Under the pieces are notes generated by a model. It did not search any database, was not told the DNA's origin, and saw only the letters and a program-made list of their open reading frames with translations. The translations under genes and the position numbers were made by a program. Shown in pieces: positions 1-64,000 of a stretch of DNA of 64,000 bases. Each line of letters opens with the position of its first letter. Positions within the stretch are counted from its first letter, which is position 1. The DNA comes from Anaeromyxobacter soli (GTDB lineage: Bacteria; Myxococcota; Myxococcia; Myxococcales; Anaeromyxobacteraceae), in assembly GCF_022808855.1 (NCBI RefSeq), contig NZ_JAKZLF010000028.1:1-64000 (forward strand), written 5' to 3'.

Positions 1-138
1 ACCACGCCCTCGCCCAGAACACGGTGATGCCACCTGTCACCTGGGTAAACACCGAGCAGCGGATTCGTCAGCGCGGGAGACAAGCCAAGATCCCGAGCAA
101 AGTGTCAGCGATGTCTTGACTGGTTCCCTCGCCGCGTT

Positions 139-1017
139 TTGCCAGGCACCGTCTACCTGATCACGCGGCGCTGCTCGGAACGCCGCTTCTTCCTTCGCCC
201 GTCCAAGATCATCAACGAGATCTTCCTCTACGTCCTCGCCCTCGCAGCCCGTCGCCACGGCGTCCTCGTCCACGTGTTCTGCGTCCTCTCCAACCACGCG
301 CACCTCATCGTCACCGATCCCGAAGGACGCCTCCCGGCTTTCATGCAGTACCTGGACTCTCTCGTCGCACGCGCGGTGAACGCCTCGCTCGGCCGCTTCG
401 AAAGCTTCTGGGCGACCGACGGGAGCTACAGTGCGGTCGAGCCGCTCGATGCTGAGGACGTCCTCGCGAAGGCTGCGTACGTGCTCGCCAATCCCGTCGC
501 CGCCGGACTCGTCAGGCGGGGCGCGGAGTGGCCGGGTCTCTGGACTGCCCCAGAGCAGATCGGGACCATCAAGCTCGTGGCCCGAAGGCCGAGCTTCTTC
601 TTCGACCCCAAAGGCTACCTCCCGGAGACTGTCGAGCTCGAGCTCTCAGCCCCGCCGGGCTTCGCCTCTGCGGACGAGTTCCGTGCCTCGCTCTCGGCCG
701 CCGTGCAGGAGCTCGAGAAGAGGCACCACCAGGAGATCGCCACCAAGGGCCGCCGGTTCGTCGGCGTCACGCGGGTGCTGGCGCAGAACCCGTTTGCGAG
801 CCCGCCTGCCGGAGAGCCTCGCTTCGAGCTCAAGCCCCGGATTGCCGCGCGCGACAAGTGGAAGAGGATCGAGGGCCTCCTCCGCCTCCGGTCCTTCCTC
901 GTCGAGTACCGGCAGGCCTTGGTCGAGTGGAGCTCGGGTGTGCGGACCGTGGTCTTCCCCGCCGGCACCTACCACCTGCGCCTTTTCCACGGCGTGCGGT
1001 GCGCCGGCGCAGCGTAG
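139..1017 (+). CDS. Y1 (IS200/REP-associated type) transposase
   Basis: This 292-residue protein looks like a single-strand tyrosine transposase of the Y1/RAYT group, which nicks and rejoins single-stranded DNA. The HUH-type metal motif is visible as SNHAHLIVT near residue 52, and the candidate nucleophile is the Tyr in MQYLDSLVARAVN about 18 residues later. A further family-like stretch (YVLANPVAAGLV) follows. The C-terminal half, about 150 residues, is longer than in minimal IS200 TnpA and has no motif I recognise. The start used is TTG; no ATG or GTG lies in frame after the upstream stop at 46 and there is no clear Shine-Dalgarno, so the true N-terminus is uncertain. No second IS gene (TnpB) is present. 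Such genes are usually single-copy domesticated transposases. Confidence 0.75.
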   Translation: MPGTVYLITRRCSERRFFLRPSKIINEIFLYVLALAARRHGVLVHVFCVLSNHAHLIVTDPEGRLPAFMQYLDSLVARAVNASLGRFESFWATDGSYSAVEPLDAEDVLAKAAYVLANPVAAGLVRRGAEWPGLWTAPEQIGTIKLVARRPSFFFDPKGYLPETVELELSAPPGFASADEFRASLSAAVQELEKRHHQEIATKGRRFVGVTRVLAQNPFASPPAGEPRFELKPRIAARDKWKRIEGLLRLRSFLVEYRQALVEWSSGVRTVVFPAGTYHLRLFHGVRCAGAA

Positions 1018-1220
1018 GATCCGCTCTCGCTCACGGACTCAGTGGGTCGGTTCCGCGCGCTTCCATGGCAGGGGTGCGCGCGCAGCCAGCGAAACTCGCG
1101 TCCACAGCCCGAAAGCGCGTCGAAACGTCACTCGCAGGCGGGCGTGAGTCGCCGGACTGCCTAACCATGACGCCGAGATTGCGCATCGAGCGCCCTCTCC
1201 TGCCGTATCCGCCGCTGGTT

Positions 1221-1287
1221 ACTCTCGGTCTGGCCGAATACTCTCGAATACTCTCGGTCTGGCCGAACGAAGCGAAGCGAAGCGAAG
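1221..1287. repeat. direct repeats and GAAGC short tandem repeat
   Basis: An 18-base unit, ACTCTCGGTCTGGCCGAA, occurs at 1221-1238 and again at 1250-1267. The two copies are separated by an 11-base stretch that repeats part of the unit (ACTCTCGAAT). The second copy runs into about four GAAGC/CGAAG units (1266-1287). The block lies in the 273-base gap between the transposase and the hemerythrin gene, which otherwise holds nothing I can name. It looks like replication slippage or a remnant of transposition. I could not identify REP palindromes here. Confidence 0.6.
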
Positions 1288-1290
1288 AGG

Positions 1291-1881
1291 TCAGCGCGAA
1301 CCCCTCGCCCTGACCGCGTCTCCCACCAGGAGCGCCGCCGGGTAGAACACCTGCTCCTCGGTGCGCGCGTGGAGCTGGAGGTCCTTCGCGAGCTGCTCGA
1401 CCTTCGCGTTCCCCGCCTTCCTCGCCGTGGCCTCGAGCTTCTTCGCCGCGGCGCCGATGGCCTCGTGCTCCTTCAGCATCTTCGGGAGCTCCTCGCGGAG
1501 CGCGTCGGTGAGCTTCAAGACCTCCGCCATCTTCGCGTCGTACTTCCCGGCCGCGAGCGGCTCGAGCAGCGCGAGGGGCGGAAGCGCGATCTCCTCCTCC
1601 CGGACGAAGTGCGGGTGGAGCACCTCGGCGAGCGCTCGCGCGGCCTGCCCGACCGCCGCAGGTGCCTTCGTCGCGCGCACGAGCTCCTCGTGGATCTTCG
1701 CGTGCTCTGCGCGCATGGAGTCCGGGATCTGGAACGGCGCCGCTGCGTGAGGTGCCTCGGCCTCCTGCCCGTGCTGCGCAGCGGCCGGTCGCGCGTGCGC
1801 GGCGGCCGCCAGCACGAGGGCAGGAGCGATCGACGTCCAGGAGAGCAGCCGGCGGGCTCGAACGGGCTTCCCATCGCGCAT
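1291..1881 (-). CDS. secreted hemerythrin-domain protein
   Basis: This 196-residue protein has an N-terminal signal peptide (hydrophobic stretch ending ARPAAAQ, about residues 12-36) and a hemerythrin/HHE four-helix domain. The diiron ligand motifs can be followed in order: EHAKIHEEL, HPHFVREEE, EHEAI and HARTEEQVFYP. Family members bind O2 or NO, or store or repair iron, in a diiron centre. The ATG at 1881 is preceded by a good GGAGG. It lies 110 bases downstream of the hydrogenase large subunit on the same strand, so it may be the last gene of that operon. A periplasmic O2- or NO-binding protein beside an O2-sensitive hydrogenase would make sense, but that is inference. A GC-rich inverted repeat near 1912-1930 might separate the two transcripts. 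Confidence 0.85.
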   Translation of the reverse strand: MRDGKPVRARRLLSWTSIAPALVLAAAAHARPAAAQHGQEAEAPHAAAPFQIPDSMRAEHAKIHEELVRATKAPAAVGQAARALAEVLHPHFVREEEIALPPLALLEPLAAGKYDAKMAEVLKLTDALREELPKMLKEHEAIGAAAKKLEATARKAGNAKVEQLAKDLQLHARTEEQVFYPAALLVGDAVRARGSR

Positions 1882-1991
1882 GGCAGGACCTCCGCGTGTC
1901 GTGTAACCACACGGCGCCCACGGGCGCGCGGATCCTTGCCGCACTCCGACGAACGAACCGACGTGGGTGAGCGCGGCCGGTCGGTGACGCC

Positions 1992-3695
1992 CTACCCCAC
2001 CCTGACCGTCCCGAGCTCGGTCCCTTCCCCGTCCACCGTGTGGACCGCGCAGGCGAGGCATGGATCGAAGGAGTGAATGGTCCGCAGCGCCTCGAGGGGC
2101 AGCTTGGGGTCGGCGATCGGATTCCCGACCAGCGCCGCCTCGTACGGCCCGGCCTGCCCCTTCCCGTCCCTCGGCCCGGCGTTCCAGGTCGACGGCACCA
2201 CCGCCTGGTAGTTCTTGATCGCGCCGTCCTCGATGACGACCCAGTGCGACAGCGCCCCGCGCGGCGCCTCGTGGAACCCGAACCCCCGCACCTCGTTCTT
2301 CGGGAAGGTCGGCGCGTTGAACACCGCCGTGTCGCCCCGGCCGATGTTCTCGACGAGGAGCTGCCAGTGCTTGAGGGCGAGCTCGGCGAGGACCGCGGTC
2401 CGGATGGCGCGCGCGGCGTGGCGGCCGAGCGTGGAGTGGAGCACGGCCGGTGTGAGCTTCGCGCCCGCCACCGTCCCGGCCACGTCGAGGCAGCGGTCGG
2501 CCCAGAAGCGGATGCGCGGGTGGCCGAGCGCGTAGCCGACGAGCACCTGCGCCAGCGGACCGACCTGCATCGGCCTGTCCTGGAAGCGCGGCGCCTTCAC
2601 CCACGAGTACTTCCCCTCCGGCTGCCAGTCCTGGACCTTCGGGACCGTCTCCTCCGCGAACGGACTCTTCTGCCAGTCCCCTTCGTAGAACGATCGCGCG
2701 ATCGACTCCGTGACGTTGTCGCGGAAGTACGGATCGCTGAACGAGGAGAAGGGCCGCGCGGTGGAGAGGTCGCCCGCCATGATCGTCCCGCCGGGCAGAT
2801 CGAACTTCGTCCCGGGCGCGTCGATGGGCAGGTCGGGGACGGAGAGGTAGCTCGTCACGCCCGCGCCGTGGCGCAGCCAGTCGGGGTACATGCCGGCCAC
2901 CGCGCAGACGTCGGCGAAGTACGCCTGGTGCACGAACGCCTGCACCTCCTCGAGCAGCGTCTTCACCTGGTACAGCTTCTCCATGTTGAGCGCGGCGGGG
3001 CTGTCCAGGTTGATCGCGTTCGCGACGCCGCCGACGGCGAGGTTCTGGATGTTGGGCGTCTTGCCGCCGAGGATCGCGACCGCCTGGTTCGCCTTGCGCT
3101 GCACGTCGAGCGCCTGCAGGTAGTGCGCGACCGCGAGGAGGTTCACCTCCGGCGAGAGGCGCATCGCCGGGTGACCCCAGTAGCCGTTCCGGAAGATCCC
3201 GAGCTGCCCCGCCTTCACGAAGCCGTCGAGCTTGGCCTTCACGGCCGCGAGGGCGGCCCGCGAGTTCCCCGGCCAGGACGAGAGGCTCCCGCCGAGCGCG
3301 GCGGCCTTCGCCGGATCGGCCTCGAGCGCGCGCGTCACGTCCACCCAGTCGAGCGCGGAGAGCTGGTAGAAGTGCACCACGTGGTCGTGCAGCGCGTGGG
3401 CGGCGACGAGCAGGTTGCGGATGAGCTGCGCGTTCAGCGGGATCGGCAGCCCGAGCGCGTTCTCCACCGCGCGCACCGACGCGATCGCGTGGACAGTCGT
3501 GCACACCCCGCAGATGCGCTGGGTGAACACCCACGCGTCGCGGGGGTCGCGGCCCTTCAGGATGAGCTCCATCCCGCGCCACATCGTGCCGCTCGACCAG
3601 GCCTTGCGGACGGCGCCGCCGTCCACCTCGATGTCGATGCGCAGGTGCCCCTCGATCCGGGTGACCGGGTCGATCGTGATGCGCTGGCTCGTCAT
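1992..3695 (-). CDS. hybC: [NiFe] hydrogenase large subunit, Hyd-2 type
   Basis: This is the catalytic subunit of a membrane-bound uptake [NiFe] hydrogenase (567 residues) that splits H2 at a Ni-Fe(CN)2CO site. The N-terminal L1 motif RICGVC (Cys62, Cys65) and the C-terminal L2 motif DPCLAC (Cys546, Cys549) supply the four nickel ligands. After His552 there is a 15-residue tail, TVDGEGTELGTVRVG, which resembles the removable C-terminal peptide of E. coli HybC. A HybD-type endopeptidase must therefore mature it, and no such gene or hyp gene is in the window. The start overlaps the HybB stop by 4 bases (ATGA), showing translational coupling. Subunit order (small, HybA, HybB, large) matches hybOABC. 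Confidence 0.96.
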   Translation of the reverse strand: MTSQRITIDPVTRIEGHLRIDIEVDGGAVRKAWSSGTMWRGMELILKGRDPRDAWVFTQRICGVCTTVHAIASVRAVENALGLPIPLNAQLIRNLLVAAHALHDHVVHFYQLSALDWVDVTRALEADPAKAAALGGSLSSWPGNSRAALAAVKAKLDGFVKAGQLGIFRNGYWGHPAMRLSPEVNLLAVAHYLQALDVQRKANQAVAILGGKTPNIQNLAVGGVANAINLDSPAALNMEKLYQVKTLLEEVQAFVHQAYFADVCAVAGMYPDWLRHGAGVTSYLSVPDLPIDAPGTKFDLPGGTIMAGDLSTARPFSSFSDPYFRDNVTESIARSFYEGDWQKSPFAEETVPKVQDWQPEGKYSWVKAPRFQDRPMQVGPLAQVLVGYALGHPRIRFWADRCLDVAGTVAGAKLTPAVLHSTLGRHAARAIRTAVLAELALKHWQLLVENIGRGDTAVFNAPTFPKNEVRGFGFHEAPRGALSHWVVIEDGAIKNYQAVVPSTWNAGPRDGKGQAGPYEAALVGNPIADPKLPLEALRTIHSFDPCLACAVHTVDGEGTELGTVRVG

Positions 3696-4909
3696 GATGC
3701 CGCTCCTTCCTGGACCCCGGCCGGCAGGCGCTCCGCCGCGGCGACGCTCACGCCGGCGAGGATCGGGAAGCGCCGCACCGCCACGATGTAGAGCATCGTC
3801 TCGGTGGCGATGAAGCCGAGGGTGATGAGGATCTCCCCGAGCGACGGGAAGTACCGCCAGCCGTGGCCCGGCTGAAAGGCGACCAGGAACGCGTCGATGC
3901 GGTAGAGCGCGCCGCCGGCGAGCGCGAGGAGCGCCGCCTGGAGCTGGGTGACCGGGCTCGCGTGGACCCACTGCTGCAGGAAGAGTCCCGCCGCGGAGAG
4001 GAGGAGCAGCGTCTCGGCCCAGAAGAAGAACGACAGCGTCCCCGAGGTGACGGTGAGGCCCAGGCGCCCGGCGCCCATCAGCCCGGCGAACCGCACCGCG
4101 ACGAAGGCGAGGATCACGCCCGCGATGAACACGCCGAGCGAGCCGAGCAGCCGCGTCTCGAGCGGCCGCCCGAACGCGGCGCTCGAGAAGATCGTCTCGA
4201 AGTACAGCACGGCGTAGCCCATGCCGAACGCGGTGAGGAGGAAGAGCAGCGGCAGCGCGCCGGTGTGCCACAGCGGGTGGACCTTCGTGCCGGCGACGAC
4301 GAGCAGCGAGCCGAGGCTCGACTGGTGCATCGTGGGGAGCACGAGCCCCAGCGCGATCACGAAGGGCAGCGCGCGCGAGAGCCGCGGCAGCCAGCGCGCC
4401 GCGAACGCCTCGCGCCGCAGATGCCTCCCGCGGGCCCAGCGCTCGAGCAGGGCCGGCGAGAGCTCCACGAGGAGCACCGCCAGGTACGCCATGATGCAGA
4501 GCGCGACCTCGAGGAGGATCGAGCTCGTGTTCCAGCGCCACGGCATGAGCGGGACCTTCCACAGCGCCCAGTAGCGGCCGACGTCGAACATGACCGCGAT
4601 GCCCGCGACGGAGTAGCCGAGCGCGCTCGTCAGGATCGCCGGCCGGACGAGCGGGTGATAGCGGCCGCGGTTCAGGACGAAGACGAGGAGCGCGATGGCG
4701 TACCCGCCGCTCGCGAGCCCGGTCCCCACCACCACGTCGAAGGCGATCCAGAGCCCCCACGGATAGCCGTCGTTCATCGCGGTGACCGCGCCGAGCCCCT
4801 GCGTGAACCGCACGACGCCGACCGCGGTCGCCGCGGCCCACAGGACCAGCATGACCTTGAAGGTCGGCGTGAGGAGCCGCCCTCCCACCGCGCGCGCTCC
4901 CGACGTCAT
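3692..4909 (-). CDS. hybB: HybB/NrfD-type membrane subunit of the hydrogenase
   Basis: This 405-residue polytopic protein has roughly ten hydrophobic helices and belongs to the NrfD/PsrC/HybB family. In Hyd-2-type enzymes this subunit anchors the complex and passes electrons from the FeS chain to quinone. Family landmarks include MNDGYPWGLW near residue 45, NRGRYHPLVRPAILTSALGY and LPTMHQSSLGSLL. The gene sits between the hybA-like and large-subunit genes, overlapping each by 4 bases (ATGA at both ends). A close paralogue is encoded at 7150-8355. No haem-binding HybB/HyaC cytochrome motif is evident, as expected for this non-haem family. Confidence 0.93.
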   Translation of the reverse strand: MTSGARAVGGRLLTPTFKVMLVLWAAATAVGVVRFTQGLGAVTAMNDGYPWGLWIAFDVVVGTGLASGGYAIALLVFVLNRGRYHPLVRPAILTSALGYSVAGIAVMFDVGRYWALWKVPLMPWRWNTSSILLEVALCIMAYLAVLLVELSPALLERWARGRHLRREAFAARWLPRLSRALPFVIALGLVLPTMHQSSLGSLLVVAGTKVHPLWHTGALPLLFLLTAFGMGYAVLYFETIFSSAAFGRPLETRLLGSLGVFIAGVILAFVAVRFAGLMGAGRLGLTVTSGTLSFFFWAETLLLLSAAGLFLQQWVHASPVTQLQAALLALAGGALYRIDAFLVAFQPGHGWRYFPSLGEILITLGFIATETMLYIVAVRRFPILAGVSVAAAERLPAGVQEGAAS

Positions 4910-5787
4910 GGCTCCTCCTCCCCGCCGCCGCTCGCGCGCCGGTTGCGCCAGGTGACCCAGGCGAGCGCCCCGAAGAGCGCCACCGGCGCGACGAAGCCCT
5001 GATAGATGCCGTGCTGGATCGTCTCGCCGAGCGCGGGCACCGGCTCCGGCCCCAGGGCCGGCAGGCCGAGCGCCGTGAACGGCAAGGCGGAGAGGACGAG
5101 CACGCCCGTGCCGCCCCCCTCGCGCTCGCCGTACACCCCGCCGCGGTAGCGCCCCGGCTCGGCATCGAGCCGCCGGTGCGCCTCGGCGCGAAGCTCGGCG
5201 CGCGTGCCGAACACCACCGCGTCTCGCGGACAGGCCTCGGCGCAGGCCGCGCCCTTGCCCTCGCGCCAGCGGTGCCGGCAGAGCTCGCACTTCACGATGC
5301 GCGGCGTCGCGGACGACCACTGGAAGCGGGGCACGTTGAACGGGCAGGCCACCTGGCAGTAGCGGCAGCCGACGCAGCGGTCCACGTCGTACGCCACCAC
5401 GCCGCGCTCGCCCTTGTGGAGCGCGCCGAGCATGCACACGGAGACGCAGGCGGGGTCCGCGCAGTGCATGCACTGCGCCTTCACGTACGCGTCGCCCGGC
5501 CCGTCGCCCGTGCGCTTGATGATCGTGAGCGTCCGGTCGTTCAGATCGAGCGGCGCGTCGTAGGGCGCGCCGTCCACGAGCTTCACGTCCTCCGGGAGGG
5601 CGTTCGCCTCGCGGCAGCGCGCGACGCAGCCGCGGCAGCCGACGCAGCGGGTCGAGTCGAAGAGGAGCCCGAGATCGTCCCCGTGTGGCGGCTTCGGGGC
5701 GCGGGCCGAGGCGGGCGCGGGGGCCGCGGCCAGCGCGGCGGCGCCGCCGAGCGTCCCGAGGACGGTGCGTCGGGAGACGGTCGGCAT
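4906..5787 (-). CDS. hybA: HybA-like 4x[4Fe-4S] ferredoxin subunit with Tat signal
   Basis: This 293-residue electron-transfer subunit starts with a twin-arginine signal (SRRTVLGTLGG, residues 5-15), so it is folded before export to the periplasm. Four cysteine clusters follow: CVGCRGCVARC, CMHCADPACVSVC, CVGCRYCQVAC, and CELC pairing with CAEAC. That is the DMSO-reductase-B/HybA pattern of four [4Fe-4S] centres. A C-terminal hydrophobic segment (about residues 262-280, ending WVTWRNRR) should anchor it in the membrane, as in HybA. It starts 3 bases after the small-subunit stop and overlaps hybB by 4 bases. It links the small subunit to the HybB quinone site. Confidence 0.93.
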   Translation of the reverse strand: MPTVSRRTVLGTLGGAAALAAAPAPASARAPKPPHGDDLGLLFDSTRCVGCRGCVARCREANALPEDVKLVDGAPYDAPLDLNDRTLTIIKRTGDGPGDAYVKAQCMHCADPACVSVCMLGALHKGERGVVAYDVDRCVGCRYCQVACPFNVPRFQWSSATPRIVKCELCRHRWREGKGAACAEACPRDAVVFGTRAELRAEAHRRLDAEPGRYRGGVYGEREGGGTGVLVLSALPFTALGLPALGPEPVPALGETIQHGIYQGFVAPVALFGALAWVTWRNRRASGGGEEEP

Positions 5788-5790
5788 GGC

Positions 5791-6900
5791 CTACTCCTCC
5801 TTCGGCGGCTCCCGGGGCTCCTGCCCGGCGAGCTTGCGCGACGAGACGTAGCCCGCGGCGGCGAGGCCACCGACGAGGAGCCCAGCCACGCCCGCGGAGA
5901 CCGCGCTCACCTCGCCGCGCTCCGGCGAGATCCCCGGGTACGCCATCGGTCCGGTCGGCTTCTGGACCTCGACGGTCGTGTGGAGCGGGACGCGGAACGC
6001 GATCTGCTGCTCGGTGCAGCCGACGCAGGGGTGGCCGATCCCGATGGGCCAGGCGCCGGGCACCTCGCAGAACGGGAGGAGAGAGCAGTTCGCGTGCGTC
6101 TGCGGTCCCTTGCAGCCGAGCTTGTAGAGGCACCAGCCGTTCCGGTGCCCCTCGTCCCCGAACGTCTTCGCGAACCGCCCGGCGTCGAAGTGCGGCCGGC
6201 GCGGGCAGTCCTCGTGGATGACGCGGCCGTAGGCGAAGCTCGGCCGGCCCTTGCCGTCGAGCGCGGGGAGCGTGCCGAACGTCGCGAACTGGAGCACGGT
6301 GCCGAGGAGGTTGTAGGGGTTCGCCGGGCAGCCCGGCAGCGTCACGACGGTCTTCCCCGCCAGCACCTCCGGCGCGCCGGTCGCGCCGGTCGGGTTCGGC
6401 GCGGCCGACGGCACGCCGCCCCACGACGCGCACGAGCCGATCGCCACGATCGCCCCGGCACGGCCCGCGACGGTGCGCGCGATCTCGAGCGCGGTGCGGC
6501 CCGCGATGGTGCAGTAGCGCCCGCCCTCGCGCGTGGGGATCGCGCCCTCGATGACGCACACGTACTTGCCGTCGTTCTCCGCCATCGCCTTCGCGAGCGC
6601 GTCCTCCGCCTGAACGCCGGCGGCGGCGAGGAGCGTCTCGTGGTAGTCGAGCGAGACGAGGTCGAGGATGAGCGCCGCGACGTCGGGGTGGCTCGTGCGC
6701 AGGAGCGACTCGGTGCAGCCGGTGCATTCCTGGAAGTGGAGCCAGATGACGGAGGGCTTCTTGCCCTTCGCCACGTCGTCCGCCATGCGCTCGCCCGCCC
6801 ACGCCGGCAAGCCCACCGCCGCCGCGGCGGTGGTGCAGACCTTCATGAAGTCTCGCCGTGACAGCGAGGAGGTCTCCGCGACCGAGGTCGGGTGCGGCAT
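5791..6900 (-). CDS. hybO: [NiFe] hydrogenase small subunit, Tat-exported
   Basis: This 369-residue FeS subunit carries electrons from the Ni-Fe site outward. The Tat motif SRRDFMK (residues 14-20) fixes the start at the ATG at 6900, which has GGAGG upstream; longer in-frame starts exist but would place the signal internally. Proximal-cluster ligands begin at ECTGC (Cys59, Cys62). The distal and medial cluster ligands are seen in HEDCPRR, GWCLYKLGC and GHPCVGC. A C-terminal hydrophobic helix (about residues 333-352) is the usual membrane anchor. It is the first gene of the core hydrogenase set. The 249-base gap upstream holds an inverted repeat (6986-7015) and is the likeliest promoter region. 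Confidence 0.95.
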   Translation of the reverse strand: MPHPTSVAETSSLSRRDFMKVCTTAAAAVGLPAWAGERMADDVAKGKKPSVIWLHFQECTGCTESLLRTSHPDVAALILDLVSLDYHETLLAAAGVQAEDALAKAMAENDGKYVCVIEGAIPTREGGRYCTIAGRTALEIARTVAGRAGAIVAIGSCASWGGVPSAAPNPTGATGAPEVLAGKTVVTLPGCPANPYNLLGTVLQFATFGTLPALDGKGRPSFAYGRVIHEDCPRRPHFDAGRFAKTFGDEGHRNGWCLYKLGCKGPQTHANCSLLPFCEVPGAWPIGIGHPCVGCTEQQIAFRVPLHTTVEVQKPTGPMAYPGISPERGEVSAVSAGVAGLLVGGLAAAGYVSSRKLAGQEPREPPKEE

Positions 6901-6985
6901 CGCGCCCTCCTTGCCCGCGGGGTGTCCGCGGATGGGTGCGATGATGGGCGCCGTTTTCCGACGCCAACCTTGACCTCCGTCACTC

Positions 6986-7015
6986 AACGCAAAGAACGCG
7001 CGCATTTGTTGCGTT
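6986..7015. promoter_or_regulatory. inverted repeat upstream of the hydrogenase small subunit
   Basis: AACGCAA at 6986-6992 and TTGCGTT at 7009-7015 form a perfect 7-bp inverted repeat with a 16-base spacer. A nested GAACGC/GCGTTC pair shares part of it. It lies 86-115 bases before the small-subunit ATG, in the most AT-rich part of the gap, which fits a regulator site or a structured leader. I see no convincing -24/-12 sigma-54 promoter and no clear sigma-70 boxes. The regulator is unknown. Confidence 0.4.
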
Positions 7016-7149
7016 CGCTCGGAATCTCGCGAGGTTGGGCAGTGCGCAAAAATGAGTAGAGCTGCGGATGAACCGCGCTGCCGGACACGACTCTGACCCC
7101 TTCGCGGCAGCGCGACGCGGGCGGCGCCGGCGGCCGATCGCCTCGTCAC

Positions 7150-8355
7150 TCAGGCGTGCGCGCGCAGCCGCTCGGCCTCCGGCCGCCGCTCCGCGGCGCG
7201 GGCGACGCCGCTCAGGATGGGCAGCCGCTTCACGAGGACGACGTACAGCGCGACGCCTGCGGCGGCGAGGCCGACCGAGAACACGATCTCGGCGAGCGAG
7301 GGGAAGTAGCTCCACCCCATACCCGGCGTGAACGCTCCGAGGTAGACGTCGAACCGGTACATCGCCCCGGCCGCGACCGCGAGCTGGGCCGCCCAGAAGA
7401 GCAGGCCGGGGTCCTCGCGGTACGAGCGCCGGAGCACCCGCACCGCCGGATACGTGAAGAGGCCCAGCTCGACGAGGAACAGCACCCCGCGCCAGCCGGT
7501 GACGTGCCGCAGCGCGCCGCTCGCGGCGAGGTCCCCGACCCGGAGCGCGACGAAGGCGAACGAGAGGGCCGCCATGACGAGCGCGAGCGAGCCGCACAGC
7601 CGGACGTCCCGCGTGCGCCGCCAGGCGAGGTGAGAGAGCGTGTCGATCACGATCACGGCGCCGAAGCCCATGCTGAGGCAAGAGAGCAGGAACAGCGTGG
7701 GCAGCCAGCCCGTGTACCAGAGCGGGTGGAGCTTCGTCGGGGCGAAGAGGAAGAGCGCGCCGAGGGACGACTGGTGCATGAAGGGCAGCACGATCGCGAG
7801 CGCGAGGAGGAAGGGGAACATCCGCTGGAGGCGCGGCAGCACGCGCGCGGCGAGCCGGCCTCGCGCGCCCGGCGCGTCGCGCCAGCGCTCGAGCAGCACA
7901 GGCAGCACCTCGAGCCAGAGGACCGCGCAGTAGGCGACGACGCAGAGCGCGACCTCGAGGAGCACCGAGCGCACGTTCCAGCGCGTCGGGACGGCGAGCC
8001 CCCACACGCTCCACCAGCGGCCGAGATCGACGAGCACGGAGAGACCGGCGAGCGTGTAGGTGATCGCGCCGGTCAACACCGCGGAGCGCACGAGCGGGTG
8101 GTGACGGCCGCGGTTCGCGACGTGCGCGACGAGCGCGAGGCCGAGGGCGCCCGCGCCGACCCCCGTGAAGGTCACGACGTTGAGCGGCTTCCACAGCCCC
8201 CACGCGAAGCCGTCGTTCAGCGCGGTGATCGACCCGAGCCCGGCGAACAGCCGGATCGACACGAGGACCGACGCGGACGCGGCGAGGGCGAGCGCGAGCT
8301 TCGTGCCGCGGGTGAGGAGCGGGCCTGCGACGGGAGCCACGGATGCGTGGGCCAT
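7150..8355 (-). CDS. second HybB/NrfD-family membrane subunit
   Basis: This 401-residue polytopic protein is clearly a paralogue of the hydrogenase HybB at 3692-4909. It shares LNDGFAWGLW, NRGRHHPLVRSAVLTGAITY, RWNVRSVLLEVALCVVAY and LPFMHQSSLGALF at the same positions. The chosen ATG has a strong GGGAGGTGG just upstream; a longer reading (to 8484) lacks this. It is transcribed in the same direction as the hydrogenase genes, 249 bases ahead of the small subunit. It could be an alternative quinone-reactive anchor for the same hydrogenase, or the anchor of a complex encoded elsewhere. The sequence does not decide. Confidence 0.88.
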   Translation of the reverse strand: MAHASVAPVAGPLLTRGTKLALALAASASVLVSIRLFAGLGSITALNDGFAWGLWKPLNVVTFTGVGAGALGLALVAHVANRGRHHPLVRSAVLTGAITYTLAGLSVLVDLGRWWSVWGLAVPTRWNVRSVLLEVALCVVAYCAVLWLEVLPVLLERWRDAPGARGRLAARVLPRLQRMFPFLLALAIVLPFMHQSSLGALFLFAPTKLHPLWYTGWLPTLFLLSCLSMGFGAVIVIDTLSHLAWRRTRDVRLCGSLALVMAALSFAFVALRVGDLAASGALRHVTGWRGVLFLVELGLFTYPAVRVLRRSYREDPGLLFWAAQLAVAAGAMYRFDVYLGAFTPGMGWSYFPSLAEIVFSVGLAAAGVALYVVLVKRLPILSGVARAAERRPEAERLRAHA

Positions 8356-8762
8356 GTTCCACCTCCCCGCTCCGGAGGGAGCGGTGAGGGGCCCGCAGCG
8401 GCGGACGACCCCGGGCGGCTGCCGGCCCCGAGCCCTCCGCATCGCAAGGCCGGCGCCAAGGCGCAGACCGGCCGCGCGCCGCACCGAACGCGCGACTGGC
8501 GCGCGAATCCTTCACCCGGCGCCGCGCGCGAGCGAGGGGACCCGCCCCGGGCTGTTGCCGTGCTCAACGGCCGGCCGCGGGCAACCGCGCCGAAAGTCGA
8601 GGCGAATCGAGGATGACCGGCGGCGATCGCGAGGACCGTCGCGATTCTCCACGGCCGTCGAATCCGTGCACACCCGGGGGGAGGGCCCGCTCACCTCTTG
8701 GACGGACCCGGACGCGGGAGCTCGGGCGCCGAACGCCGAACCCCGCCTGCGAGCTCGCCGGG
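8356..8762. other. 407-base gene-free stretch
   Basis: No supported gene lies here. Next to the HybB-paralogue start a short hairpin (CCGCTCC at 8367-8373, GGAGCGG at 8378-8384) sits immediately upstream of its Shine-Dalgarno on the minus strand, so it may tune translation. The rest is GC-rich sequence without promoter boxes or repeats that I can support. Open frames through it are of the antisense type common at this GC content. Confidence 0.5.
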
Positions 8763-9743
8763 TCAGCGCTTCGTCCGGCTCGCCGCCGCGCGCTTGTGGG
8801 CCGTCGCCGTCGCCGGCGCGGCTCGCTTCGGCGCCGGCGCGGGCGTCGTCGCCGCGGCGATCTTGCGGGGCGCGGCCGCCGGAGCAGCGGCCGCAGCGTT
8901 CCCGGCCGCCGCGAGGGTCGCCCTCCGATCGGGATCGATCTCCGGCGTGAGCAGGATCTCGATGCGCCGGTTGCGCGCGCGCCCGCTCGCGGTCTTGTTC
9001 GCGGAGATCGGATCGAACTGCGAGTGCGCCGCGGCGACGAGGCGGCGGCCGGGGACATGGGCGCGCTCCTCGAGGAATCGCACGACCGTGATCGCGCGCG
9101 CGGCGGAGAGCTCCCAGTTCGTCGGGAAGCGGTCCGCGAGCCGCGGGGAGATCGGCAGGTCGTCCGTGTGCCCGGACACCTGGATGCGCTTGTCGGCCAG
9201 GCGGGCGAGCACCGCCCCTACGCGGGAGAGCACCTCCTCGCCCTGCGTGGAGATCGACGCCTCGCCGACATCGAAGAGGATCTCGTCGACCATGTCGACC
9301 TTGATCCGCCCCTGCTCCTGCGAGAGGCGGATGTTCCCCTTCTCGATCTCCGCCTTCATCTTCTCCTGGAGCTCGTCGAACTCGCCGCGGAGCGTCGCGA
9401 TCTGCTCGTCCTTCGCCTGCACGTCCTGCGAGAGCTCGGCCTTCGCGGTCGTGAGCTCCTGCTTCTCGATCTCCGTCTGCCCGAGCCGCTGCGCGAGGTC
9501 CGCCCGCTGGGCCCGCGCGTCGTCGAGCTCGGCCCGGACCCCCTGGAGGCGCTGCGCCGCGGTGGCTGCCTCGTCGCGCGCGAGCTGGAGCCGGTAGAGG
9601 AGCCAGCCCGCGACGCCCGTGCCGGCGAGGAGCGTGAGGACGAGCAGCACCCACGGTGCGCGGCTCGGGCGCCTCGCCTCGACGCGGTCGAGCTCCATCA
9701 CGTCGCGCGTGTCGAGCAGCTCCGCCTCCTCGAACTTCGGCAT
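8763..9743 (-). CDS. OmpA/MotB-type peptidoglycan-binding protein with coiled coil
   Basis: This 326-residue protein has a short cytoplasmic N-terminus and one membrane helix (about residues 31-51, WVLLVLTLLAGTGVAGWLL). A long Glu/Gln/Lys-rich coiled coil (about 52-140) follows, then an OmpA C-terminal domain with the hallmarks VSGHTDDLPIS, NWELSAARAITVVRFL and GRARNRRIEI. This domain binds diaminopimelate in peptidoglycan. The last 55 residues are an Ala/Pro/Lys-rich basic tail. The architecture is that of MotB-like or envelope-spanning anchoring proteins. No motA partner is adjacent, so a motor role is not supported. The start has AAGGGAG upstream. Confidence 0.88.
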   Translation of the reverse strand: MPKFEEAELLDTRDVMELDRVEARRPSRAPWVLLVLTLLAGTGVAGWLLYRLQLARDEAATAAQRLQGVRAELDDARAQRADLAQRLGQTEIEKQELTTAKAELSQDVQAKDEQIATLRGEFDELQEKMKAEIEKGNIRLSQEQGRIKVDMVDEILFDVGEASISTQGEEVLSRVGAVLARLADKRIQVSGHTDDLPISPRLADRFPTNWELSAARAITVVRFLEERAHVPGRRLVAAAHSQFDPISANKTASGRARNRRIEILLTPEIDPDRRATLAAAGNAAAAAPAAAPRKIAAATTPAPAPKRAAPATATAHKRAAASRTKR

Positions 9744-9873
9744 GCAGCGCTCCCTTTCGCCGGGGGAAAACGGAGGATTCTTCCACCGAGCGTCAGGAGG
9801 CGGGCAAGCGCCAGGGTGGCCGCGCCTACCACACGGCTTGTAGGCACGGGCGTCCCGTGTCACGCTCGGTTCG

Positions 9874-10497
9874 TTGCGACACCCACGACCCGCGCCCACA
9901 GCGCGCCCCGACTCCCCGTCACCCACCGTCGCCGCCCGCGTCGCGCGCGCGCTGCTCGCCGCGGCCGGCTGGCGCACCGACATCCGCTGGCCGCCGGTCC
10001 CGCGCTGCGTGATCGTGGTGTACCCGCACACGTCGAACTGGGACTTCGTCGTCGGATACCTGGCCCGGCTCGCCTCCGCGCTCCCGGTCACCTTCGTCGG
10101 GAAGCACACGCTGTTCCGCTGGCCCTTCCGCGGGCTGCTGCGGCGGATGGGCGGCATCCCGGTGAACCGCGCCGATCCCGCGGGGATCATCGAGCTGCTC
10201 GAGGGCGAGCTCGCGCGCCGCGAGCGGCTGTTCCTCGCCATCGCGCCCGAGGGCACCCGCTCGTACACCGATCACTGGAAGTCCGGGTTCTACCGGATCG
10301 CGCTCGCGACCGGCGTCCCCGTCGGCCTCGCCTTCATCGACTACCGCACGCGCACCGTGGGCCTCTCGGAGTACCTGCCGCTCACCGGCGACGAGGAGGC
10401 AGACCTCGCGCGGATCCGCGCCTTCTACGCGGACAAGACCGGCAAGCACCCCGAGCAGGCGAGCGAGATCCGCTTCCGCTCCGCGCGAGCGCGCTGA
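9874..10497 (+). CDS. lysophospholipid acyltransferase (PlsC-like)
   Basis: This protein of about 207 residues has the acyltransferase signature motifs: HTSNWD (HX4D, catalytic His/Asp), the GGIPVNR block that binds the glycerol-phosphate, and PEGTRSY. It therefore probably transfers an acyl chain from acyl-CoA or acyl-ACP to a lysophospholipid or related acceptor at the inner membrane. The start is poorly fixed: TTG at 9874 is the longest option and there is no good Shine-Dalgarno. The first 20 residues are low-complexity Pro/Ser/Arg and may not be translated. The enzyme is divergent from the OmpA-like gene, with no obvious operon partner. Confidence 0.8.
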   Translation: MRHPRPAPTARPDSPSPTVAARVARALLAAAGWRTDIRWPPVPRCVIVVYPHTSNWDFVVGYLARLASALPVTFVGKHTLFRWPFRGLLRRMGGIPVNRADPAGIIELLEGELARRERLFLAIAPEGTRSYTDHWKSGFYRIALATGVPVGLAFIDYRTRTVGLSEYLPLTGDEEADLARIRAFYADKTGKHPEQASEIRFRSARAR

Positions 10498-10651
10498 GCC
10501 GCGACCGCGGCCGCTGGATCTCCCCGGGCGACCGGCCGTGCGCCGGCCGAGCGACCTCACCGATGGGGAGACCGCCGCAGGGAGGTGCCACGCCCGCTCG
10601 CGCCCGTTACTCGGGGTGCACGACCCGTGTCATCCACGGAAGGAGCCGTTC

Positions 10652-11380
10652 ATGATGAGCCCCGTTCGTTTCCTGGCGCTGCTGTCCCTCCTCGTCCCCA
10701 TCGCCGTGCTCGGCCAGGGGGCGGGCGCCCCGCCCGCGCCCACCCGCCCCTCGCCCTCGACCCCCGAGCCCAGCACTCCTCCGCCCGGCAGCGCCGAGCC
10801 CGCCACTCCCGCGCCCGGCGCCGCCGAGCCCAGCGCTCCGGCGCCCAGCGCCGCAGAGCCCGCGCCGTCGCACGGGAAGGACATGGGCGAGGCGATGGCG
10901 GGCTGGACGCCGCGGAAGGTCACGCCGGCGCAGGAGAAGCAGGGCCAGACGCAGATCACGGCCCTCCTCAAGAAGCTGCAGCAGGCGAGCCAGAAGGGCG
11001 AGCTCGACGCGGCCGCCGCGCTCGTGGACTTCCCGGTCCTCATGGTCACCGACAACAAGGCCGGCGACGGCATCGGCGGGCCGTGGAACGAGGAGCAGTG
11101 GCGGAAGATGATGGAGCCCGTCTACGGGAAGCCGATGAAGGACCTGAAGATGACTCACGCCCCGAAGATCTTCCTCGTCTCCGACGCGCTCGCGACGGTG
11201 GACGACAACTGGACGATGACGATGGGCAAGAAGAAGACCACCGGCCGCAGCGCGCTGCTCCTCGTCCGGAAGGGCGGGGAGTGGAAGGTGAAGGCGATGA
11301 TCGAGGGCGGCTGGGGGGACATGCCGGGCGTCTCCGAGGGGCAGGGCGCCCCGGCGGGGAGCGACACCGGCACGAAGTAG
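10652..11380 (+). CDS. secreted Pro/Ala-rich protein with NTF2-like C-domain
   Basis: This 242-residue exported protein has a signal peptide ending near VLGQG (residues 1-20) and a Pro/Ala/Ser/Glu-rich spacer built of short repeats such as PAPGAAEPSAPAPSAAEP (about 21-75). A C-terminal domain of about 150 residues follows. Its pattern (alternating helices, then LATVDDNWTMTMGKK and LLLVRKGGEWKVKAMIEGGW) recalls NTF2/SnoaL-like folds. Two ATGs start the frame (10652, 10655), with GGAAGGAG upstream. No catalytic motif is recognised and the function is unknown. The spacer probably lets the domain reach through the periplasm or cell wall. Confidence 0.75.
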   Translation: MMSPVRFLALLSLLVPIAVLGQGAGAPPAPTRPSPSTPEPSTPPPGSAEPATPAPGAAEPSAPAPSAAEPAPSHGKDMGEAMAGWTPRKVTPAQEKQGQTQITALLKKLQQASQKGELDAAAALVDFPVLMVTDNKAGDGIGGPWNEEQWRKMMEPVYGKPMKDLKMTHAPKIFLVSDALATVDDNWTMTMGKKKTTGRSALLLVRKGGEWKVKAMIEGGWGDMPGVSEGQGAPAGSDTGTK

Positions 11381-11410
11381 CGCACACGCTTTTTCAGAGC
11401 GAGCGCGAGG

Positions 11411-11440
11411 GGCGCGGGCGCGGGGTTCCGCGCCCGTGCC
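11411..11440 (+). terminator. GC-rich hairpin, possible terminator
   Basis: A 13-bp stem with a single G-U pair (11411-11423 pairing with 11428-11440) closes a GGTT loop 30 bases after the stop of the secreted protein. There is no following U-run, so if it ends transcription it does so without the classic signature. It separates that gene from the bactofilin gene. Confidence 0.5.
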
Positions 11441-11547
11441 TCCCTCGGGTCTCTTCCGGGAGGGGCGATCGAGCGAGCGCGGGAATGCTCGCCGTCGCCC
11501 GGGTGTAAGTGGTGCGTCGCAGCACCCACCCCCGAGGAGCCCACCTG

Positions 11548-12003
11548 ATGTCCATGATCAAGCGCGACGATCTCGCCGCACCGCCGAACCCCCTCGCCAA
11601 CGGCCCCAGCGCGGCGCCCACCGGCTCGAGCGATCTGCTCCTCGGGGCGGGGGCCGAGTTCGAGGGGAAGCTGACGTTCCGGGGCACGGTCCGGATCGAC
11701 GCGCTCTTCAAGGGATCGATCGTGACCAACGACGTGCTCGTCGTCGGCGAGCACGCGCGGATCGACGCCGAGATCACCTGCGGGACGGTCGTCGTCCTCG
11801 GGGAGGTGAACGGCGACATCCACGCGAAGACCGGCGTCGAGCTCCACCGCGCCGCGCGCGTGCGGGGCAACGTCGACACCGCCGCGATCGAGGTGCAGAA
11901 GGGCGCGCTGCTGCAGGGCTCGGTGAAGATGACGCCGGGCGGCTCGAGCGAGAAGCCCGCGCCCGCGAAGTCCACCCCGGCCCCCGCCCCGGCGAAGCAG
12001 TAG
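11548..12003 (+). CDS. bactofilin
   Basis: This 151-residue bactofilin has a central DUF583 right-handed beta-helix (about residues 28-125). It is flanked by disordered ends: an N-terminal Pro/Asn/Gly stretch and an Ala/Pro/Lys tail. The repeated hydrophobic/Gly turns (FRGTVRIDALFKGSIV, VVVLGEVNGDI) are typical. Bactofilins polymerise without nucleotide into filaments on the membrane and organise cell-wall or polarity functions; myxobacteria have several. The start at 11548 is preceded by GAGGAG. Neighbours give no specific role. Confidence 0.92.
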   Translation: MSMIKRDDLAAPPNPLANGPSAAPTGSSDLLLGAGAEFEGKLTFRGTVRIDALFKGSIVTNDVLVVGEHARIDAEITCGTVVVLGEVNGDIHAKTGVELHRAARVRGNVDTAAIEVQKGALLQGSVKMTPGGSSEKPAPAKSTPAPAPAKQ

Positions 12004-12174
12004 CGCCCCGCGGGCGCGTGCAGTGCACGCACCGTGTACGCGCCCGCAGCCGCGCGACCGGCCCCCGCGCCGGGTCGTGAACGTTCGCTGACGCCTCCCA
12101 CGCGTCCCCACATTGACCGTCCGCTCACCGTCCCGTACGGAAGGGCGTTCACGATGTGAGAAGGGACGGCGTTC

Positions 12175-13917
12175 ATGCGCGAGCTGGCGATCCACCCGCA
12201 GGCCCCCGGCACGGATGCGCTGCCGGTCGATGCCGCGTCGCTCTACCCGGAGCCCGATGGCTTCCTCGGCCGGCGCGCCAAGGCGCAGCGGGCGAAGCTC
12301 GTGGACGGCATCGCGGGCGTCCTCCGCACGGCGCTCGCGCCGGGCGAGACGATCCGCTACGCGGCGCGCGGCATGCGCTACTTCCTCTTCGAGTACGCGT
12401 TCGGCGGGGCCCCGGCGTACGTCCACAACATCACGGCGCTCGTGCTCACCGACCGGCGCCTGCTCCTCGTCCAGCTCGACGGCCGCGGCCGGCCCGGCGA
12501 CATCAAGAACCAGGTCCCCCTCCCCGCCCTGCGCGGCGCGGGCCGTCACTTCCTGTCGGGCTGGCGCATCCGGCTCGCCGACGGCTCGTGCCTCAGGTTC
12601 GTGGGGTTGAGGGCCGCGGACCGCAAGCGGCTCGAGGCGCTCCTCCCGGCGGTGGACGGACCCAAGGCCGCGGAGCCCTCGCTCCAGCACCTCTGCCCCG
12701 CCTGCCTCGGCGTCGTCCCGGGACCCGTCGGCGCGATCGCGACGTGCCCCTCGCCCGCCTGCCGGATCCCGTTCCGCGATCCCGAGAAGGCGGCGCGGCT
12801 CTCGACCTGGGTGCCCGGCCTCGGCGACCTCTACCTGCGCCACCACCTCTTCGGCGCGCTCGAGTTCCTGGGCTCGATGGCCATGCTCGGCCTGGGGCTC
12901 GCGCTCCTCGCCGACGCGCTCGCGAACCGCGAGGCGGAGAGCCTCGGCCTCGCGGCGCTCATGCTCCTCTTGCTCATCGGCGTGCCGCGCGTGATCGACC
13001 GGCGGCTGACGCGCCACATGGGCAGGAAGGGGCTCGTCCCGCTCGCGCTGGCGCCGGCGCCCGGCGCCCAGGCGCGGAACCTCCCGTCCTTCCCGCGCTG
13101 GAGCCCGCTCCTCTTCGCCGCCGGCATCGCGATCGCTGGCGGGCTGCTCGCGCTCGCCGGCGGCGACCTCCGCCACGACGGCGCCGCGCGCGAGGCGAGC
13201 CGCCTCGCCTCGCAGGGCCGCTTCGACGACGCGCTCGCCCGCTGGCATTCGCTCGAGGCCGGGGGCGGCGTCGACGAGGCGCGCCGGATGCGCTTCGTGC
13301 TCGCGCTCATGGAGGCAGGCGATCTCGCCGACGCGGACCGCCTGCGCGGCGATCTCGACGGCACCCCCGTGGACGCGGGGCTCGTCGAGCGGCTCGAGGC
13401 GGCGATCGCGCGCGAGGACGCGGCGCTCACCGACTACGGCGAGGGCGTCGCGGCGCTCGTGAAGGGCGACGAGGCCACCGCCTGGCCGAGGCTCGATCGC
13501 GCCTTCGAGTACCTGCGCGGCGTGAAGCGCCCGCACCTCCCGACCAGCCGCGCCGAGCTGCACGCGCACCTCGCCACCCAGCTCCTCGCGGAGCCGCTCG
13601 CGGACGGCGACGTCGCGGCCGCGCCCCGCTGGATCGACGGCGCCGCCGGCGCCCCCGCCGCGGAGCTCGCGGTCGTGAAGGCCGCCTACCACTCCGCGCG
13701 CGACGAGGCGGACGCCGCCCGCGCCGCGCTGGCGGGCGCGGACGTCCGGGCGCTCTCGATCGACTTCCAGCTCCTCGCCCTCGAGGCACGCGCCCGGCTC
13801 GCCACGAGCGACCCCGCGCGCGCCGAGGTTCGCGCGGCGGCGCGGGCGCTCCCGCGCGAGCAGCTCTCCGAGGAGGACGCGCCGCGGCTGGACGCGCTCA
13901 TCGGGGACGCAGAGTAA
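12175..13917 (+). CDS. membrane protein with PH-like, zinc-ribbon and TPR-like parts
   Basis: I do not recognise this 580-residue protein as a named family. An N-terminal region of about 160 residues reads like a bacterial PH-type domain (TALVLTDRRLLLVQLDG, then RIRLADGSCLRFVG). It is followed by a zinc-ribbon-like CPACLG/CPSPAC pair near residues 180-200. Two hydrophobic stretches (about 230-275) form a membrane hairpin and another helix lies near 308-330. The C-terminal 240 residues are Ala/Leu/Arg/Asp-rich helical pairs like degenerate TPRs (ASQGRFDDALARWHSLEAGG). That suggests a membrane-tethered scaffold. Upstream (12100-12174) there are short direct repeats of AAGGG and GGCGTTCA around the start. 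Confidence 0.65.
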   Translation: MRELAIHPQAPGTDALPVDAASLYPEPDGFLGRRAKAQRAKLVDGIAGVLRTALAPGETIRYAARGMRYFLFEYAFGGAPAYVHNITALVLTDRRLLLVQLDGRGRPGDIKNQVPLPALRGAGRHFLSGWRIRLADGSCLRFVGLRAADRKRLEALLPAVDGPKAAEPSLQHLCPACLGVVPGPVGAIATCPSPACRIPFRDPEKAARLSTWVPGLGDLYLRHHLFGALEFLGSMAMLGLGLALLADALANREAESLGLAALMLLLLIGVPRVIDRRLTRHMGRKGLVPLALAPAPGAQARNLPSFPRWSPLLFAAGIAIAGGLLALAGGDLRHDGAAREASRLASQGRFDDALARWHSLEAGGGVDEARRMRFVLALMEAGDLADADRLRGDLDGTPVDAGLVERLEAAIAREDAALTDYGEGVAALVKGDEATAWPRLDRAFEYLRGVKRPHLPTSRAELHAHLATQLLAEPLADGDVAAAPRWIDGAAGAPAAELAVVKAAYHSARDEADAARAALAGADVRALSIDFQLLALEARARLATSDPARAEVRAAARALPREQLSEEDAPRLDALIGDAE

Positions 13918-14087
13918 CCCGCCGCCGGGCGGGGCCTCACCTCGCGGCGGCTCTCGAGCCGACCCGGGCCAGCGCGGGCGAGGTACGCGAGGCGCCCACC
14001 TCGTCCGCGGGCCTCCTCCACCCATCGTCAATCCTCTGCGACGTCACGGTGCGTGATAGGATCCGCGGCCTCTCCGGAGAGGTCCCC

Positions 14088-14675
14088 ATGCGCAAGAAGC
14101 TCCTCCTCGCCCTCCTCTCGCTCCCGCTCCTCGCCTTCGACTGCGGCGGTGGCGACTCGCAGCCCGCGCCCGGCGGTTTCGCCTGCAGCCTCCAGGTCCG
14201 CGGCGCCGTGACCGAGGACCTCTGGTGCATCGCGACCGCCTACGACTACTCGTCCATGCCGAGCATGCCGACGAACGAGTGGGTCTTCATGCTGGTCGCC
14301 TACCGGGGACAGCCGGTGGCGGGCAGCGCGCTGCCGGAGCCGGCTGCCCAGGTCGGGTTCTTCCTCACGGGCCGGCCGGCGCTGAACCAGCCCTACGGAT
14401 GGTCCGCGACCGCGACCACGGTGGACAGCGGCACCGCCACGCGCGGCACGGGCTCGGTCCAGGCGGGCACCTACGCGGAGACGCACGAGGCGCTCGCCCC
14501 GCTCGATCCGCTCGACCCGAGCTCCGGCACGGGCGCACTCGCGACCCGCTTCACCGCCATCCCGCCGGCGGGCGCCACCGACGCGCAGGTGCTCGCCGTG
14601 CACGGCACGCTCGAGGGCACCCTCCCCGCGCTCGACGCCGGCGGCGCGCCGGTCACGATCCGGGCGACGTTCTGA
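14088..14675 (+). CDS. putative lipoprotein of unknown function
   Basis: This 195-residue protein opens with a typical lipoprotein signal (MRKKLLLALLSLPLLAFDC). The -1 residue before Cys19 is Asp rather than the usual Gly/Ala, so lipidation is likely but not certain. A Gly-rich linker (GGGDSQPAPGG) follows, then a beta-rich domain with two further cysteines and many Thr/Ala/Gly residues and no known motif. The start is supported by GGAGAGG and a TGATAGGAT -10-like element about 30 bases upstream. It stands alone on this strand, convergent with the repeat lipoprotein at 14757. Confidence 0.7.
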   Translation: MRKKLLLALLSLPLLAFDCGGGDSQPAPGGFACSLQVRGAVTEDLWCIATAYDYSSMPSMPTNEWVFMLVAYRGQPVAGSALPEPAAQVGFFLTGRPALNQPYGWSATATTVDSGTATRGTGSVQAGTYAETHEALAPLDPLDPSSGTGALATRFTAIPPAGATDAQVLAVHGTLEGTLPALDAGGAPVTIRATF

Positions 14676-14756
14676 GGGCAGGACCCGTTCCCTCACCGCC
14701 CCCGCCCTCGCCCCGTCGCGGTGGCGGCGCTCCGTGATCCGCCCGCTCGCGGCGCG

Positions 14757-16406
14757 CTACGGCTGGAGCACGGCGAGCGGGTCCTCCACCACCAGCGCGC
14801 CGGGGTCCGCGGGATACGCGTCCCAGCCCTCGAGCGAGTAGCCGGCGGGGATCGCGTCGCCGAGGCAGAGGATCTCCCGCGGCGGCGTGCCGATGCCGTC
14901 GCCGTCCGCGTCCGGGTACAGCACCGTCCAGCGCCAGAGCGCCACGTCGGCGTCGTCGCAGTCGTTCCCGGCGACCTTCGCGCGGTAGGGATCGGGGAGC
15001 GCGGCGCCGGCGCAGAGGCTGCCCGCGGCGCGGGTGGTGAATCCGTCCCCGTCCTCGTCCAGCCCCGCGTAGGCGAGCAGCTGCCAGCGGCCCCCGTCCT
15101 CCGCCGCGCAGTCCGTCCCCGCGGCGACCCAGTCGGCCGGGAGCGTGCCCGCGGTGCAGAACAGCACGCCCGGCCCCGCGCCGACGCCGTCGTGGTCAGC
15201 GTCGGCGTAACCCCACAGCGCGCTGTGAACCGAGGGGTCCGCGTCGTCGCAGTCGAAGGGCAGGGCGGACGAGGTGGCGTAGCCCGTCGGGACGGTCGTG
15301 CCGTAGCAGAGCGTGCCGGCCGACGAGACGAAGTGCCCGTCGCCATCGGCGTCGCGATACGTGTACGCGTACTCGCGCCACCGATCGCGATCGTCCGGGG
15401 CGCAGTCGCCGCCGGTCGCGAGGTATCCCGCGGGCAGCCGGCCGGTCGTGCAGAGCGCGACGGCGGCGCCTCCCCCGACGCCATCCGCGTCCGCGTCCGC
15501 GTACCCGTACATGGCGAGGTGTGTGGCCGCGTCCGCGTCATCGCAGTCGCCGTCTCCGCGCCAGCCGGACACGTTCGAGTACGGCCATGAGAGCCCCCAT
15601 CCGCTGCACACCGTGCCGCTCTCGTGGGCGGTGTAGCCGTCCTGGTCGCGATCCACGTAAACGTACGAGAGCCGCTGCCAGCGCCCGCCGTCACCCTCGT
15701 CGCAGTCGCCGCCCGTCGACGCCCAGCCGGAAGGGAGCGCGTACCCTGCGCAGACGGTGCCCGCCGGACTCCCGTGGCCGTCCAGGTCCGCGTCGGCGAA
15801 CGCCTCCGTCCAGACGAACGCCGCCGGGTCCCCGTCGTCGCAGTCCTGGCCGCTCGCGTCCATGGCGTAGCCGGACGGGAGCGCGTCGCCGCTGCAGACG
15901 ACACCCACTCCGTAGGTCGTGACGCCGTCGCCGTCGGCGTCGCGGTACAGGTACGCCCGCTCGGTCCAGCGCATGGCGTCGTCCGGCGCGCAGTCGGTCG
16001 CCGCGTCGGCCCAGCCGGGCGGGAGGGCCTCGCCCCGGCAGATCGTCGCGAGCGAGCCGCCGCCCCTCCCGTCGCCGTCCGCGTCCGGGTACGCCTCGCC
16101 GAGCATCCAGCGGCGGGCGTCGCCGTCGTCGCAGTCGCTCCCGTCGGCGGCCCAGCCCTGAGGAAGCGCGTCGCCGGCGCAGGTCACCCCCTCGGTCGCC
16201 GCCCCCCAGCCATCGCCGTCCGCGTCGGGGTGGGCCGTCACGGGCCGCCAGACGCTCGGGTCCGCGTCGTTGCAGTCCTGCGCGCGCACGACGCCGTCGC
16301 GATCGGCGTCGAGGGTCGCGGGATCGGAACTGCCCGCTCCGCCTTCGCCCCCGCAGTGGACGGAGGCGGCCGCGAGCGCGGCGAGGATCCAGGGCGTGGC
16401 GCGCAT
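14757..16406 (-). CDS. MopE-like Asp-rich repeat lipoprotein
   Basis: This 549-residue protein has a lipoprotein-type signal (LAALAAASVHC). Its body is about ten imperfect repeats, each holding a calcium-binding DADGDG-type loop (for example YPDADGDG, YRDADGDGV, YADADADG) and a DCDD/DCAPDD pair with conserved cysteines (VCSGDALPSGYA). This is the putative metal-binding MopE/thrombospondin-3 style found in surface proteins of myxobacteria and methanotrophs. The loops should bind Ca2+ and hold the chain rigid; copper binding as in MopE is possible but unproven. The ATG at 16406 is chosen because it begins the signal peptide. It follows the small secreted protein gene by 17 bases and is probably co-transcribed with it. 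Confidence 0.8.
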   Translation of the reverse strand: MRATPWILAALAAASVHCGGEGGAGSSDPATLDADRDGVVRAQDCNDADPSVWRPVTAHPDADGDGWGAATEGVTCAGDALPQGWAADGSDCDDGDARRWMLGEAYPDADGDGRGGGSLATICRGEALPPGWADAATDCAPDDAMRWTERAYLYRDADGDGVTTYGVGVVCSGDALPSGYAMDASGQDCDDGDPAAFVWTEAFADADLDGHGSPAGTVCAGYALPSGWASTGGDCDEGDGGRWQRLSYVYVDRDQDGYTAHESGTVCSGWGLSWPYSNVSGWRGDGDCDDADAATHLAMYGYADADADGVGGGAAVALCTTGRLPAGYLATGGDCAPDDRDRWREYAYTYRDADGDGHFVSSAGTLCYGTTVPTGYATSSALPFDCDDADPSVHSALWGYADADHDGVGAGPGVLFCTAGTLPADWVAAGTDCAAEDGGRWQLLAYAGLDEDGDGFTTRAAGSLCAGAALPDPYRAKVAGNDCDDADVALWRWTVLYPDADGDGIGTPPREILCLGDAIPAGYSLEGWDAYPADPGALVVEDPLAVLQP

Positions 16407-16423
16407 GACTTCGTCGCGCGCGC

Positions 16424-16756
16424 CTAGGGCGTGGCCCGCGCGAGCTTGCACACGTTCAGGTTGTAGGTCGTGGATCCCTGGATCTCGAAGAGGAACTGGC
16501 CCGGTCGCGTCATCGCGAGCAGCGCCAGTCGTTCGCACGCCGCCACGCTGTCCACTCCGGAGGAGTTGGACAGGGTCATCGTGACGGTCTGCGGGGCGCT
16601 CTCGCCGTCCACCACTCCGGTCACCTTGATCGTCGTGGTGGAGCGGATCTCCACCGCGTCCACGGCCACGAACACGTACCGAACCGGCGCCGTCTGCGCG
16701 AGCGCAGGCATCGCAGAGAGGAGCGCGGCCGCGCCCGCGAGGAGAAGCCGCTTCAT
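16424..16756 (-). CDS. small secreted protein of unknown function
   Basis: This 110-residue protein has a clear signal peptide (MKRLLLAGAAALLSAMPALA, cleavage before QTAP). A small beta-rich domain follows with two cysteines (ACERL and NVCKL) that could form a disulfide. No family is recognised. It is the first gene of a likely pair with the MopE-like lipoprotein, whose start is 17 bases downstream. A periplasmic or outer-surface role linked to that protein is inferred only from this arrangement. Confidence 0.7.
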   Translation of the reverse strand: MKRLLLAGAAALLSAMPALAQTAPVRYVFVAVDAVEIRSTTTIKVTGVVDGESAPQTVTMTLSNSSGVDSVAACERLALLAMTRPGQFLFEIQGSTTYNLNVCKLARATP

Positions 16757-16879
16757 GTGAACCCCCGGAGCCGGCCCGGCGACCGGCGCGCCTCGAGTGT
16801 GGACGCGATCCTTCCGTGATTCCACACGCACAGTCAATCCCCGCGGCGCTGCTGGGACACCCGGGCTCGGGCGCCCGGA

Positions 16880-17971
16880 TCAGACCGGGGCGCCGCCGCG
16901 CACCTCGCGCCTGGCGAGCCGGAGGATTTCCTCCGGGATCTCGTCGAGATCGAGCTCGCGGGCCGCCGCGCCGCAGTCGAGCGCGGCCTTCGGCATGCCG
17001 TAGACCACGCAGGTGGCGGCGCTCTGCGCGGCGGTGTAGCCACCCGCGGCGCGGAGCAGCGCGAGCCCCTCGGCGCCGTCGCGGCCCATCCCCGAGAGGA
17101 CGATCCCGCCGCCGCGCGGCCCGAGCTCGCGCGCGAGGGACGCGAAGAGCTGCGTGCCCGAGGGCCGGAAGCCGTGCACGGGTGGCTCTTCGGAGAGCCG
17201 CACCGTCCGCCCCCGGACGCCGAGGTGCCGCCCGTCAGCGCCGAGGTGGACCGTGCCCGGCGCGAGCGGGGCGCCGTCCACCGCGAGCCCGACGGCGAGG
17301 GGCGTGAGCGAGTCGAGCCAGCGCGCGAGCTCCGCCTCGAACCCCGCCGCGATGTGCTGCACCACGAGCAGCGGGATGGGGAGATCGCGGGGGAGCCGCG
17401 CGAGGATGCGGGCGAGCGCCGCCGGACCGCCGGTGGAGGCCACGAGGGCGAGCACCTCCGGCGCCACGCCCGCCTCCGGCACGGTGACCCGGGCCCGCTC
17501 CGGCGCCGGGCGGCGCGGCTCCTCGCGGCGCGGCGCGGGAGGCGGCCGCGACGCCCGCCTGCGGCCGACGAGCAGCAGCCCCGCCACCGCCCGGACGGCC
17601 TGGCGGATCGCCTCGGCCTGCCGCTCGAACCGCGCGGTCCCGGGGTCGCGCGGCTTCGCCAGCACCTCGATCGCGCCGAGCTGGAGGGCGCGGAACGAGA
17701 GCTGCTGCGCCTCGCCGCCCGCCTCGCCGCTCACCACCACCACCGGCGTCGGGGCGACGCGCATGATCTCCTCGAGCGCCGCGAGCCCGTCGAGGCGTGG
17801 CATCCGCACGTCCATCGTGACGACGTCGGGCCGGAGCGCCTTCACGAGCGAGACGGCCTCGCGCCCGTCGCCCGCCTCTCCCACCACCTCGACCCCGGGG
17901 GCGGAGGAGAGGATGTCCCGGAGCACGGCGCGAAAGGCGCGGGCGTCGTCGACGAGGACGCAGCGGATCAT
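16880..17971 (-). CDS. cheB: CheB, receptor methylesterase response regulator
   Basis: This 363-residue protein has an N-terminal receiver (phospho-acceptor Asp54 in TMDVRMP) and an Arg/Pro-rich linker (about 135-165). A C-terminal methylesterase domain carries the catalytic triad Ser179 (VASTGG), His206 (VVQHI) and Asp298 (GMGRDG). It removes methyl groups from, or deamidates, receptor glutamates to adapt the signalling array. It is the last gene of the chemosensory operon and its start overlaps the cheA stop by 4 bases. No cheR methyltransferase or cheD is in the operon, so methylation must come from a CheR encoded elsewhere, or this CheB serves mainly as an output. Confidence 0.95.
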   Translation of the reverse strand: MIRCVLVDDARAFRAVLRDILSSAPGVEVVGEAGDGREAVSLVKALRPDVVTMDVRMPRLDGLAALEEIMRVAPTPVVVVSGEAGGEAQQLSFRALQLGAIEVLAKPRDPGTARFERQAEAIRQAVRAVAGLLLVGRRRASRPPPAPRREEPRRPAPERARVTVPEAGVAPEVLALVASTGGPAALARILARLPRDLPIPLLVVQHIAAGFEAELARWLDSLTPLAVGLAVDGAPLAPGTVHLGADGRHLGVRGRTVRLSEEPPVHGFRPSGTQLFASLARELGPRGGGIVLSGMGRDGAEGLALLRAAGGYTAAQSAATCVVYGMPKAALDCGAAARELDLDEIPEEILRLARREVRGGAPV

Positions 17972-20406
17972 GCAGGGAGGAGCTGCCGCACGAGGTCGAG
18001 CAGCTTCCCGCGCTGGACCTCGCGCTTCACGAGGTAGCCGTCGGCGCCCGCCTCGAGCCCCGCCGCGCGGTCCTCCGGGGCGTCGAGCGACGTCACGAGG
18101 ATGACCGGGACGTGGGAGAGCTTCGGATCCGCCTTGAGGCGCCGGGTGAGGCCCAGGCCGTCGAGGCGAGGCATCTGCACGTCGCTCACGACGAGGTCGC
18201 AGCCCGACTCCCGGGCCAGCGCGAGCGCCTCCTCCCCGTCCTCGGCGGGGAGCACGAGGAACCCGGCGATCTCGAGGAGCGCCTTCACCGCGGAGCGGGT
18301 GCCGAGGGAGTCGTCGGCGACGACGATCCGGTGGCGGGCGGGGGCCTTCGCGTCCGCGGGGAGCCGCGCCGCGTCGACGAGGTGCGACGGCTGGAGCACC
18401 GCGACGACGCGCCCGTCGTCGAGCACCGCCGCGCCCGCGACGTGCTGCGCCGAGGACATCCGCCGCCCGAGCGCGCTCACGACGATGGCCTGCTCCCCGA
18501 GCACCTCGTCCACCGCGAACGCGACCCTCCTGCCGGCCGAGGACACGAGCAGCGCGACGGTCGCCCCGGTCTCGCTCCGCGTCGTCGGCGGGCCGCTCGC
18601 GCCGACGACCCGCGCGAGGGGCGCGTACGGCACCTGGTCACCGTCGACCGAGACCGTCACCTGCCCCGCCACGGTCCCGAGGTCGCCGGCGCCCACGAGG
18701 AGGACGCGCTCGATGGCGTCGGCGGGGAGGAGCGCCACGCCGCCGCCCGCGCGGACGAGGAGCCCGGTGGTGCCGGCGATCGTGAGCGGCACGTCGAGGA
18801 CGAAGGTGGCGCCGCGGCCGCGGTCGCTCGCGACGTCCACGCGGCCGCCGAGCCGCCGCACGGCCTCGGCCACGACGTCGAGCCCCACGCCGCGACCCGA
18901 GAGCGCGGTGATCTCCTGCGCGGTGGAGAGGCCCGCCCGGAACGCGAGCCGGATCGCCTCCGCGTCGCCGAGCCGCGCGGCCTCCCCGGCGGTCACGATC
19001 CCGCGCTGGACCGCGGAGGCCCGCAGCCGCTCCGGCGAGAGCCCCGCGCCGTCGTCGCGGACGGTGAGGACGACGCGGTCGCCGCGCGACTCCACCCGCA
19101 CCGAGAGGAGCGCCTCCTCGGGCTTGCCCGCCGCGCGGCGCGCGCCGGGCGCCTCGATCCCGTGGTCCAGGGCGTTCCTCACGAGGTGCAGGAGCGGCCC
19201 CTTGAGCTCGTCGAGCACCCGGCGGTCGAGGCGCACCTCGCCGCCGGCGAGCCGCAGCGAGACCTTCTTGCCGAGCTGCGCGGCCAGCTCCCGGACCGCG
19301 GGGCGCAGCGACTGCAACGCCGCCTCCGCGGGGACCATCCGCAGCCCCTGGAGCGTGTCGCGCAGCGACTGGGCGAAGATCCGCTCGCGCTCCGCCTCCC
19401 GGCGGAGCTCGCGCGCGGTGCGGCCGAGATCGGCGCCGCGCGCGCGGATGCGCTCGAGCCCCTCGTCGAGGGCGCGCGGGCGAGCGTCGTCCGCGATCCC
19501 CGCCTCGTCGAGCCCCCGCTGCACGAGCAGGAGCGCCTCGCGCAGCGCCTGGGCCGTCCGCTCCAGGTCGCGGCCGCGGCGCTCGCGGCGAGAGACGCCG
19601 ACCACGAGCTGGTCCACGTCGGCGGCCGCCGTGTCGAGCCGGGTGGCGTCCACCCGGACGCTGCGCTCCTCGTCCCTGCTCGACCGCGCCGGCGCGCCCT
19701 CCGGCGGCGAGGCGGGGCGGGGCTCCGCGGCCGCCGCCACCTCGCGCAGCTCCACCACCTCCGCGGCGGCGCGCGCGAGGAGCCTCGGGAGGTCGTCGCC
19801 GCCGCCGCCTTCCAGCTCGCGAACCGTCGCCTCGACCCGGCTGGCCAGCTCCGCCGCGCGCCCCCGCAGCGCGGCCGCGAGGCGGCTCGCCGCCTCGCGC
19901 GCGCGCGCCACGTGCGAGGACCGCGCCTCGCCGTCCGAGGTGCAGACCGCGCCGAGCTCGGCCGTGAGCACCTCGACGTCGGCCGAGGGGCCGGCCGCCG
20001 GCGGCCGGCCGCGCGGGTCCGGCGCTCCCGCCTCCCGGGGAAGGACGGCCCCGAGCCCTGCGAGCACCTCGTCCCTGTCGGCGATCCGCCCCTGCGCGGC
20101 TGCGGTGAGCGACTCCTCGACCGCGCGTGCAGCGCGCAGCACGGCCTCGACCGCACCGGCGGGCAGGCCCCGGCCGCCGTCAGCGAGCACGAGCACGTCC
20201 TCCACCGCGTGCGCCGCCTTCTCGATGTCGTGGAGGCCGAGGCTCGCGGCCGTGCCCTTCAGCGTGTGGGCGATGCGGCGAAGCGGCACGACGGCGCCGG
20301 GCGACGGCGCGCTCTCGAGCTCCATGATCCCGGCGGCGAGCGCCTGGACCTGCTCGCGGGTCTCGGCCTCGAAGACCGGCCATACGCGTTCGAGGAGGTC
20401 GGCCAA
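17968..20406 (-). CDS. cheA: CheA-type hybrid histidine kinase with C-terminal receiver
   Basis: This 812-residue kinase has domains in this order: HPt with the phospho-His47 (AHTLKGTAASLG), a long helical linker (about 120-330), and an HATPase with N-box LVRNALDHGIE and G-box GRGVGLDVV (about 345-545). A CheW-like domain follows (about 545-685), then a receiver domain (about 693-812; VVSDVQMPRLDG). Receptors control autophosphorylation, and the phosphate passes to CheY and CheB and possibly to the attached receiver. CheA-REC fusions of this kind occur in alternative chemosensory systems such as FrzE. It starts 3 bases after the cheW stop and overlaps cheB by 4 bases. Confidence 0.95.
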   Translation of the reverse strand: MADLLERVWPVFEAETREQVQALAAGIMELESAPSPGAVVPLRRIAHTLKGTAASLGLHDIEKAAHAVEDVLVLADGGRGLPAGAVEAVLRAARAVEESLTAAAQGRIADRDEVLAGLGAVLPREAGAPDPRGRPPAAGPSADVEVLTAELGAVCTSDGEARSSHVARAREAASRLAAALRGRAAELASRVEATVRELEGGGGDDLPRLLARAAAEVVELREVAAAAEPRPASPPEGAPARSSRDEERSVRVDATRLDTAAADVDQLVVGVSRRERRGRDLERTAQALREALLLVQRGLDEAGIADDARPRALDEGLERIRARGADLGRTARELRREAERERIFAQSLRDTLQGLRMVPAEAALQSLRPAVRELAAQLGKKVSLRLAGGEVRLDRRVLDELKGPLLHLVRNALDHGIEAPGARRAAGKPEEALLSVRVESRGDRVVLTVRDDGAGLSPERLRASAVQRGIVTAGEAARLGDAEAIRLAFRAGLSTAQEITALSGRGVGLDVVAEAVRRLGGRVDVASDRGRGATFVLDVPLTIAGTTGLLVRAGGGVALLPADAIERVLLVGAGDLGTVAGQVTVSVDGDQVPYAPLARVVGASGPPTTRSETGATVALLVSSAGRRVAFAVDEVLGEQAIVVSALGRRMSSAQHVAGAAVLDDGRVVAVLQPSHLVDAARLPADAKAPARHRIVVADDSLGTRSAVKALLEIAGFLVLPAEDGEEALALARESGCDLVVSDVQMPRLDGLGLTRRLKADPKLSHVPVILVTSLDAPEDRAAGLEAGADGYLVKREVQRGKLLDLVRQLLPA

Positions 20407-20409
20407 GGA

Positions 20410-20910
20410 TCAGCTCCTGTCGCGCTCCGCGACGCCGAGGCGCGAGGGGTCGAGGACGGCCCGCCGATCGGGCGTCACCCACGCGAAGGGTCCGCTCTCC
20501 GGTGGCCTCAGGTCGGACAGCGGGATCTCGAGGCGCCTGCCCACCCGCTCGACCGCGACGCCGAAGAGATCGCCCTCGTCGTCGAGGACGATCACCCGCG
20601 GCAGATCCGAGAGCCCGCCGCCCTCGAGCCCGAGCACGTGGCGGAAATCGAGGACCGGCACCGGGCGGGTGCGCGCCACGATGGCCCCGACGACGCCGCG
20701 CGGCGCGCCGAGCAGCGGGTGGACGCGGCGGGCGTCGAGGACCTGGTGGATCCGGGTCACCTCCACCGCGTACCTGTCCCCGAGGACCTCGAAGGGAAGG
20801 ATCACCCGGACCTCGGCGCGCTCCTCCTCCCGCGCCTGCGCGAGCTCGCGGGCTCGCTCGCGCAGGATCGCCTCGGCCCGGGCGGCCTCCGCCGCGGCGC
20901 GCGCGCTCAC
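20410..20910 (-). CDS. cheW: CheW coupling protein with N-terminal helix
   Basis: This 166-residue protein is CheW-like (VILPFEVLGDRYAVEVTRIHQV, then VVGAIVARTRPVPVLDFRHVLGL), preceded by about 30 charged helical residues. The GTG start overlaps the cheY stop (GTGA), which identifies the frame; a longer reading into cheY is an artefact. CheW links receptors to CheA. A second CheW is encoded upstream in the operon (22518-23048), so the two may serve the two receptors. Confidence 0.88.
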   Translation of the reverse strand: MSARAAAEAARAEAILRERARELAQAREEERAEVRVILPFEVLGDRYAVEVTRIHQVLDARRVHPLLGAPRGVVGAIVARTRPVPVLDFRHVLGLEGGGLSDLPRVIVLDDEGDLFGVAVERVGRRLEIPLSDLRPPESGPFAWVTPDRRAVLDPSRLGVAERDRS

Positions 20911-21275
20911 CGGATCACCGCCGTGACCTTGCGGACCGCGTCCCGGAGCTGGAGGGGCGACACCGGCTTCGTGAGGAACGCGCTCGCGCCGACGAGCACC
21001 CCCCGCTGCCGGGACCCCTCGTCCCCGAGCATGGTGAGGAGCAGCACCGGGATGTGCCGGAGGGACGGGTCGCTGCGCATGGCGGCGCACAGCTCGAACC
21101 CGTCCATCACCGGCATGTTGACGTCGGAGATCACCACGTCCGGGCGCAGGGCGCGCACCTTCTGCAGGCCCTCCGCGCCGTCGCACGCCTCGCTGAACTC
21201 CCAGCCCTGGGCGATGAGGTAGATCTGGACGAGCGAGCGGAGCGTGTGGGTGTCATCGACGATGAGCACCTTCAT
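20907..21275 (-). CDS. CheY-like single-domain response regulator
   Basis: This 122-residue receiver domain has the acidic pair DD (residues 7-8), phospho-acceptor Asp51 (VISDVNMPVMDG), a Thr switch (LLTML) and the conserved Lys in LTKPVSP. There is no output domain. It should be phosphorylated by the CheA of the operon and carry the signal to a motor or another target. It overlaps the receptor gene upstream (ATGA) and cheW downstream (GTGA). Confidence 0.93.
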   Translation of the reverse strand: MKVLIVDDTHTLRSLVQIYLIAQGWEFSEACDGAEGLQKVRALRPDVVISDVNMPVMDGFELCAAMRSDPSLRHIPVLLLTMLGDEGSRQRGVLVGASAFLTKPVSPLQLRDAVRKVTAVIR

Positions 21276-22465
21276 GCGCGCTCCTCCCTCCGGGTCCGCG
21301 CGGTGGCCTCGCCGAGCCGGGCGGCGAGGGAGGAGAGGCTCGCGGTGGCGCGCTCCACGACCTCGGTGCCGGCCACCGCCTCCTCGGACGCGGAGGACAG
21401 GTCGGACATCGCGGCGACGATCTGCTCGACGCCGATGCCCTGCTGCCGCGTGTTGTTGGCGATCTGCCGGGCGGAGAGAGAGGAGTCGCGGATGGCCCGC
21501 GTGAGGCCGGAGATCGCCTTCGCGGCGTCCGCCGCGAGCTCCATCGCGCCGTGCGCGCGGCGCGTCCCCTCCTCGGCCACCTGCATCGCCGCCTGCGTCC
21601 CCTTCTCGATCTCGGCGAGGATGCCGCGGACGTCGCCGGCGGCGGAGGTGGACTGCTCGGCCAGGTTCCCCATCTCGACGGCGACCACCGAGAACCCGCG
21701 CCCGCGATCGCCAGCCTTCACCGCCTCGATGGAGGCGTTCAGCGCGAGCAGGCTCGTCTGTTCCGCCAGATCCTTCAGACCGGCGACGATCTCGCCGATG
21801 TGCCGCGAGCGCCGCGCCTGATCGGCGATGGCGCGCGAGAGGGTCTGGACCTGCCCGGCGAGGCTCCGGATCGTCTCGACGGTCCGCTCCAGCACCTGCT
21901 GGCCCTCGGCGGAGAGGTCCTCGGAGCGCTGCGCGACCTGGACCACCTCCTCCGCGTGGAGCGCCGCCGCCCGCGCCGTCTGGGCGATCTCCGCGGCGGT
22001 CGTGCTCGTCTCGGCGACGACGGCGGACTGGCGCGCCGCGAGGGCCGACTGCCGCGAGACGCCGCCCGCGAGGAGGCTCGAGTCCTCGGCGAGCTGGGCC
22101 GAGGCCTTCGAGAGCTCTTCGAGCGTCGCGCCCAGCGTCAGGCGCAAGGCGTCGAGATCGCGCCCGGCCCGCCTCACCTCCGCGGCGCCCTCGGGCACGA
22201 CCGGGCGGGTGAGGTCGCCCCGCACCGCGGCCCGGGCGGCCGCGGCGAGGCGCTCGGCCGGGCGCGCGAGGTGCGTGGCCGCGACGAGCACCGCCGCGAG
22301 GGCCACCCCCATCGCGGCGAGGCCGCTTCCGCTCGGGAGCCGCGCCGAGGCCGCTCCCGCGGCGAGCGCGGTTCCGCCGACGAGGAGGATCCCCCATCGC
22401 AGCGGGAGCGCCAGGCGTCCGCGCCGCCAGCGAGGACGCCCGCTCGGACTCTCGGTCCGGTTCAC
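21272..22465 (-). CDS. methyl-accepting protein with membrane hairpin and no sensor domain
   Basis: This 397-residue receptor-like protein has two hydrophobic stretches (about residues 24-41 and 46-64) separated by only a few residues, so there is no periplasmic domain. A HAMP-like or linker segment and a full MCP signalling domain follow. The hairpin tip is LAEQTSLLALNASIEAVKAGDRGRGF, written here as LAEQTSLLALNASIEA followed by VKAGDRGRGF. It must take its input from the membrane, from the cytoplasm, or from the other receptor in a mixed array. The start is GTG with GGAGG upstream. The stop overlaps cheY. It lies 52 bases after the upstream CheW. Confidence 0.9.
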   Translation of the reverse strand: MNRTESPSGRPRWRRGRLALPLRWGILLVGGTALAAGAASARLPSGSGLAAMGVALAAVLVAATHLARPAERLAAAARAAVRGDLTRPVVPEGAAEVRRAGRDLDALRLTLGATLEELSKASAQLAEDSSLLAGGVSRQSALAARQSAVVAETSTTAAEIAQTARAAALHAEEVVQVAQRSEDLSAEGQQVLERTVETIRSLAGQVQTLSRAIADQARRSRHIGEIVAGLKDLAEQTSLLALNASIEAVKAGDRGRGFSVVAVEMGNLAEQSTSAAGDVRGILAEIEKGTQAAMQVAEEGTRRAHGAMELAADAAKAISGLTRAIRDSSLSARQIANNTRQQGIGVEQIVAAMSDLSSASEEAVAGTEVVERATASLSSLAARLGEATARTRREERA

Positions 22466-22517
22466 TCGAAGACCTCCGACCAGGGGGACGCCGCTCCGGC
22501 GTCCGGCAGCGAGGGGT

Positions 22518-23048
22518 TCACGACTGCTCCAGCGCGTCCCGCTCCACGAGCTCGGGGGCGAGGACGGGGACGGCCTCGTCTCCCACCCGGCAGGCGCCGA
22601 GGACGAGGTGCGAGGACTCCCCCGCTCCCGCGCCGCCGTCGGCGAGGAGCGGATCCTCGACGAGGCCGTGGACCTCCTCCACCACGAGGGCCACCGTGGG
22701 GGCGCCGTCGAGGATCACCATCATCGCGTCGAGCGACAGCGCGCTCGCGCCGCCGAGCCGCACGCCGAGATCGACGGCGAGCGCGGGGCGTCCGCGCCAG
22801 ACGAAGCTCCCGAGCAGCCAGGGCGCTGCGCCCGGCACCTTGTCGAAGGCCACCCGGCGCGCCAGCTCCGCGGCGCGGGCGGCGGGCAGGAGCACCCGGC
22901 CGGCGGCCACGCCGGCGAGCAGGTACAGGCCCGGGAGGCGCTCCCCCGGGCCGAGCGCCACGAGCCCCGCGCGAACGCGCTGATACTCCCGCTCGATCGC
23001 GCGGAGCTCCTCCACGAGCGCGCGGCGCTGCGCTCCGAGCTCGCTCAT
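22518..23048 (-). CDS. CheW-like coupling protein (second copy)
   Basis: This 176-residue CheW-family protein begins with a predicted helix (ELGAQRRALVEELRAIEREY). The SH3-like CheW fold follows (RVLLPAARAAELARR, then LLGSFVWRGRPALAVDLGVRLG, then MMVILDGAPTVALVVEEVHGLV). It is divergent from the second CheW of the operon (20410-20910). Gaps are 60 bases after the binding-protein gene and 52 bases before the next receptor gene. It probably couples one of the two receptors to CheA. Confidence 0.8.
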   Translation of the reverse strand: MSELGAQRRALVEELRAIEREYQRVRAGLVALGPGERLPGLYLLAGVAAGRVLLPAARAAELARRVAFDKVPGAAPWLLGSFVWRGRPALAVDLGVRLGGASALSLDAMMVILDGAPTVALVVEEVHGLVEDPLLADGGAGAGESSHLVLGACRVGDEAVPVLAPELVERDALEQS

Positions 23049-23108
23049 GCCCGCTCCCGTGGCGTGCGACTCGGGGTGCTCACGCTTCGGGCCGCCCGGG
23101 CGCGCCGC

Positions 23109-23984
23109 TCACTTGCCGTTCGACAGGGTCTTCGTCACGCGGACGAGGTCGTCGCGCGCGTGGCGGACGTCGTCCCAGTCCGCGGGCTTCGCGGCCTCGA
23201 AGCCCTGCTTCATGTTGAGCGCCTCGAGGATGCTCCTGTTGGCGGGGTCCTTCGCGAAGGCCACGAGGGCCTTCTGGACCTTGGCGACCACGTCGGCCGG
23301 CACGTCCTTGCGCGCGGCGAACGGGAGCGGCGAGTACGCCTTGGTGGTGTAGAGCACGCGGAGCTTGGCGCGATCCGCCTGGGGGAGGAGCTCGAAGGTG
23401 CGCGTGAGCCCGCCCGAGGCGGTCGCCTTCCCCTGCAGCACCGCCTGGTAGCCCGCCTCGTGGGAGCCGGCGACCACCACCTTCACGTCCTTCTGCAGCT
23501 CGAGCCCGCCCTCCTTCTGGAGCGCGAAGAGCGGGAGCACCGCGGCCCCGAACGAGCCCGCGCTCGGGATGGCGACGGTCGAGCCCTTCAGGTCCGCGAG
23601 CCGGGAGAGCTTGCTGTCCTTGGCCACGACGAGCACGCCCACCGTCTTCGCGCCGACCTCGCGCGCGAAGGCGGCGTACTGGTCGTCCTGCTGAACGTAG
23701 GCGAGGGTGTTGTGGTAGTAGAACGGGTACGCCGCCGCCTTCGCGCGCGTCCCGAACTCGGAGATGCTCGGGGCGGTGACGAAGCGGAGCTTCACGCCCG
23801 ACATCTCGCTCACCTTGTCCAGGAACGGCACCCACTGCTCCGCGACCTTCGCGGTCGCCACCTGGGGCAGGACGCCGAAGTCGTAGACGGGCTCCTCCGC
23901 GCGGGCGGGACCCGCCGCGGCGGAGAGGGCGCCGGCGAGCAGCGCGGCGATCCCGGTCTTCAGGGCTCTCTTCTTGCGAACCAT
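23109..23984 (-). CDS. PhnD-family periplasmic binding protein in a chemosensory operon
   Basis: This 291-residue protein has a Sec signal (cleavage near PARA/EEPVYDFG) and the fold pattern of phosphate/phosphite/phosphonate binding proteins (GVLPQVATAKVAEQWVPFL, then YYHNTLAYV, then STVAIPSAGSFGAAVLPLF, then GSHEAGYQAVLQGKA). No ABC permease or ATPase gene is nearby. Instead it starts 15 bases after a receptor gene and precedes cheW, so it most likely presents a ligand to that receptor rather than to a transporter. The ligand cannot be told from sequence; the family binds more than phosphonates. Confidence 0.88.
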   Translation of the reverse strand: MVRKKRALKTGIAALLAGALSAAAGPARAEEPVYDFGVLPQVATAKVAEQWVPFLDKVSEMSGVKLRFVTAPSISEFGTRAKAAAYPFYYHNTLAYVQQDDQYAAFAREVGAKTVGVLVVAKDSKLSRLADLKGSTVAIPSAGSFGAAVLPLFALQKEGGLELQKDVKVVVAGSHEAGYQAVLQGKATASGGLTRTFELLPQADRAKLRVLYTTKAYSPLPFAARKDVPADVVAKVQKALVAFAKDPANRSILEALNMKQGFEAAKPADWDDVRHARDDLVRVTKTLSNGK

Positions 23985-23999
23985 GCGTGCCTCCTCCGT

Positions 24000-25703
24000 T
24001 CAGCTGCGGTAGCGCTCCGCGAGGCGCGTGAGCCGGCTGGAGACGGCCTTGAGCCGCTCCGCCGCGCGCCTCGTCTCTTCACTTCCGGCCACGTTGCCCT
24101 CGGCGGCCTGCGCGAGCTGCGCGAGGGCTCCCACGATCTCGTTCACGCCGCTCGCCTGCTGGCGCGAGCTCTCGGCGATCTGTCGCGCCGCGGTCGCGGA
24201 CTCGCGGCAGACGTTCGCGAGGTTGCCGATGGTCGCGCCCGCCCGCCGCGCCAGCGCCGCGGTGGAGCGCGCCTTCTCGCTGCCCTGCTGGGTCGCGGCG
24301 GCGGCGGCCTCGCTGCTCTCCGCGATCTCCCCGAGGAGCTTCGGGACCTCGCCGGCGGTGGCGCTCGACTGCTCCGCGAGCGCGCGCATCTCCCGCGCGA
24401 TCACGGAGAAGCTCGCGCCGCTCTCCGCCGAGCGGGCCGCCTGGATCGCCGCGTTCAGGGCGAGCACGTTCGAGCGGAGGGCGAGGTCCTTGACCTTGCC
24501 GATGATGTCGCCGATCTCGCCCACCCGCGTCGAGAGCGCGCCGAGGCGCGTGGCGATGGCGGAGACCTGCTGCTCGACGTGCGTCGTGCTGCCGACCGCC
24601 TCCTCCACGATGCCCTCGCCGGCGCGCGACGACTCCTCCGCCGTCTGCGTCACGGTGATCACGCGGTCCGCCTGCTCGATGGCCGCGCTCGAGGTCTGCG
24701 CGATCTCCTGGGTCGAGGCGTTCATCTCCGCGACCGCGGCGGACTGCTGCGCCGCCATGGCGGCCTGCCGCGTCGCCGCGCCCAGCATGGCGTCGGACTC
24801 CTGCGCCAGCGCCGCCGCGGCCTCCTTGAGCTCGCCGAGCATCGACTGCAGCTCCGCGACCATGTGCGAGAAGCTGCGCCCCAGGGCCGCGACCTCGTCG
24901 CTCCCGGCGCGCCGCACCTCCTGGCGCAGGTCCCCCTGGGCGATCCCGAGGGCGGCCTGGGAGAGCTCCATGAGCGGCTTCGTGGTGAAGCGCGCGATGG
25001 GGAACATCGCCAGCAGGCAGGCGACGAAGACGACGGACGCGAGCCCCAGCGCGCGCCGGCTCGCCTCGGCGATCTGGCTCCTCAGGTCCGCGTAGGGGAA
25101 GCCGATCTCCACCGAGCCGAGCACCTTCACGCCGGCGTCGCCCGCGGACCCGGCGCCGAGCGCCTCCTCCAGCCCGAGCGGATCGAGGTACTGCGCGTCG
25201 GACTTCGCCTTGAAGGTCACGAGCGCGACCACGTGGAGCACCTGGCGGCCCCCCACGGTCACCGACCGCTCGAGGAGCCGGGTCCCGAGCTCGAGGTCCG
25301 CGAGCTTCACCGCCTCCGGCCGGGCGACGCCGAACTCGTCCTTCAGGGCCTCGGCGAGCGGGCGCCCGCGCTCGTCGCGCACGATGACGTACGCCGCGCC
25401 CGGGACGTCGCCGAGCGTCGCCGCGCTGAGCGCCTCGAGCCCCGCCCTGTCCTGCGCGAAGATCAGGCTCGCCGAGGTGTTCGCCACCGTGAGGGCCGCC
25501 AGGCGGCCGCGGCTCGTCAGCTCCCGCTCGAGGAGCTTCTCCACCTCGCGACCGAAGGACAGCGCCAGGATGATCGCGACGATCGCCGTGGACGCCCCGG
25601 CGATCGCCATGATCTTGAGGCTCAGGCCGAACCGGGACCTCCGGGCCGCCTCGAGCACTCGGGGGGACGCCTCGCGCCCGGACGTGCTCGCCGCTGTCTG
25701 CAT
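24000..25703 (-). CDS. methyl-accepting chemotaxis protein with periplasmic CHASE8-like sensor
   Basis: This 567-residue receptor has TM1 (about residues 29-50) and a periplasmic domain of about 168 residues that resembles CHASE8-type sensors (ANTSASLIFAQDRAGLEAL, VIVRDERGRPLAEAL). TM2 lies at about 219-237, then HAMP, then an MCP signalling domain whose tip reads LALRSNVLALNAAIQAARSA. The ATG at 25703 has AGAGG about 8 bases upstream; a GTG 9 bases earlier is also possible. It is the first gene of the operon and is followed at once by the PhnD-like protein. CHASE8 domains in YfiN-type proteins take signals from periplasmic partners, which supports a binding protein-receptor pair. Confidence 0.9.
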   Translation of the reverse strand: MQTAASTSGREASPRVLEAARRSRFGLSLKIMAIAGASTAIVAIILALSFGREVEKLLERELTSRGRLAALTVANTSASLIFAQDRAGLEALSAATLGDVPGAAYVIVRDERGRPLAEALKDEFGVARPEAVKLADLELGTRLLERSVTVGGRQVLHVVALVTFKAKSDAQYLDPLGLEEALGAGSAGDAGVKVLGSVEIGFPYADLRSQIAEASRRALGLASVVFVACLLAMFPIARFTTKPLMELSQAALGIAQGDLRQEVRRAGSDEVAALGRSFSHMVAELQSMLGELKEAAAALAQESDAMLGAATRQAAMAAQQSAAVAEMNASTQEIAQTSSAAIEQADRVITVTQTAEESSRAGEGIVEEAVGSTTHVEQQVSAIATRLGALSTRVGEIGDIIGKVKDLALRSNVLALNAAIQAARSAESGASFSVIAREMRALAEQSSATAGEVPKLLGEIAESSEAAAAATQQGSEKARSTAALARRAGATIGNLANVCRESATAARQIAESSRQQASGVNEIVGALAQLAQAAEGNVAGSEETRRAAERLKAVSSRLTRLAERYRS

Positions 25704-26040
25704 GCGCGCCACCTCTGATGAACGCCGCTCGTGCTCACGGAGCCCCCCGGTCCGTCCCGCCGGGCGGAGCAGATTTCCAGCGAGTGAAGAACCCTAAGCT
25801 GGGGACAGCGCGTGCGTCAAATGAACCGCTCCCCTTTTGCACGGGGCGTGTGCGCGGCTCAATCTCACTGTCGGTCGCTCGCCGACACGGGTCCACCGGG
25901 TCGAAAACGACCGCGCTGAAAAGCGATTTTTCCGCTCGAGATCACGTCGACTGGGCCCGGCGGCGCGCTGTACCATCCGCGAATCACCTCGGTCTGTGAA
26001 CCATCACCGAGCGTTTGACCACGCATCCGAAGGGGACCTC
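25704..26040. promoter_or_regulatory. divergent intergenic region with inverted repeat
   Basis: The 337 bases between the chemosensory operon and the TRAP-type binding protein must hold both promoters. CTCGGT at 25988-25993 and ACCGAG at 26006-26011 make a 6-bp inverted repeat with a 12-base spacer, 30-53 bases before the downstream ATG. A small AT-rich patch around 25915-25935 also stands out from the GC background. No sigma-54 box and no convincing -35/-10 pair is seen. Confidence 0.4.
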
Positions 26041-27354
26041 ATGAACACTCGCAACCCACTGCACGCGGCGGGCACGGCGCTCCTCGCCGGCGTCCTCGCG
26101 CTGGCGGCGACGCCCGCGCTCGCGACGGACATCTACTTCCGAAGCTTCAGCACCGCCGCGGCCATGGGGCCGCCGGCAGACGACTACGGCGCGAAGCTGG
26201 CGAGCATCACGGACCTCACACTCGGCCCCGCCGGCAGGGTCAACTTCGTGAAGCTGCCGGGCATCCCGGCAATCCCCTCGCAGTTCAAGGGCGACATCGT
26301 CGCCGCCGTCGGGGCAGGCGCGGCCGGCGGCGGCTTCGACGCCGCGTACAACTCCGGCAGCGAGCTCAACAAGACCTGGGGCTTCCTCTTCAACTCGGGG
26401 GTGCCGTTCGGCCCCGGCTTCGACGAGTACCTGGGCTTCCTCTTCGGGAAGTCCGTGGACGACGGGCAGCGCTCCGGCCTCGAGCTGCTCCAGTCGATCC
26501 TCGACCTCAACAACCGGAACGTCGTCGTCCTCCCGATCGTCGGCAACGCCGAGCAGCTGTCCGGCTACTTCTACGAGCCCATCGGCGAGGCCCCCGGGCG
26601 CGCGGGCATCGGACTCGAAGGTCTGTGCCAGCGGAACTGGACGCTCCGCTACCTCCCGCCCGGCGAGTACACGCTCAACCGCGCCTGCGACGACCTCGTC
26701 GCCCGCGGCGTCATCCCCCAGAAGAACCTCAAGTTCATCGCGCCCATCCCGGGTGGCGGCTCGCTCGTCGACGCGGTGAAGCTGGGCTACCTCCAGGGCT
26801 TCGAGTTCGCGACGCCGCTCGACGACGTCTCGTCGCTCTTCAACACCGCCGACAACCCGGGCACGGTCGGTGTCCGCTACGTCCACTTCCCCGGCTGGCA
26901 GCAGCAGTTCCTCATCACCTGGATGATCGTCAACAAGCAGGTGTGGAACTCGCTCAACACCGCGCAGCAGACGCTCGCGTACAGCGTGGCGCGTGACCAC
27001 GTGCTCGCGTCGTACGGCGAGAACATGCGCCAGCAGGGCGCGGCCCTGAGGTACATCCTCGAGGTGAACCGCTACGACGCCGACCCGAACAACGACCTCG
27101 TGCTCGTGAAGTGGCCGAGGAAGGATCAGGACCTGATGATCAAGTCCACGATCGCGATGCTCAACGATCGCGTCTACGACGCGACGCTCCCGGCCACGGA
27201 CCGCCGCGACTACAAGACGGTCCTCGAGGCGCTCCGCAAGTACGTCGCCGCGAGCGACATCTACTGGGACGACCGGAAGGTCGACTCGAAGATCCGCTTC
27301 GAGGGCTGGGTGAACGAGAGCGGCGAGACCTGGCAGCCGAGGTTCCCGAAGTAG
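26041..27354 (+). CDS. TRAP-type (DctP/TakP-like) solute-binding protein, orphan
   Basis: This 437-residue periplasmic protein has a clear signal peptide (cleavage near ALAT/DIYF). It resembles the large TRAP binding proteins of the mannitol/chloroaromatic annotation group: WGFLFNSGVPFG, NVVVLPIVGNAEQLSGYF, RNWTLRYLPPGEYTLNRACD and FIAPIPGGGSLVDAVKLGYLQGFEFATPLDD. The start has GAAGGGGA upstream. The DctQ/DctM membrane subunits are absent from both sides. It stands divergent from the chemosensory operon, so it could be a sensor protein or serve a transporter elsewhere. The ligand is unknown. Confidence 0.82.
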   Translation: MNTRNPLHAAGTALLAGVLALAATPALATDIYFRSFSTAAAMGPPADDYGAKLASITDLTLGPAGRVNFVKLPGIPAIPSQFKGDIVAAVGAGAAGGGFDAAYNSGSELNKTWGFLFNSGVPFGPGFDEYLGFLFGKSVDDGQRSGLELLQSILDLNNRNVVVLPIVGNAEQLSGYFYEPIGEAPGRAGIGLEGLCQRNWTLRYLPPGEYTLNRACDDLVARGVIPQKNLKFIAPIPGGGSLVDAVKLGYLQGFEFATPLDDVSSLFNTADNPGTVGVRYVHFPGWQQQFLITWMIVNKQVWNSLNTAQQTLAYSVARDHVLASYGENMRQQGAALRYILEVNRYDADPNNDLVLVKWPRKDQDLMIKSTIAMLNDRVYDATLPATDRRDYKTVLEALRKYVAASDIYWDDRKVDSKIRFEGWVNESGETWQPRFPK

Positions 27355-27436
27355 GCTCGCCGGAGGCGGTGACGTAGTGTCCGGCGGCCGTTCCCTCGCG
27401 GGGGCGGCCGCCGGCGCCTTCCGGGCGCGCGCCGGC

Positions 27437-27994
27437 TCAGAGGCCGTCGGCGGGCACGGAGAGGCGCACGAGGACGTCCGGCTTCACGCGGAGCGTCCCG
27501 AGCATCGCGCTGTACGGCCTCACGCCGAACGCGGGCTGGTGCAGGGGCACCTCTGCGACGAGCCGCTCGCCGTCGCGGCTCACCGCGACCTCGATCGGCC
27601 GGGTCACCCCGACGAGCGTGAGCGCGCCGCGGACGTCGTAGCCGCCGCCGTCGCGGCGGGAGACGCCCGTGGACACGAAGCGGATGTCCGGGAAGCGCCG
27701 CGCGCGCAGCACCGTGGCCGCGATCGCCTCCTCGATCTCCCGCGCGTCCGTGGCGCGGAGCGCTCCCGCGAGCGGGCGGCCGTCGCGCATCGCCCCCACC
27801 ACGCGCAGCGACGTCGGATCGAGCCGCGCGGCGACCGACGGGACGACCGGGTCCACGACGAGCTCGAACGCCGTGACGCGCAGGAGGAGGTCGTGCGCGA
27901 AGGCCGAGAGGGCCCCCTCGCGGAAGGTGAGGACCTCGCAGCGGGCCGCGTCGGGTCCGTAGCTACGCCTCGACAGGCTCGCCGGGTCCGCCAT
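27437..27994 (-). CDS. YceI-family lipid-binding-like protein
   Basis: This protein of about 185 residues has the YceI lipocalin-like pattern (RCEVLTFREGALSAFAHDLLLRV near the start, FPDIRFVSTGV, YDVRGALTLVGVTRPIEVAV near the end). YceI proteins bind isoprenoid-like lipids in a beta-barrel. Unlike most members it has no signal peptide, so it appears cytoplasmic. The start at 27994 is set by homology; starts at 28018 and further upstream are open and no Shine-Dalgarno favours any. It is divergent from the TetR gene and could be under its control. Confidence 0.75.
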   Translation of the reverse strand: MADPASLSRRSYGPDAARCEVLTFREGALSAFAHDLLLRVTAFELVVDPVVPSVAARLDPTSLRVVGAMRDGRPLAGALRATDAREIEEAIAATVLRARRFPDIRFVSTGVSRRDGGGYDVRGALTLVGVTRPIEVAVSRDGERLVAEVPLHQPAFGVRPYSAMLGTLRVKPDVLVRLSVPADGL

Positions 27995-28078
27995 GGCCGC
28001 AGGATGGCGTCGTCCCATGGGAGGAGCAAGGACGGCCAGCGGCGCGCGCACCTCGATGGGTCCCATCGGCACAGCGAC

Positions 28079-28106
28079 TGGCAAGTTAGTTCGTACTTAC
28101 TTACCA
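28079..28106. promoter_or_regulatory. 28-bp palindromic operator for the adjacent TetR protein
   Basis: The left half TGGCAAGTTAGTTC (28079-28092) mirrors the right half GTACTTACTTACCA (28093-28106) at 11 of 14 base pairs, with conserved elements TGG-AAGT-AGT-CG-ACT-ACTT-CCA. It is strikingly AT-rich for this genome and ends 7 bases before the TetR start codon. Length and symmetry fit operators bound by TetR-family dimers, so autorepression is likely. The divergent YceI gene starts 84 bases away. Confidence 0.7.
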
Positions 28107-28113
28107 ATCCGGC

Positions 28114-28806
28114 ATGCCACGGCCGCCCGAACCTCTCCGCGAACGAAAGCCCGCCGAGGACCGCCGGCGCGAGATCGCCGACGCCGCCCTGCGCGTCATC
28201 GCCAGCCAGGGGGTCGGCCGCTTCACCGCGCTCGCCATCGCGCGCGAGGTGGGGGTCACCGACGCGGCGCTGTTCCGGCACTTCCCGACCAAGGAGGCCA
28301 TCGTCCTCGCGGCCATCGACCGCGTGGGGGAGCTCCTGTTCGAGGCGTTCCCGCCGCAGGACGCCGATCCGATCCGGCGGCTCGGCAACTTCTTCCGCCA
28401 GCGCGTGGCCGTGATCCGCGGCCGCCCCGGCATCGCCCGGCTCTTCGCCTCCGAGGAGCTCGCGCACGCGGCGCCCGCCGCCGGCGCGGAGCGGCTGGAG
28501 GAGTTCCGCGCCCGGTCCACGGACTTCGTCCGCGCCTGCATCGCCGAGGCGCTCCGGAGCGGCGCCCTCGCGAAGGGGCTCCGCGTCGAGGAGGCCTCGA
28601 TCGTGGTGCTCGGCGCGCTCCTCGCGCTGGCCCACTCGCGCGCCGTGCCGCCCGGCGACGTCGCCGATCTGCCCGAGCGCGTCTGGAGCACGCTCGAGAC
28701 GTTCCTCCGCGGGGCCGCTCCCCGCCCGCGGAGCGCGGCCCGCCGTCCGCCGCCCCCCACCCGACGGCACCTGACCCGTACTCGAAGCCCAGGAGAACTC
28801 CCATGA
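28114..28806 (+). CDS. TetR-family transcriptional regulator
   Basis: This 230-residue regulator has the TetR N-terminal HTH (REIADAALRVIASQGVGRFT, then ALAIAREVGVTDAALFRHFPTKEAIVLAAI, about residues 18-65). A helical ligand-binding domain follows, with an Arg/Pro-rich C-terminal tail (about 200-230). The ATG at 28114 lies directly after a 28-bp palindrome, so the transcript is probably almost leaderless and self-repressed. Its stop overlaps the ATG of the next gene (ATGA), making a tetR-DUF6448 operon. The inducer is unknown. Confidence 0.9.
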   Translation: MPRPPEPLRERKPAEDRRREIADAALRVIASQGVGRFTALAIAREVGVTDAALFRHFPTKEAIVLAAIDRVGELLFEAFPPQDADPIRRLGNFFRQRVAVIRGRPGIARLFASEELAHAAPAAGAERLEEFRARSTDFVRACIAEALRSGALAKGLRVEEASIVVLGALLALAHSRAVPPGDVADLPERVWSTLETFLRGAAPRPRSAARRPPPPTRRHLTRTRSPGELP

Positions 28807-29453
28807 AGACGAAGCTGCTGCTGCCGCTCGCCCTGTCCGCCCTCCTCTCCCCCGCGCTCGCGCGCGCCCACTGCGACACGCTCGACGGGCCGGTGGTCGT
28901 GGCCGCCCGGTCCGCCCTCGAGTCGGGCCAGCTGAACCCGGTCCTCGCGTGGGTGCCGGCCTCCGGCGAGGCCGAGATCCGCGAGGCCTTCGCAAAGACC
29001 CGCGCGGCCCGCAAGGCCGGCAAGGAGGCCCGCGAGGTGGCCGACCGCTGGTTCTTCGAGACCGTGGTCCGCGTCCACCGCGCCAGCGAGGGCGCGCCCT
29101 ACACCGGCCTCAAGCCCGCGGGTGAGGTCGAGCCCGCGGTGGCGGTGGTCGACCAGGCGATCGCGAAGGGCGATCCCAGGGCCATCGACGCGTTCCTCCG
29201 GGACTCCGTGCACGGTGGCCTCGAGGCCCGCTGGCGCCGGCTCGCGGCCGAGAAGCCGCCGGCCGACGACGTGGCCGCCGGCCGCCGCTGGGTGGCCGCC
29301 TACGTCCCGTTCGTCCACTGGGTCGAGGGGGTGCAGGCCGCCGCGGCTGGGCCCGGCGCGCACGGCCACGCGGGCGCGCCCGAGGCCGCTCACGCTCCGG
29401 AGCAGGCCCGGCGTGACCCGGCGCGCGGCGCCGACGCCCGCCACGTCCACTGA
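28803..29453 (+). CDS. secreted DUF6448-like protein
   Basis: This 216-residue exported protein has a signal peptide ending at ARA/HCD. The domain reads HCDTLDGPVVVAARSALESG, then WVPASGEAEIREAFAKT, then FFETVVRVHRASEGAPYTGLKPAG and FVHWVEGV. That pattern matches what I recall of the DUF6448 family, which has no known function. The conserved His residues, the mature N-terminal His-Cys-Asp and the His-rich tail (HGHAGAPEAAHAPE, and HVH at the end) suggest metal binding. It is translationally coupled to the TetR gene with AGGAG upstream. Confidence 0.75.
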   Translation: MKTKLLLPLALSALLSPALARAHCDTLDGPVVVAARSALESGQLNPVLAWVPASGEAEIREAFAKTRAARKAGKEAREVADRWFFETVVRVHRASEGAPYTGLKPAGEVEPAVAVVDQAIAKGDPRAIDAFLRDSVHGGLEARWRRLAAEKPPADDVAAGRRWVAAYVPFVHWVEGVQAAAAGPGAHGHAGAPEAAHAPEQARRDPARGADARHVH

Positions 29454-29584
29454 CGCCGGTCCGGCGCGGCCGGGTGGACACGCCCGCCGCGCCGGATCCC
29501 CGCGAGCGCCGGCGACGCTTCCCGCAACGGCTCGACCGCCAGGGCCGCCCTCCGTCATCATCTTGTGAAAGGGAGGGCGGACGC

Positions 29585-30466
29585 ATGCGTCTCGGCAGGG
29601 GGGATAGCTCGAACGTGGAGGACCGGCGTGGGCTCGGCGGGGCGGGGCTGCGCCTGGGGCTCGGCGGCACGCTCGTCGTGGCCGCGCTGAGCCTCATCTT
29701 CGGGAAGGACTTCCTCTCGATGGTGGGCGGCGGCGAGGCGCCGTCGTCCCCCGAGCAGGTCGAGCAACGCAAGGCGGAGGAGTCCCCGCTCGAGGACGTC
29801 GCCGTCGCGTCGTTCAACGACGCCCAGGACGTCTGGACGCGCGAGCTCGGCCGGCGCTACCGCCCGTCGCGGCTCGTGCTGTTCTGGGACGGGACGCGCT
29901 CCGGCTGCGGCGACGCCTCCTCGGCGATGGGGCCGTTCTACTGCCCGCTCGACGAGAAGGTCTACATCGACCTCGGGTTCTATCGCGAGCTCGCGCGCCG
30001 GTTCGGCGCGCCAGGCGAGCTCGCGCAGGCCTACGTCATCGCCCACGAGGTCGGTCACCACGTGCAAAACGTCCTCGGGATCGCCCCCCGGGTGCGCGAG
30101 GCGCAGGAGCGCGACCCGTCGGCGCAGAACGCGCTCTCCGTGAAGATGGAGCTCCAGGCCGACTGCCTCGCCGGCGCCTGGGCCCGGACCGTGGCCGACC
30201 GCGGGCAGCTCGACCCCGGCGACCTCGAGGCCGGCCTTCGCGCGGCGGCGGCGGTCGGCGACGACCGGATCCAGCAGACCACCACCGGGAGCGTGCACCC
30301 CGAGCGCTTCACGCACGGCACGGCCGAGCAGCGGGCGCGCTGGTTCCGCCGCGGCTACGACACCGCGAAGCTCGACGCGTGCGACACGTTCGGCGGAGCC
30401 ATCGCCGGCGACGGGGAGGACCGGGGCGCGCCGAGGCCGCGCGGGCGAGCGGCCCCGGAGCCGTGA
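29585..30466 (+). CDS. YpfJ-type neutral zinc metallopeptidase
   Basis: This 293-residue protein has a single membrane helix near residues 21-40 (LRLGLGGTLVVAALSLIFG) and a zincin-like domain. The domain holds GCGDASSAMGPFYCPLDEKVYID, the HEVGHH zinc motif, and the downstream ELQADCLAGAWA that supplies the third ligand. This is the YpfJ family of membrane-tethered putative metallopeptidases. The ATG at 29585 is preceded by GGGAGGG. It sits on its own, convergent with the giant lipoprotein gene. Confidence 0.9.
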   Translation: MRLGRGDSSNVEDRRGLGGAGLRLGLGGTLVVAALSLIFGKDFLSMVGGGEAPSSPEQVEQRKAEESPLEDVAVASFNDAQDVWTRELGRRYRPSRLVLFWDGTRSGCGDASSAMGPFYCPLDEKVYIDLGFYRELARRFGAPGELAQAYVIAHEVGHHVQNVLGIAPRVREAQERDPSAQNALSVKMELQADCLAGAWARTVADRGQLDPGDLEAGLRAAAAVGDDRIQQTTTGSVHPERFTHGTAEQRARWFRRGYDTAKLDACDTFGGAIAGDGEDRGAPRPRGRAAPEP

Positions 30467-30504
30467 CCTCCTGCGACGGACTCGACGCAGCCGAGCCTCG
30501 CGGG

Positions 30505-33500
30505 TCAGCTGCCAGGCTGGAACGTGGCCGTCACCGTCTTCGCGCTCGTCACTGCCACCGTGCACACGGCGCCCGACACGCTCGTGCAGCCGGACCACGA
30601 GGTGAAGATCGAGCCCGCCTCGGGCAGCGCCGTGAAGGTCACCACCTGGGCAGGGCTCGTGTTCGCGATGCTCACCGTGCACACGCCGCTCGCGCAGGTG
30701 AGCCCGTCCCCGGACACGCTGCCCTTCCCCGTTCCGTACGTCCGCGTCGTCACCGTGTAGGTCGCGGGCCCGAACGTCGCCGTGACGGTCCTCGCGCTCG
30801 TCACCGCCACCGTGCACACCGGTCCGGAGACGCTCGTGCAGCCCGACCACGAGGTGAAGACCGACCCCGCCTCGGGCACCGCCGTGAAGGTCACCACCTG
30901 GGCAGGGTTCGTGTTCGCGACGCTCACCGTGCACACGCCGCTCGCGCACGTGAGCCCGTCCCCGGACACGCTGCCCTTCCCCGTTCCGTACGTCCGCGTC
31001 GTCACCGTGTAGGTCGCGGGCTGGAACGTCGCCGTCACCGTCCTCGCACTCGTCACCGCCACCGAGCAGACTGGCCCGGACACGCTCGTGCAGCCCGACC
31101 ACGAGGTGAAGACCGAGTCCGCGTCCGGCACGGCCGTGAAGGTCACGACCTGCGCCGGGTTCGTGTTCGCGACGGTCACCGTGCACACGCCGCTCACGCA
31201 GGTGAGCCCGTCACCCGCTACGCTCCCCTTGCCGATCCCGGAGGTCCGCGTGGTCACCGTGTAGGTCGCCGGCCCGAACGTCGCGGTGATGGTCTTCGTA
31301 CCCGTCACCGCCACCGTGCACACCGGTCCGGAGACGCTCGTGCAGCCCGACCACGAGGTGAACACCGAGTCCGGCTCAGGCACGGCCGTGAAGGTCACCA
31401 CCTGGGCAGGGTTCGTGTTCGCGACGCTCACCGTGCACACGCCGCTCACGCAGGTGAGCCCATCCCCCGCGACTGCGCCCTTTCCGGTCCCGGACGTCCG
31501 CGTCGTCACGGTGTACGTCGCCGGCTGGAACGTCGCGGTGACCGTCCTCGCGCCGGTGACCGCCACCGAGCACACCGGGCCCGACACGCTCGTGCAGCCG
31601 GACCAGGAAGAGAACACCGAGTCCGCCTCCGGAACGGCAGTGAAGGTCACCACCTGAGCAGGGTTCGTGTTCGCGACGCTCACGGTGCACACGCCGCTCG
31701 CGCAGGTGAGCCCGTCCCCAGACACGCTGCCCTTCCCCGTCCCCGTGGTCCGTGTCGTCACGGTGTAGGTCGCGGGCTGGAACGTGGCCGTCACCGTCTT
31801 CGCGCTCGTCACCGCCACCGAGCACATGGCGCCCGACACGCTCGTGCAGCCGGACCACGAGGTGAAGATCGATCCCGCCTCGGGCACCGCCGTGAAGGTC
31901 ACCACCTGCGCCGGGCTCGTGTTCGCGACGCTCACCGTGCACACGCCGCTCGCGCAGGTGAGCCCGTCCCCGGACAGGCTGCCCTTCCCCGTCCCCGTGG
32001 TCCGCGCGGTCACCGTGTAGGTCGCCGGCCCGAACGTCGCGGTGACGGTCTTCGTACCCGTCACCGCCACCGAGCAGACCGCCCCCGACGCGCTCGTGCA
32101 GCCCGACCATGAGGTGAACACCGACCCCGCCTCGGGAACGGCCGTGAAGGTCACGACCTGCGCCGGGTTCGTGTTCGCGACGCTCACCGTGCACACGCCG
32201 CTCACGCACGTCAGCCCGTCGCCTGCGACTGCGCCCTTGCCGACCCCGGACGTCCGCGTCGTGACGGTGTACGTCGCCGGCTGGAACGTCGCGATGACCG
32301 TTCTCGCGCCCGTGACCGCCACCGAGCACACCGGGCCCGACACGCTCGTGCAGCCGGACCACGAGGCGAACACGGAGTCCGCCTCCGGAACGGCAGTGAA
32401 GGTCACCACCTGCGCCGGGCTCGTGTTCGCGACGCTCACCGTGCACACGCCGCTCACGCAGGTGAGCCCATCGCCCGCCACGCTCCCCTTCCCCGTCCCG
32501 TAGGTGCGCGTCGTCACCGTGTAGGTCGCGGGCTGGAACGTCGCGGTGGCGGTACGCGTGCTCGTCATCGCCACCGTGCAGACCGGCCCCGAGACGCTCG
32601 TGCAGCCCGACCAGGACGCGAAGACGGAGTCCGCGCCGGGGGTCGCGGTGAGGGTCACGAGCTGCGCGGGCGTCGTCTTCGGCACCTGCACGGTGCATCC
32701 CTCGGACGATCCAGGGGCGCACGCGATCCCGAGGTCGCCCGCGACGCTGCCCTTGCCCAGGCCGGCCGTTCGGACGGTGAGCGCGTAGCTCGTGACGGCG
32801 AAGGTCGCGGTGACGTCTTTCGCCGCGTCCATCGTGACGGTGCAGGTCCCGGTGCCCGAGCACGCGCCCGACCACCCCTGGAACGTCGAATCGACGTTCG
32901 CCACGGCGCTGAGCGTCACCTGGGCCGGGGCGTCGAAGTCCGCGCTGCACCCCGTTCCGCAGTCGATGCCTGCCGGCGACGAGACGACGCGCCCGGCGCC
33001 GGTCCCGGCGCGCGAGACTCGCAGGGGTGCCCACGCGGTGACGAGCTCCGCCCGCACCCGGGTGGCGCCGTCGGCGGGCGCCGAGCCATCCCAGCCCGCG
33101 TAGGCCACGAGGGTCTGCCCGGGCGCGCCGCGGCCGATCCGGGCGACCAGGCCCTGCTTCGCAGAGGTGGCGAGCGCGAAGGGGCTCCCGTCCACGAGCG
33201 CCCCCGCCCCGCTCACGCGGAGGCCGGCGACCGCTCCGGCGGCTCCGCCCCGGTCCTCCCAGATGACGAGATCGTTCACGCCGTCGAACGCGATCCCCAG
33301 CAGGAACTGATGTCCTGGCGCGGTGGTGACCGGGAACCCGCCCGCATCCAGCGCGACGGGATCCGCGCCGGCCGCCCCGACCCGCGTCGCGTAGACGTCG
33401 TTGTTCCCGCTCCGGTTGTCGTTCCACGCGACGAGGTACTGCCCGCGGCCGTACGAGATCCGCGGCCCGCCCTGGCCCCCCGGCACGGTGACGAGCGGCA

Positions 33501-35382
33501 ACCCCTGCGCGTCGACGACGACGCCGGAGGTGGACACGCGAGCGCCGTAGATGTCGCCGACGGAGCTCCGTTGATCCGTCCAGACGACGAAGTAGGACTG
33601 ACCGTCGAAGGCCACGTCGGGCCCCACCTGCCAGCCGGGCGCCGTGGAGATCGGGATGCCGCCGGGATCGAGCACCGTGGCCTGGGGAGAGGACACGCGA
33701 GCGCCATAGACGTCCCAGACCCCGTTGCGTTGGTCCTGCCAGGTCACGAGGCAGCTCGAGCCGTCACACGCGATCGCCGGCTGGACCTGGAGGCCGGGCG
33801 CGCTGCTGACCTTGACGGCGTCCGCGTCGAGCAGGGCGCCGCCGGGCGTCACGCGTGCAGCACGGATGTCCCCGCCACCGATCGCGCGGTCCTCCCAGGC
33901 CAGGAGGTAGTTCGTCCCGTCGAAAGCGACCGTCGGCGCGACCTGATCACCCGGCCCGGTGGCGATCGGGATCGCAGCGGCGTCGAGGACCGTGCCGCTC
34001 GCGTTCACCCGCGCGGCGTACACGTCCCAGCCCGCCCCGCTCCGGTTGTCATGCCAGACGACGAGGTAGTCGGCCCCATCGAACGCGACGTCGCCGGCGA
34101 CCTGGGTGTTCGCGCCGCTCGTGAAGGGCGTGCCGTTGGGCGTCAGCACCCGCCCGGCGCCGTCGACGAGCGTGCCGGAGATCTCCGTTCCCTTGCTCGT
34201 GTGACCGTCGCCCCAGACGACGAGCCCGGACCCGGCGCCCCATGCGATCGCGGTTCGCTCCTGACCGTAGAGCCCCGGGGTGAAGGCGAGCCGGTCGAGC
34301 AGCGCGCCTTCTGCGCTCAGGCGCGCCCCGTAGACCTGCGAGCCCGAGCCCCCGCCGAGATCGCTCCAGACGACCACCCAGCCCGTGCCGTCGAACCCGA
34401 CGGAAGGCGAGTACTCCTGGAACGGACTGTTGGAGACGAGGATCCCGTCGGGATCGAGCACCGTCGCGCCCACGCGCGCGCCGTACACGTCCGACGCTCC
34501 CATGCCGCTTCGCTCGTCCTCCCAGATGATCAGGGCGGCAGACGGACCGATCGCGATCGCGGGGTGGTGCTGGGCGCCCGGCGCCGCGGACACCAGCGCC
34601 TCGCTCCCCTCCAGGACGGCGCCAGCCGCGCTCACGCGGACCGAGTAGATGTCCGTGTCGCCGGGGCCGAGGCCGTTGCGGCCGTCGGACCACGCCACGA
34701 GGTAGCTCTCGCCATCGAAGCCGATCGCCGCGAAGTCCTGCCACCCCGCGGCGGCGGACAGCGGGAACTCGGAGCCCAGCGTGAGCGCGCCGGCGCCGGT
34801 GGCGCGCGCCGCGTGGAGGCGCGCCGTCCCGCCCTGGACGTCGCTCCAGGCGACGAGGAAGCCCCCGCGTCCGCCCGAGACCGCCGGGAGGATCTGGTCA
34901 CCCACGGCAGCCGAGATCGGGACTCCTCCGGCGTCGAGCACCTCCCCCGCCTTGCTCACGCGCGCGCCGTAGACGTCGGACGCGCCCGACCGCGCGTCCT
35001 CCCAGACCACGAGGTACTGCTCGCCGTCGAAGGCGACGGCCGGCGCGCGCTGGGCGCCGGGGCCGGTGGCGATGGGGATCCCGTGCGGATCGAGCAGCGC
35101 CCCGGTCGCGCTGACGCGCGCGCCGTAGACGTCCGCGTCGACCCCGTTCCGCTCGTCCTCCCACACGACGAGGTAGCTCGTGCCGTCGAACGCGACGGCG
35201 GGCGCCCTTCGAGCCACGCCGCTGGCGCCCGGGACCGGAGCGTCCATCCCCACCGGTGCGCCGACGATCGGGCCGAGCGCGGAGACGGTCGAGCCGGCGG
35301 CGCTGCGAAAGGCGATCGGCGCGCCTTTCGAGTCGCAGCCGAGCGCGAGCGCGACGAGGAGGACGGGGATGACCCGACGCAT
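30505..35382 (-). CDS. giant repeat lipoprotein (1625 residues)
   Basis: The signal MRRVIPVLLVALALGC ends in a good lipobox (LALGC), so the protein is lipid-anchored. Residues about 45-790 hold some 14 copies of a 50-60-residue unit of the type PAVAFDGTSYLVVWEDERNG followed by DVYGARVSATGALLD, which looks like beta-propeller blades. The C-terminal half holds about ten 84-residue units (TYTVTTRTSGTGKGSV, VCTVSVANTNPAQVVTFTAVP, SWSGCTSVSG, TVTATFQP) resembling divergent InlB B-repeat/bacterial beta domains; eight are nearly identical. Cysteines are conserved in each unit. This is probably a surface stalk or adhesin. The ATG has GGAG upstream and a 15-bp palindrome lies 41-55 bases before it. 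Confidence 0.85.
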   Translation of the reverse strand: MRRVIPVLLVALALGCDSKGAPIAFRSAAGSTVSALGPIVGAPVGMDAPVPGASGVARRAPAVAFDGTSYLVVWEDERNGVDADVYGARVSATGALLDPHGIPIATGPGAQRAPAVAFDGEQYLVVWEDARSGASDVYGARVSKAGEVLDAGGVPISAAVGDQILPAVSGGRGGFLVAWSDVQGGTARLHAARATGAGALTLGSEFPLSAAAGWQDFAAIGFDGESYLVAWSDGRNGLGPGDTDIYSVRVSAAGAVLEGSEALVSAAPGAQHHPAIAIGPSAALIIWEDERSGMGASDVYGARVGATVLDPDGILVSNSPFQEYSPSVGFDGTGWVVVWSDLGGGSGSQVYGARLSAEGALLDRLAFTPGLYGQERTAIAWGAGSGLVVWGDGHTSKGTEISGTLVDGAGRVLTPNGTPFTSGANTQVAGDVAFDGADYLVVWHDNRSGAGWDVYAARVNASGTVLDAAAIPIATGPGDQVAPTVAFDGTNYLLAWEDRAIGGGDIRAARVTPGGALLDADAVKVSSAPGLQVQPAIACDGSSCLVTWQDQRNGVWDVYGARVSSPQATVLDPGGIPISTAPGWQVGPDVAFDGQSYFVVWTDQRSSVGDIYGARVSTSGVVVDAQGLPLVTVPGGQGGPRISYGRGQYLVAWNDNRSGNNDVYATRVGAAGADPVALDAGGFPVTTAPGHQFLLGIAFDGVNDLVIWEDRGGAAGAVAGLRVSGAGALVDGSPFALATSAKQGLVARIGRGAPGQTLVAYAGWDGSAPADGATRVRAELVTAWAPLRVSRAGTGAGRVVSSPAGIDCGTGCSADFDAPAQVTLSAVANVDSTFQGWSGACSGTGTCTVTMDAAKDVTATFAVTSYALTVRTAGLGKGSVAGDLGIACAPGSSEGCTVQVPKTTPAQLVTLTATPGADSVFASWSGCTSVSGPVCTVAMTSTRTATATFQPATYTVTTRTYGTGKGSVAGDGLTCVSGVCTVSVANTSPAQVVTFTAVPEADSVFASWSGCTSVSGPVCSVAVTGARTVIATFQPATYTVTTRTSGVGKGAVAGDGLTCVSGVCTVSVANTNPAQVVTFTAVPEAGSVFTSWSGCTSASGAVCSVAVTGTKTVTATFGPATYTVTARTTGTGKGSLSGDGLTCASGVCTVSVANTSPAQVVTFTAVPEAGSIFTSWSGCTSVSGAMCSVAVTSAKTVTATFQPATYTVTTRTTGTGKGSVSGDGLTCASGVCTVSVANTNPAQVVTFTAVPEADSVFSSWSGCTSVSGPVCSVAVTGARTVTATFQPATYTVTTRTSGTGKGAVAGDGLTCVSGVCTVSVANTNPAQVVTFTAVPEPDSVFTSWSGCTSVSGPVCTVAVTGTKTITATFGPATYTVTTRTSGIGKGSVAGDGLTCVSGVCTVTVANTNPAQVVTFTAVPDADSVFTSWSGCTSVSGPVCSVAVTSARTVTATFQPATYTVTTRTYGTGKGSVSGDGLTCASGVCTVSVANTNPAQVVTFTAVPEAGSVFTSWSGCTSVSGPVCTVAVTSARTVTATFGPATYTVTTRTYGTGKGSVSGDGLTCASGVCTVSIANTSPAQVVTFTALPEAGSIFTSWSGCTSVSGAVCTVAVTSAKTVTATFQPGS
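30514..32530 (-). repeat. eight tandem 252-bp coding repeats
   Basis: Eight in-frame copies of a 252-bp unit (84 codons) follow one another with no length change. They differ only by scattered substitutions (for example GTGKGS, GVGKGA and GIGKGS variants; FQP or FGP at unit ends). Two more divergent units continue upstream to about 33040. The near-identity at DNA level points to recent tandem duplication or ongoing gene conversion. The antisense strand shows periodic 76-80-residue open frames that are only an echo of this repeat. Confidence 0.9.
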
Positions 35383-35703
35383 GGAAATCTCCAGGGATTG
35401 GCGGGCGGTGCGCCTTGCCTCGCGGTGAATTTCACCGTACGCGACTGCTGACGGCGGGCGCAAGGCGAAAGCCGACGCAGCGCCACACCTACATCCGACG
35501 TGAGTGGCGCTCTCGCGTGCGAGGCGACGAGGCGTCCCGCGTTCCGAGGACATCGCCCGCGCGACGTGACGCGATCGCGACCCCCGGGCCCCGGAGCAGA
35601 GCCCGCCGTATCAGAGCCGCGCGCGCGCCACGCCTGGCTCGTCGCGAACGACGCCCGCTCCGCCGGTGACCACGCCGAGGGTGACGCGCGGTGAGCGGCG
35701 CTC
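35383..35703. other. 321-base gene-free stretch with two inverted repeats
   Basis: No gene is supported between ogt and the giant lipoprotein. The stretch contains the palindrome at 35423-35437 (listed separately). It also holds a perfect 8-bp inverted repeat, AGCGCCAC at 35479-35486 and GTGGCGCT at 35504-35511, which could end the ogt transcript although no U-run follows. The remainder is plain GC-rich sequence. Confidence 0.5.
35423..35437. promoter_or_regulatory. 15-bp palindrome before the giant lipoprotein gene
   Basis: CGGTGAA (35423-35429) and TTCACCG (35431-35437) form a perfect 7-bp palindrome around a single T, 41-55 bases upstream of the lipoprotein ATG. This is the usual distance of a promoter-overlapping operator. 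It lies in a locally AT-richer patch. The binding protein is unknown. Confidence 0.5.
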
Positions 35704-36195
35704 TCAGCGAGCCTGCGGAAGCGCCGCCCGCTCGTGCTCCAGCAGCCAACGCTTCCGCTCGACCCCGCCGGCGTAGCCGGTGAGCGCACCGCCCGCGCCG
35801 ATCACCCGGTGGCACGGGATCACGATGGCGAGGGGATTACGACCGTTGGCCGCGCCCACCGCCCGCGCCGCCGAGGGCGCGCCCAGGCGAGCGGCGATCT
35901 CGCCGTACGTCCTCGTCTCGCCGAACGGGATCTCGGCGAGCGCGCGCCACACCTCGAGCTGGAACGGCGTGCCGCGGGGGCGGAGCGGGAGGTCGAAGGT
36001 GGTCCGCTCTCCCGCGAACCAGCCCTCGAGCTGCCGGCACGCCCGCTCGAGCAGGGCGTCTCCCCGGCCGTCCTCCGCGGCGAGCACCGGCGCGCCGCCC
36101 TGATCCTCCATGTACACGGCCACGAGGGCGTCCCCGTCCGCCAGGAGCCGCAGCCTGCCCACCGGACTCTCCATCACCCGCTCACGCAAGGTCAT
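35704..36195 (-). CDS. ogt: methylated-DNA--protein-cysteine methyltransferase
   Basis: This 163-residue suicide repair protein takes O6-alkyl groups from guanine onto Cys128 in the motif PCHRV. The DNA-recognition helix-turn-helix ([10 protein letters not shown]) and the Asn-hinge region ([17 protein letters not shown]) are present, and length is normal for Ogt. It starts inside the stop of the Ada-AlkA fusion gene (ATGA overlap), so the two repair proteins are translated together. That mirrors the split of Ada functions seen in many bacteria. Confidence 0.95.
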
Positions 36196-37646
36196 CTCTC
36201 CGCTCCTTTCGTCGCCGGGGTCCACAGGTGCATCACCGCGTAGGCGCGCCACGGGCGCCAGCCCTCGGCGCGCACCTCGGCGACCCGGGCCGAGGCAGTG
36301 CCCAGCGCGCGGAGCACGCCGAGGTCCGCGGCAGGGAACGCGTCGGGATCGCCGGCCGCGCGCATGGCGATCACCTCGGCGGTCCAGGGGCCCACGCCGG
36401 GCAGCTCGAGGAGCCCCGACCGTACGGCCTCTACGTCGGCGCCGCGGTGCAGCGCGAGGCCGCCGCCGGCCACCGCCTCCGCCAGCGCCAGGATCGTCCG
36501 GGCGCGTGCCCCGGGCATGCCGACCCCGGCGATCCGGTCGATCCCGGCCGCGGCCACCGCCTCCGGCGTGGGGGCGAGCCGGTCGAGCCCCGGGAACGGC
36601 GTCTCGACGGGCTCGCCCAGGGCGGCGGCGAGCCGCCCGGCCACCGTGGTCGCCGCGGCGACGCTGACCTGCTGTCCCACGACGACGCGCACCGCGGCGT
36701 CGAACCCGTCGAACGCCCCCGGGACCCGCAGGCCTTCGCGACGACGGACGGAGCGCGCGAAGACCGGATCGCGCCGCAGCCACGTCGCGACCGCGTCGGG
36801 CCGTGCGTCCAGATCGAACAGCCCGCGCAGCCGGGCCACGAGCGGCATGAGCGCGCCCGCCAGCGAGAGCGACACCTCGGCTCGCAGGGCCGGCCGTCCC
36901 GGGTCGCGCGTCACGGAGACCCAGCCGCTCCGCCCGCCGAGGCGCACCGTCCGGCGATAGGCGCCGCCCTCCACCTGCTCCACCCGCGCCGTGCAGCGCG
37001 CGGCGAGGAAGCCGAGCAGCGCCTCCCAGTCCAGCGGCGGGCGGAAGTCGAGGCGGAGGACGAGCGAGCTCGTCGCGGCGCCGTCGCCGTGGGCGCGCCG
37101 GATCGCCGAGGGCGGGCGGCCGAAGCGCTGCTGGAAGAGCGCGTTGAACCGGCGCAGGCTCGAGAACCCGGCGGCGAAGGCCACCTCGGCCATCGGGAGC
37201 GCGGTGTCGTGGAGGAGCTGCTTCGCGAGCGCCATCCGACGCGACTGCGCCAGCTCGATCGGGGTGACGCCGAGCTCGGCGGCCACCGCCCGGCGCAGGT
37301 GGCGGGACGTGACGCCGAGCGCCGCGGCGAGGTCGTCCACCGAGGCCTCGTTGAGGAAGCCCTCCCCGATCCGCGCGGCCGCCGCGGACACGAGGCGCGG
37401 GACCGCGTCCACCGGGCCACCCCCGGGCGCGAGCTCCGGTCGGCAGCGGAAGCAGGCGCGGAAGCCCTCGCGCTCCGCCTCCGCCGCGCGCGCGAAGAAC
37501 ACGCAGCGGTCGCGGCGCGGCGTGCGCGCCGGACACACCGGGCGGCAGTAGACGCCGGTCGTCCGGACGCCCACGAAGAAGCGGCCGTCGAAGCGGGGGT
37601 CCCGCGCGGTCAGCGCGCCAAAGCAGGTTTCGGCGTCGAGGATCAC
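36192..37646 (-). CDS. Ada-type regulator fused to AlkA 3-methyladenine DNA glycosylase
   Basis: This 484-residue fusion has three parts. The first is an Ada zinc domain with Cys34, Cys38, Cys65 and Cys68 ([13 protein letters not shown]); Cys34 would be the methylphosphotriester acceptor. The second is an AraC-type HTH region (about 80-185). The third is an AlkA glycosylase (about 195-478) with the HhH motif [13 protein letters not shown] and catalytic Asp441 (AADLGV). It thus senses methylated DNA backbone, activates transcription and excises alkylated bases. The start is GTG with AGGGGG upstream. It overlaps ogt by 4 bases and probably activates this operon. Confidence 0.93.
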
Positions 37647-37735
37647 GCCCCCTGTCTAGCGGCTCGCGCGGACGACGTCTGGCCGTTTTCGGACCTGGGG
37701 GCGACGGCGAGAACGCGCACCGGGGCGGGCGCGCT

Positions 37736-37776
37736 CCGGCGCCAGGCGGCGGACCCGCGCGCGTTCCTGGCGCCGG
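37736..37776. promoter_or_regulatory. 11-bp perfect inverted repeat in a divergent promoter region
   Basis: CCGGCGCCAGG (37736-37746) and CCTGGCGCCGG (37766-37776) are perfect inverted copies with a 19-base spacer. A second smaller hairpin (GCAGCGG at 37795-37801, CCGCTGC at 37808-37814) follows. Both genes flanking this 229-base gap point outward, so these are not terminators of annotated genes. An operator, or a structured leader of the AAA+ gene, is possible. No Ada-box consensus was recognised. Confidence 0.45.
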
Positions 37777-37875
37777 CGTGAGCGGGTGTGCGCGGCAGCG
37801 GCATGGCCCGCTGCGCCACGCCATGAGCGAGCACGCGGGTTCCAAAGCGAGCGGCCGAGCGAGTAGCATCGCATC

Positions 37876-39186
37876 GTGACCAGTGATCCCGTCGTGCTCG
37901 CGCTCCGCGCGGCCATCGCGGCGAACGACTCCGCCGAGCTGCGCGCCGCGCTCGGGGAGCACCTCCTCGGATCCGGCGCGCCGCGGGAGGCGCTCGACGA
38001 GCTCGAGGCCGGCCTCCGGCTCGCGCCCGGCTCGGGGCCGCTCCTCGACGGCGCGGCCCGTGCGGCCGAGGCCGCCGGCGACCCCGGCCGCGCCGCCGCG
38101 TACCGGCTCGCGGCGAAGGCGCTCGCGGGCCCGCTCTCGCCCGCGACGCCGCTTTCCACCCCTTCCCCCGCCGTCCGCGTGCCCGACGCCCGCGGTGACG
38201 TCGACGAGGAGGACGAGGACGAGGACGACGACGAGACGCCGTCCCGCGGCGAGCGGCTCGCGGGCGGACCGAACCTCCGCCTCCTCTCCAGCGACGGCGA
38301 GCCGATCGAGGACGACGCGCCTCCCTCCGTCGCGTTCGCCGACGTGGGCGGGATGGACGAGCTCAAGGCCCGGCTCGAGCGGAGCTTCCTCGGGCCGCTG
38401 CGCGATCCCGAGACGTACCGGCGCTTCGGCAAGAAGATCGGCGGCGGGATGGTGCTCTACGGGCCGCCCGGCTGCGGGAAGACCTTCCTCGCCCGAGCGC
38501 TCGCCGGCGAGATCGGCGCGCGCTTCACCGAGGTCGGGCTGTCCCAGGTGCTCGACATGTGGTTCGGCGAGAGCGAGCGGCGGCTCCACGAGCTCTTCGA
38601 GAACGCCCGGCGCCGCGCGCCGACCGTGCTGTTCTTCGACGAGGTCGACGCCCTCGGGCAGCGCCGCTCGCAGCTGCGCGGCACCGCCGGGCGGAACCTC
38701 GTGAACCAGCTCCTCTCGGAGATGGACGGGTTCGCGTCGCGGAACGAGGGCGTGTTCTTCCTCGCGGCCACGAATCACCCCTGGGACCTCGACCCGGCCC
38801 TGCGCCGGCCCGGCCGCTTCGACCGGCTGGCCTTCGTGCCGCCGCCGGACGCGGAGGCGCGGCAGCGCATCCTGGAGCTGAAGCTCGGGGAGCGGCCCGT
38901 CGCGGGCGGCACCGACCTCGCGCGCGTCGCGCGCATGACCGACGGCTTCAGCGGCGCGGACCTCTCCGCGTTGGTGGAGGCCGCCACCGAGCTCGCGATC
39001 GAGGCGACCCGCAAGAGGAAGGCGGAGCAGCCCATCGACGACGCGCTCCTCGCGCGCGCCGCGAAGGACGTGAAGCCCTCCACGCGCGCCTGGTTCGAGG
39101 TGGCGCGCAACCACGCGATCTACGCGAACGAGGGGGGCGCCTACGACGACCTCCTCGAGCACCTCGAGGCGATCAAGCTCGCATGA
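37876..39186 (+). CDS. AAA+ ATPase with TPR-like N-terminus
   Basis: This 436-residue ATPase is of the classic AAA (Vps4/p97/FtsH-type) clade. A TPR-like helical segment (about 1-85) and a very acidic linker ([13 protein letters not shown], about 108-120) come first. The ATPase then has Walker A GPPGCGKT (196-203), pore loop MWFGES (228-233), Walker B LFFDE (252-256) and the second region of homology ([12 protein letters not shown]). Such hexamers unfold or remodel proteins. The start is GTG, 6 bases after a TAGCAT box, with no Shine-Dalgarno. The stop overlaps the ATG of a TPR membrane protein that is the obvious partner or adaptor. Confidence 0.9.
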
Positions 39187-40109
39187 GCGCGCCGGGGCTG
39201 CAGGGGCTGATCGGGCGGGCGCGCGCCGCGCTCGACCTCGGTCGCCTGGACGAGGCGGAGCGCGCCGCGCGCGGTGCGCTCGCCGTGGATCCCTCCGCCG
39301 AGGAGGGCCACGCGCTGCTCGCGCGCGTGCAGCTCCAGCGCGGCGCGAACGACGAGGCGCTCCGGACGGCGGAGGCGGGGATCGGCGCGACGCCGGACTC
39401 CGAGTGGCTCCACCGGCTCCGCGCGCTCGCGCTCTCCGCGATGGGGCGCGGCGACGAGGCGCGCGCCGCCGCGGACGAGGCGGTCCGCCTCGCCCCGGAC
39501 CTCGCGCCGGCGCACTACGTGCGCTCGGTCGTCCTCGAGGCCATGAAGGCCCTCCCCGAGGCGCGCGAGTCCGCCGAGCGCGCGGTCGCGCTCGACCCGG
39601 AGGACGCCAGCTACCACGCGCAGCTCGGGGACCTCTGCCTCGCGCGCGATCCTGCGCGCGCCGAGCGGCACTACCGGGAGAGCCTCGCCCTCGATCCGGA
39701 GCGCGCCGCCACCCTCAACAACCTCGGCGTCGCGCTGAACGCGCAGAAGCGGACGCGCGACGCCGCGCTCGCCTTCCGCTCCGCGGTGATCCTCGACCCG
39801 ACGCTCACCGTGGCGAAGCAGAACACCCACGCGTCCGTCCGCAAGCTCGCGGGCGGCGGCACGCTGTTCGCGGTCGCGATCGGGGTGACGCAGGGCGCTC
39901 GTCTCCTGGAGCGCATCGGCCGCGGCGCGAGCGAGTCCCTGCGCTGGGTCGCGCTCGCGGTGGTGCTCGCAGGCGCCGTCGCGACGTGGGGGATCTGGTT
40001 CTGGCGCCGCACGGCGGGGATCCGGCGGCTCGCGGAGACCGATCCGCAGCTTCACGCGATCTACGTGCGGCTCGAGGCCGACCGGAAGGCGGGGCGGCTG
40101 CGGTCGTAG
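39183..40109 (+). CDS. TPR protein with C-terminal membrane helix
   Basis: This 308-residue protein carries about six tetratricopeptide repeats (residues 5-205; for example [25 protein letters not shown] and [13 protein letters not shown]). A hydrophobic segment follows near 252-275 ([20 protein letters not shown]) and then a short basic tail. TPRs bind other proteins, so it probably tethers the AAA+ ATPase, whose gene it overlaps by 4 bases, to the membrane or brings it substrates. The target is unknown. Confidence 0.88.
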
Positions 40110-40292
40110 CCGCGGCACGCGCGAAGGCGGATCCGGTCGCGCGAGCTGCCCCGCGCGGGCGGAGCGCAGCCGCGCGCCCGGACGCGTGGGGCCGCCCGCG
40201 TCACCCCGCGTGCGAACCCGGCGTTTCCCCCGGCACGCCCCGTCCTCGCCCTTCCCGCGCTCGCCGCCGCCGCCGACAATGCCGCCAAAGCC

Positions 40293-40973
40293 ATGCTCCA
40301 CGACCCCGTCGCCCGCTGCGAGGAACGCGTCGCCACCCTTGCTGCGGCGTCGCTCGCGCGGGCGCGCGACGAGGCCGACCTCGCCGAGCTGCTCGGCGGG
40401 GTGTGGGCGATCGTCGAGGAGGAGCTCGCGTCCGGTCGTCCTGCGGGCAGCCCCGCCCCCGCGTGCGGTCCGGGGTGCGCGGCGTGCTGCACGGTGAACG
40501 TCGGGACGCTCGCGATCGAGGGGGCGGTCGCGGCGGCGCTCCTCCGGCGAGACGTCCCGGCGGGCGAGCTGTCCGCGCTGGCGGCGAGGCTCGGCGCGTT
40601 CCACGACCGCGTCCGGTGGCTCGAGGACCGGGAGCGCATCTCGGGCCGCATCGCGTGCCCGCTCGCGGACGCGGCCGGGCGGTGCGCCATCCACGCGGCG
40701 AGGCCGCTCGCCTGCCGGAGCATCAGCTCGCTCGATCCCGCCGAGTGTCGCCGCGCCCTCGGAGAGCTCGCAGAGGACGAGCCGGGGCTCGTGGCCATGG
40801 ATACGCTGCAGAAGGCGCTTCACGACACCGCGCGCGAGACCCTCTCCCGCGCGCTCGCGGCGCGCGGGCTCGACGCGCGCCAGCGGGACGTGTCCGGGAT
40901 GACGGCAACTTTCCTCGGTGGCCCGGCAGCGGTCGCCGGGTTCCTCGCAGGGAGCCGGATCCCGCTCGAGTGA
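40293..40973 (+). CDS. YkgJ-family cysteine-cluster protein
   Basis: This 226-residue protein has the YkgJ/CxxCxxCC pattern: CGPGCAACC near residues 58-66, followed by CPLADAAGRCAIHAARPLACR. The cysteine-rich core is thought to bind zinc or iron and no enzyme activity is established for the family. The rest is helical. No clear Shine-Dalgarno is seen; a GACAAT element lies 13 bases before the ATG. It stands alone between the TPR gene and a small basic protein on the other strand. Confidence 0.85.
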   Translation: MLHDPVARCEERVATLAAASLARARDEADLAELLGGVWAIVEEELASGRPAGSPAPACGPGCAACCTVNVGTLAIEGAVAAALLRRDVPAGELSALAARLGAFHDRVRWLEDRERISGRIACPLADAAGRCAIHAARPLACRSISSLDPAECRRALGELAEDEPGLVAMDTLQKALHDTARETLSRALAARGLDARQRDVSGMTATFLGGPAAVAGFLAGSRIPLE

Positions 40974-41062
40974 GCCTCCCTGCCGAGCTGCCTGGACGCG
41001 CGCGCCCCCGGCCGCGAACCTCGCGGACGCGGGGGGTCCCGATCGACCGTCAGCATCGACCG

Positions 41063-41263
41063 TCAGCGTCCGCGCTGCGAGGCCCTGGGGCCCTGCTTCT
41101 CGACGAACGGATTCCGCGGCTTCCCGACGCGACGCTCGACGTTCCTCTGATGCTCCGCGACGTCGGGCGACGCCGACGCGCCCTCTGCCGCCGCGTCCGC
41201 AGCCGCAGGCTGCGCACGGTGCACGGGCTTCCCCTTCTTCTTCCGCTTCGGGCTGACGGGCAT
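41063..41263 (-). CDS. small basic protein, unknown
   Basis: This 66-residue protein is rich in Lys/Arg at both ends (SPKRKKKGKPVHRAQP, then VERRVGKPRNPFVEKQGP). It lacks any domain I recognise. A very good AGGAGAAG precedes the ATG at 41263, which is the best argument that it is translated. The composition suggests nucleic-acid or ribosome contact, but that is a guess. It is divergent from dnaE. Confidence 0.55.
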   Translation of the reverse strand: MPVSPKRKKKGKPVHRAQPAAADAAAEGASASPDVAEHQRNVERRVGKPRNPFVEKQGPRASQRGR

Positions 41264-41451
41264 GATCTTCTCCTGTGGCCGCAGTTGTAGACGGGATGCC
41301 GTCGACGGGCACGCGCAATCGGATCGGGGACGCGGGACCGAGCCGGCGAGACCGCGGATCCCCGCGCCCGCCGCCCCGGGACCGCGCGCGCCGCCGGCGC
41401 CCGACGCGGGCCGACGATAAAACCTGCTTACTCAACGCGGGGTTGCGCTGC

Positions 41452-41481
41452 CTGGCAGGCGTCAGCCCCCCCTGCTACAAC
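41452..41481 (+). promoter_or_regulatory. candidate dnaE promoter, near-leaderless
   Basis: CTGGCA (41452-41457) and TACAAC (41476-41481) match -35 and -10 boxes at 4 of 6 bases each with an 18-base spacer. The ATG of dnaE follows only 10 bases after the -10 box and there is no Shine-Dalgarno, so the mRNA would have a leader of a few bases or none. Confidence 0.4.
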
Positions 41482-41491
41482 CCAGCGCTCG

Positions 41492-45157
<3,666 letters not shown>

Positions 45158-45216
45158 GCCGGCCGCCGCCGGGACAGGACAGCTCGGCGACGATCCTCCG
45201 CCCCGTACGCAACGAC

Positions 45217-45672
45217 CTAGATCTCCGGGACCGCCTCGCTCCGCTCGATGGGGATGACGCGCGCGCGGAACTCCCCGGCTCCACGCCGCCCCCGGGCGGC
45301 GCGTCCGCGGGTCTCCGGCCACGCGAGTGACCACCCGAGGACGGTGAGCGCCTCCAGCGCGGCGTCCGCGAGGTAGATGCGCCGGATCCGCCCGCGCGCC
45401 GCGTACCAGCCGCCGGCGCCGCCGAGCGCCGCCGCGGACGCGGCGCCGAGGAACGCGATCTCCTCCGTCACGCGGCGCCGGGCCCCCGCCAGGACGAGCG
45501 TCCCGCCCACCGCCGCGATGAGGGCGCCGACCGTCTTCACGAGCCAGCCCGCCTGCTTCGGCCCGGTCACGACCTCGAAGCTTCGAAGGTGGACGATCGG
45601 CCAGATCCCGGTCGCCACCCAGTACGCGCCCTGGGCGAGCGCCAGCCTGCGCGGGAGTGCAGTCGCTTCCAT
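45217..45672 (-). CDS. small integral membrane protein, unknown
   Basis: This 151-residue protein has four predicted membrane helices (about residues 12-30, 43-62, 70-88 and 98-115), then a basic C-terminal tail. WVATGIWPIVHLRSFEVVTGPK and GWLVKTVGALIAAVGGTLVLAG are the most distinctive stretches. I know no function. The Shine-Dalgarno is weak. It lies 42 bases after the stop of the small lipoprotein gene on the same strand and may be the last gene of that short operon. Confidence 0.7.
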   Translation of the reverse strand: MEATALPRRLALAQGAYWVATGIWPIVHLRSFEVVTGPKQAGWLVKTVGALIAAVGGTLVLAGARRRVTEEIAFLGAASAAALGGAGGWYAARGRIRRIYLADAALEALTVLGWSLAWPETRGRAARGRRGAGEFRARVIPIERSEAVPEI

Positions 45673-45714
45673 GCGGAGAACCTGCGCATCCCGCCCCTCT
45701 CGCGCGGCGCGCCG

Positions 45715-46059
45715 CTAGAGCGGAGGTCGCGAGAGCGTGCACACGCGCCCGGGGCCGTCCGCGATCGTGCCGCAGGTGAGGCCCTGCGGGCACTCCGCGC
45801 TCGTCTCGCAGCGGATCTCGCAGGTCCGGAACGTCGGTTTGCCTGGGCCGCAGCCGGCGATGCCGCAGTACTCCACGCAGGTCTGCCCGGTCGCGCACCC
45901 GGTCTCCGGGCAGGGCTCGTGCAGCCCGGCGGCGGGAGCCGGCGGCGCCTCGCTCGGCGCGGCCGTGGCGGTCGCCGCGGGCGCTCCGCGCCGCGCGCAC
46001 GCGCCGAGCGGCAAGGCCGCGAGCGCCAGCGCGAGCGCGATCCCGCGCGCGGCGCTCAT
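45715..46059 (-). CDS. small cysteine-rich lipoprotein
   Basis: This 114-residue protein has a classic lipobox (ALPLGAC, Cys21) and an Ala/Pro-rich linker (about 22-47). A small domain with ten cysteines follows (EPCPETGCATGQTCVEYCGIAG, given in two parts: EPCPETGCATGQTC and VEYCGIAGCGPG; then FRTCEIRCETSAECPQGLTC). The spacing recalls EGF-like or antistasin-like knots common in myxobacterial surface proteins. It overlaps the GNAT gene by 4 bases. Confidence 0.75.
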   Translation of the reverse strand: MSAARGIALALALAALPLGACARRGAPAATATAAPSEAPPAPAAGLHEPCPETGCATGQTCVEYCGIAGCGPGKPTFRTCEIRCETSAECPQGLTCGTIADGPGRVCTLSRPPL

Positions 46060-46835
46060 CGCTCCCTCACCAGCACGGCCCGCGGGTACGCGCAGCGGAA
46101 GCCCGCCTTCTCGAGCGTCCGCTGCGAGGCCGTCCCGGGCTCGGTCGCGGAGGCGGCGAGATCGCACCCCAGCGCGGCCGCCCACGCGAGCCGCGCGCGC
46201 ACGAGCGCGAGCTGGAGGCCGCCCCCGCGCCGCTCGGGCACGACGCCGGCGCCCGACAGCGTCGCCACGCCGCGGTGCGCGGAGGCGAGCGCGACCCCCG
46301 CGAGCGTGCCGCGCTCGAACGCACCGAACGCGACGTTGCCCGGGGCCCGGGGCATCGTCAGGAGCCCCTCGATCATGGAGGCGTACTGCGGCATCCGCCC
46401 GAAGTACGCCACGGCGAAGGTCTCGGCCCAGGCGCGCTCCTCCTCCCGCCGGATCGGCCGGACCTCCACGGTGGGCGCCTCCGGGAGCGGCGTGGGCGCG
46501 CGGAACCAGATCTGGTGGAACCGCTCGATGCGATAGCCGCGCCGCGCCAGCTCCGCGCGGAGCGACGCATCGGCCGGCGCGGCGATCTCGATCCGGATCG
46601 CGCCACCGCCGCTCCCGAGGTGCGCCTCGATGCGGTCGACCTCCGCGGCGGTCACCGTGCCCGCGAGGCCCACGCCGAGCGCCGCCGAGAACGGAGACCC
46701 CTGCCCCTTGGAGACGGCGAGCCCGCCCCCGAGCTCGAGCGCTCCGCTCGGCCCCGGCTCGCCGGTCCGCGCGAGCTGCTCCGCCTCGGCGCGTTCGATG
46801 CGCCGGGCGAGCTCGCGCAGGTCGGGGAGGGGCAT
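46056..46835 (-). CDS. GNAT-family N-acetyltransferase
   Basis: This 259-residue protein has an N-terminal half of about 115 residues (LARTGEPGPSGALELGGGLAV and a fold like a degenerate GNAT). A C-terminal GNAT domain then carries the acetyl-CoA loop (GVVPERRGGGLQLALVRARL) and the late helix SQRTLEKAGFRCAYPRAVLV. It should transfer an acetyl group from acetyl-CoA to an unknown small molecule or protein. The ATG at 46835 has GGAG about 10 bases upstream. Its end overlaps the lipoprotein gene by 4 bases. Confidence 0.85.
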   Translation of the reverse strand: MPLPDLRELARRIERAEAEQLARTGEPGPSGALELGGGLAVSKGQGSPFSAALGVGLAGTVTAAEVDRIEAHLGSGGGAIRIEIAAPADASLRAELARRGYRIERFHQIWFRAPTPLPEAPTVEVRPIRREEERAWAETFAVAYFGRMPQYASMIEGLLTMPRAPGNVAFGAFERGTLAGVALASAHRGVATLSGAGVVPERRGGGLQLALVRARLAWAAALGCDLAASATEPGTASQRTLEKAGFRCAYPRAVLVRER

Positions 46836-47071
46836 GGCTTCGAGTCTCCGCGCGGATCCCGAGCGTGTCCAGCGCGTTCGCGGCCGCTCGCCCGCTCGAC
46901 CTCCGCGGTCACGGAGCGTCTCCCCGGCTGCGGCAGATCGCACGCTGCGCTCGCCCGTACCCACGGTCGGTGCCTGCGGTGAACCCGCGCAGAGTCCTTG
47001 GGTCACCGGACACGAAGGCCCCTGATCTGGCAGGCGAAAACCCAAATTAGCTTTCGAGCGGCCCGCGTCGG

Positions 47072-47129
47072 GTGACCTGTTGTTTTCAAGCCTGTAGTAT
47101 GTGGGACCTGTCTCCACAGAGACGACAGG
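47072..47129 (+). promoter_or_regulatory. promoter and 5' hairpin of the LuxR-type gene
   Basis: GTGACC (47072-47077), a 17-base spacer and TAGTAT (47095-47100) make a reasonable sigma-70 promoter, predicting a transcript start near 47107. Exactly there an inverted repeat begins: CCTGTCTC (47107-47114) pairs with GAGAC-ACAGG (47119-47129, one short bulge). The last bases of the stem enter the AGGGGG Shine-Dalgarno, so folding could hide the ribosome site. The rest of the 306-base gap 46836-47141 holds nothing I can name. Confidence 0.5.
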
Positions 47130-47141
47130 GGGTGCAGTGCC

Positions 47142-47669
47142 ATGATGCGCGCGAACGTTCGCGTCCCCGCACCGCGGGGCGCCGCGGCTCATTGCGAGGG
47201 CGACGCCATGCTCCGCTGCGACCGTCAAGCGGAGGACATGCTACGCGTGTTCTTCCCGGAGGCCACCGACGGCGCAACCATTCCGAGCGAGCTCCGAGGC
47301 CTCACCGACGGGGCGCAGCAAGGGCCGCCGGGGATCCGCCGCACGCTCGTGATGGAGGGCCACGGCGAGCGGCTCCGGATCGAGGTCACCGCGGTCGGGA
47401 AGGGCAAGACGCAGCTGCACCTGTGGCGGGAGCCGCTGCCGGAGCCGGTGCAGATCGGGCCCGAGCCCGTGCAAGCCTCTCCGGGCGATGGGCTCACCCA
47501 GCGTGAACGCGAGGTCGCCCTGCTCGTCGCCGACGGGCTGCGGTCGCGCGAGGTCGCGGAGCGGCTCGGGATCGCCTCGCAGACCGTGAAGAGCCACCTC
47601 AAGACGATCTTCGACAAGCTCGGCGTCCGGAACCGCGTCGAGCTGGCCCGCCGCCTGGTCCAGCACTAG
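47142..47669 (+). CDS. LuxR-type DNA-binding regulator
   Basis: This 175-residue regulator has a C-terminal LuxR/GerE HTH (LTQREREVALLVADGLRSRE, then VAERLGIASQTVKSHLKTIFDKLGVRNRVELARRL, about residues 115-172). The N-terminal part (about 110 residues) is not a receiver, PAS or autoinducer domain I can recognise. It may be a degenerate sensor. Two adjacent ATGs (47142, 47145) follow AGGGGGTG. The gene stands alone with its own promoter and a hairpin over the ribosome site. Confidence 0.85.
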   Translation: MMRANVRVPAPRGAAAHCEGDAMLRCDRQAEDMLRVFFPEATDGATIPSELRGLTDGAQQGPPGIRRTLVMEGHGERLRIEVTAVGKGKTQLHLWREPLPEPVQIGPEPVQASPGDGLTQREREVALLVADGLRSREVAERLGIASQTVKSHLKTIFDKLGVRNRVELARRLVQH

Positions 47670-47786
47670 GCGGCGCGGCGCACGCCGTTCGCCGAAGCCC
47701 GGCGACGGCGGCGCGCCGCCTCCGTCACCGCCGAGCCCGCCGCTGGCCTCACGGCCGACGCGCAGGCCCGCCGCGCGCCCCCGGCC

Positions 47787-47816
47787 TTGCGATCGATCGC
47801 CCGCGGGGGGTAGCGT
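47787..47816 (+). promoter_or_regulatory. candidate ilvA promoter, near-leaderless
   Basis: TTGCGA (47787-47792), an 18-base spacer and TAGCGT (47811-47816) resemble -35 and -10 boxes. The start codon follows 11 bases after the -10 box and no Shine-Dalgarno is visible, so the predicted leader is about 4-5 bases. Confidence 0.4.
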
Positions 47817-47827
47817 CACCCTCCCAC

Positions 47828-49039
47828 ATGATCACGCTCCAGGACGTCCAGGCTGCGCTCGGCCGGATCCGGGATCGCATCTACGTCTCGCCCTGCGCCC
47901 GCAGCGAGACGCTCTCCCGGCTGACCGGCACGAGCGCTCACCTCAAGCTCGAGAACCTGCAGATGACCGGCGCCTACAAGGAGCGCGGGGCGCTGAACAA
48001 GCTCCTCCTGCTCTCGCCGGCGGAGCGCGATCTCGGTCTCATCGCGGCGAGCGCGGGCAACCATGCGCAGGCGGTCGCGTACCACGCCGGCCGGCTGGGC
48101 GTGAAGGCGACCATCGTGATGCCGGAGACGACGCCCATCACGAAGGTCGCGAACACCCGCGCGCACGGCGCGCGGATCGTCCTCCACGGCGCGAACTACG
48201 ACGAGGCGTACGCGGAGGCGCGGAGGCTCGAGCAGGTCGAGGGGCTCACGTTCGTCCACCCGTTCGACGACCCCGCCATCATCGCGGGCCAGGGGACGAT
48301 CGGCCTCGAGATCCTCGAGCAGGATCCGGAGGTCGAGACGATCGTCGTCCCGATCGGCGGCGGCGGGCTCGTGTCCGGCGTGGCGGTGGCGGCGAAGGAG
48401 CGCCGTCCGGGCGTGCGCGTCGTCGGCGTCGAGACCGAGGCCCTGCCCTGCATGATCGCGGCGATCGACGCGGGCAAGCCCGTGACGCTCGAGCCGGCGA
48501 ACACCATCGCCGACGGCATCGCCGTGAAGCGCGCGGGCGAGCTCACCCTCGACCACGTGAAGCGCTACGTGGACGACATCGTCACCGTCTCCGAGGAGGA
48601 GATCGCGAGCGCGATCCTGTACCTCCTCGAGCGCGAGAAGACGGTCGCCGAGGGCGCCGGCGCCGTCACGGTCGCCGCGCTGATGCAGCGGAAGCTGCGC
48701 GGCGTCGAGGGCCGCAACGTCGTCGCGATCGTCTCGGGCGGCAACATCGACGTGAACCTCGTCGCCCGGGTGATCGAGCGCGGCCTCGTGAAGGACGGCC
48801 GGCTCGTCCGCATCAGCGTCGCGCTCCAGGACAAGCCAGGGCAGCTCGCGAAGGTGTCCTCGATCGTCGCCCACCACCGCGCGAACGTGATCGAGGTCCA
48901 CCACACGCGCGCGTTCGCCTACCGGTTCGGCGACACCACCCTCCAGCTCACGCTCGAGACGCGCGGGCCCGAGCACGTCGAGGAGCTCCTCACCGCGCTG
49001 CGCGAGCGGGGCTACCAGGTGCAGCGCATGGGGCTGTAG
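47828..49039 (+). CDS. ilvA: threonine dehydratase (threonine ammonia-lyase) with ACT domain
   Basis: This 403-residue PLP enzyme deaminates threonine to 2-oxobutanoate. The PLP lysine is Lys51 (TGAYKERGAL), the phosphate-binding loop is PIGGGGLVSG, and SAGNHAQ is the family's substrate loop. A C-terminal ACT domain (about 327-400; RISVALQDKPGQLAKV) should give allosteric control. The length matches the short ACT-containing class often called TdcB/IlvA, so isoleucine synthesis or threonine catabolism are both possible. The stop is followed at once by the ATG of a small membrane protein. Confidence 0.93.
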   Translation: MITLQDVQAALGRIRDRIYVSPCARSETLSRLTGTSAHLKLENLQMTGAYKERGALNKLLLLSPAERDLGLIAASAGNHAQAVAYHAGRLGVKATIVMPETTPITKVANTRAHGARIVLHGANYDEAYAEARRLEQVEGLTFVHPFDDPAIIAGQGTIGLEILEQDPEVETIVVPIGGGGLVSGVAVAAKERRPGVRVVGVETEALPCMIAAIDAGKPVTLEPANTIADGIAVKRAGELTLDHVKRYVDDIVTVSEEEIASAILYLLEREKTVAEGAGAVTVAALMQRKLRGVEGRNVVAIVSGGNIDVNLVARVIERGLVKDGRLVRISVALQDKPGQLAKVSSIVAHHRANVIEVHHTRAFAYRFGDTTLQLTLETRGPEHVEELLTALRERGYQVQRMGL

Positions 49040-49270
49040 ATGGCGAGGCGGCGGGATCGCAGGGGGGGCGAGGCGCGGGCGGACGCGATCGTGGCGGACG
49101 CGCACCGGCGGCAGCGGGCGCGCACGCTCCTCATCGGCGCGATCGTGGCCGCGATCGTGGGGTTCGGCGCTGGCCTCCTCGTGCGGATGTGGACCGATCG
49201 CTCGCCCGAGGCGCGCGCCCGGGACGCGGTGGGCGAGCTGCAGGAGCACGCGCGCGAGCACGCGCGCTGA
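49040..49270 (+). CDS. small single-pass membrane protein
   Basis: This 76-residue protein has a strongly basic N-terminus (MARRRDRRGG), one membrane helix (about residues 30-50, LLIGAIVAAIVGFGAGLLV) and a charged amphipathic tail. The ATG touches the stop of ilvA with no gap, implying translational coupling. No family is recognised. The charge pattern predicts that the N-terminus stays inside the cell. Confidence 0.6.
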   Translation: MARRRDRRGGEARADAIVADAHRRQRARTLLIGAIVAAIVGFGAGLLVRMWTDRSPEARARDAVGELQEHAREHAR

Positions 49271-49374
49271 AACGGCACGTCACGTCGTCCCCGCCCGCGC
49301 CTCGCTCCGGGGGAGCCCTCGCCCGCGCTGCGGGGGCGACCCGCGGAGGACGAAATTGGGCAGCCTCGTGTGCG

Positions 49375-49403
49375 TTGAACGGATCCGTCCGGTCGGTCAT
49401 GAT
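49375..49403 (+). promoter_or_regulatory. promoter of the sigma-kinase operon
   Basis: TTGAAC (49375-49380), a 17-base spacer and CATGAT (49398-49403) fit a sigma-70 promoter. The same stretch (GAAC then GGTC) also resembles ECF-type promoters, so self-activation by the encoded sigma factor is possible. The predicted start is about 48 bases before the sigma factor ATG. Confidence 0.45.
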
Positions 49404-49457
49404 CCCGGCCTGGTAGCCGTGCCCCGGAGGTGGGAGCCGGCAGGGAGGTCCGCGCGC

Positions 49458-50027
49458 ATGAGGGACGACCGCGCTGGGGCGCTCATCGAGGACGGAGAGC
49501 TCCAGGCCGGCGCGGAGGCGGTCGTCCGCGACTACGGCCCCCAGATCCTGGGGTACCTCACCTCGATCCTGCGCAACGACGCGGACGCGGCCGAGGTCTT
49601 CTCCCAGTTCACCGAGGATCTCTGGCGCGGGCTCCCCGGGTTCCGCGGCGAGTGCCCGGTGCGCGTCTGGGCGTACCGGCTCGCCTGGCACGCCGCGGCG
49701 CGCCACCTGCGCGATCCGTACCGGCAGCGCGGCAGGCGCCTGGAGACCACGGAGCTGTCGCGCATCGCGGAGGAGGTGCGCTCGAGCGTCCTCCTCGGGC
49801 AGCGCGAGGCGCGGCAGCGCGGCATCGACCTCCTGCGCGCGCGCCTCTCGCCCGACGAGCAGACGCTGCTCGTGCTCCGGCTCGATCGCGGCCTGTCCTG
49901 GCGGGAGGTCGCGACCGTCCTCGCGGAGGAGGGTGAGGGCGTGGACGAGCCGGCGCTCCGCAAGCGGTTCGAGCGCCTCAAGGAGCGGCTCGCCCGGATG
50001 GCACGCGAGGAGGGGCTCCTCGAGTAG
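49458..50027 (+). CDS. ECF-type RNA polymerase sigma factor
   Basis: This 189-residue sigma-70 family protein has only regions 2 (about 30-87; YLTSILRNDADAAEVFSQ then FRGECPVRVWAYRLAWHAA) and 4 (about 122-185; LSPDEQTLLVLRLDRGLSWRE). In region 2.2, where typical ECFs have an acidic DAED-type helix facing RNA polymerase, this one reads DAAEVFSQFTED, with Ser49 and Thr52 in the helix. The ATG at 49458 has GGGAGG upstream. No anti-sigma gene adjoins it; a Ser/Thr kinase gene starts 14 bases later. In Vibrio EcfP/PknT, kinase phosphorylation of the sigma replaces the missing charges; the same logic may apply here. Confidence 0.85.
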   Translation: MRDDRAGALIEDGELQAGAEAVVRDYGPQILGYLTSILRNDADAAEVFSQFTEDLWRGLPGFRGECPVRVWAYRLAWHAAARHLRDPYRQRGRRLETTELSRIAEEVRSSVLLGQREARQRGIDLLRARLSPDEQTLLVLRLDRGLSWREVATVLAEEGEGVDEPALRKRFERLKERLARMAREEGLLE

Positions 50028-50041
50028 GAGCGCGGGAGCGC

Positions 50042-53000
50042 ATGGACGACGGGATCCACCCGCGGCGCCCCACCTCCCCGGAGCTGGCGGGGGACGGCGA
50101 GGCTCTGTCCTCCCTGCTCATGGAGCTCGCGAGCGCGCCCGCGCGCGATCCCGGCGACCTCGCCCGCCCCATCGTGGCGGGCCAGCGGATCGGGAGGTTC
50201 GAGCTCCTCCGTGAGGTGGGGCGCGGCGGCTTCGGCGTGGTCTTCGAGGCGCGAGACACGGAGCTCGGGCGGCTCGTCGCGTTCAAGGCCATGCGCCCGT
50301 CGCTCGCGCAGCCGGCGCTGCTCGAGAAGCCGCTCCGCGAGGAGGCCGAGGCGGCCGCCCGGCTCAACCACCCGAACGTCGTCACGCTGCACGACTACGG
50401 GATCCACGAGGGGACGCCGTACCTCATCCTCGAGCTCCTCCGCGGCGAGACCCTCCAGCAGCGGATCCGCCGCGGCGCGCTGGCGCCGCTCGAGGCGGTG
50501 CGGTTCGCGCGCGACGTCGCGCGCGGGCTCGTGCACGCCCACGCGAACGGCGTCGTCCACCGGGACCTCACGCCGGGCAACGTCTTCCTCACCGACGAGG
50601 GCGGCCTGAAGATCCTCGACTTCGGCCTCGCCCGCCTCCTCGATCGCGCGAGCCTCGCCGGCGGCACGCCGGCCTACATGGCGCCGGAGCAGCTCCGGGG
50701 AGAGCCCGGCGACGCGCGCGCCGACGTGTTCAGCGCCGCGGTGATGCTCTTCCAGATGCTCGCCGGACGGCTCCCGTTCCCGCAGGTCGAGGGCCGGAGC
50801 GCGGCCCTCGATCCCGGCCCGCCGCCGCCGCTCCCCCTGCACGACGCGCCGCCCGAGCTCCCCGCGCTGCTCGCGAGCGCCCTCTCGAAGGATCCCGCCG
50901 GGCGCCCCCAGAGCGCGAGCGCCCTCCTCGCCGCCCTGCAGCGCGTGGAGGAGGCGTACACCGAGCGGGCCGCCGCCGCCTCCCGGGCGCTGCGCCACCG
51001 CCGGCTGCGCCGCGTCGCGGCGGTGCTCGGCACGATCACGATCGCGGCGGCCTCGGGCGCGGCGGCGCTCGCGCTCCGGGCGCGCGGCGAGGCCGAGCGC
51101 GCCCTGCGCGCCTCGCGCATCGCGAGCGCGGCGGAGGGCGCCTCCGACCCGCTCGCCGCGGCGCTCCTCATGACCGAGCTCGGCGAGGATCCGCCCGCCC
51201 GCGCGCTCGAGATCGCGCAGCGGATCCTGTCGGAGCCGATCCCCGTCGCCGTGCTCGACCACCCGCCGGGCGGCCTCGGGCTCGCGGTGAGCCCCGACGG
51301 CAGAGAGGTCGCCGTGGGGGTGGGCTCGGCGGAGGCGGCCGGCGGCGGCGCCCCGGCGGCGGGCGTGGCCATCTGGAACGCGGACGGCACCGGGGGCGCT
51401 CGCGTCCTCACCGCCCCGGGCCTGCACACGACCGCGCTCGCCTTCACGCCCGACGGGGCGCGCGATGTCGTGGGGACGCACGACGGCGAGCTGAGGGTGT
51501 TCCGCGCGGACGGGAGCGGGAGGCCGCTCGTGCTGGCCGCCGGCTCGAGCCCGCACGCGGCGCTGGCGGTCGCGCCCGACGGCCGATCCGCCGCGGTCGG
51601 CGCGCTCGACGGGCGCGCCTGGATCGTCCCGCTCGACGGCGCGCGGCCGGCGCGCCCGCTCGTCCACGACGGGGCGGTGCTGACCCTCGCCTACGCACCG
51701 GACGGCGCGCGGCTCGCCACCGGCGGCGGAGACGGGCACCTGCGCGTGTTCGACACGCGCTCGGGCGCGCTGCTCGCGCGCGTGACCCTGCCCGGCGGTG
51801 CGATCTTCGCGCTCGCCTGGGCCCCCGACGGCGGCGCGATCGCCACGGCCTCCGAGGACGGGGTGGCGCGCCTCTTCTCCGACGGCGGCACGCCCCGCGC
51901 GGCGTTCGGCGCGGCGGGCGCGCCGCTCTCCTCCGTCGCGTTCAGCCCCGACTCGCGGCGGATCGTGATCGCCTCGCAGGACGGGTCCGCGCGGATCCAC
52001 CCGGTCTCCGCGCCCGCCCAGCAGGTGCGCCTGCGCGGCCACCGCGGCGCGGTCATCGACGCGCGCTTCAGCCCCGACGGCGCGCACGTCCTCACCGTCG
52101 GCGCGGACGGGACCGCGCGGGTGTGGGCGGCCGACGGCGAGGGCACGCCGCTCGTGCTCCGCGGCCACACGGCCTTCGAGGCGGCGTTCTCTCCCGACGG
52201 ATCGCGCATCTTCACGCGGGGGAAGGATCGGACGATCCGCGTCTGGAAGGCCGAGGACCCGCGGGAGCGCGGCGTCCTCCGCGGGCACGGCGAGCTCGTG
52301 GACACCGTCGAGTGGACGCGCGACGGCACGCGCATCGTCACCGCCGGGCACGACGGCACGGCGCGGATCTGGCCCATCCACGGGGACGGCGCGCCCCTCG
52401 TCATCTCCGACCCGGGTCGCGTGCTGCACTCGGCGGACCTGGATCGCGACGAGCGGCGGCTCGTGACGGCGTCGGAGGACGGGACGGTACGGCTCTGGGA
52501 CGCCCGCGACGGGCGGCTGCTCCGCGAGCTGCGCGGCCACACGAGCTCGGTCCTCTCGGCGGCGTTCAGCCCCGACGGCACCCGCATCGCGAGCGCCTCG
52601 CTCGACGGCACCGTGCGCATCTGGCCCGCCGACGGGGACGGCGAGCCGCTCGTGCTTTACGGCCACGAGAAGGGCATCACCTCGGTGTGCTGGACGCCGG
52701 ACGGCAAGTTCGTGGTCTCGGCCTCGCAGCTCGACGCTACCGTCCGCATCTGGCCGGTGGACGGCTCCCCGGCGAGCGTCATCCGCGCGGAGCGGAGCGT
52801 CTTCCGCGCGACGGTGACGCCCGACGGGACGCGCCTGCTCGTCGCCGAGGAGAACGGGCCGCTGCACGTGTACCGGCTCGAGCCGCTCGAGGAGCTGCCG
52901 CCCATCGCGGCGCTGCCGGAGGGGCTCTTCTCCGCGGCGGCGAGCCCGGACGGCGACCGCATCGCGCTCACCTCGCACGACGGCATCGTGCGCGTCTACC

Positions 53001-53347
53001 CGGCCTCGGGCACCGGCGAGCCGCTCATCCTGCGCGGCCACGACGGCAGCGTGGGGCACGCGGCGTTCAGCCCGGACGGCACCGAGCTCGCGACGGCCTC
53101 GGTCGACGGCACCGCGCGCGTGTGGACCGTCTCGTGGGGACGCGTGCTCGCCCTCCTTCGCGCCTCGACGACGGCGTGCCTGCCGGTGGCGCACCGGGTC
53201 CAGATCCTCGGGGAGAGCGCGGCGGAGGCGGAGCGCCGGGCCGCCGCGTGCGAGCAGCGCCACGGGCGGGCGCCCGAGCCCCGCCGGCCTCCGGAGGGAG
53301 AGCCGGGCGCCGGCCTTCCGCCGCCGACCTCGGCGCGGGGAGGATGA
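50042..53347 (+). CDS. Hanks-type Ser/Thr kinase with 15 WD40 repeats
   Basis: This 1101-residue protein has a kinase domain at about 51-310: glycine loop GRGGFG (60-65), Lys82, HRDLTPGN (173-180), DFG (193-195) and APE (214-216). Thr177 stands where most Ser/Thr kinases have Lys (HRDLKP); the other catalytic residues are intact. One membrane helix lies near 325-345. About 15 WD40 repeats (about 390-1060; for example AAFSPDGTRIASASLDGTVRIW) follow, enough for two seven-bladed propellers on the outer side. The gene follows the sigma gene by 14 bases and overlaps the next gene by 4. The propeller probably senses an extracytoplasmic ligand and the kinase signals to the sigma factor. Confidence 0.93.
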   Translation: MDDGIHPRRPTSPELAGDGEALSSLLMELASAPARDPGDLARPIVAGQRIGRFELLREVGRGGFGVVFEARDTELGRLVAFKAMRPSLAQPALLEKPLREEAEAAARLNHPNVVTLHDYGIHEGTPYLILELLRGETLQQRIRRGALAPLEAVRFARDVARGLVHAHANGVVHRDLTPGNVFLTDEGGLKILDFGLARLLDRASLAGGTPAYMAPEQLRGEPGDARADVFSAAVMLFQMLAGRLPFPQVEGRSAALDPGPPPPLPLHDAPPELPALLASALSKDPAGRPQSASALLAALQRVEEAYTERAAAASRALRHRRLRRVAAVLGTITIAAASGAAALALRARGEAERALRASRIASAAEGASDPLAAALLMTELGEDPPARALEIAQRILSEPIPVAVLDHPPGGLGLAVSPDGREVAVGVGSAEAAGGGAPAAGVAIWNADGTGGARVLTAPGLHTTALAFTPDGARDVVGTHDGELRVFRADGSGRPLVLAAGSSPHAALAVAPDGRSAAVGALDGRAWIVPLDGARPARPLVHDGAVLTLAYAPDGARLATGGGDGHLRVFDTRSGALLARVTLPGGAIFALAWAPDGGAIATASEDGVARLFSDGGTPRAAFGAAGAPLSSVAFSPDSRRIVIASQDGSARIHPVSAPAQQVRLRGHRGAVIDARFSPDGAHVLTVGADGTARVWAADGEGTPLVLRGHTAFEAAFSPDGSRIFTRGKDRTIRVWKAEDPRERGVLRGHGELVDTVEWTRDGTRIVTAGHDGTARIWPIHGDGAPLVISDPGRVLHSADLDRDERRLVTASEDGTVRLWDARDGRLLRELRGHTSSVLSAAFSPDGTRIASASLDGTVRIWPADGDGEPLVLYGHEKGITSVCWTPDGKFVVSASQLDATVRIWPVDGSPASVIRAERSVFRATVTPDGTRLLVAEENGPLHVYRLEPLEELPPIAALPEGLFSAAASPDGDRIALTSHDGIVRVYPASGTGEPLILRGHDGSVGHAAFSPDGTELATASVDGTARVWTVSWGRVLALLRASTTACLPVAHRVQILGESAAEAERRAAACEQRHGRAPEPRRPPEGEPGAGLPPPTSARGG

Positions 53348-53838
53348 CCGTGAACGCCCGCGCCCTCGCCGCCCTCTCCCTCGTGGCCGCGCTCGCCGCC
53401 GCGCCCGCGCACGCCGACGCGCCCACGCCACCGCGGCTCCCGCCCCCCGCTCCGGAGCCACCGCCGGCCGGCGCCGAGCGCGTCGAGGTCCGCGTCACGT
53501 TCCCGCCCTGGCAGTACACCGGCAAGTTCCGGCTCGAGACGATCTCCGGCGACCTCCTCGACGAGGGGACGGCGCGGGACGACGGCGGGTTCGCGTCGCA
53601 GGCGACGGTGGAGCGCGTGCTCGAGGGCGCGCGCGGGACGCTCGTCCTCCGCGTGCAGCGCACCGCGAAGGTGCCGCGCTTCCCGGCGCTGTTCGGGCGC
53701 TGGACGGTCGTGGGCGGCACGGGCGCGTACGCGCGCGCGGTCGGCCGCGGCACGTTCACGAGCTGTGCGTCAGGTGAAGTCGGTAAGGGGAGTCCCTTCG
53801 AGCTACAGACGCTCGTGGGCTACGCGCGCCTCCGGTGA
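53344..53838 (+). CDS. secreted beta-barrel protein, possibly allene-oxide-cyclase-like
   Basis: This 164-residue protein has a signal peptide (cleavage near AAAPAHA/DAP) and a Pro-rich spacer (TPPRLPPPAPEPPPAGA). A beta-rich domain ends in RWTVVGGTGAYARAVGRGTF, the kind of Gly-Thr-Gly-Ala-Tyr motif seen in allene-oxide-cyclase/dirigent-like barrels. The fold assignment is tentative. It overlaps the kinase stop by 4 bases (ATGA). Being the third gene of the sigma-kinase operon and periplasmic, it could be the ligand or a modulator of the WD40 sensor. Confidence 0.7.
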   Translation: MTVNARALAALSLVAALAAAPAHADAPTPPRLPPPAPEPPPAGAERVEVRVTFPPWQYTGKFRLETISGDLLDEGTARDDGGFASQATVERVLEGARGTLVLRVQRTAKVPRFPALFGRWTVVGGTGAYARAVGRGTFTSCASGEVGKGSPFELQTLVGYARLR

Positions 53839-53841
53839 TAC

Positions 53842-53869
53842 CCCTGGCCCTGCGGTGGGCCCCCCAGGG
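53842..53869 (+). terminator. hairpin after the sigma-kinase operon
   Basis: CCCTGG (53842-53847) pairs with CCAGGG (53864-53869), with further CCC/GGG pairing inside. It begins 4 bases after the stop of the last operon gene. No U-run follows, as with other hairpins in this window. Confidence 0.45.
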
Positions 53870-53951
53870 ACCGCGCCGGCGCGCGTCACGAGACTCCTTC
53901 TCGCTGCTCTAGATCATCGGGTGGTGGCAGCGCCCTCTGGAGGAGCGGAAA

Positions 53952-54284
53952 ATGACGCGCGAGAAGCAGGAAGTCCTCTTTGCCGGGTTGCCGCGCAGGC
54001 GGCGTCTCGCCGGGTTCGTCACGATCGCTCTCTGGCTCGGTATCGCCGTCGCCTTCGCGACCGACCTGGTGCCCACGAAGTCGAGCGCCGAATGGCTGTA
54101 CGGGGTCGAGGCGCGACGCGATGCCTACGCCCACGTCCTCGCTGCGCGCGCCGCGCAGCAGACCGACGCGCCGCGCCGCGCGCGGACGCCGCCGGCCACC
54201 GCCCAGCGAGACCGAGCGGCGGCTGTCGTCACGCCCGCCACGCTGCAGGTCCACACGCCGCCCGCGCTCTGCCAGGCGCCGTGA
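53952..54284 (+). CDS. small membrane-anchored protein, unknown
   Basis: This 110-residue protein has a basic N-terminus (GLPRRRRLAG) and one membrane helix (about residues 20-38, GFVTIALWLGIAVAFATDL). A periplasmic-type tail rich in Ala/Arg/Thr/Pro follows and ends near a single Cys (PALCQAP). GGAGGAGCGG upstream of the ATG supports translation. I recognise no family. It is convergent with the DUF2905 gene, whose stop lies 9 bases away. Confidence 0.55.
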   Translation: MTREKQEVLFAGLPRRRRLAGFVTIALWLGIAVAFATDLVPTKSSAEWLYGVEARRDAYAHVLAARAAQQTDAPRRARTPPATAQRDRAAAVVTPATLQVHTPPALCQAP

Positions 54285-54293
54285 CGCGGACGG

Positions 54294-54533
54294 TCAGCCT
54301 CGTCGACCGAGGAGCCAGAGCAGCAGCGTGAGGAGGATCGACAGGACGATCGACGTGCCGAGCGGGAGGTAGAGGCGGAAGCCGTCCCGCTCCACGGAGA
54401 CGTCGCCCGGCAGCCGTCCGAGGCGAAGCCCGGGGAAGCGCTCGGCGAGGATGAGGAGGACCCCGGCGAGCGCGATGATCGCGCCGGCGAGGACGAGCAT
54501 CCGGCCGAGGCCCCCGAGGCCACCCGCTGCCAT
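54294..54533 (-). CDS. DUF2905 family membrane protein
   Basis: This 79-residue protein matches the DUF2905 pattern: helix one (MLVLAGAIIALAGVLLILAE), the short loop FPGLRLGRLPGDVSVERDGF, helix two (IVLSILLTLLLWLLGRR). The LPGDI/V-x-x-E loop is the family hallmark. Function is unknown. It lies 65 bases downstream of bioF on the same strand and may share its transcript. Confidence 0.85.
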   Translation of the reverse strand: MAAGGLGGLGRMLVLAGAIIALAGVLLILAERFPGLRLGRLPGDVSVERDGFRLYLPLGTSIVLSILLTLLLWLLGRRG

Positions 54534-54598
54534 GCACCCATCCTAGCGGAGGCGAGAGCGTGTCGCGAAGGGTGAGCCGACGGGGACCCCGGTTCGGC

Positions 54599-55777
54599 TC
54601 AGCCCTTCGCGGCTAGGGTGATCACCTCTGCGAGCGCGACGAGGAAGGCGTCCACCTGCGCCTCCGTGTGCCCTGCGGTCAGCGTGACGCGCAGCCGGCT
54701 CGTGCCGCGCGGCACCGTGGGCGGGCGGATCGCGCGCACGTAGAAGCCGCGCTCGCGCAGGGCCCGGGACGCGGCGACGGCCCGGGCCTCGTCCCCGAGG
54801 ATCACGGGGAAGATCGGCGCGACCACGCGCGCCACGTCGAAGCCGAGCCGGGCCAGGCCGGCCTTCATGCGCGCGACGAGCGCCCCGAGCCGCTCCCTGC
54901 GCTCCGGCTCCGACGCGACGATCCCGAGCGCGGCGAGCGCGGCGGCCGACGCCGCGGGCGCGGGCGCCGTGGTGAACACGAACGTCCGCGCGCGGGTGAT
55001 CAGCAGATCGACGAGCCGCCGCTCCCCGGCCACGAACGCGCCGGCCGCGCCGAGCGCCTTGCCGAGCGTTCCCATGTGCACGTCGACGCGGTGGGCGATC
55101 CCGAGCGCCTCGGCCAGCCCGCCGCCCCGCGGCCCGAGCACGCCCTCCGCGTGCGCCTCGTCCACGTAGAGCATCGCGCCGTGCCGGTCGCAGAGCTCGG
55201 CGAGCTCGCGGAGCGGCGCGGCGTCGCCGTCCATGGAGAAGATCGCGTCGGTGACGACGAGCTTGCGCCGCGCGCGCGAGCGCGCGAGCAGGTCCGCGAG
55301 CTCCTGGACGTCGCAGTGCCGGTAGCGCACGAGCTCCGCGCGTGACAGGAGGCAGCCGTCGACGATGGACGCGTGGTTCAGTACGTCGGAGAAGACCGCG
55401 TCGTCGCGTCCGACCAGGGCCGGGGGGACGCCCGCGTTCGCGTGGTAGCCGGAGCCGAACAGGAGCGCGGCCTCCGCCCCGGCGTGCGCCGCGAGCGCCC
55501 GCTCGAGCGCGCCGTGCACCGGGAGATCGCCGGCGACGAGGCGCGAGGCGCCGCTCCCCGCCCCCTCGCGCTCGGCCGCGTCCGCGGCGGCGCGCCTGAG
55601 GCGCGGGTCGGCCGCGAGCGCGAGGTAGTCGTTCGAGCAGAGGTTCACGAGGCGGCGGCCGCCGAGCTCCACCTCCGGCCCCTGGGGCGAGCCGATCGGC
55701 TCGAGCGCGCGGCGGAGCCCCTTCGTCTCGAGCGCCTCGAGCTCGCGGTCGATCCAGTCGAGCGAGGCGCGCCCCAT
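54599..55777 (-). CDS. bioF: 8-amino-7-oxononanoate synthase
   Basis: This 392-residue PLP enzyme condenses pimeloyl thioester with alanine in the first committed step of biotin ring synthesis. The family motifs are present: LCSNDYLALA, GSGYHANAG, DAIFSMDGD, YVDEAHAEGVLG and the PLP lysine in GTLGKALGA. It starts 3 bases after the bioB stop, so bioB and bioF form a unit under the BirA-like operator upstream. bioA, bioD and bioC are not in the window. Confidence 0.93.
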   Translation of the reverse strand: MGRASLDWIDRELEALETKGLRRALEPIGSPQGPEVELGGRRLVNLCSNDYLALAADPRLRRAAADAAEREGAGSGASRLVAGDLPVHGALERALAAHAGAEAALLFGSGYHANAGVPPALVGRDDAVFSDVLNHASIVDGCLLSRAELVRYRHCDVQELADLLARSRARRKLVVTDAIFSMDGDAAPLRELAELCDRHGAMLYVDEAHAEGVLGPRGGGLAEALGIAHRVDVHMGTLGKALGAAGAFVAGERRLVDLLITRARTFVFTTAPAPAASAAALAALGIVASEPERRERLGALVARMKAGLARLGFDVARVVAPIFPVILGDEARAVAASRALRERGFYVRAIRPPTVPRGTSRLRVTLTAGHTEAQVDAFLVALAEVITLAAKG

Positions 55778-55780
55778 CGG

Positions 55781-56890
55781 CTACGCGCAGCCGCCGCGCG
55801 GCGCCCCGACGACGGGCAGCGCCCGCTTCCCGCCCGGCTCGGCGGCGCGGCGGTTCCACTCGGCGTCGGGAGGGACCGTCCCGTCGAACGACCAGGCGCG
55901 GCCGGTGTCGGGCGCCCGGAGCGAGAGCCCCTGGGCCTCCACCATCTCCACCGTCTCGCCCGGACCGCGCCCCGCGCTCGTGAGGTAGTTGCCGATCATG
56001 GTGCCGTTCGCGCCGGCCCGGAAGATGAGGTGCTGGTGGACGCCGAGGTTCACCTCGCGGCCGCCCATCACGAAGATGTGCGCGGCCGGCATCATGAGGC
56101 GGAACACCGCGATCGCGGCGAGGCACTCCTCCGCGGTGATCGCGCTCACGTGCTCCATCGGCGTGCCGGGCCGCGGGTTCAGGAAGTTCATCGGCACGCA
56201 GTGGACGCCGAGCTCGCGGATGGTCTCGGCGAGCTCGACGCGCTGCTCGGGGGTCTCGCCCATCCCGAGGATGCCGCCCGAGCACAGCTGCAGGCCCTGC
56301 CGCTTCGCGGCGCGGATGGTCTCGAGCTGCTCGTCGTAGGTGTGCGTGGTGCAGACGTTCTCGAAGAAGCTGCGCGCCGTCTCGAGGTTGTGATGGTAGT
56401 GCATGAGCCCGGCGGCCTTGAGCCGGACGAGCTCCGGCTCGCGCACGAGGCCGAGCGACGCGCACGGCTCCACCGCCGTCTCGGCGCGCAGCTTCCGCAC
56501 CGCCTCCTCGATCGTCGCGAGCTCGCTCTCCTTCGCGACGCGCGTGCCGGAGGTCACGATCGAGAACTCGCGCGCGCCGGCGCGCTCCGCGGCCTTCGCC
56601 TGGGCCACGATCTCCTCGGCCGGGACGAGCGGGTAGACCGGCGCGTCCGCCGCGGGGAAGTGCGCCGACTGCGAGCAGAACCCGCAGTTCTCGGGGCAGC
56701 GGCCGCTCTTCGCGTTCGTGATGCCGCAGAGCGCCACCTCGTCGCCGTGGACGGCGCGGCGCACGGCCTCGGCGCGATCGAGCAGCGCCTCGAGCGCAGG
56801 GCCGGAGGTGTGGCGGATGAGCGTGCGCGCCTCGTCGGCGCCGATGGGCGTGATGCCGGGCGGGAGCGTGGTCTTGGCGGTCTCGCACAT
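55781..56890 (-). CDS. bioB: biotin synthase
   Basis: This 369-residue radical-SAM enzyme inserts sulfur into dethiobiotin. The SAM [4Fe-4S] ligands are Cys65, Cys69 and Cys72 ([11 protein letters not shown]). The [2Fe-2S] region motifs ([47 protein letters not shown]) are present. The C-terminal extension after about residue 325 ([19 protein letters not shown]) is a little longer than in E. coli. There is no Shine-Dalgarno, and the predicted -10 box ends 9 bases before the ATG, so the mRNA may be almost leaderless. Confidence 0.95.
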
Positions 56891-56899
56891 GGGAGCCGC

Positions 56900-56954
56900 A
56901 CGATAGAGGCCGCCGATCCGCTCGTCAACCGACCGGTCAGGCAGGGGTTTACGA
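56900..56954 (-). promoter_or_regulatory. bioB promoter with overlapping BirA-type operator
   Basis: TCGTCAACC (56922-56930) and GGTTTACGA (56946-56954) form an 8-of-9 inverted repeat with a 15-base spacer. That is close to the known BirA operator form TTGTAAACC-N14/16-GGTTTACAA. On the minus strand the first arm contains the -35 box TTGACG (56928-56923). A 17-base spacer leads to the -10 box TATCGT (56905-56900). BirA bound there would block RNA polymerase when biotin is plentiful. Confidence 0.75.
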
Positions 56955-57051
56955 CGCGCCGCGCCGACCTCCCCCCGCGGCCCGGCGGAGCGGAGCCGCC
57001 GGCTGCGTCGGCCCCGGAGCAGTGGCTAGCTTCTCGATCGGGAGGGAAACA

Positions 57052-57204
57052 ATGCTCTGGACGATCACGATCCTGCTCGTCGTGCTGTGGGCCATCGGCA
57101 TGGTCTCCGGCGCGACGCTGGGCTGGTGGATTCACCTGCTGCTCATCCTCGCGGTCATCTCGCTCATCTTCGCTGTGATGCGCCGCGGTTCCGCTGCGGT
57201 CTGA
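57052..57204 (+). CDS. Lmo0937-family small membrane protein
   Basis: This 50-residue protein consists of two membrane helices (WTITILLVVLWAIGMVSG, then WWIHLLLILAVISLIFAVM) with a short loop TLG between and a basic end (RRGSAAV). That is the Lmo0937-type mini-membrane protein of unknown function. The ATG at 57052 follows GGGAGGG at ideal spacing; the longer frame from 57022 is not needed. It is divergent from bioB. Confidence 0.8.
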   Translation: MLWTITILLVVLWAIGMVSGATLGWWIHLLLILAVISLIFAVMRRGSAAV

Positions 57205-57342
57205 CGCTGGCGGCGGCGTCGTCCCGTACGGACGGCGCCGCCGCGTCGTTCCTGCCGGTCGCCCGCCGGCCAGGCGAGCCAGCGCCGCGCCATTCGACGG
57301 AGCGTGACGCGCCGCGACGACACCGTCGCGACCGCGCGGTGC

Positions 57343-57579
57343 TCACGCGCGCGGCTGCGCGAGCGTCTCCGGCTCCCGGTCGGGCAGCCCGGCCTTCCTC
57401 AGGATCATCTCCGCCGGGCAGAACCCCGAGAAGGCGCTCTGCACGAGGTTCAGGCCCACGAAGGCCGTGAACCACAGGAAGCGGGCCGAGACGAAGAGCG
57501 GGCTCGCCTCGACGCCCAGGGCGAGGGAAAGAAGGACGAAGGTTCCCGCGAGGACGCGGACGGCGCGATCTACGGTCAT
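57343..57579 (-). CDS. DUF2892 (YgaP membrane-domain-like) protein
   Basis: This 78-residue protein starts MTVDRAVRVLAGTFVLLSLALG and continues FLWFTAFVGLNLVQSAFSGFCPAEMILRKAGL. That is the DUF2892 pattern found alone or fused to rhodanese in YgaP. The FSGFCPAE motif is the family signature. It is membrane-embedded with unknown function, possibly in sulfur handling. It is divergent from radA with 118 bases between. Confidence 0.85.
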   Translation of the reverse strand: MTVDRAVRVLAGTFVLLSLALGVEASPLFVSARFLWFTAFVGLNLVQSAFSGFCPAEMILRKAGLPDREPETLAQPRA

Positions 57580-57697
57580 CTCAGGTGGACTCCCGGGCGA
57601 CCTCGGGTGGACGCCACGGGGCGTCGGAGACGGAGCGACGCCGAAAGGGTTCGCCCCGCCGCCCCGACGCGGTCAGAGCCGCGTGCTAACGGTGCGC

Positions 57698-59083
57698 ATG
57701 GCCCGCCCCGCCCCGAAGGCGAAGACCGTCTACGCCTGTGCCGAGTGCGGACAGACGAGCCCGAAGTGGCTCGGCCAGTGCCCGGCATGCAAGCAGTGGA
57801 ACACGATGCAGGAGGAGGTCGCCGCGCCGGAGCCGAGGGGTGCGTCGCCGCGCGGCTGGGGGGTCGCCAGCTCGGCGAGGCCGATCTCGCTCGCCGAGGT
57901 CGAGGCCCGGGAGGAGGACCGGCAGCGGACCGGCATCGGAGAGCTCGACCGCGTGCTCGGCGGCGGCGTCGTCCCGGGTGCGCTCGTCCTGCTCGGCGGA
58001 GACCCCGGCATCGGCAAGTCCACCCTGCTCCTCGCGGCGCTCGACCGCCTCGCGCGCGCCACCCCGGACCGGCCGGTGCTGTACGTCTCCGGCGAGGAGT
58101 CGGCGCGCCAGGTGAAGCTCCGCGCCGATCGGCTGGGGGTCGGTGCCCCGAACCTCCGCGTGCTCGCCGAGACCGACGCCCAGAAGGTGCTGCACGCGGC
58201 AGAGGCGCTCGCGCCCGCCGCGGTGGCGGTGGACTCCATCCAGACGCAGTACCTGCCCGAGCTGCAGAGCGCGCCCGGCACGGTGACGCAGATCCGCGAG
58301 GTCGCAGCGCGGTTCATGGCGTACGCCAAGACGAGCGAGACGCCGGTCTTCCTCGTGGGGCACGTGACGAAGGACGGCGCCATCGCCGGCCCGCGCGTCC
58401 TCGAGCACATGGTCGACACCGTCCTGTACTTCGAGGGCGGGGGCGCGCACCCGTACCGCGTGCTGCGGGCGCACAAGAACCGCTTCGGCTCGGCGAGCGA
58501 GATCGGCGTGTTCGAGATGAAGTCCGGCGGGCTCGCCGAGGTCACGAACCCGTCGGCGCTGTTCCTCGCCGAGCGCCCCGAGGACGCGCCGGGCAGCGCC
58601 GTGGCCGCGGTGCTGAACGGGACGCGCACCCTGCTCGTCGAGATCCAGGCGCTCGTCGCGCCGACCGGCTTCGGCACCCCCCGCCGCACGGCGCTGGGGA
58701 TCGACTCGAACCGGGTGGCCCTCCTCGCGGCGGTGCTCGAGAAGAAGGTCGGGATGGAGATCCTGGGCTGCGATCTCTTCGTGAACGTCGCCGGGGGGCT
58801 GTCGGTGGACGATCCCGCCGCGGATCTCGCCGCCGTGGCCGCGCTCGCCTCGAGCTTCCGCGATCGCGCGCTGCCGCGGCGGACGCTCGTGCTCGGCGAG
58901 GTCGGCCTCGCGGGTGAGGTCCGCGCCGTCTCCCAGCCCGAGATCCGCCTCGCCGAGGCGGCGCGGCTCGGCTTCGAGCGAGCCATCATCCCGGCCGCGA
59001 GCGCGCGGCACGCCGAGGTGCCGGCGGGGATCGAGATCGTCGGGGTGGACACCGTCGCGGACGCGCTCGATCGGTTGGGGTGA
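57698..59083 (+). CDS. radA: DNA repair protein RadA/Sms
   Basis: This 461-residue protein works in recombination as a branch-migration helicase helping RecA. It has an N-terminal zinc finger (Cys14, Cys17, Cys28, Cys31), a RecA-like ATPase with Walker A GDPGIGKST and the RadA-specific KNRFG motif. A C-terminal Lon-protease-like domain follows (LVEIQALVAPTGFGTPRRT, then LGCDLFVNVAGGLSVDDPAAD). Length is normal. The ATG follows an extended -10-like element (TGCTAACGG) by 5 bases, with no Shine-Dalgarno, which hints at a leaderless mRNA. It is convergent with glpK. Confidence 0.96.
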   Translation: MARPAPKAKTVYACAECGQTSPKWLGQCPACKQWNTMQEEVAAPEPRGASPRGWGVASSARPISLAEVEAREEDRQRTGIGELDRVLGGGVVPGALVLLGGDPGIGKSTLLLAALDRLARATPDRPVLYVSGEESARQVKLRADRLGVGAPNLRVLAETDAQKVLHAAEALAPAAVAVDSIQTQYLPELQSAPGTVTQIREVAARFMAYAKTSETPVFLVGHVTKDGAIAGPRVLEHMVDTVLYFEGGGAHPYRVLRAHKNRFGSASEIGVFEMKSGGLAEVTNPSALFLAERPEDAPGSAVAAVLNGTRTLLVEIQALVAPTGFGTPRRTALGIDSNRVALLAAVLEKKVGMEILGCDLFVNVAGGLSVDDPAADLAAVAALASSFRDRALPRRTLVLGEVGLAGEVRAVSQPEIRLAEAARLGFERAIIPAASARHAEVPAGIEIVGVDTVADALDRLG

Positions 59084-59122
59084 CCGCCGCGCCAGCGCAG
59101 CAGCCCGGGATCGTGCGCCGAC

Positions 59123-60601
59123 TCAGGCCGACTGGACTGCCTTTCGCCACTTCGCGAGATGCCCCTCGCGCTCGACCGGCTTCATCCTCGGGTCGAAGCG
59201 CTTGCCGACCTTCCACGCCTTGCGGATCTCCTCGCGATCCTTCCAGAACCCGGTCGCGAGGCCGGCGAGGAACGCGGCGCCGAGGGCGGTGGTGTCGATC
59301 ATGCGCGGGCGCTCGACGGGCACGTCGAGCAGGTCCGCCTGGAACTGCATGAGCAGGTCGTTCTGCGAGGCGCCGCCGTCCACCTTGAAGACCGGGTAGG
59401 CCTTGCCCGCCTCGGCCCGCATCGCCTCGGCGAGATCGTAGATGAGGAACGCGATGCCCTCGAGCGTGGCGCGGGCGAGGTGCGCGGCGGTGACGCCCCG
59501 GTCGATGCCGCGGATGACGCCGCGGGCCTCGGGGCGCCAGTGCGGCGCGCCGAGCCCGGCGAGCGCCGGGACGAACACGAGGTCGCCCGTGTCCTTCACC
59601 TGCCTCGCGAGCACCTCGACGTCCGGCGTCTTCTTGAACAGGCCGAGCCCATCCCGCAGCCACTGCACGGCGGCCCCCGCGATGAAGGAGGAGCCCTCGA
59701 GCGCGTAGGTCACCTCGCCGGCGACGTCCCAGGCGACGGTGGTGAGGAGGCCGCGCGACGACAGGAGGGGGTCCTTCCCGATGTTCTGGAGCAGGAACGC
59801 GCCCGTGCCGTAGGTGCACTTCGCCTCGCCGGGCTGGAAGCACGCCTGGCCGAACAGCGCCGCCTGCTGGTCGCCCGCCATGCCCGCGACCGGGATCCCG
59901 TCCGGCAGGACCTTCACGTTCCGCGTGACACCGTACACGTGCGAGGAGGGGACGATCTCGGGCAGGACGTTGCGCGGCACGCCGAACAGGTCCAGGAGCT
60001 CGCGGTCCCACGCGCGCGTGCGCAGGTCCATGAGCAGCGTGCGGCTCGCGTTCGACACGTCCGTCACGTGGGTGGCGCCGTTCGTGAGGCGCCAGACGAG
60101 GTAGCTGTCGATCGTCCCGAACGCCGCCGCGCCCGAGTCCGCCCGCTCGCGCAGGCCGCGGACGTTGTCGAGGAGCCAGCGCATCTTGGTCGCGGAGAAG
60201 TAGGGATCGATGACGAGCCCGGTCTTCTCGCGCACCCGCGGCTCGTGCCCCTCCGCCTTGAGCAAGGCGCACACGTCGGTGGTGCGCCGGTCCTGCCAGA
60301 CGATGGCGTGGTGCAGCGCGCGCCCCGAGATCCGATCCCAGGCCGCGGTCGTCTCGCGCTGGTTCGTGATCCCGATCGCGGCGATGTCCCGACCGGTGAG
60401 GCCCGCCTCGCGCAGCGCGCGCTGGACCGTCGCGATCGTCGAGCCCCAGATGTCGTCGAGATCGTGCTCCACCCAGCCCGGCTTCGGGAAGATCTGCCGG
60501 AACTCCTGGTTCACCCGCGCGCGGAGCCCGAGCCGCTTGTCGAGGACGAGGACGGTCGTCCCGGTCGTCCCCTGGTCGATCGCCATCACGTAGGAAGCCA
60601 T
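59123..60601 (-). CDS. glpK: glycerol kinase
   Basis: This 492-residue FGGY-family kinase makes sn-glycerol-3-phosphate from glycerol and ATP. The N-terminal phosphate loop (AIDQGTTGTTVLVLD), the substrate-binding stretch NQRETTAAWDRISG, GMAGDQQAALFGQ, GTGAFLLQNIG and the C-terminal VDGGASQNDLLMQFQAD are all present. The ATG has GAGGTGA upstream and follows the hydrolase gene by 2 bases, so the two form an operon. No glpF or glpD is visible. An acyl-glycerol or lipid-ester hydrolase beside glpK would supply its substrate (inference). Confidence 0.96.
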   Translation of the reverse strand: MASYVMAIDQGTTGTTVLVLDKRLGLRARVNQEFRQIFPKPGWVEHDLDDIWGSTIATVQRALREAGLTGRDIAAIGITNQRETTAAWDRISGRALHHAIVWQDRRTTDVCALLKAEGHEPRVREKTGLVIDPYFSATKMRWLLDNVRGLRERADSGAAAFGTIDSYLVWRLTNGATHVTDVSNASRTLLMDLRTRAWDRELLDLFGVPRNVLPEIVPSSHVYGVTRNVKVLPDGIPVAGMAGDQQAALFGQACFQPGEAKCTYGTGAFLLQNIGKDPLLSSRGLLTTVAWDVAGEVTYALEGSSFIAGAAVQWLRDGLGLFKKTPDVEVLARQVKDTGDLVFVPALAGLGAPHWRPEARGVIRGIDRGVTAAHLARATLEGIAFLIYDLAEAMRAEAGKAYPVFKVDGGASQNDLLMQFQADLLDVPVERPRMIDTTALGAAFLAGLATGFWKDREEIRKAWKVGKRFDPRMKPVEREGHLAKWRKAVQSA

Positions 60602-60603
60602 GC

Positions 60604-61497
60604 TCACCTCGCGCGCGGGCTCCACCCCGGCCCGCGTCGCCTCGTGCCGCCGCTCCGCTCCCGCGCCCGGGCGCCGTCGTCGCCGCGCGTCCTCCGCCCC
60701 GGCTCCGGCGTGGCGCGCGCCCCCGGCACGGGGAGGCTCGTCAGGAAGCGCGCGGTCACGCCGGCGCAGAGATCGCGCTCCACGTCGATCCCGACGAGGT
60801 GCCAGCTGTCCTCGAGGACCACGAGCTCGGCCGGCCCGCTCCCGATGCGCCGCGCGATCCGCCGGGCCCCGCCGACGGTGACGGTGTGATCGCGCGCCCC
60901 GGCGACGACCAGCGCGGGCGCGGCGATGCCCGGTAGCTGGCGGTCCACGTGCGCGGCGAGCGCGGCGAGCTCCGCGACCGCACCGAGCGGCACGCCGCCG
61001 AGGGTCGGGGCGCGGTTGCGCTCGCGCATTTCGGGATCGCGGACGTCCGAGCCCGCCTCCTTGGGGACGACGATGCGCGAGACAGGCCCGAGCCGCGCCA
61101 GCAAGGCGCCGAGGCGGCCGTGGAGCTGGAGCTCGAGCGCGGGGGCGAGGAGGACGAGGCCGTCGACGCGCTCAGGGTGATCGTGGGCGAGCGCGCAGGC
61201 GACGAGCGCGCCCATCGAGCAGCCGACCACGAACGTGCGCCGCGCGCCCTCGAGCCGGCCGAGCTCCCGGCGCGCCTTCGCGATCCACTCCGACCACGGC
61301 ACGCCGAGCAGGTCCCGGGGGTCGCCGCCGTGCCCCGCCATGACCGGCGCGAGGCAGCGCATGCCGGTGTCGGCGAGGCGGCGCGCCACGACGTGCATCT
61401 CGAAGGTGGAGCCCGTGAGCCCGTGCAGGAGCAGGACGGCGTCCGGGCCGCCGCGCAGCTCGAACTCCCTCCCGTGCTCGATGCCCGTGCGTGCCAA
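60604..61497 (-). CDS. alpha/beta hydrolase (Est30-type carboxylesterase-like)
   Basis: This 297-residue serine hydrolase resembles the short carboxylesterase/monoacylglycerol lipase group. It has the oxyanion strand VLLLHGLTGSTFEMHVVARR, nucleophile elbow GCSMGA, acid GARDHTV and His in DSWHLVGID. The last 45 residues are a basic low-complexity tail. The start is TTG, with no better codon in frame and a weak ribosome site. It is the first gene of the glpK operon, whose likely -35/-10 boxes lie just upstream. Release of glycerol from acylglycerols is a reasonable guess. Confidence 0.85.
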   Translation of the reverse strand: MARTGIEHGREFELRGGPDAVLLLHGLTGSTFEMHVVARRLADTGMRCLAPVMAGHGGDPRDLLGVPWSEWIAKARRELGRLEGARRTFVVGCSMGALVACALAHDHPERVDGLVLLAPALELQLHGRLGALLARLGPVSRIVVPKEAGSDVRDPEMRERNRAPTLGGVPLGAVAELAALAAHVDRQLPGIAAPALVVAGARDHTVTVGGARRIARRIGSGPAELVVLEDSWHLVGIDVERDLCAGVTARFLTSLPVPGARATPEPGRRTRGDDGARARERSGGTRRRGPGWSPRAR

Positions 61498-61506
61498 CCG
61501 AACGAT

Positions 61507-61535
61507 CGCTTACCCCTGGACGGGCTACGTTTCAA
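61507..61535 (-). promoter_or_regulatory. candidate promoter of the hydrolase-glpK operon
   Basis: Read on the minus strand, TTGAAA (61535-61530), a 17-base spacer and TAAGCG (61512-61507) form a promoter-like pair. The -35 box is good and the -10 box is weak. The TTG start codon of the hydrolase follows 9 bases after the -10 box. Confidence 0.4.
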
Positions 61536-61598
61536 TGCTCCCGGTGCGACGGCCCCGTCCAGGCAGCGCTCCCGGCGCCGGCATGCTAACACCGCGGC

Positions 61599-61910
61599 AT
61601 GTCCGACAAGCCCGGCGTCCCGCCGCACGCGATCCAGCTCCAGCTCGAGATCGACCCCGTCACGGCGAACGGAGTGTTCGTCAACATGGCGATGGTGAAC
61701 CACACCGAGACCGAGTTCACCCTCGACCTCATCTACATCCAGCCGCAGGCGCCGAAGGCGACCGTCCGCTCGCGGATCATCACGACGCCCAAGCACATGA
61801 AGCGGCTCATGCTCGCGATCCAGGACAACGTCGCGAAGTACGAGGCGCGCTTCGGCGAGCTGGACCTCGGCGACACGCCTCACTTCCCCCACGGAGGCGC
61901 GGTGGCGTGA
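61599..61910 (+). CDS. DUF3467 family protein
   Basis: This 103-residue soluble protein has the DUF3467 pattern (GVFVNMAMVNHTETEFTLD, then LIYIQPQAPKATVRSRIITTPKHMKRLMLAIQDNV). The family is widespread and of unknown function, with a structure recalling small beta-alpha domains. A TGCTAACAC element ends 6 bases before the ATG and no Shine-Dalgarno is visible, as for radA. It stands alone between the divergent hydrolase-glpK operon and the BtuF-like gene. Confidence 0.88.
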   Translation: MSDKPGVPPHAIQLQLEIDPVTANGVFVNMAMVNHTETEFTLDLIYIQPQAPKATVRSRIITTPKHMKRLMLAIQDNVAKYEARFGELDLGDTPHFPHGGAVA

Positions 61911-62055
61911 CGCCGGCGAGCCACGCCGTCTCCCGCCCCCTCCCGCTCGGGGTTCGTGCGTCGCCGCCCCTGCTCGTCGCGTCCCATCACGGCTCCGCCG
62001 GACGCGGCGACGCCCCGGCGCTCGCCTCGCTCGGCGGTCCTCCACGGAGCGTTTC

Positions 62056-62865
62056 ATGAAGATCTCCTCCCCGCTCCTCGGCACCACGTTCGAGCTGCCG
62101 GAGCGCCCCGGGCGCATCGTCTCCCTGGTCTCGTCCGCCACCGAGACGCTCTTCGCGCTCGGCGCGGGCGACGCGGGGGTGGGCGTCACGCCCTACTGCG
62201 CGCGCTACGTGCCCGGCCTCGGCGCGCCCGTGGTCGCCGACTACGTCTCCGGCGACCCCGAGGCGATCCGCGCCGTCCGCCCCGAGCTCGTCGTGGCGAC
62301 CGACGGCGTGCAGCTCCCGCTGGCGCGCCGGCTCGCGGCGGCGGGGCTCCCGGTGGCGCTCCTGCCCGTGCCGCAGAGCCGGTTCGGCATCCTCGAGAAC
62401 ACCGTCGCGCTCGGGGCGCTCACCGGGCGGCTCGCCGAGGCGCGCGCGCTCTGCGACCGGCTCGAGCGCGCGTGCGCCGAGCTCGTCGCCTCCGCTCCCT
62501 CCCCGCGGCCACGCGCGTACGCGGAGCTGTGGTTCGGCCGCCACCTGCGGCGTCCCGGGGGGCGCGCATTCGTGCACGACCTGCTCTGGCTCGCGGGGCT
62601 CGAGCCCGTGCACGGCGATCGGCCGGACGCGTACGCCCCGCCGGAGCTCGACGAGGTGCCGGGCCTCGCGCCGGCCTGGGTGATCGTGTTCTCCGAGCCC
62701 GAGCACCCGATCGACGCGGAGGCGCTCGTGCGCGAGCGCGGCTGGGATCGTGCCTTCGCGCCACGCGTGCTCGCGTCCACCACCGAGCGCGGGCGGAACC
62801 TCATCCACGACGGCCCGTCGTTCGTCGAGACGGCGGCGTGGCTGCGCGACGCGACCGCCGCGTGA
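62056..62865 (+). CDS. BtuF-like corrinoid/metal-chelate binding protein without signal peptide
   Basis: This 269-residue protein follows the class III binding-protein pattern of BtuF/FhuD: RIVSLVSSATETLFALGAGDAGVGVTPYC, given in two parts as RIVSLVSSATETLFALG and AGDAGVGVTPYC. AIRAVRPELVVATDGVQ and a long central helix (LTGRLAEARALCDRLERAC) follow, then DEVPGLAPAWVIVFSEPEHP. It begins directly with MKISSPLLGTTFELPE and has no signal peptide, so it would stay in the cytoplasm unless an upstream start is missed; none is in frame with a hydrophobic stretch. A B12 riboswitch lies 0.9 kb downstream. An AACCCC/GGGGTT hairpin (62903-62943) may end its transcript. Confidence 0.8.
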   Translation: MKISSPLLGTTFELPERPGRIVSLVSSATETLFALGAGDAGVGVTPYCARYVPGLGAPVVADYVSGDPEAIRAVRPELVVATDGVQLPLARRLAAAGLPVALLPVPQSRFGILENTVALGALTGRLAEARALCDRLERACAELVASAPSPRPRAYAELWFGRHLRRPGGRAFVHDLLWLAGLEPVHGDRPDAYAPPELDEVPGLAPAWVIVFSEPEHPIDAEALVRERGWDRAFAPRVLASTTERGRNLIHDGPSFVETAAWLRDATAA

Positions 62866-63015
62866 GCGCGCGGCCGCCGCGCGGCCGCCGCGGCCGGGCC
62901 TGAACCCCCGTTCCGTGGACGGTCCAAAGGATCCCGCGGGGTTGGGACCGGCACAGGCGCTGCTCTCCTGCCGCTCGCGCGCACGACCGCGCGCTCGAAC
63001 GGAACGGAGAGAGAG

Positions 63016-63276
63016 ATGAGCGACACGAACGACAAGGGCGGCGCCCGCAAGCTCGCGGTCTACGCCATCCCCGACAGCGCGAACGGCGAGCGGACCTGGT
63101 GGCCGAAGATCGGCGTCGCGTTCACGAACAGGGACGGCAGCATCGCGATCCTGCTCGACGCCTTGCCCCTCGGGACGAACAAGCTCCAGGTGCGCGAGCT
63201 GCGCGAGGACGGGCGGCCCGCGGGGAACGGAGCGCCGCGCCGCGCGGGGCTCGAGACCGTCGAGGTGCGGCCGTGA
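63016..63276 (+). CDS. small conserved-looking protein, unknown
   Basis: This 86-residue soluble protein has the stretch WWPKIGVAFTNRDGSIAILL followed by DALPLGTNKLQVRE. I have seen this kind of motif in other myxobacterial hypothetical proteins. It has no signal peptide or membrane helix. GGAGAGAGAG precedes the ATG. Its stop overlaps the GTG start of comEA-like (GTGA), so the two are translated together, but a link to DNA uptake or repair is only positional. Confidence 0.7.
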   Translation: MSDTNDKGGARKLAVYAIPDSANGERTWWPKIGVAFTNRDGSIAILLDALPLGTNKLQVRELREDGRPAGNGAPRRAGLETVEVRP

Positions 63277-63593
63277 GGCGGGCCCTCCTCGCCGCGGTCG
63301 CCGCCGCGGTGCTGCTCCTCGCGGGCCCCGCGCTCGCCGCGAAGAGAGCGCTCGGCCCGGGCGAGCGGATCGACCTCAACCGCGCGAGCGTCGCCGAGCT
63401 CATGCGCCTGCCGGGCGTCGGAGAGAAGCGCGCCCAGGCGATCGTCGCTCAGCGGGCCCGCCAGCCGTTCCGCCGGCCGGAGGACGTGCTCGTCGTGAAG
63501 GGGATCGGCCCCGCGTGGCTCGCGAAGGTGAAGGCGAACGTCGCCGTGGGCTCCGCTCCGTCCGGCACCGCTGCGGTGACCGCACGGAAGTGA
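63273..63593 (+). CDS. ComEA-like helix-hairpin-helix protein
   Basis: This 106-residue exported protein has a signal-type N-terminus (RRALLAAVAAAVLLLAGPALA) and a double helix-hairpin-helix domain (IDLNRASVAELMRLPGVGEK, then RAQAIVAQRARQPFRRPEDVL and VKGIGPAWLAKVK). In ComEA this domain binds double-stranded DNA in the periplasm during transformation; short members like this one occur in many bacteria. The GTG start overlaps the previous stop. The Thr/Ala tail is short. No other com genes are present. Confidence 0.88.
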   Translation: MRRALLAAVAAAVLLLAGPALAAKRALGPGERIDLNRASVAELMRLPGVGEKRAQAIVAQRARQPFRRPEDVLVVKGIGPAWLAKVKANVAVGSAPSGTAAVTARK

Positions 63594-63594
63594 A

Positions 63595-63650
63595 GGCACC
63601 CGGATTCGCTCGGGGACCCGGCCGGCGCATGCACTCTCCGGCCGGGTGCC
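63595..63650 (+). terminator. competing hairpins after comEA
   Basis: ACCCGGCCGG (63616-63625) and CCGGCCGGGT (63638-63647) form a perfect 10-bp stem with a 12-base loop. The same right arm can instead pair, as CCGGGTGCC (63642-63650), with GGCACCCGG right after the stop codon (63595-63603). The two folds exclude each other. The strong stem is a likely transcription end; there is no U-run. Confidence 0.5.
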
Positions 63651-63675
63651 CCGGCGACGCCCCGCGGGGTCCTGC

Positions 63676-63705
63676 TTGACACCCGGCGCGGGCGGGCGCT
63701 ACTCG
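63676..63705 (+). promoter_or_regulatory. promoter of the cobalamin-riboswitch transcript
   Basis: A perfect -35 box TTGACA (63676-63681) is followed after 18 bases by TACTCG (63700-63705). That places the transcript start near 63712, a few bases before the riboswitch begins. Confidence 0.6.
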
Positions 63706-63715
63706 TGGCTTCGAT

Positions 63716-63893
63716 TCAGCGGCACGGAGGAACAGGGAAGCCGGTCGAAGTCCGGCGCGGTCCCGCCACTGTAGCCGGGTGAAGGTGCCTCGGAAGTCGC
63801 CACTGCCGCAGCCCAATCGCGGTGGGAAGGTGGAGGTACCGAGCGGAGCGTCCCTCCGCGACCCGGGAGCCAGGAGACCTCCCTCCGAGCCTG
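63716..63893 (+). ncRNA. cobalamin (adenosylcobalamin-type) riboswitch
   Basis: This element shows the conserved blocks of the B12 riboswitch in order: GGAACAGGGAAGCCGG, then GTCCGGCGCGGTCCCGCCACTG (as GTCCGGCGCGG and TCCCGCCACTG), then GCCACTG, then GGTGGGAAGG. It ends with the B12 box GGGAGCCAGGAGACC (63866-63880). Cobalamin binding normally closes an expression platform. Downstream, a 7-bp stem with a TTCG loop (63912-63929) and a 6-bp stem (CGGGTC/GACCCG, 63941-63959) holding GGAGGA in its loop could control ribosome access. The controlled gene lies beyond the right edge; a possible TTG start is at 63964 and an in-frame-open ATG at 63935, neither secure. Confidence 0.93.
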
Positions 63894-64000
63894 TCGCGCA
63901 TGGTGCGCGGCCTCGCCGTTCGCGGCGAGCAAAGATGCATCGGGTCCGGAGGAGACCCGACACTTGGGCTCGACTTCCCGCTCATCGGGGCGCGCGTGCG

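Follow-up and report, generated by a model that had tools for sequence, protein, structure and literature searches.

Organization of the locus

The stretch of Anaeromyxobacter soli DNA analysed here (64,000 nucleotides, referred to as the window) carries three closely spaced genes on the forward strand. A sigma factor gene (49458–50027, 189 aa) is followed after a 14-nt gap by a kinase gene (50042–53347, 1101 aa), which in turn overlaps a third gene (53344–53838, 164 aa) by the 4 nt ATGA. An earlier note on this DNA had described a three-gene operon, and the coordinates, the gap and the overlap are all as it reported. The features discussed below are:

49375–49403, + strand: promoter-like TTGAAC-17-CATGAT upstream of the sigma gene, from an alignment of Anaeromyxobacter loci
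49458–50027, + strand: ECF sigma factor, 189 aa, of a lineage almost restricted to Myxococcales
49584–49625, + strand: region 2.2 helix of the sigma factor, residues 43–56 (DAAEVFSQFTEDLW), from the gapless AlgU profile alignment, 20 sigma factors of the genome and 83 relatives
50042–53347, + strand: membrane Ser/Thr kinase with WD40 repeats, 1101 aa
50102–50143, + strand: N-terminal helix motif of the kinase, residues 21–34 (ALSSLLMELASAPA), a candidate sigma docking site common to the kinases of the system
50198–50914, + strand: kinase domain, residues 53–291, with Lys82, Asp175 and Asp193 present
50570–50572, + strand: Thr177 codon in the catalytic loop HRDLTPGN, Lys in 8 of 10 orthologues
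51017–51082, + strand: predicted single transmembrane helix, about residues 326–347, from a hydrophobicity scan, with basic residues on the kinase side
51248–53131, + strand: WD40 propeller region, predicted periplasmic, 60 predicted strands in about 15 blades
53344–53838, + strand: small secreted eight-strand barrel protein, 164 aa, occurring only with this WD40 kinase

The WD40-kinase version of the locus is arranged as ilvA–sigma–kinase–third gene, followed by bioF/bioB. The sigma factor is 98% identical to its Anaeromyxobacter terrae counterpart, and the adjacency of the sigma and kinase genes, with its 14-nt gap, is kept in 10 of 10 orthologues. As the earlier note had stated, no anti-sigma-like gene is recognisable among the neighbouring genes. 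Two small open reading frames were considered for this role and rejected. The product of the one at 49040–49270 (76 aa, membrane) has no Pfam hit and only a very short cytoplasmic part, and the frame is absent in a related genus, where the sigma gene follows ilvA by ~20 nt; the other (53952–54284, 110 aa) likewise has no Pfam hit and is not present in all orthologues. The former is a small single-span membrane frame between ilvA and the sigma gene that is kept in Anaeromyxobacter (~55–76 aa).

Upstream of the sigma gene, the TTG and the 17 spacing of the promoter-like element are preserved in 7 Anaeromyxobacter loci; a strict consensus promoter scan of this region called nothing, TTGAAC-17-CATGAT included. 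The element looks like a housekeeping rather than an ECF promoter, so that transcriptional self-control of the sigma factor is not indicated. A housekeeping-like promoter would suit a sigma factor that is stored and then switched on after translation.

The sigma factor and its region 2.2

The sigma factor scores as an ECF protein (TIGR02937, 52 bits against a cut-off of 42.9), with Sigma70_r2 above its cut-off and Sigma70_r4_2 weak. It comprises sigma2 and sigma4 domains only within its 189 aa, as expected of the ECF class (group 4). Region 2.2 was aligned without gaps by comparing a profile of 30 relatives with AlgU, which places D43-A44-A45-E46-V47-F48-S49-Q50-F51-T52-E53 against E-A-Q-D-V-A-Q-E-A-F-I of AlgU. 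In the literature the core-binding motif is given as DxxDxxQE (PMC13147305). D43 and E46 correspond to the first and fourth positions of the DAED run and are both acidic, only the third position being altered (E to A45); the Gln of the motif is replaced by Ser49 and its Glu by Gln50, and Thr52 lies three residues beyond Ser49.

The same pattern is found across the family. All 83 non-redundant relatives have D/E at position 46, and ~98% of them have Glu at position 53, as do 30/30 of a smaller aligned set. Position 49 is Ser in ~78% of relatives (63/81 scorable) and Ala in most others; in the smaller set it is Ser in 30/30 and Gln in none. Conversely, of the 20 further sigma-70-type factors of this genome that were checked, each carries Gln at position 49 and D/E at position 46. 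With the acidic DxxD positions kept, what is really unusual about region 2.2 is the loss of the Gln-Glu pair and the gain of Glu53 rather than the lack of an acidic run. The earlier claim that the DAED acidic run is lacking is hence contradicted by the retention of D43 and E46, and the placement of Ser49 at an EcfP-like phosphosite does not hold either: EcfP is phosphorylated on the second Thr of STTA, which corresponds to the third DAED position (PMC8999054) and thus to Ala45 of the sigma factor studied here, whereas Ser49 replaces the Gln of DxxDxxQE. Ser or Thr at the third DAED position was found in only 2% of kinase-linked and 18% of unlinked relatives.

Candidate phosphorylation sites

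Ser49 is almost equally frequent in sigma factors beside a kinase (81%) and in those without a kinase neighbour (74%), and Ala occupies the position in 8/42 kinase-linked members; the Ser/Ala/Gly mixture at 49 could reflect a demand for a small residue. At position 52, Ser/Thr occurs in 44% of linked against 5% of unlinked members, these being raw counts that rest on a few clades. Thr52 is clade-specific, Thr or Ser at this position being characteristic of the WD40-kinase clade, whereas most of the sigma family has Ala. Thr52 was rejected as the switch, its association with kinase adjacency not being significant on independent pairs. The earlier proposal that phosphorylated Ser49 or Thr52 replaces a missing charge thus finds no support, the acidic positions being present, Ser49 about equal with and without a kinase, and the Thr52 test failing.

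When all Ser/Thr residues around region 2.2 and within the linker were compared between linked and unlinked sigma factors, no site stood out, in what is a weak comparison, since unlinked sigma factors occur in genomes with unlinked N-helix kinases (see below). Well-kept Ser/Thr residues are found in the sigma2–sigma4 linker at positions 97, 101, 109 and 111, and EcfK uses linker phosphosites (PMC13147305). The sequence alone names no phosphosite; Ser49 and the Ser/Thr-rich sigma2–sigma4 linker are possible candidates.

A syntenic ilvA/bioF locus on the complete chromosome of another genome (L097, G023:C1:4101947-4114504) lacks the WD40 kinase and the third gene. Its fast-diverging sigma factor carries Gly49 and Glu52. 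Glu52 would fit a phosphomimetic residue, on what is a single long, possibly relaxed branch.

The kinase and the secreted barrel protein

The Hanks kinase domain is clear (Pkinase, 158 bits, residues 53–291), and Lys82 (VAxK), Asp175 (HRD) and Asp193 (DFG) are invariant in six orthologues. The catalytic-loop Lys of HRDxKxxN is Thr177 here and in A. terrae only, the 8 other orthologues having HRDLK, a sequence that A. oryzae, for instance, retains; because of this substitution, activity of the window kinase is not certain. HRDLS/T is found in 7/65 kinases with a recognisable catalytic loop, and several other sigma-linked kinases have Ser at the Lys position. One hydrophobic segment lies near residue 334, and WD40 repeats are clear (Pfam WD40, 291 bits, 10 stretches). 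The AlphaFold2 model displays 60 strands over residues 403–1029, mostly with pLDDT near 90, corresponding to ~15 blades, the number given in the earlier note. Cys 1046 and Cys 1070 near the C-terminus are invariant, as might be expected of a part that lies in the periplasm.

The third protein begins with a signal-peptide-like segment and is modelled as a barrel of eight strands (mean pLDDT 76, with values exceeding 85 for most strands), in line with the secreted beta-barrel suggested previously. Its fold is weakly similar to the small barrel cyclases PloI4, AbyU and Cyc15 and to DUF3224/dirigent proteins, from all of which it differs by its signal peptide, low TM-scores and lack of sequence membership. 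Matches to the cyclases are weak (best E 0.02, probability up to 0.96, TM-scores ~0.35), and the DUF3224 and dirigent scores of 15.6 and 12.4 bits fall below the respective cut-offs of 25 and 29.1 (Pfam E 0.014 and 0.13). A secreted protein at another locus (L072), initially flagged as a relative, reads as unrelated. The third gene is present in exactly the 10/145 genomes that carry the WD40-kinase version, and this strict tie favours a part for the barrel protein in sensing. It may be a ligand, a ligand carrier or an output of the system, and gating of the WD40 domain by the secreted protein is possible.

Pairing of sigma factor and kinase across genomes

A search of 145 genomes of the order provided 100 sigma loci, 83 of them non-redundant. 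The lineage is almost exclusive to Myxococcales, with 3 more genomes of the phylum sample outside the order. A kinase gene lies within one gene of the sigma gene at 43/83 non-redundant loci, as against ~0.9% expected (from 21 kinase genes in a 5.3 Mb genome with an estimated total of roughly 4,700 genes), and about half of the family sigma factors have no kinase within two genes. The position of the kinase varies (downstream, upstream or on the opposite strand) and at least 19 changes in kinase adjacency are counted on the tree; thus the pairing has been kept while gene order has not. The WD40-kinase version is one clade of 10 (SH-aLRT 100), and the WD40 kinase, the sigma orthologue and the barrel protein co-occur in the same 10 genomes, always as a trio. 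Joint loss is also seen: a complete genome of the same genus lacks the sigma family, the kinase and the third gene altogether, and within the family of the window's genome the two genomes without the sigma factor are also without N-helix kinases. The pairing is real, and belongs to a wider myxobacterial family of sigma–kinase pairs. Conserved linkage, repeated re-pairing and co-loss in combination lend support to the central suggestion of the earlier note, namely kinase control of a sigma factor without an anti-sigma factor.

At six loci, kinase-less family sigma genes lie downstream of a HAD-type hydrolase gene and precede a gene for a ~100-aa protein with one N-terminal membrane span.

A helix common to the kinases of the system

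Kinases beside family sigma factors have a hydrophobic N-terminal helix just before the kinase domain, with the consensus LSxLLxELAxAP, or (L)SxLLxELAxxP. A simple pattern for this helix is matched by 33/45 adjacent kinases and by 9% of shuffles, and in most of the remaining adjacent kinases the start had been placed too late by the gene caller. The helix is absent from unrelated kinases two or three genes away. In a comparison of 18 genomes, every match to a helix-plus-G-loop profile that scored at least 82 bits came from the six sigma-bearing genomes, and the best match in the 12 sigma-less genomes reached 69 bits. Of the 145 genomes, 30 encode N-helix kinases (E<=1e-19), and 28 of these have the sigma family too (Fisher p 1.6e-9, not corrected for kinship). 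The other two are incomplete genomes with an N-helix kinase and no sigma match, and most Myxococcaceae genomes with the sigma factor fall below the kinase threshold.

The genome of the window has five N-helix kinases against two family sigma factors: the WD40 kinase of the window and four with TPR-type sensor regions. The latter are encoded on contigs 67, 5, 12 and 56, distant from both family sigma genes. Larger expansions are found in three other genomes, with 24, 16 and 11 helix kinases against 7, 4 and 3 family sigma factors, respectively. The helix is a promising candidate for the site where the sigma factor docks; it could also merely mark kinase descent.

Relation to known systems

The closest described systems are the ECF43 sigma factors, EcfP with PknT in Vibrio parahaemolyticus and EcfK with PknS in Xanthomonas citri (PMC8999054, PMC13147305), which similarly have an adjoining transmembrane Hanks kinase and no anti-sigma gene. 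The core-binding motif of region 2.2 is changed in both cases. However, ECF43 loses the DxxD half (STTA/QTTA), whereas the window sigma factor retains the DxxD acids and loses the QE half. ECF43 proteins are phosphorylated on Thr at the third DAED position (T51 of EcfK), and EcfK on linker sites in addition; the corresponding residue here is Ala45. Thus, although an adjacent Hanks kinase gene is present, membership of ECF43 was rejected because two of its defining features, an uncharged replacement of DxxD and a Thr at the third DAED position, are lacking: D43 and E46 are present, and Ala45 occupies the phospho-Thr position.

Known kinase-linked ECF groups include ECF43, 59, 61, 62, 217 and 283 (PMC8999054). 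The last five also display Ser/Thr-kinase microsynteny with a DAED-like motif kept, and in some of them Ser/Thr in or near it; their examples in PMC8999054 are planctomycete and actinobacterial. Kinases with periplasmic WD40 arrays are likewise known from Planctomycetota, Cyanobacteria and Myxobacteria and follow the same plan of a cytoplasmic kinase, one span and up to 19 periplasmic WD40 repeats (PMC11032199, PMC5587647), and in Planctomycetes WD40 genes adjoin sigma-70-type genes (PMC5587647). What sets the present system apart from the known WD40 kinases is one orthologous operon of sigma factor, WD40 kinase and secreted barrel, and the distinct N-terminal kinase helix. Consequently, to call the arrangement undescribed, as the earlier note did, was too strong given the kinase-linked ECF groups and WD40/sigma neighbourhoods on record (PMC8999054, PMC13147305, PMC5587647).

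Proposed mechanism and alternatives

That the kinase controls the sigma factor we consider probable. The best-supported reading is that this control is exerted through direct contact and most likely involves phosphorylation. The kinase would span the inner membrane, the catalytic domain lying on the cytoplasmic and the WD40 propeller region on the outer side, and its N-terminal helix (ALSSLLMELASAP) would dock on the cognate ECF sigma factor. The propeller would sense a ligand or partner (conceivably the barrel secreted along with it, or a molecule which that barrel binds), upon which the kinase would phosphorylate the sigma factor and thereby raise or lower its affinity for core RNA polymerase. 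An anti-sigma factor would not be needed, because the core interface of the sigma factor would itself be weakened by the change from Gln-Glu to Ser-Gln in region 2.2. We hold this full myxobacterial scheme of helix docking, sigma phosphorylation and a weakened core interface in place of an anti-sigma factor to be slightly better than an even proposition; the many family sigma factors without an adjacent kinase count against it, as does the finding that no single Ser/Thr tracks the kinase.

The original reading, in which phosphorylated Ser49 and/or Thr52 supplies a missing charge and activates the sigma factor as in EcfP/PknT, draws on the position of Ser49 at the core-contacting Gln and its presence in most scorable relatives, on Thr/Ser52 as a mark of the WD40-kinase clade, and on Glu52 in the syntenic sigma factor that has lost its kinase. 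It is nevertheless unlikely: the acidic positions are not missing, Ala49 is common also among kinase-linked members, Ala52 prevails in most of the family with the kinase association not significant on independent pairs, and the Glu52 case is a single long, possibly relaxed branch with Gly49. The failure of any sigma phosphosite to stand out would agree with a kinase that serves as its own anti-sigma factor, its helix tethering the sigma factor at the membrane until a signal brings about release, the trigger being phosphorylation of the kinase. The lack of an anti-sigma gene nearby, the hydrophobic helix common to the kinases and the substituted catalytic-loop Lys of some members all fit such a tether. 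Yet the helix, whose binding to sigma is hypothetical, has only ~20 residues, far below the size of known anti-sigma domains, and five kinases for two sigma factors suit signalling more than one-to-one sequestration, which makes this arrangement improbable.

Mere co-expression of sigma factor, kinase and barrel, with the sigma factor governed at the level of its own transcription or by a factor encoded elsewhere, would account for the roughly half of family sigma factors that have no kinase within two genes and for the conserved promoter-like element in Anaeromyxobacter. Repeated re-pairing in differing gene orders and genome-level co-occurrence argue against it, as does the housekeeping-like rather than ECF-like character of the element, and we regard it as very unlikely.

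Implications

Kinase control of a sigma factor without an anti-sigma factor has already been worked out for ECF43 (EcfP, EcfK). In the present family it is the other half of the core-binding motif that is lost, and its kinases have a short helix in common, which provides a testable specificity code. More tentatively, and with the balance somewhat against it, direct-contact control might extend in Myxococcales to a network of many sensors and few sigma factors, in which kinases with a common docking helix and interchangeable WD40 or TPR sensors converge on a Gln-less ECF family whose hold of RNA polymerase would be set by phosphorylation or docking rather than by an anti-sigma factor. The ratios of five kinases to two sigma factors here, and of 24 to seven elsewhere, bear on the question of why myxobacteria carry so many kinases.
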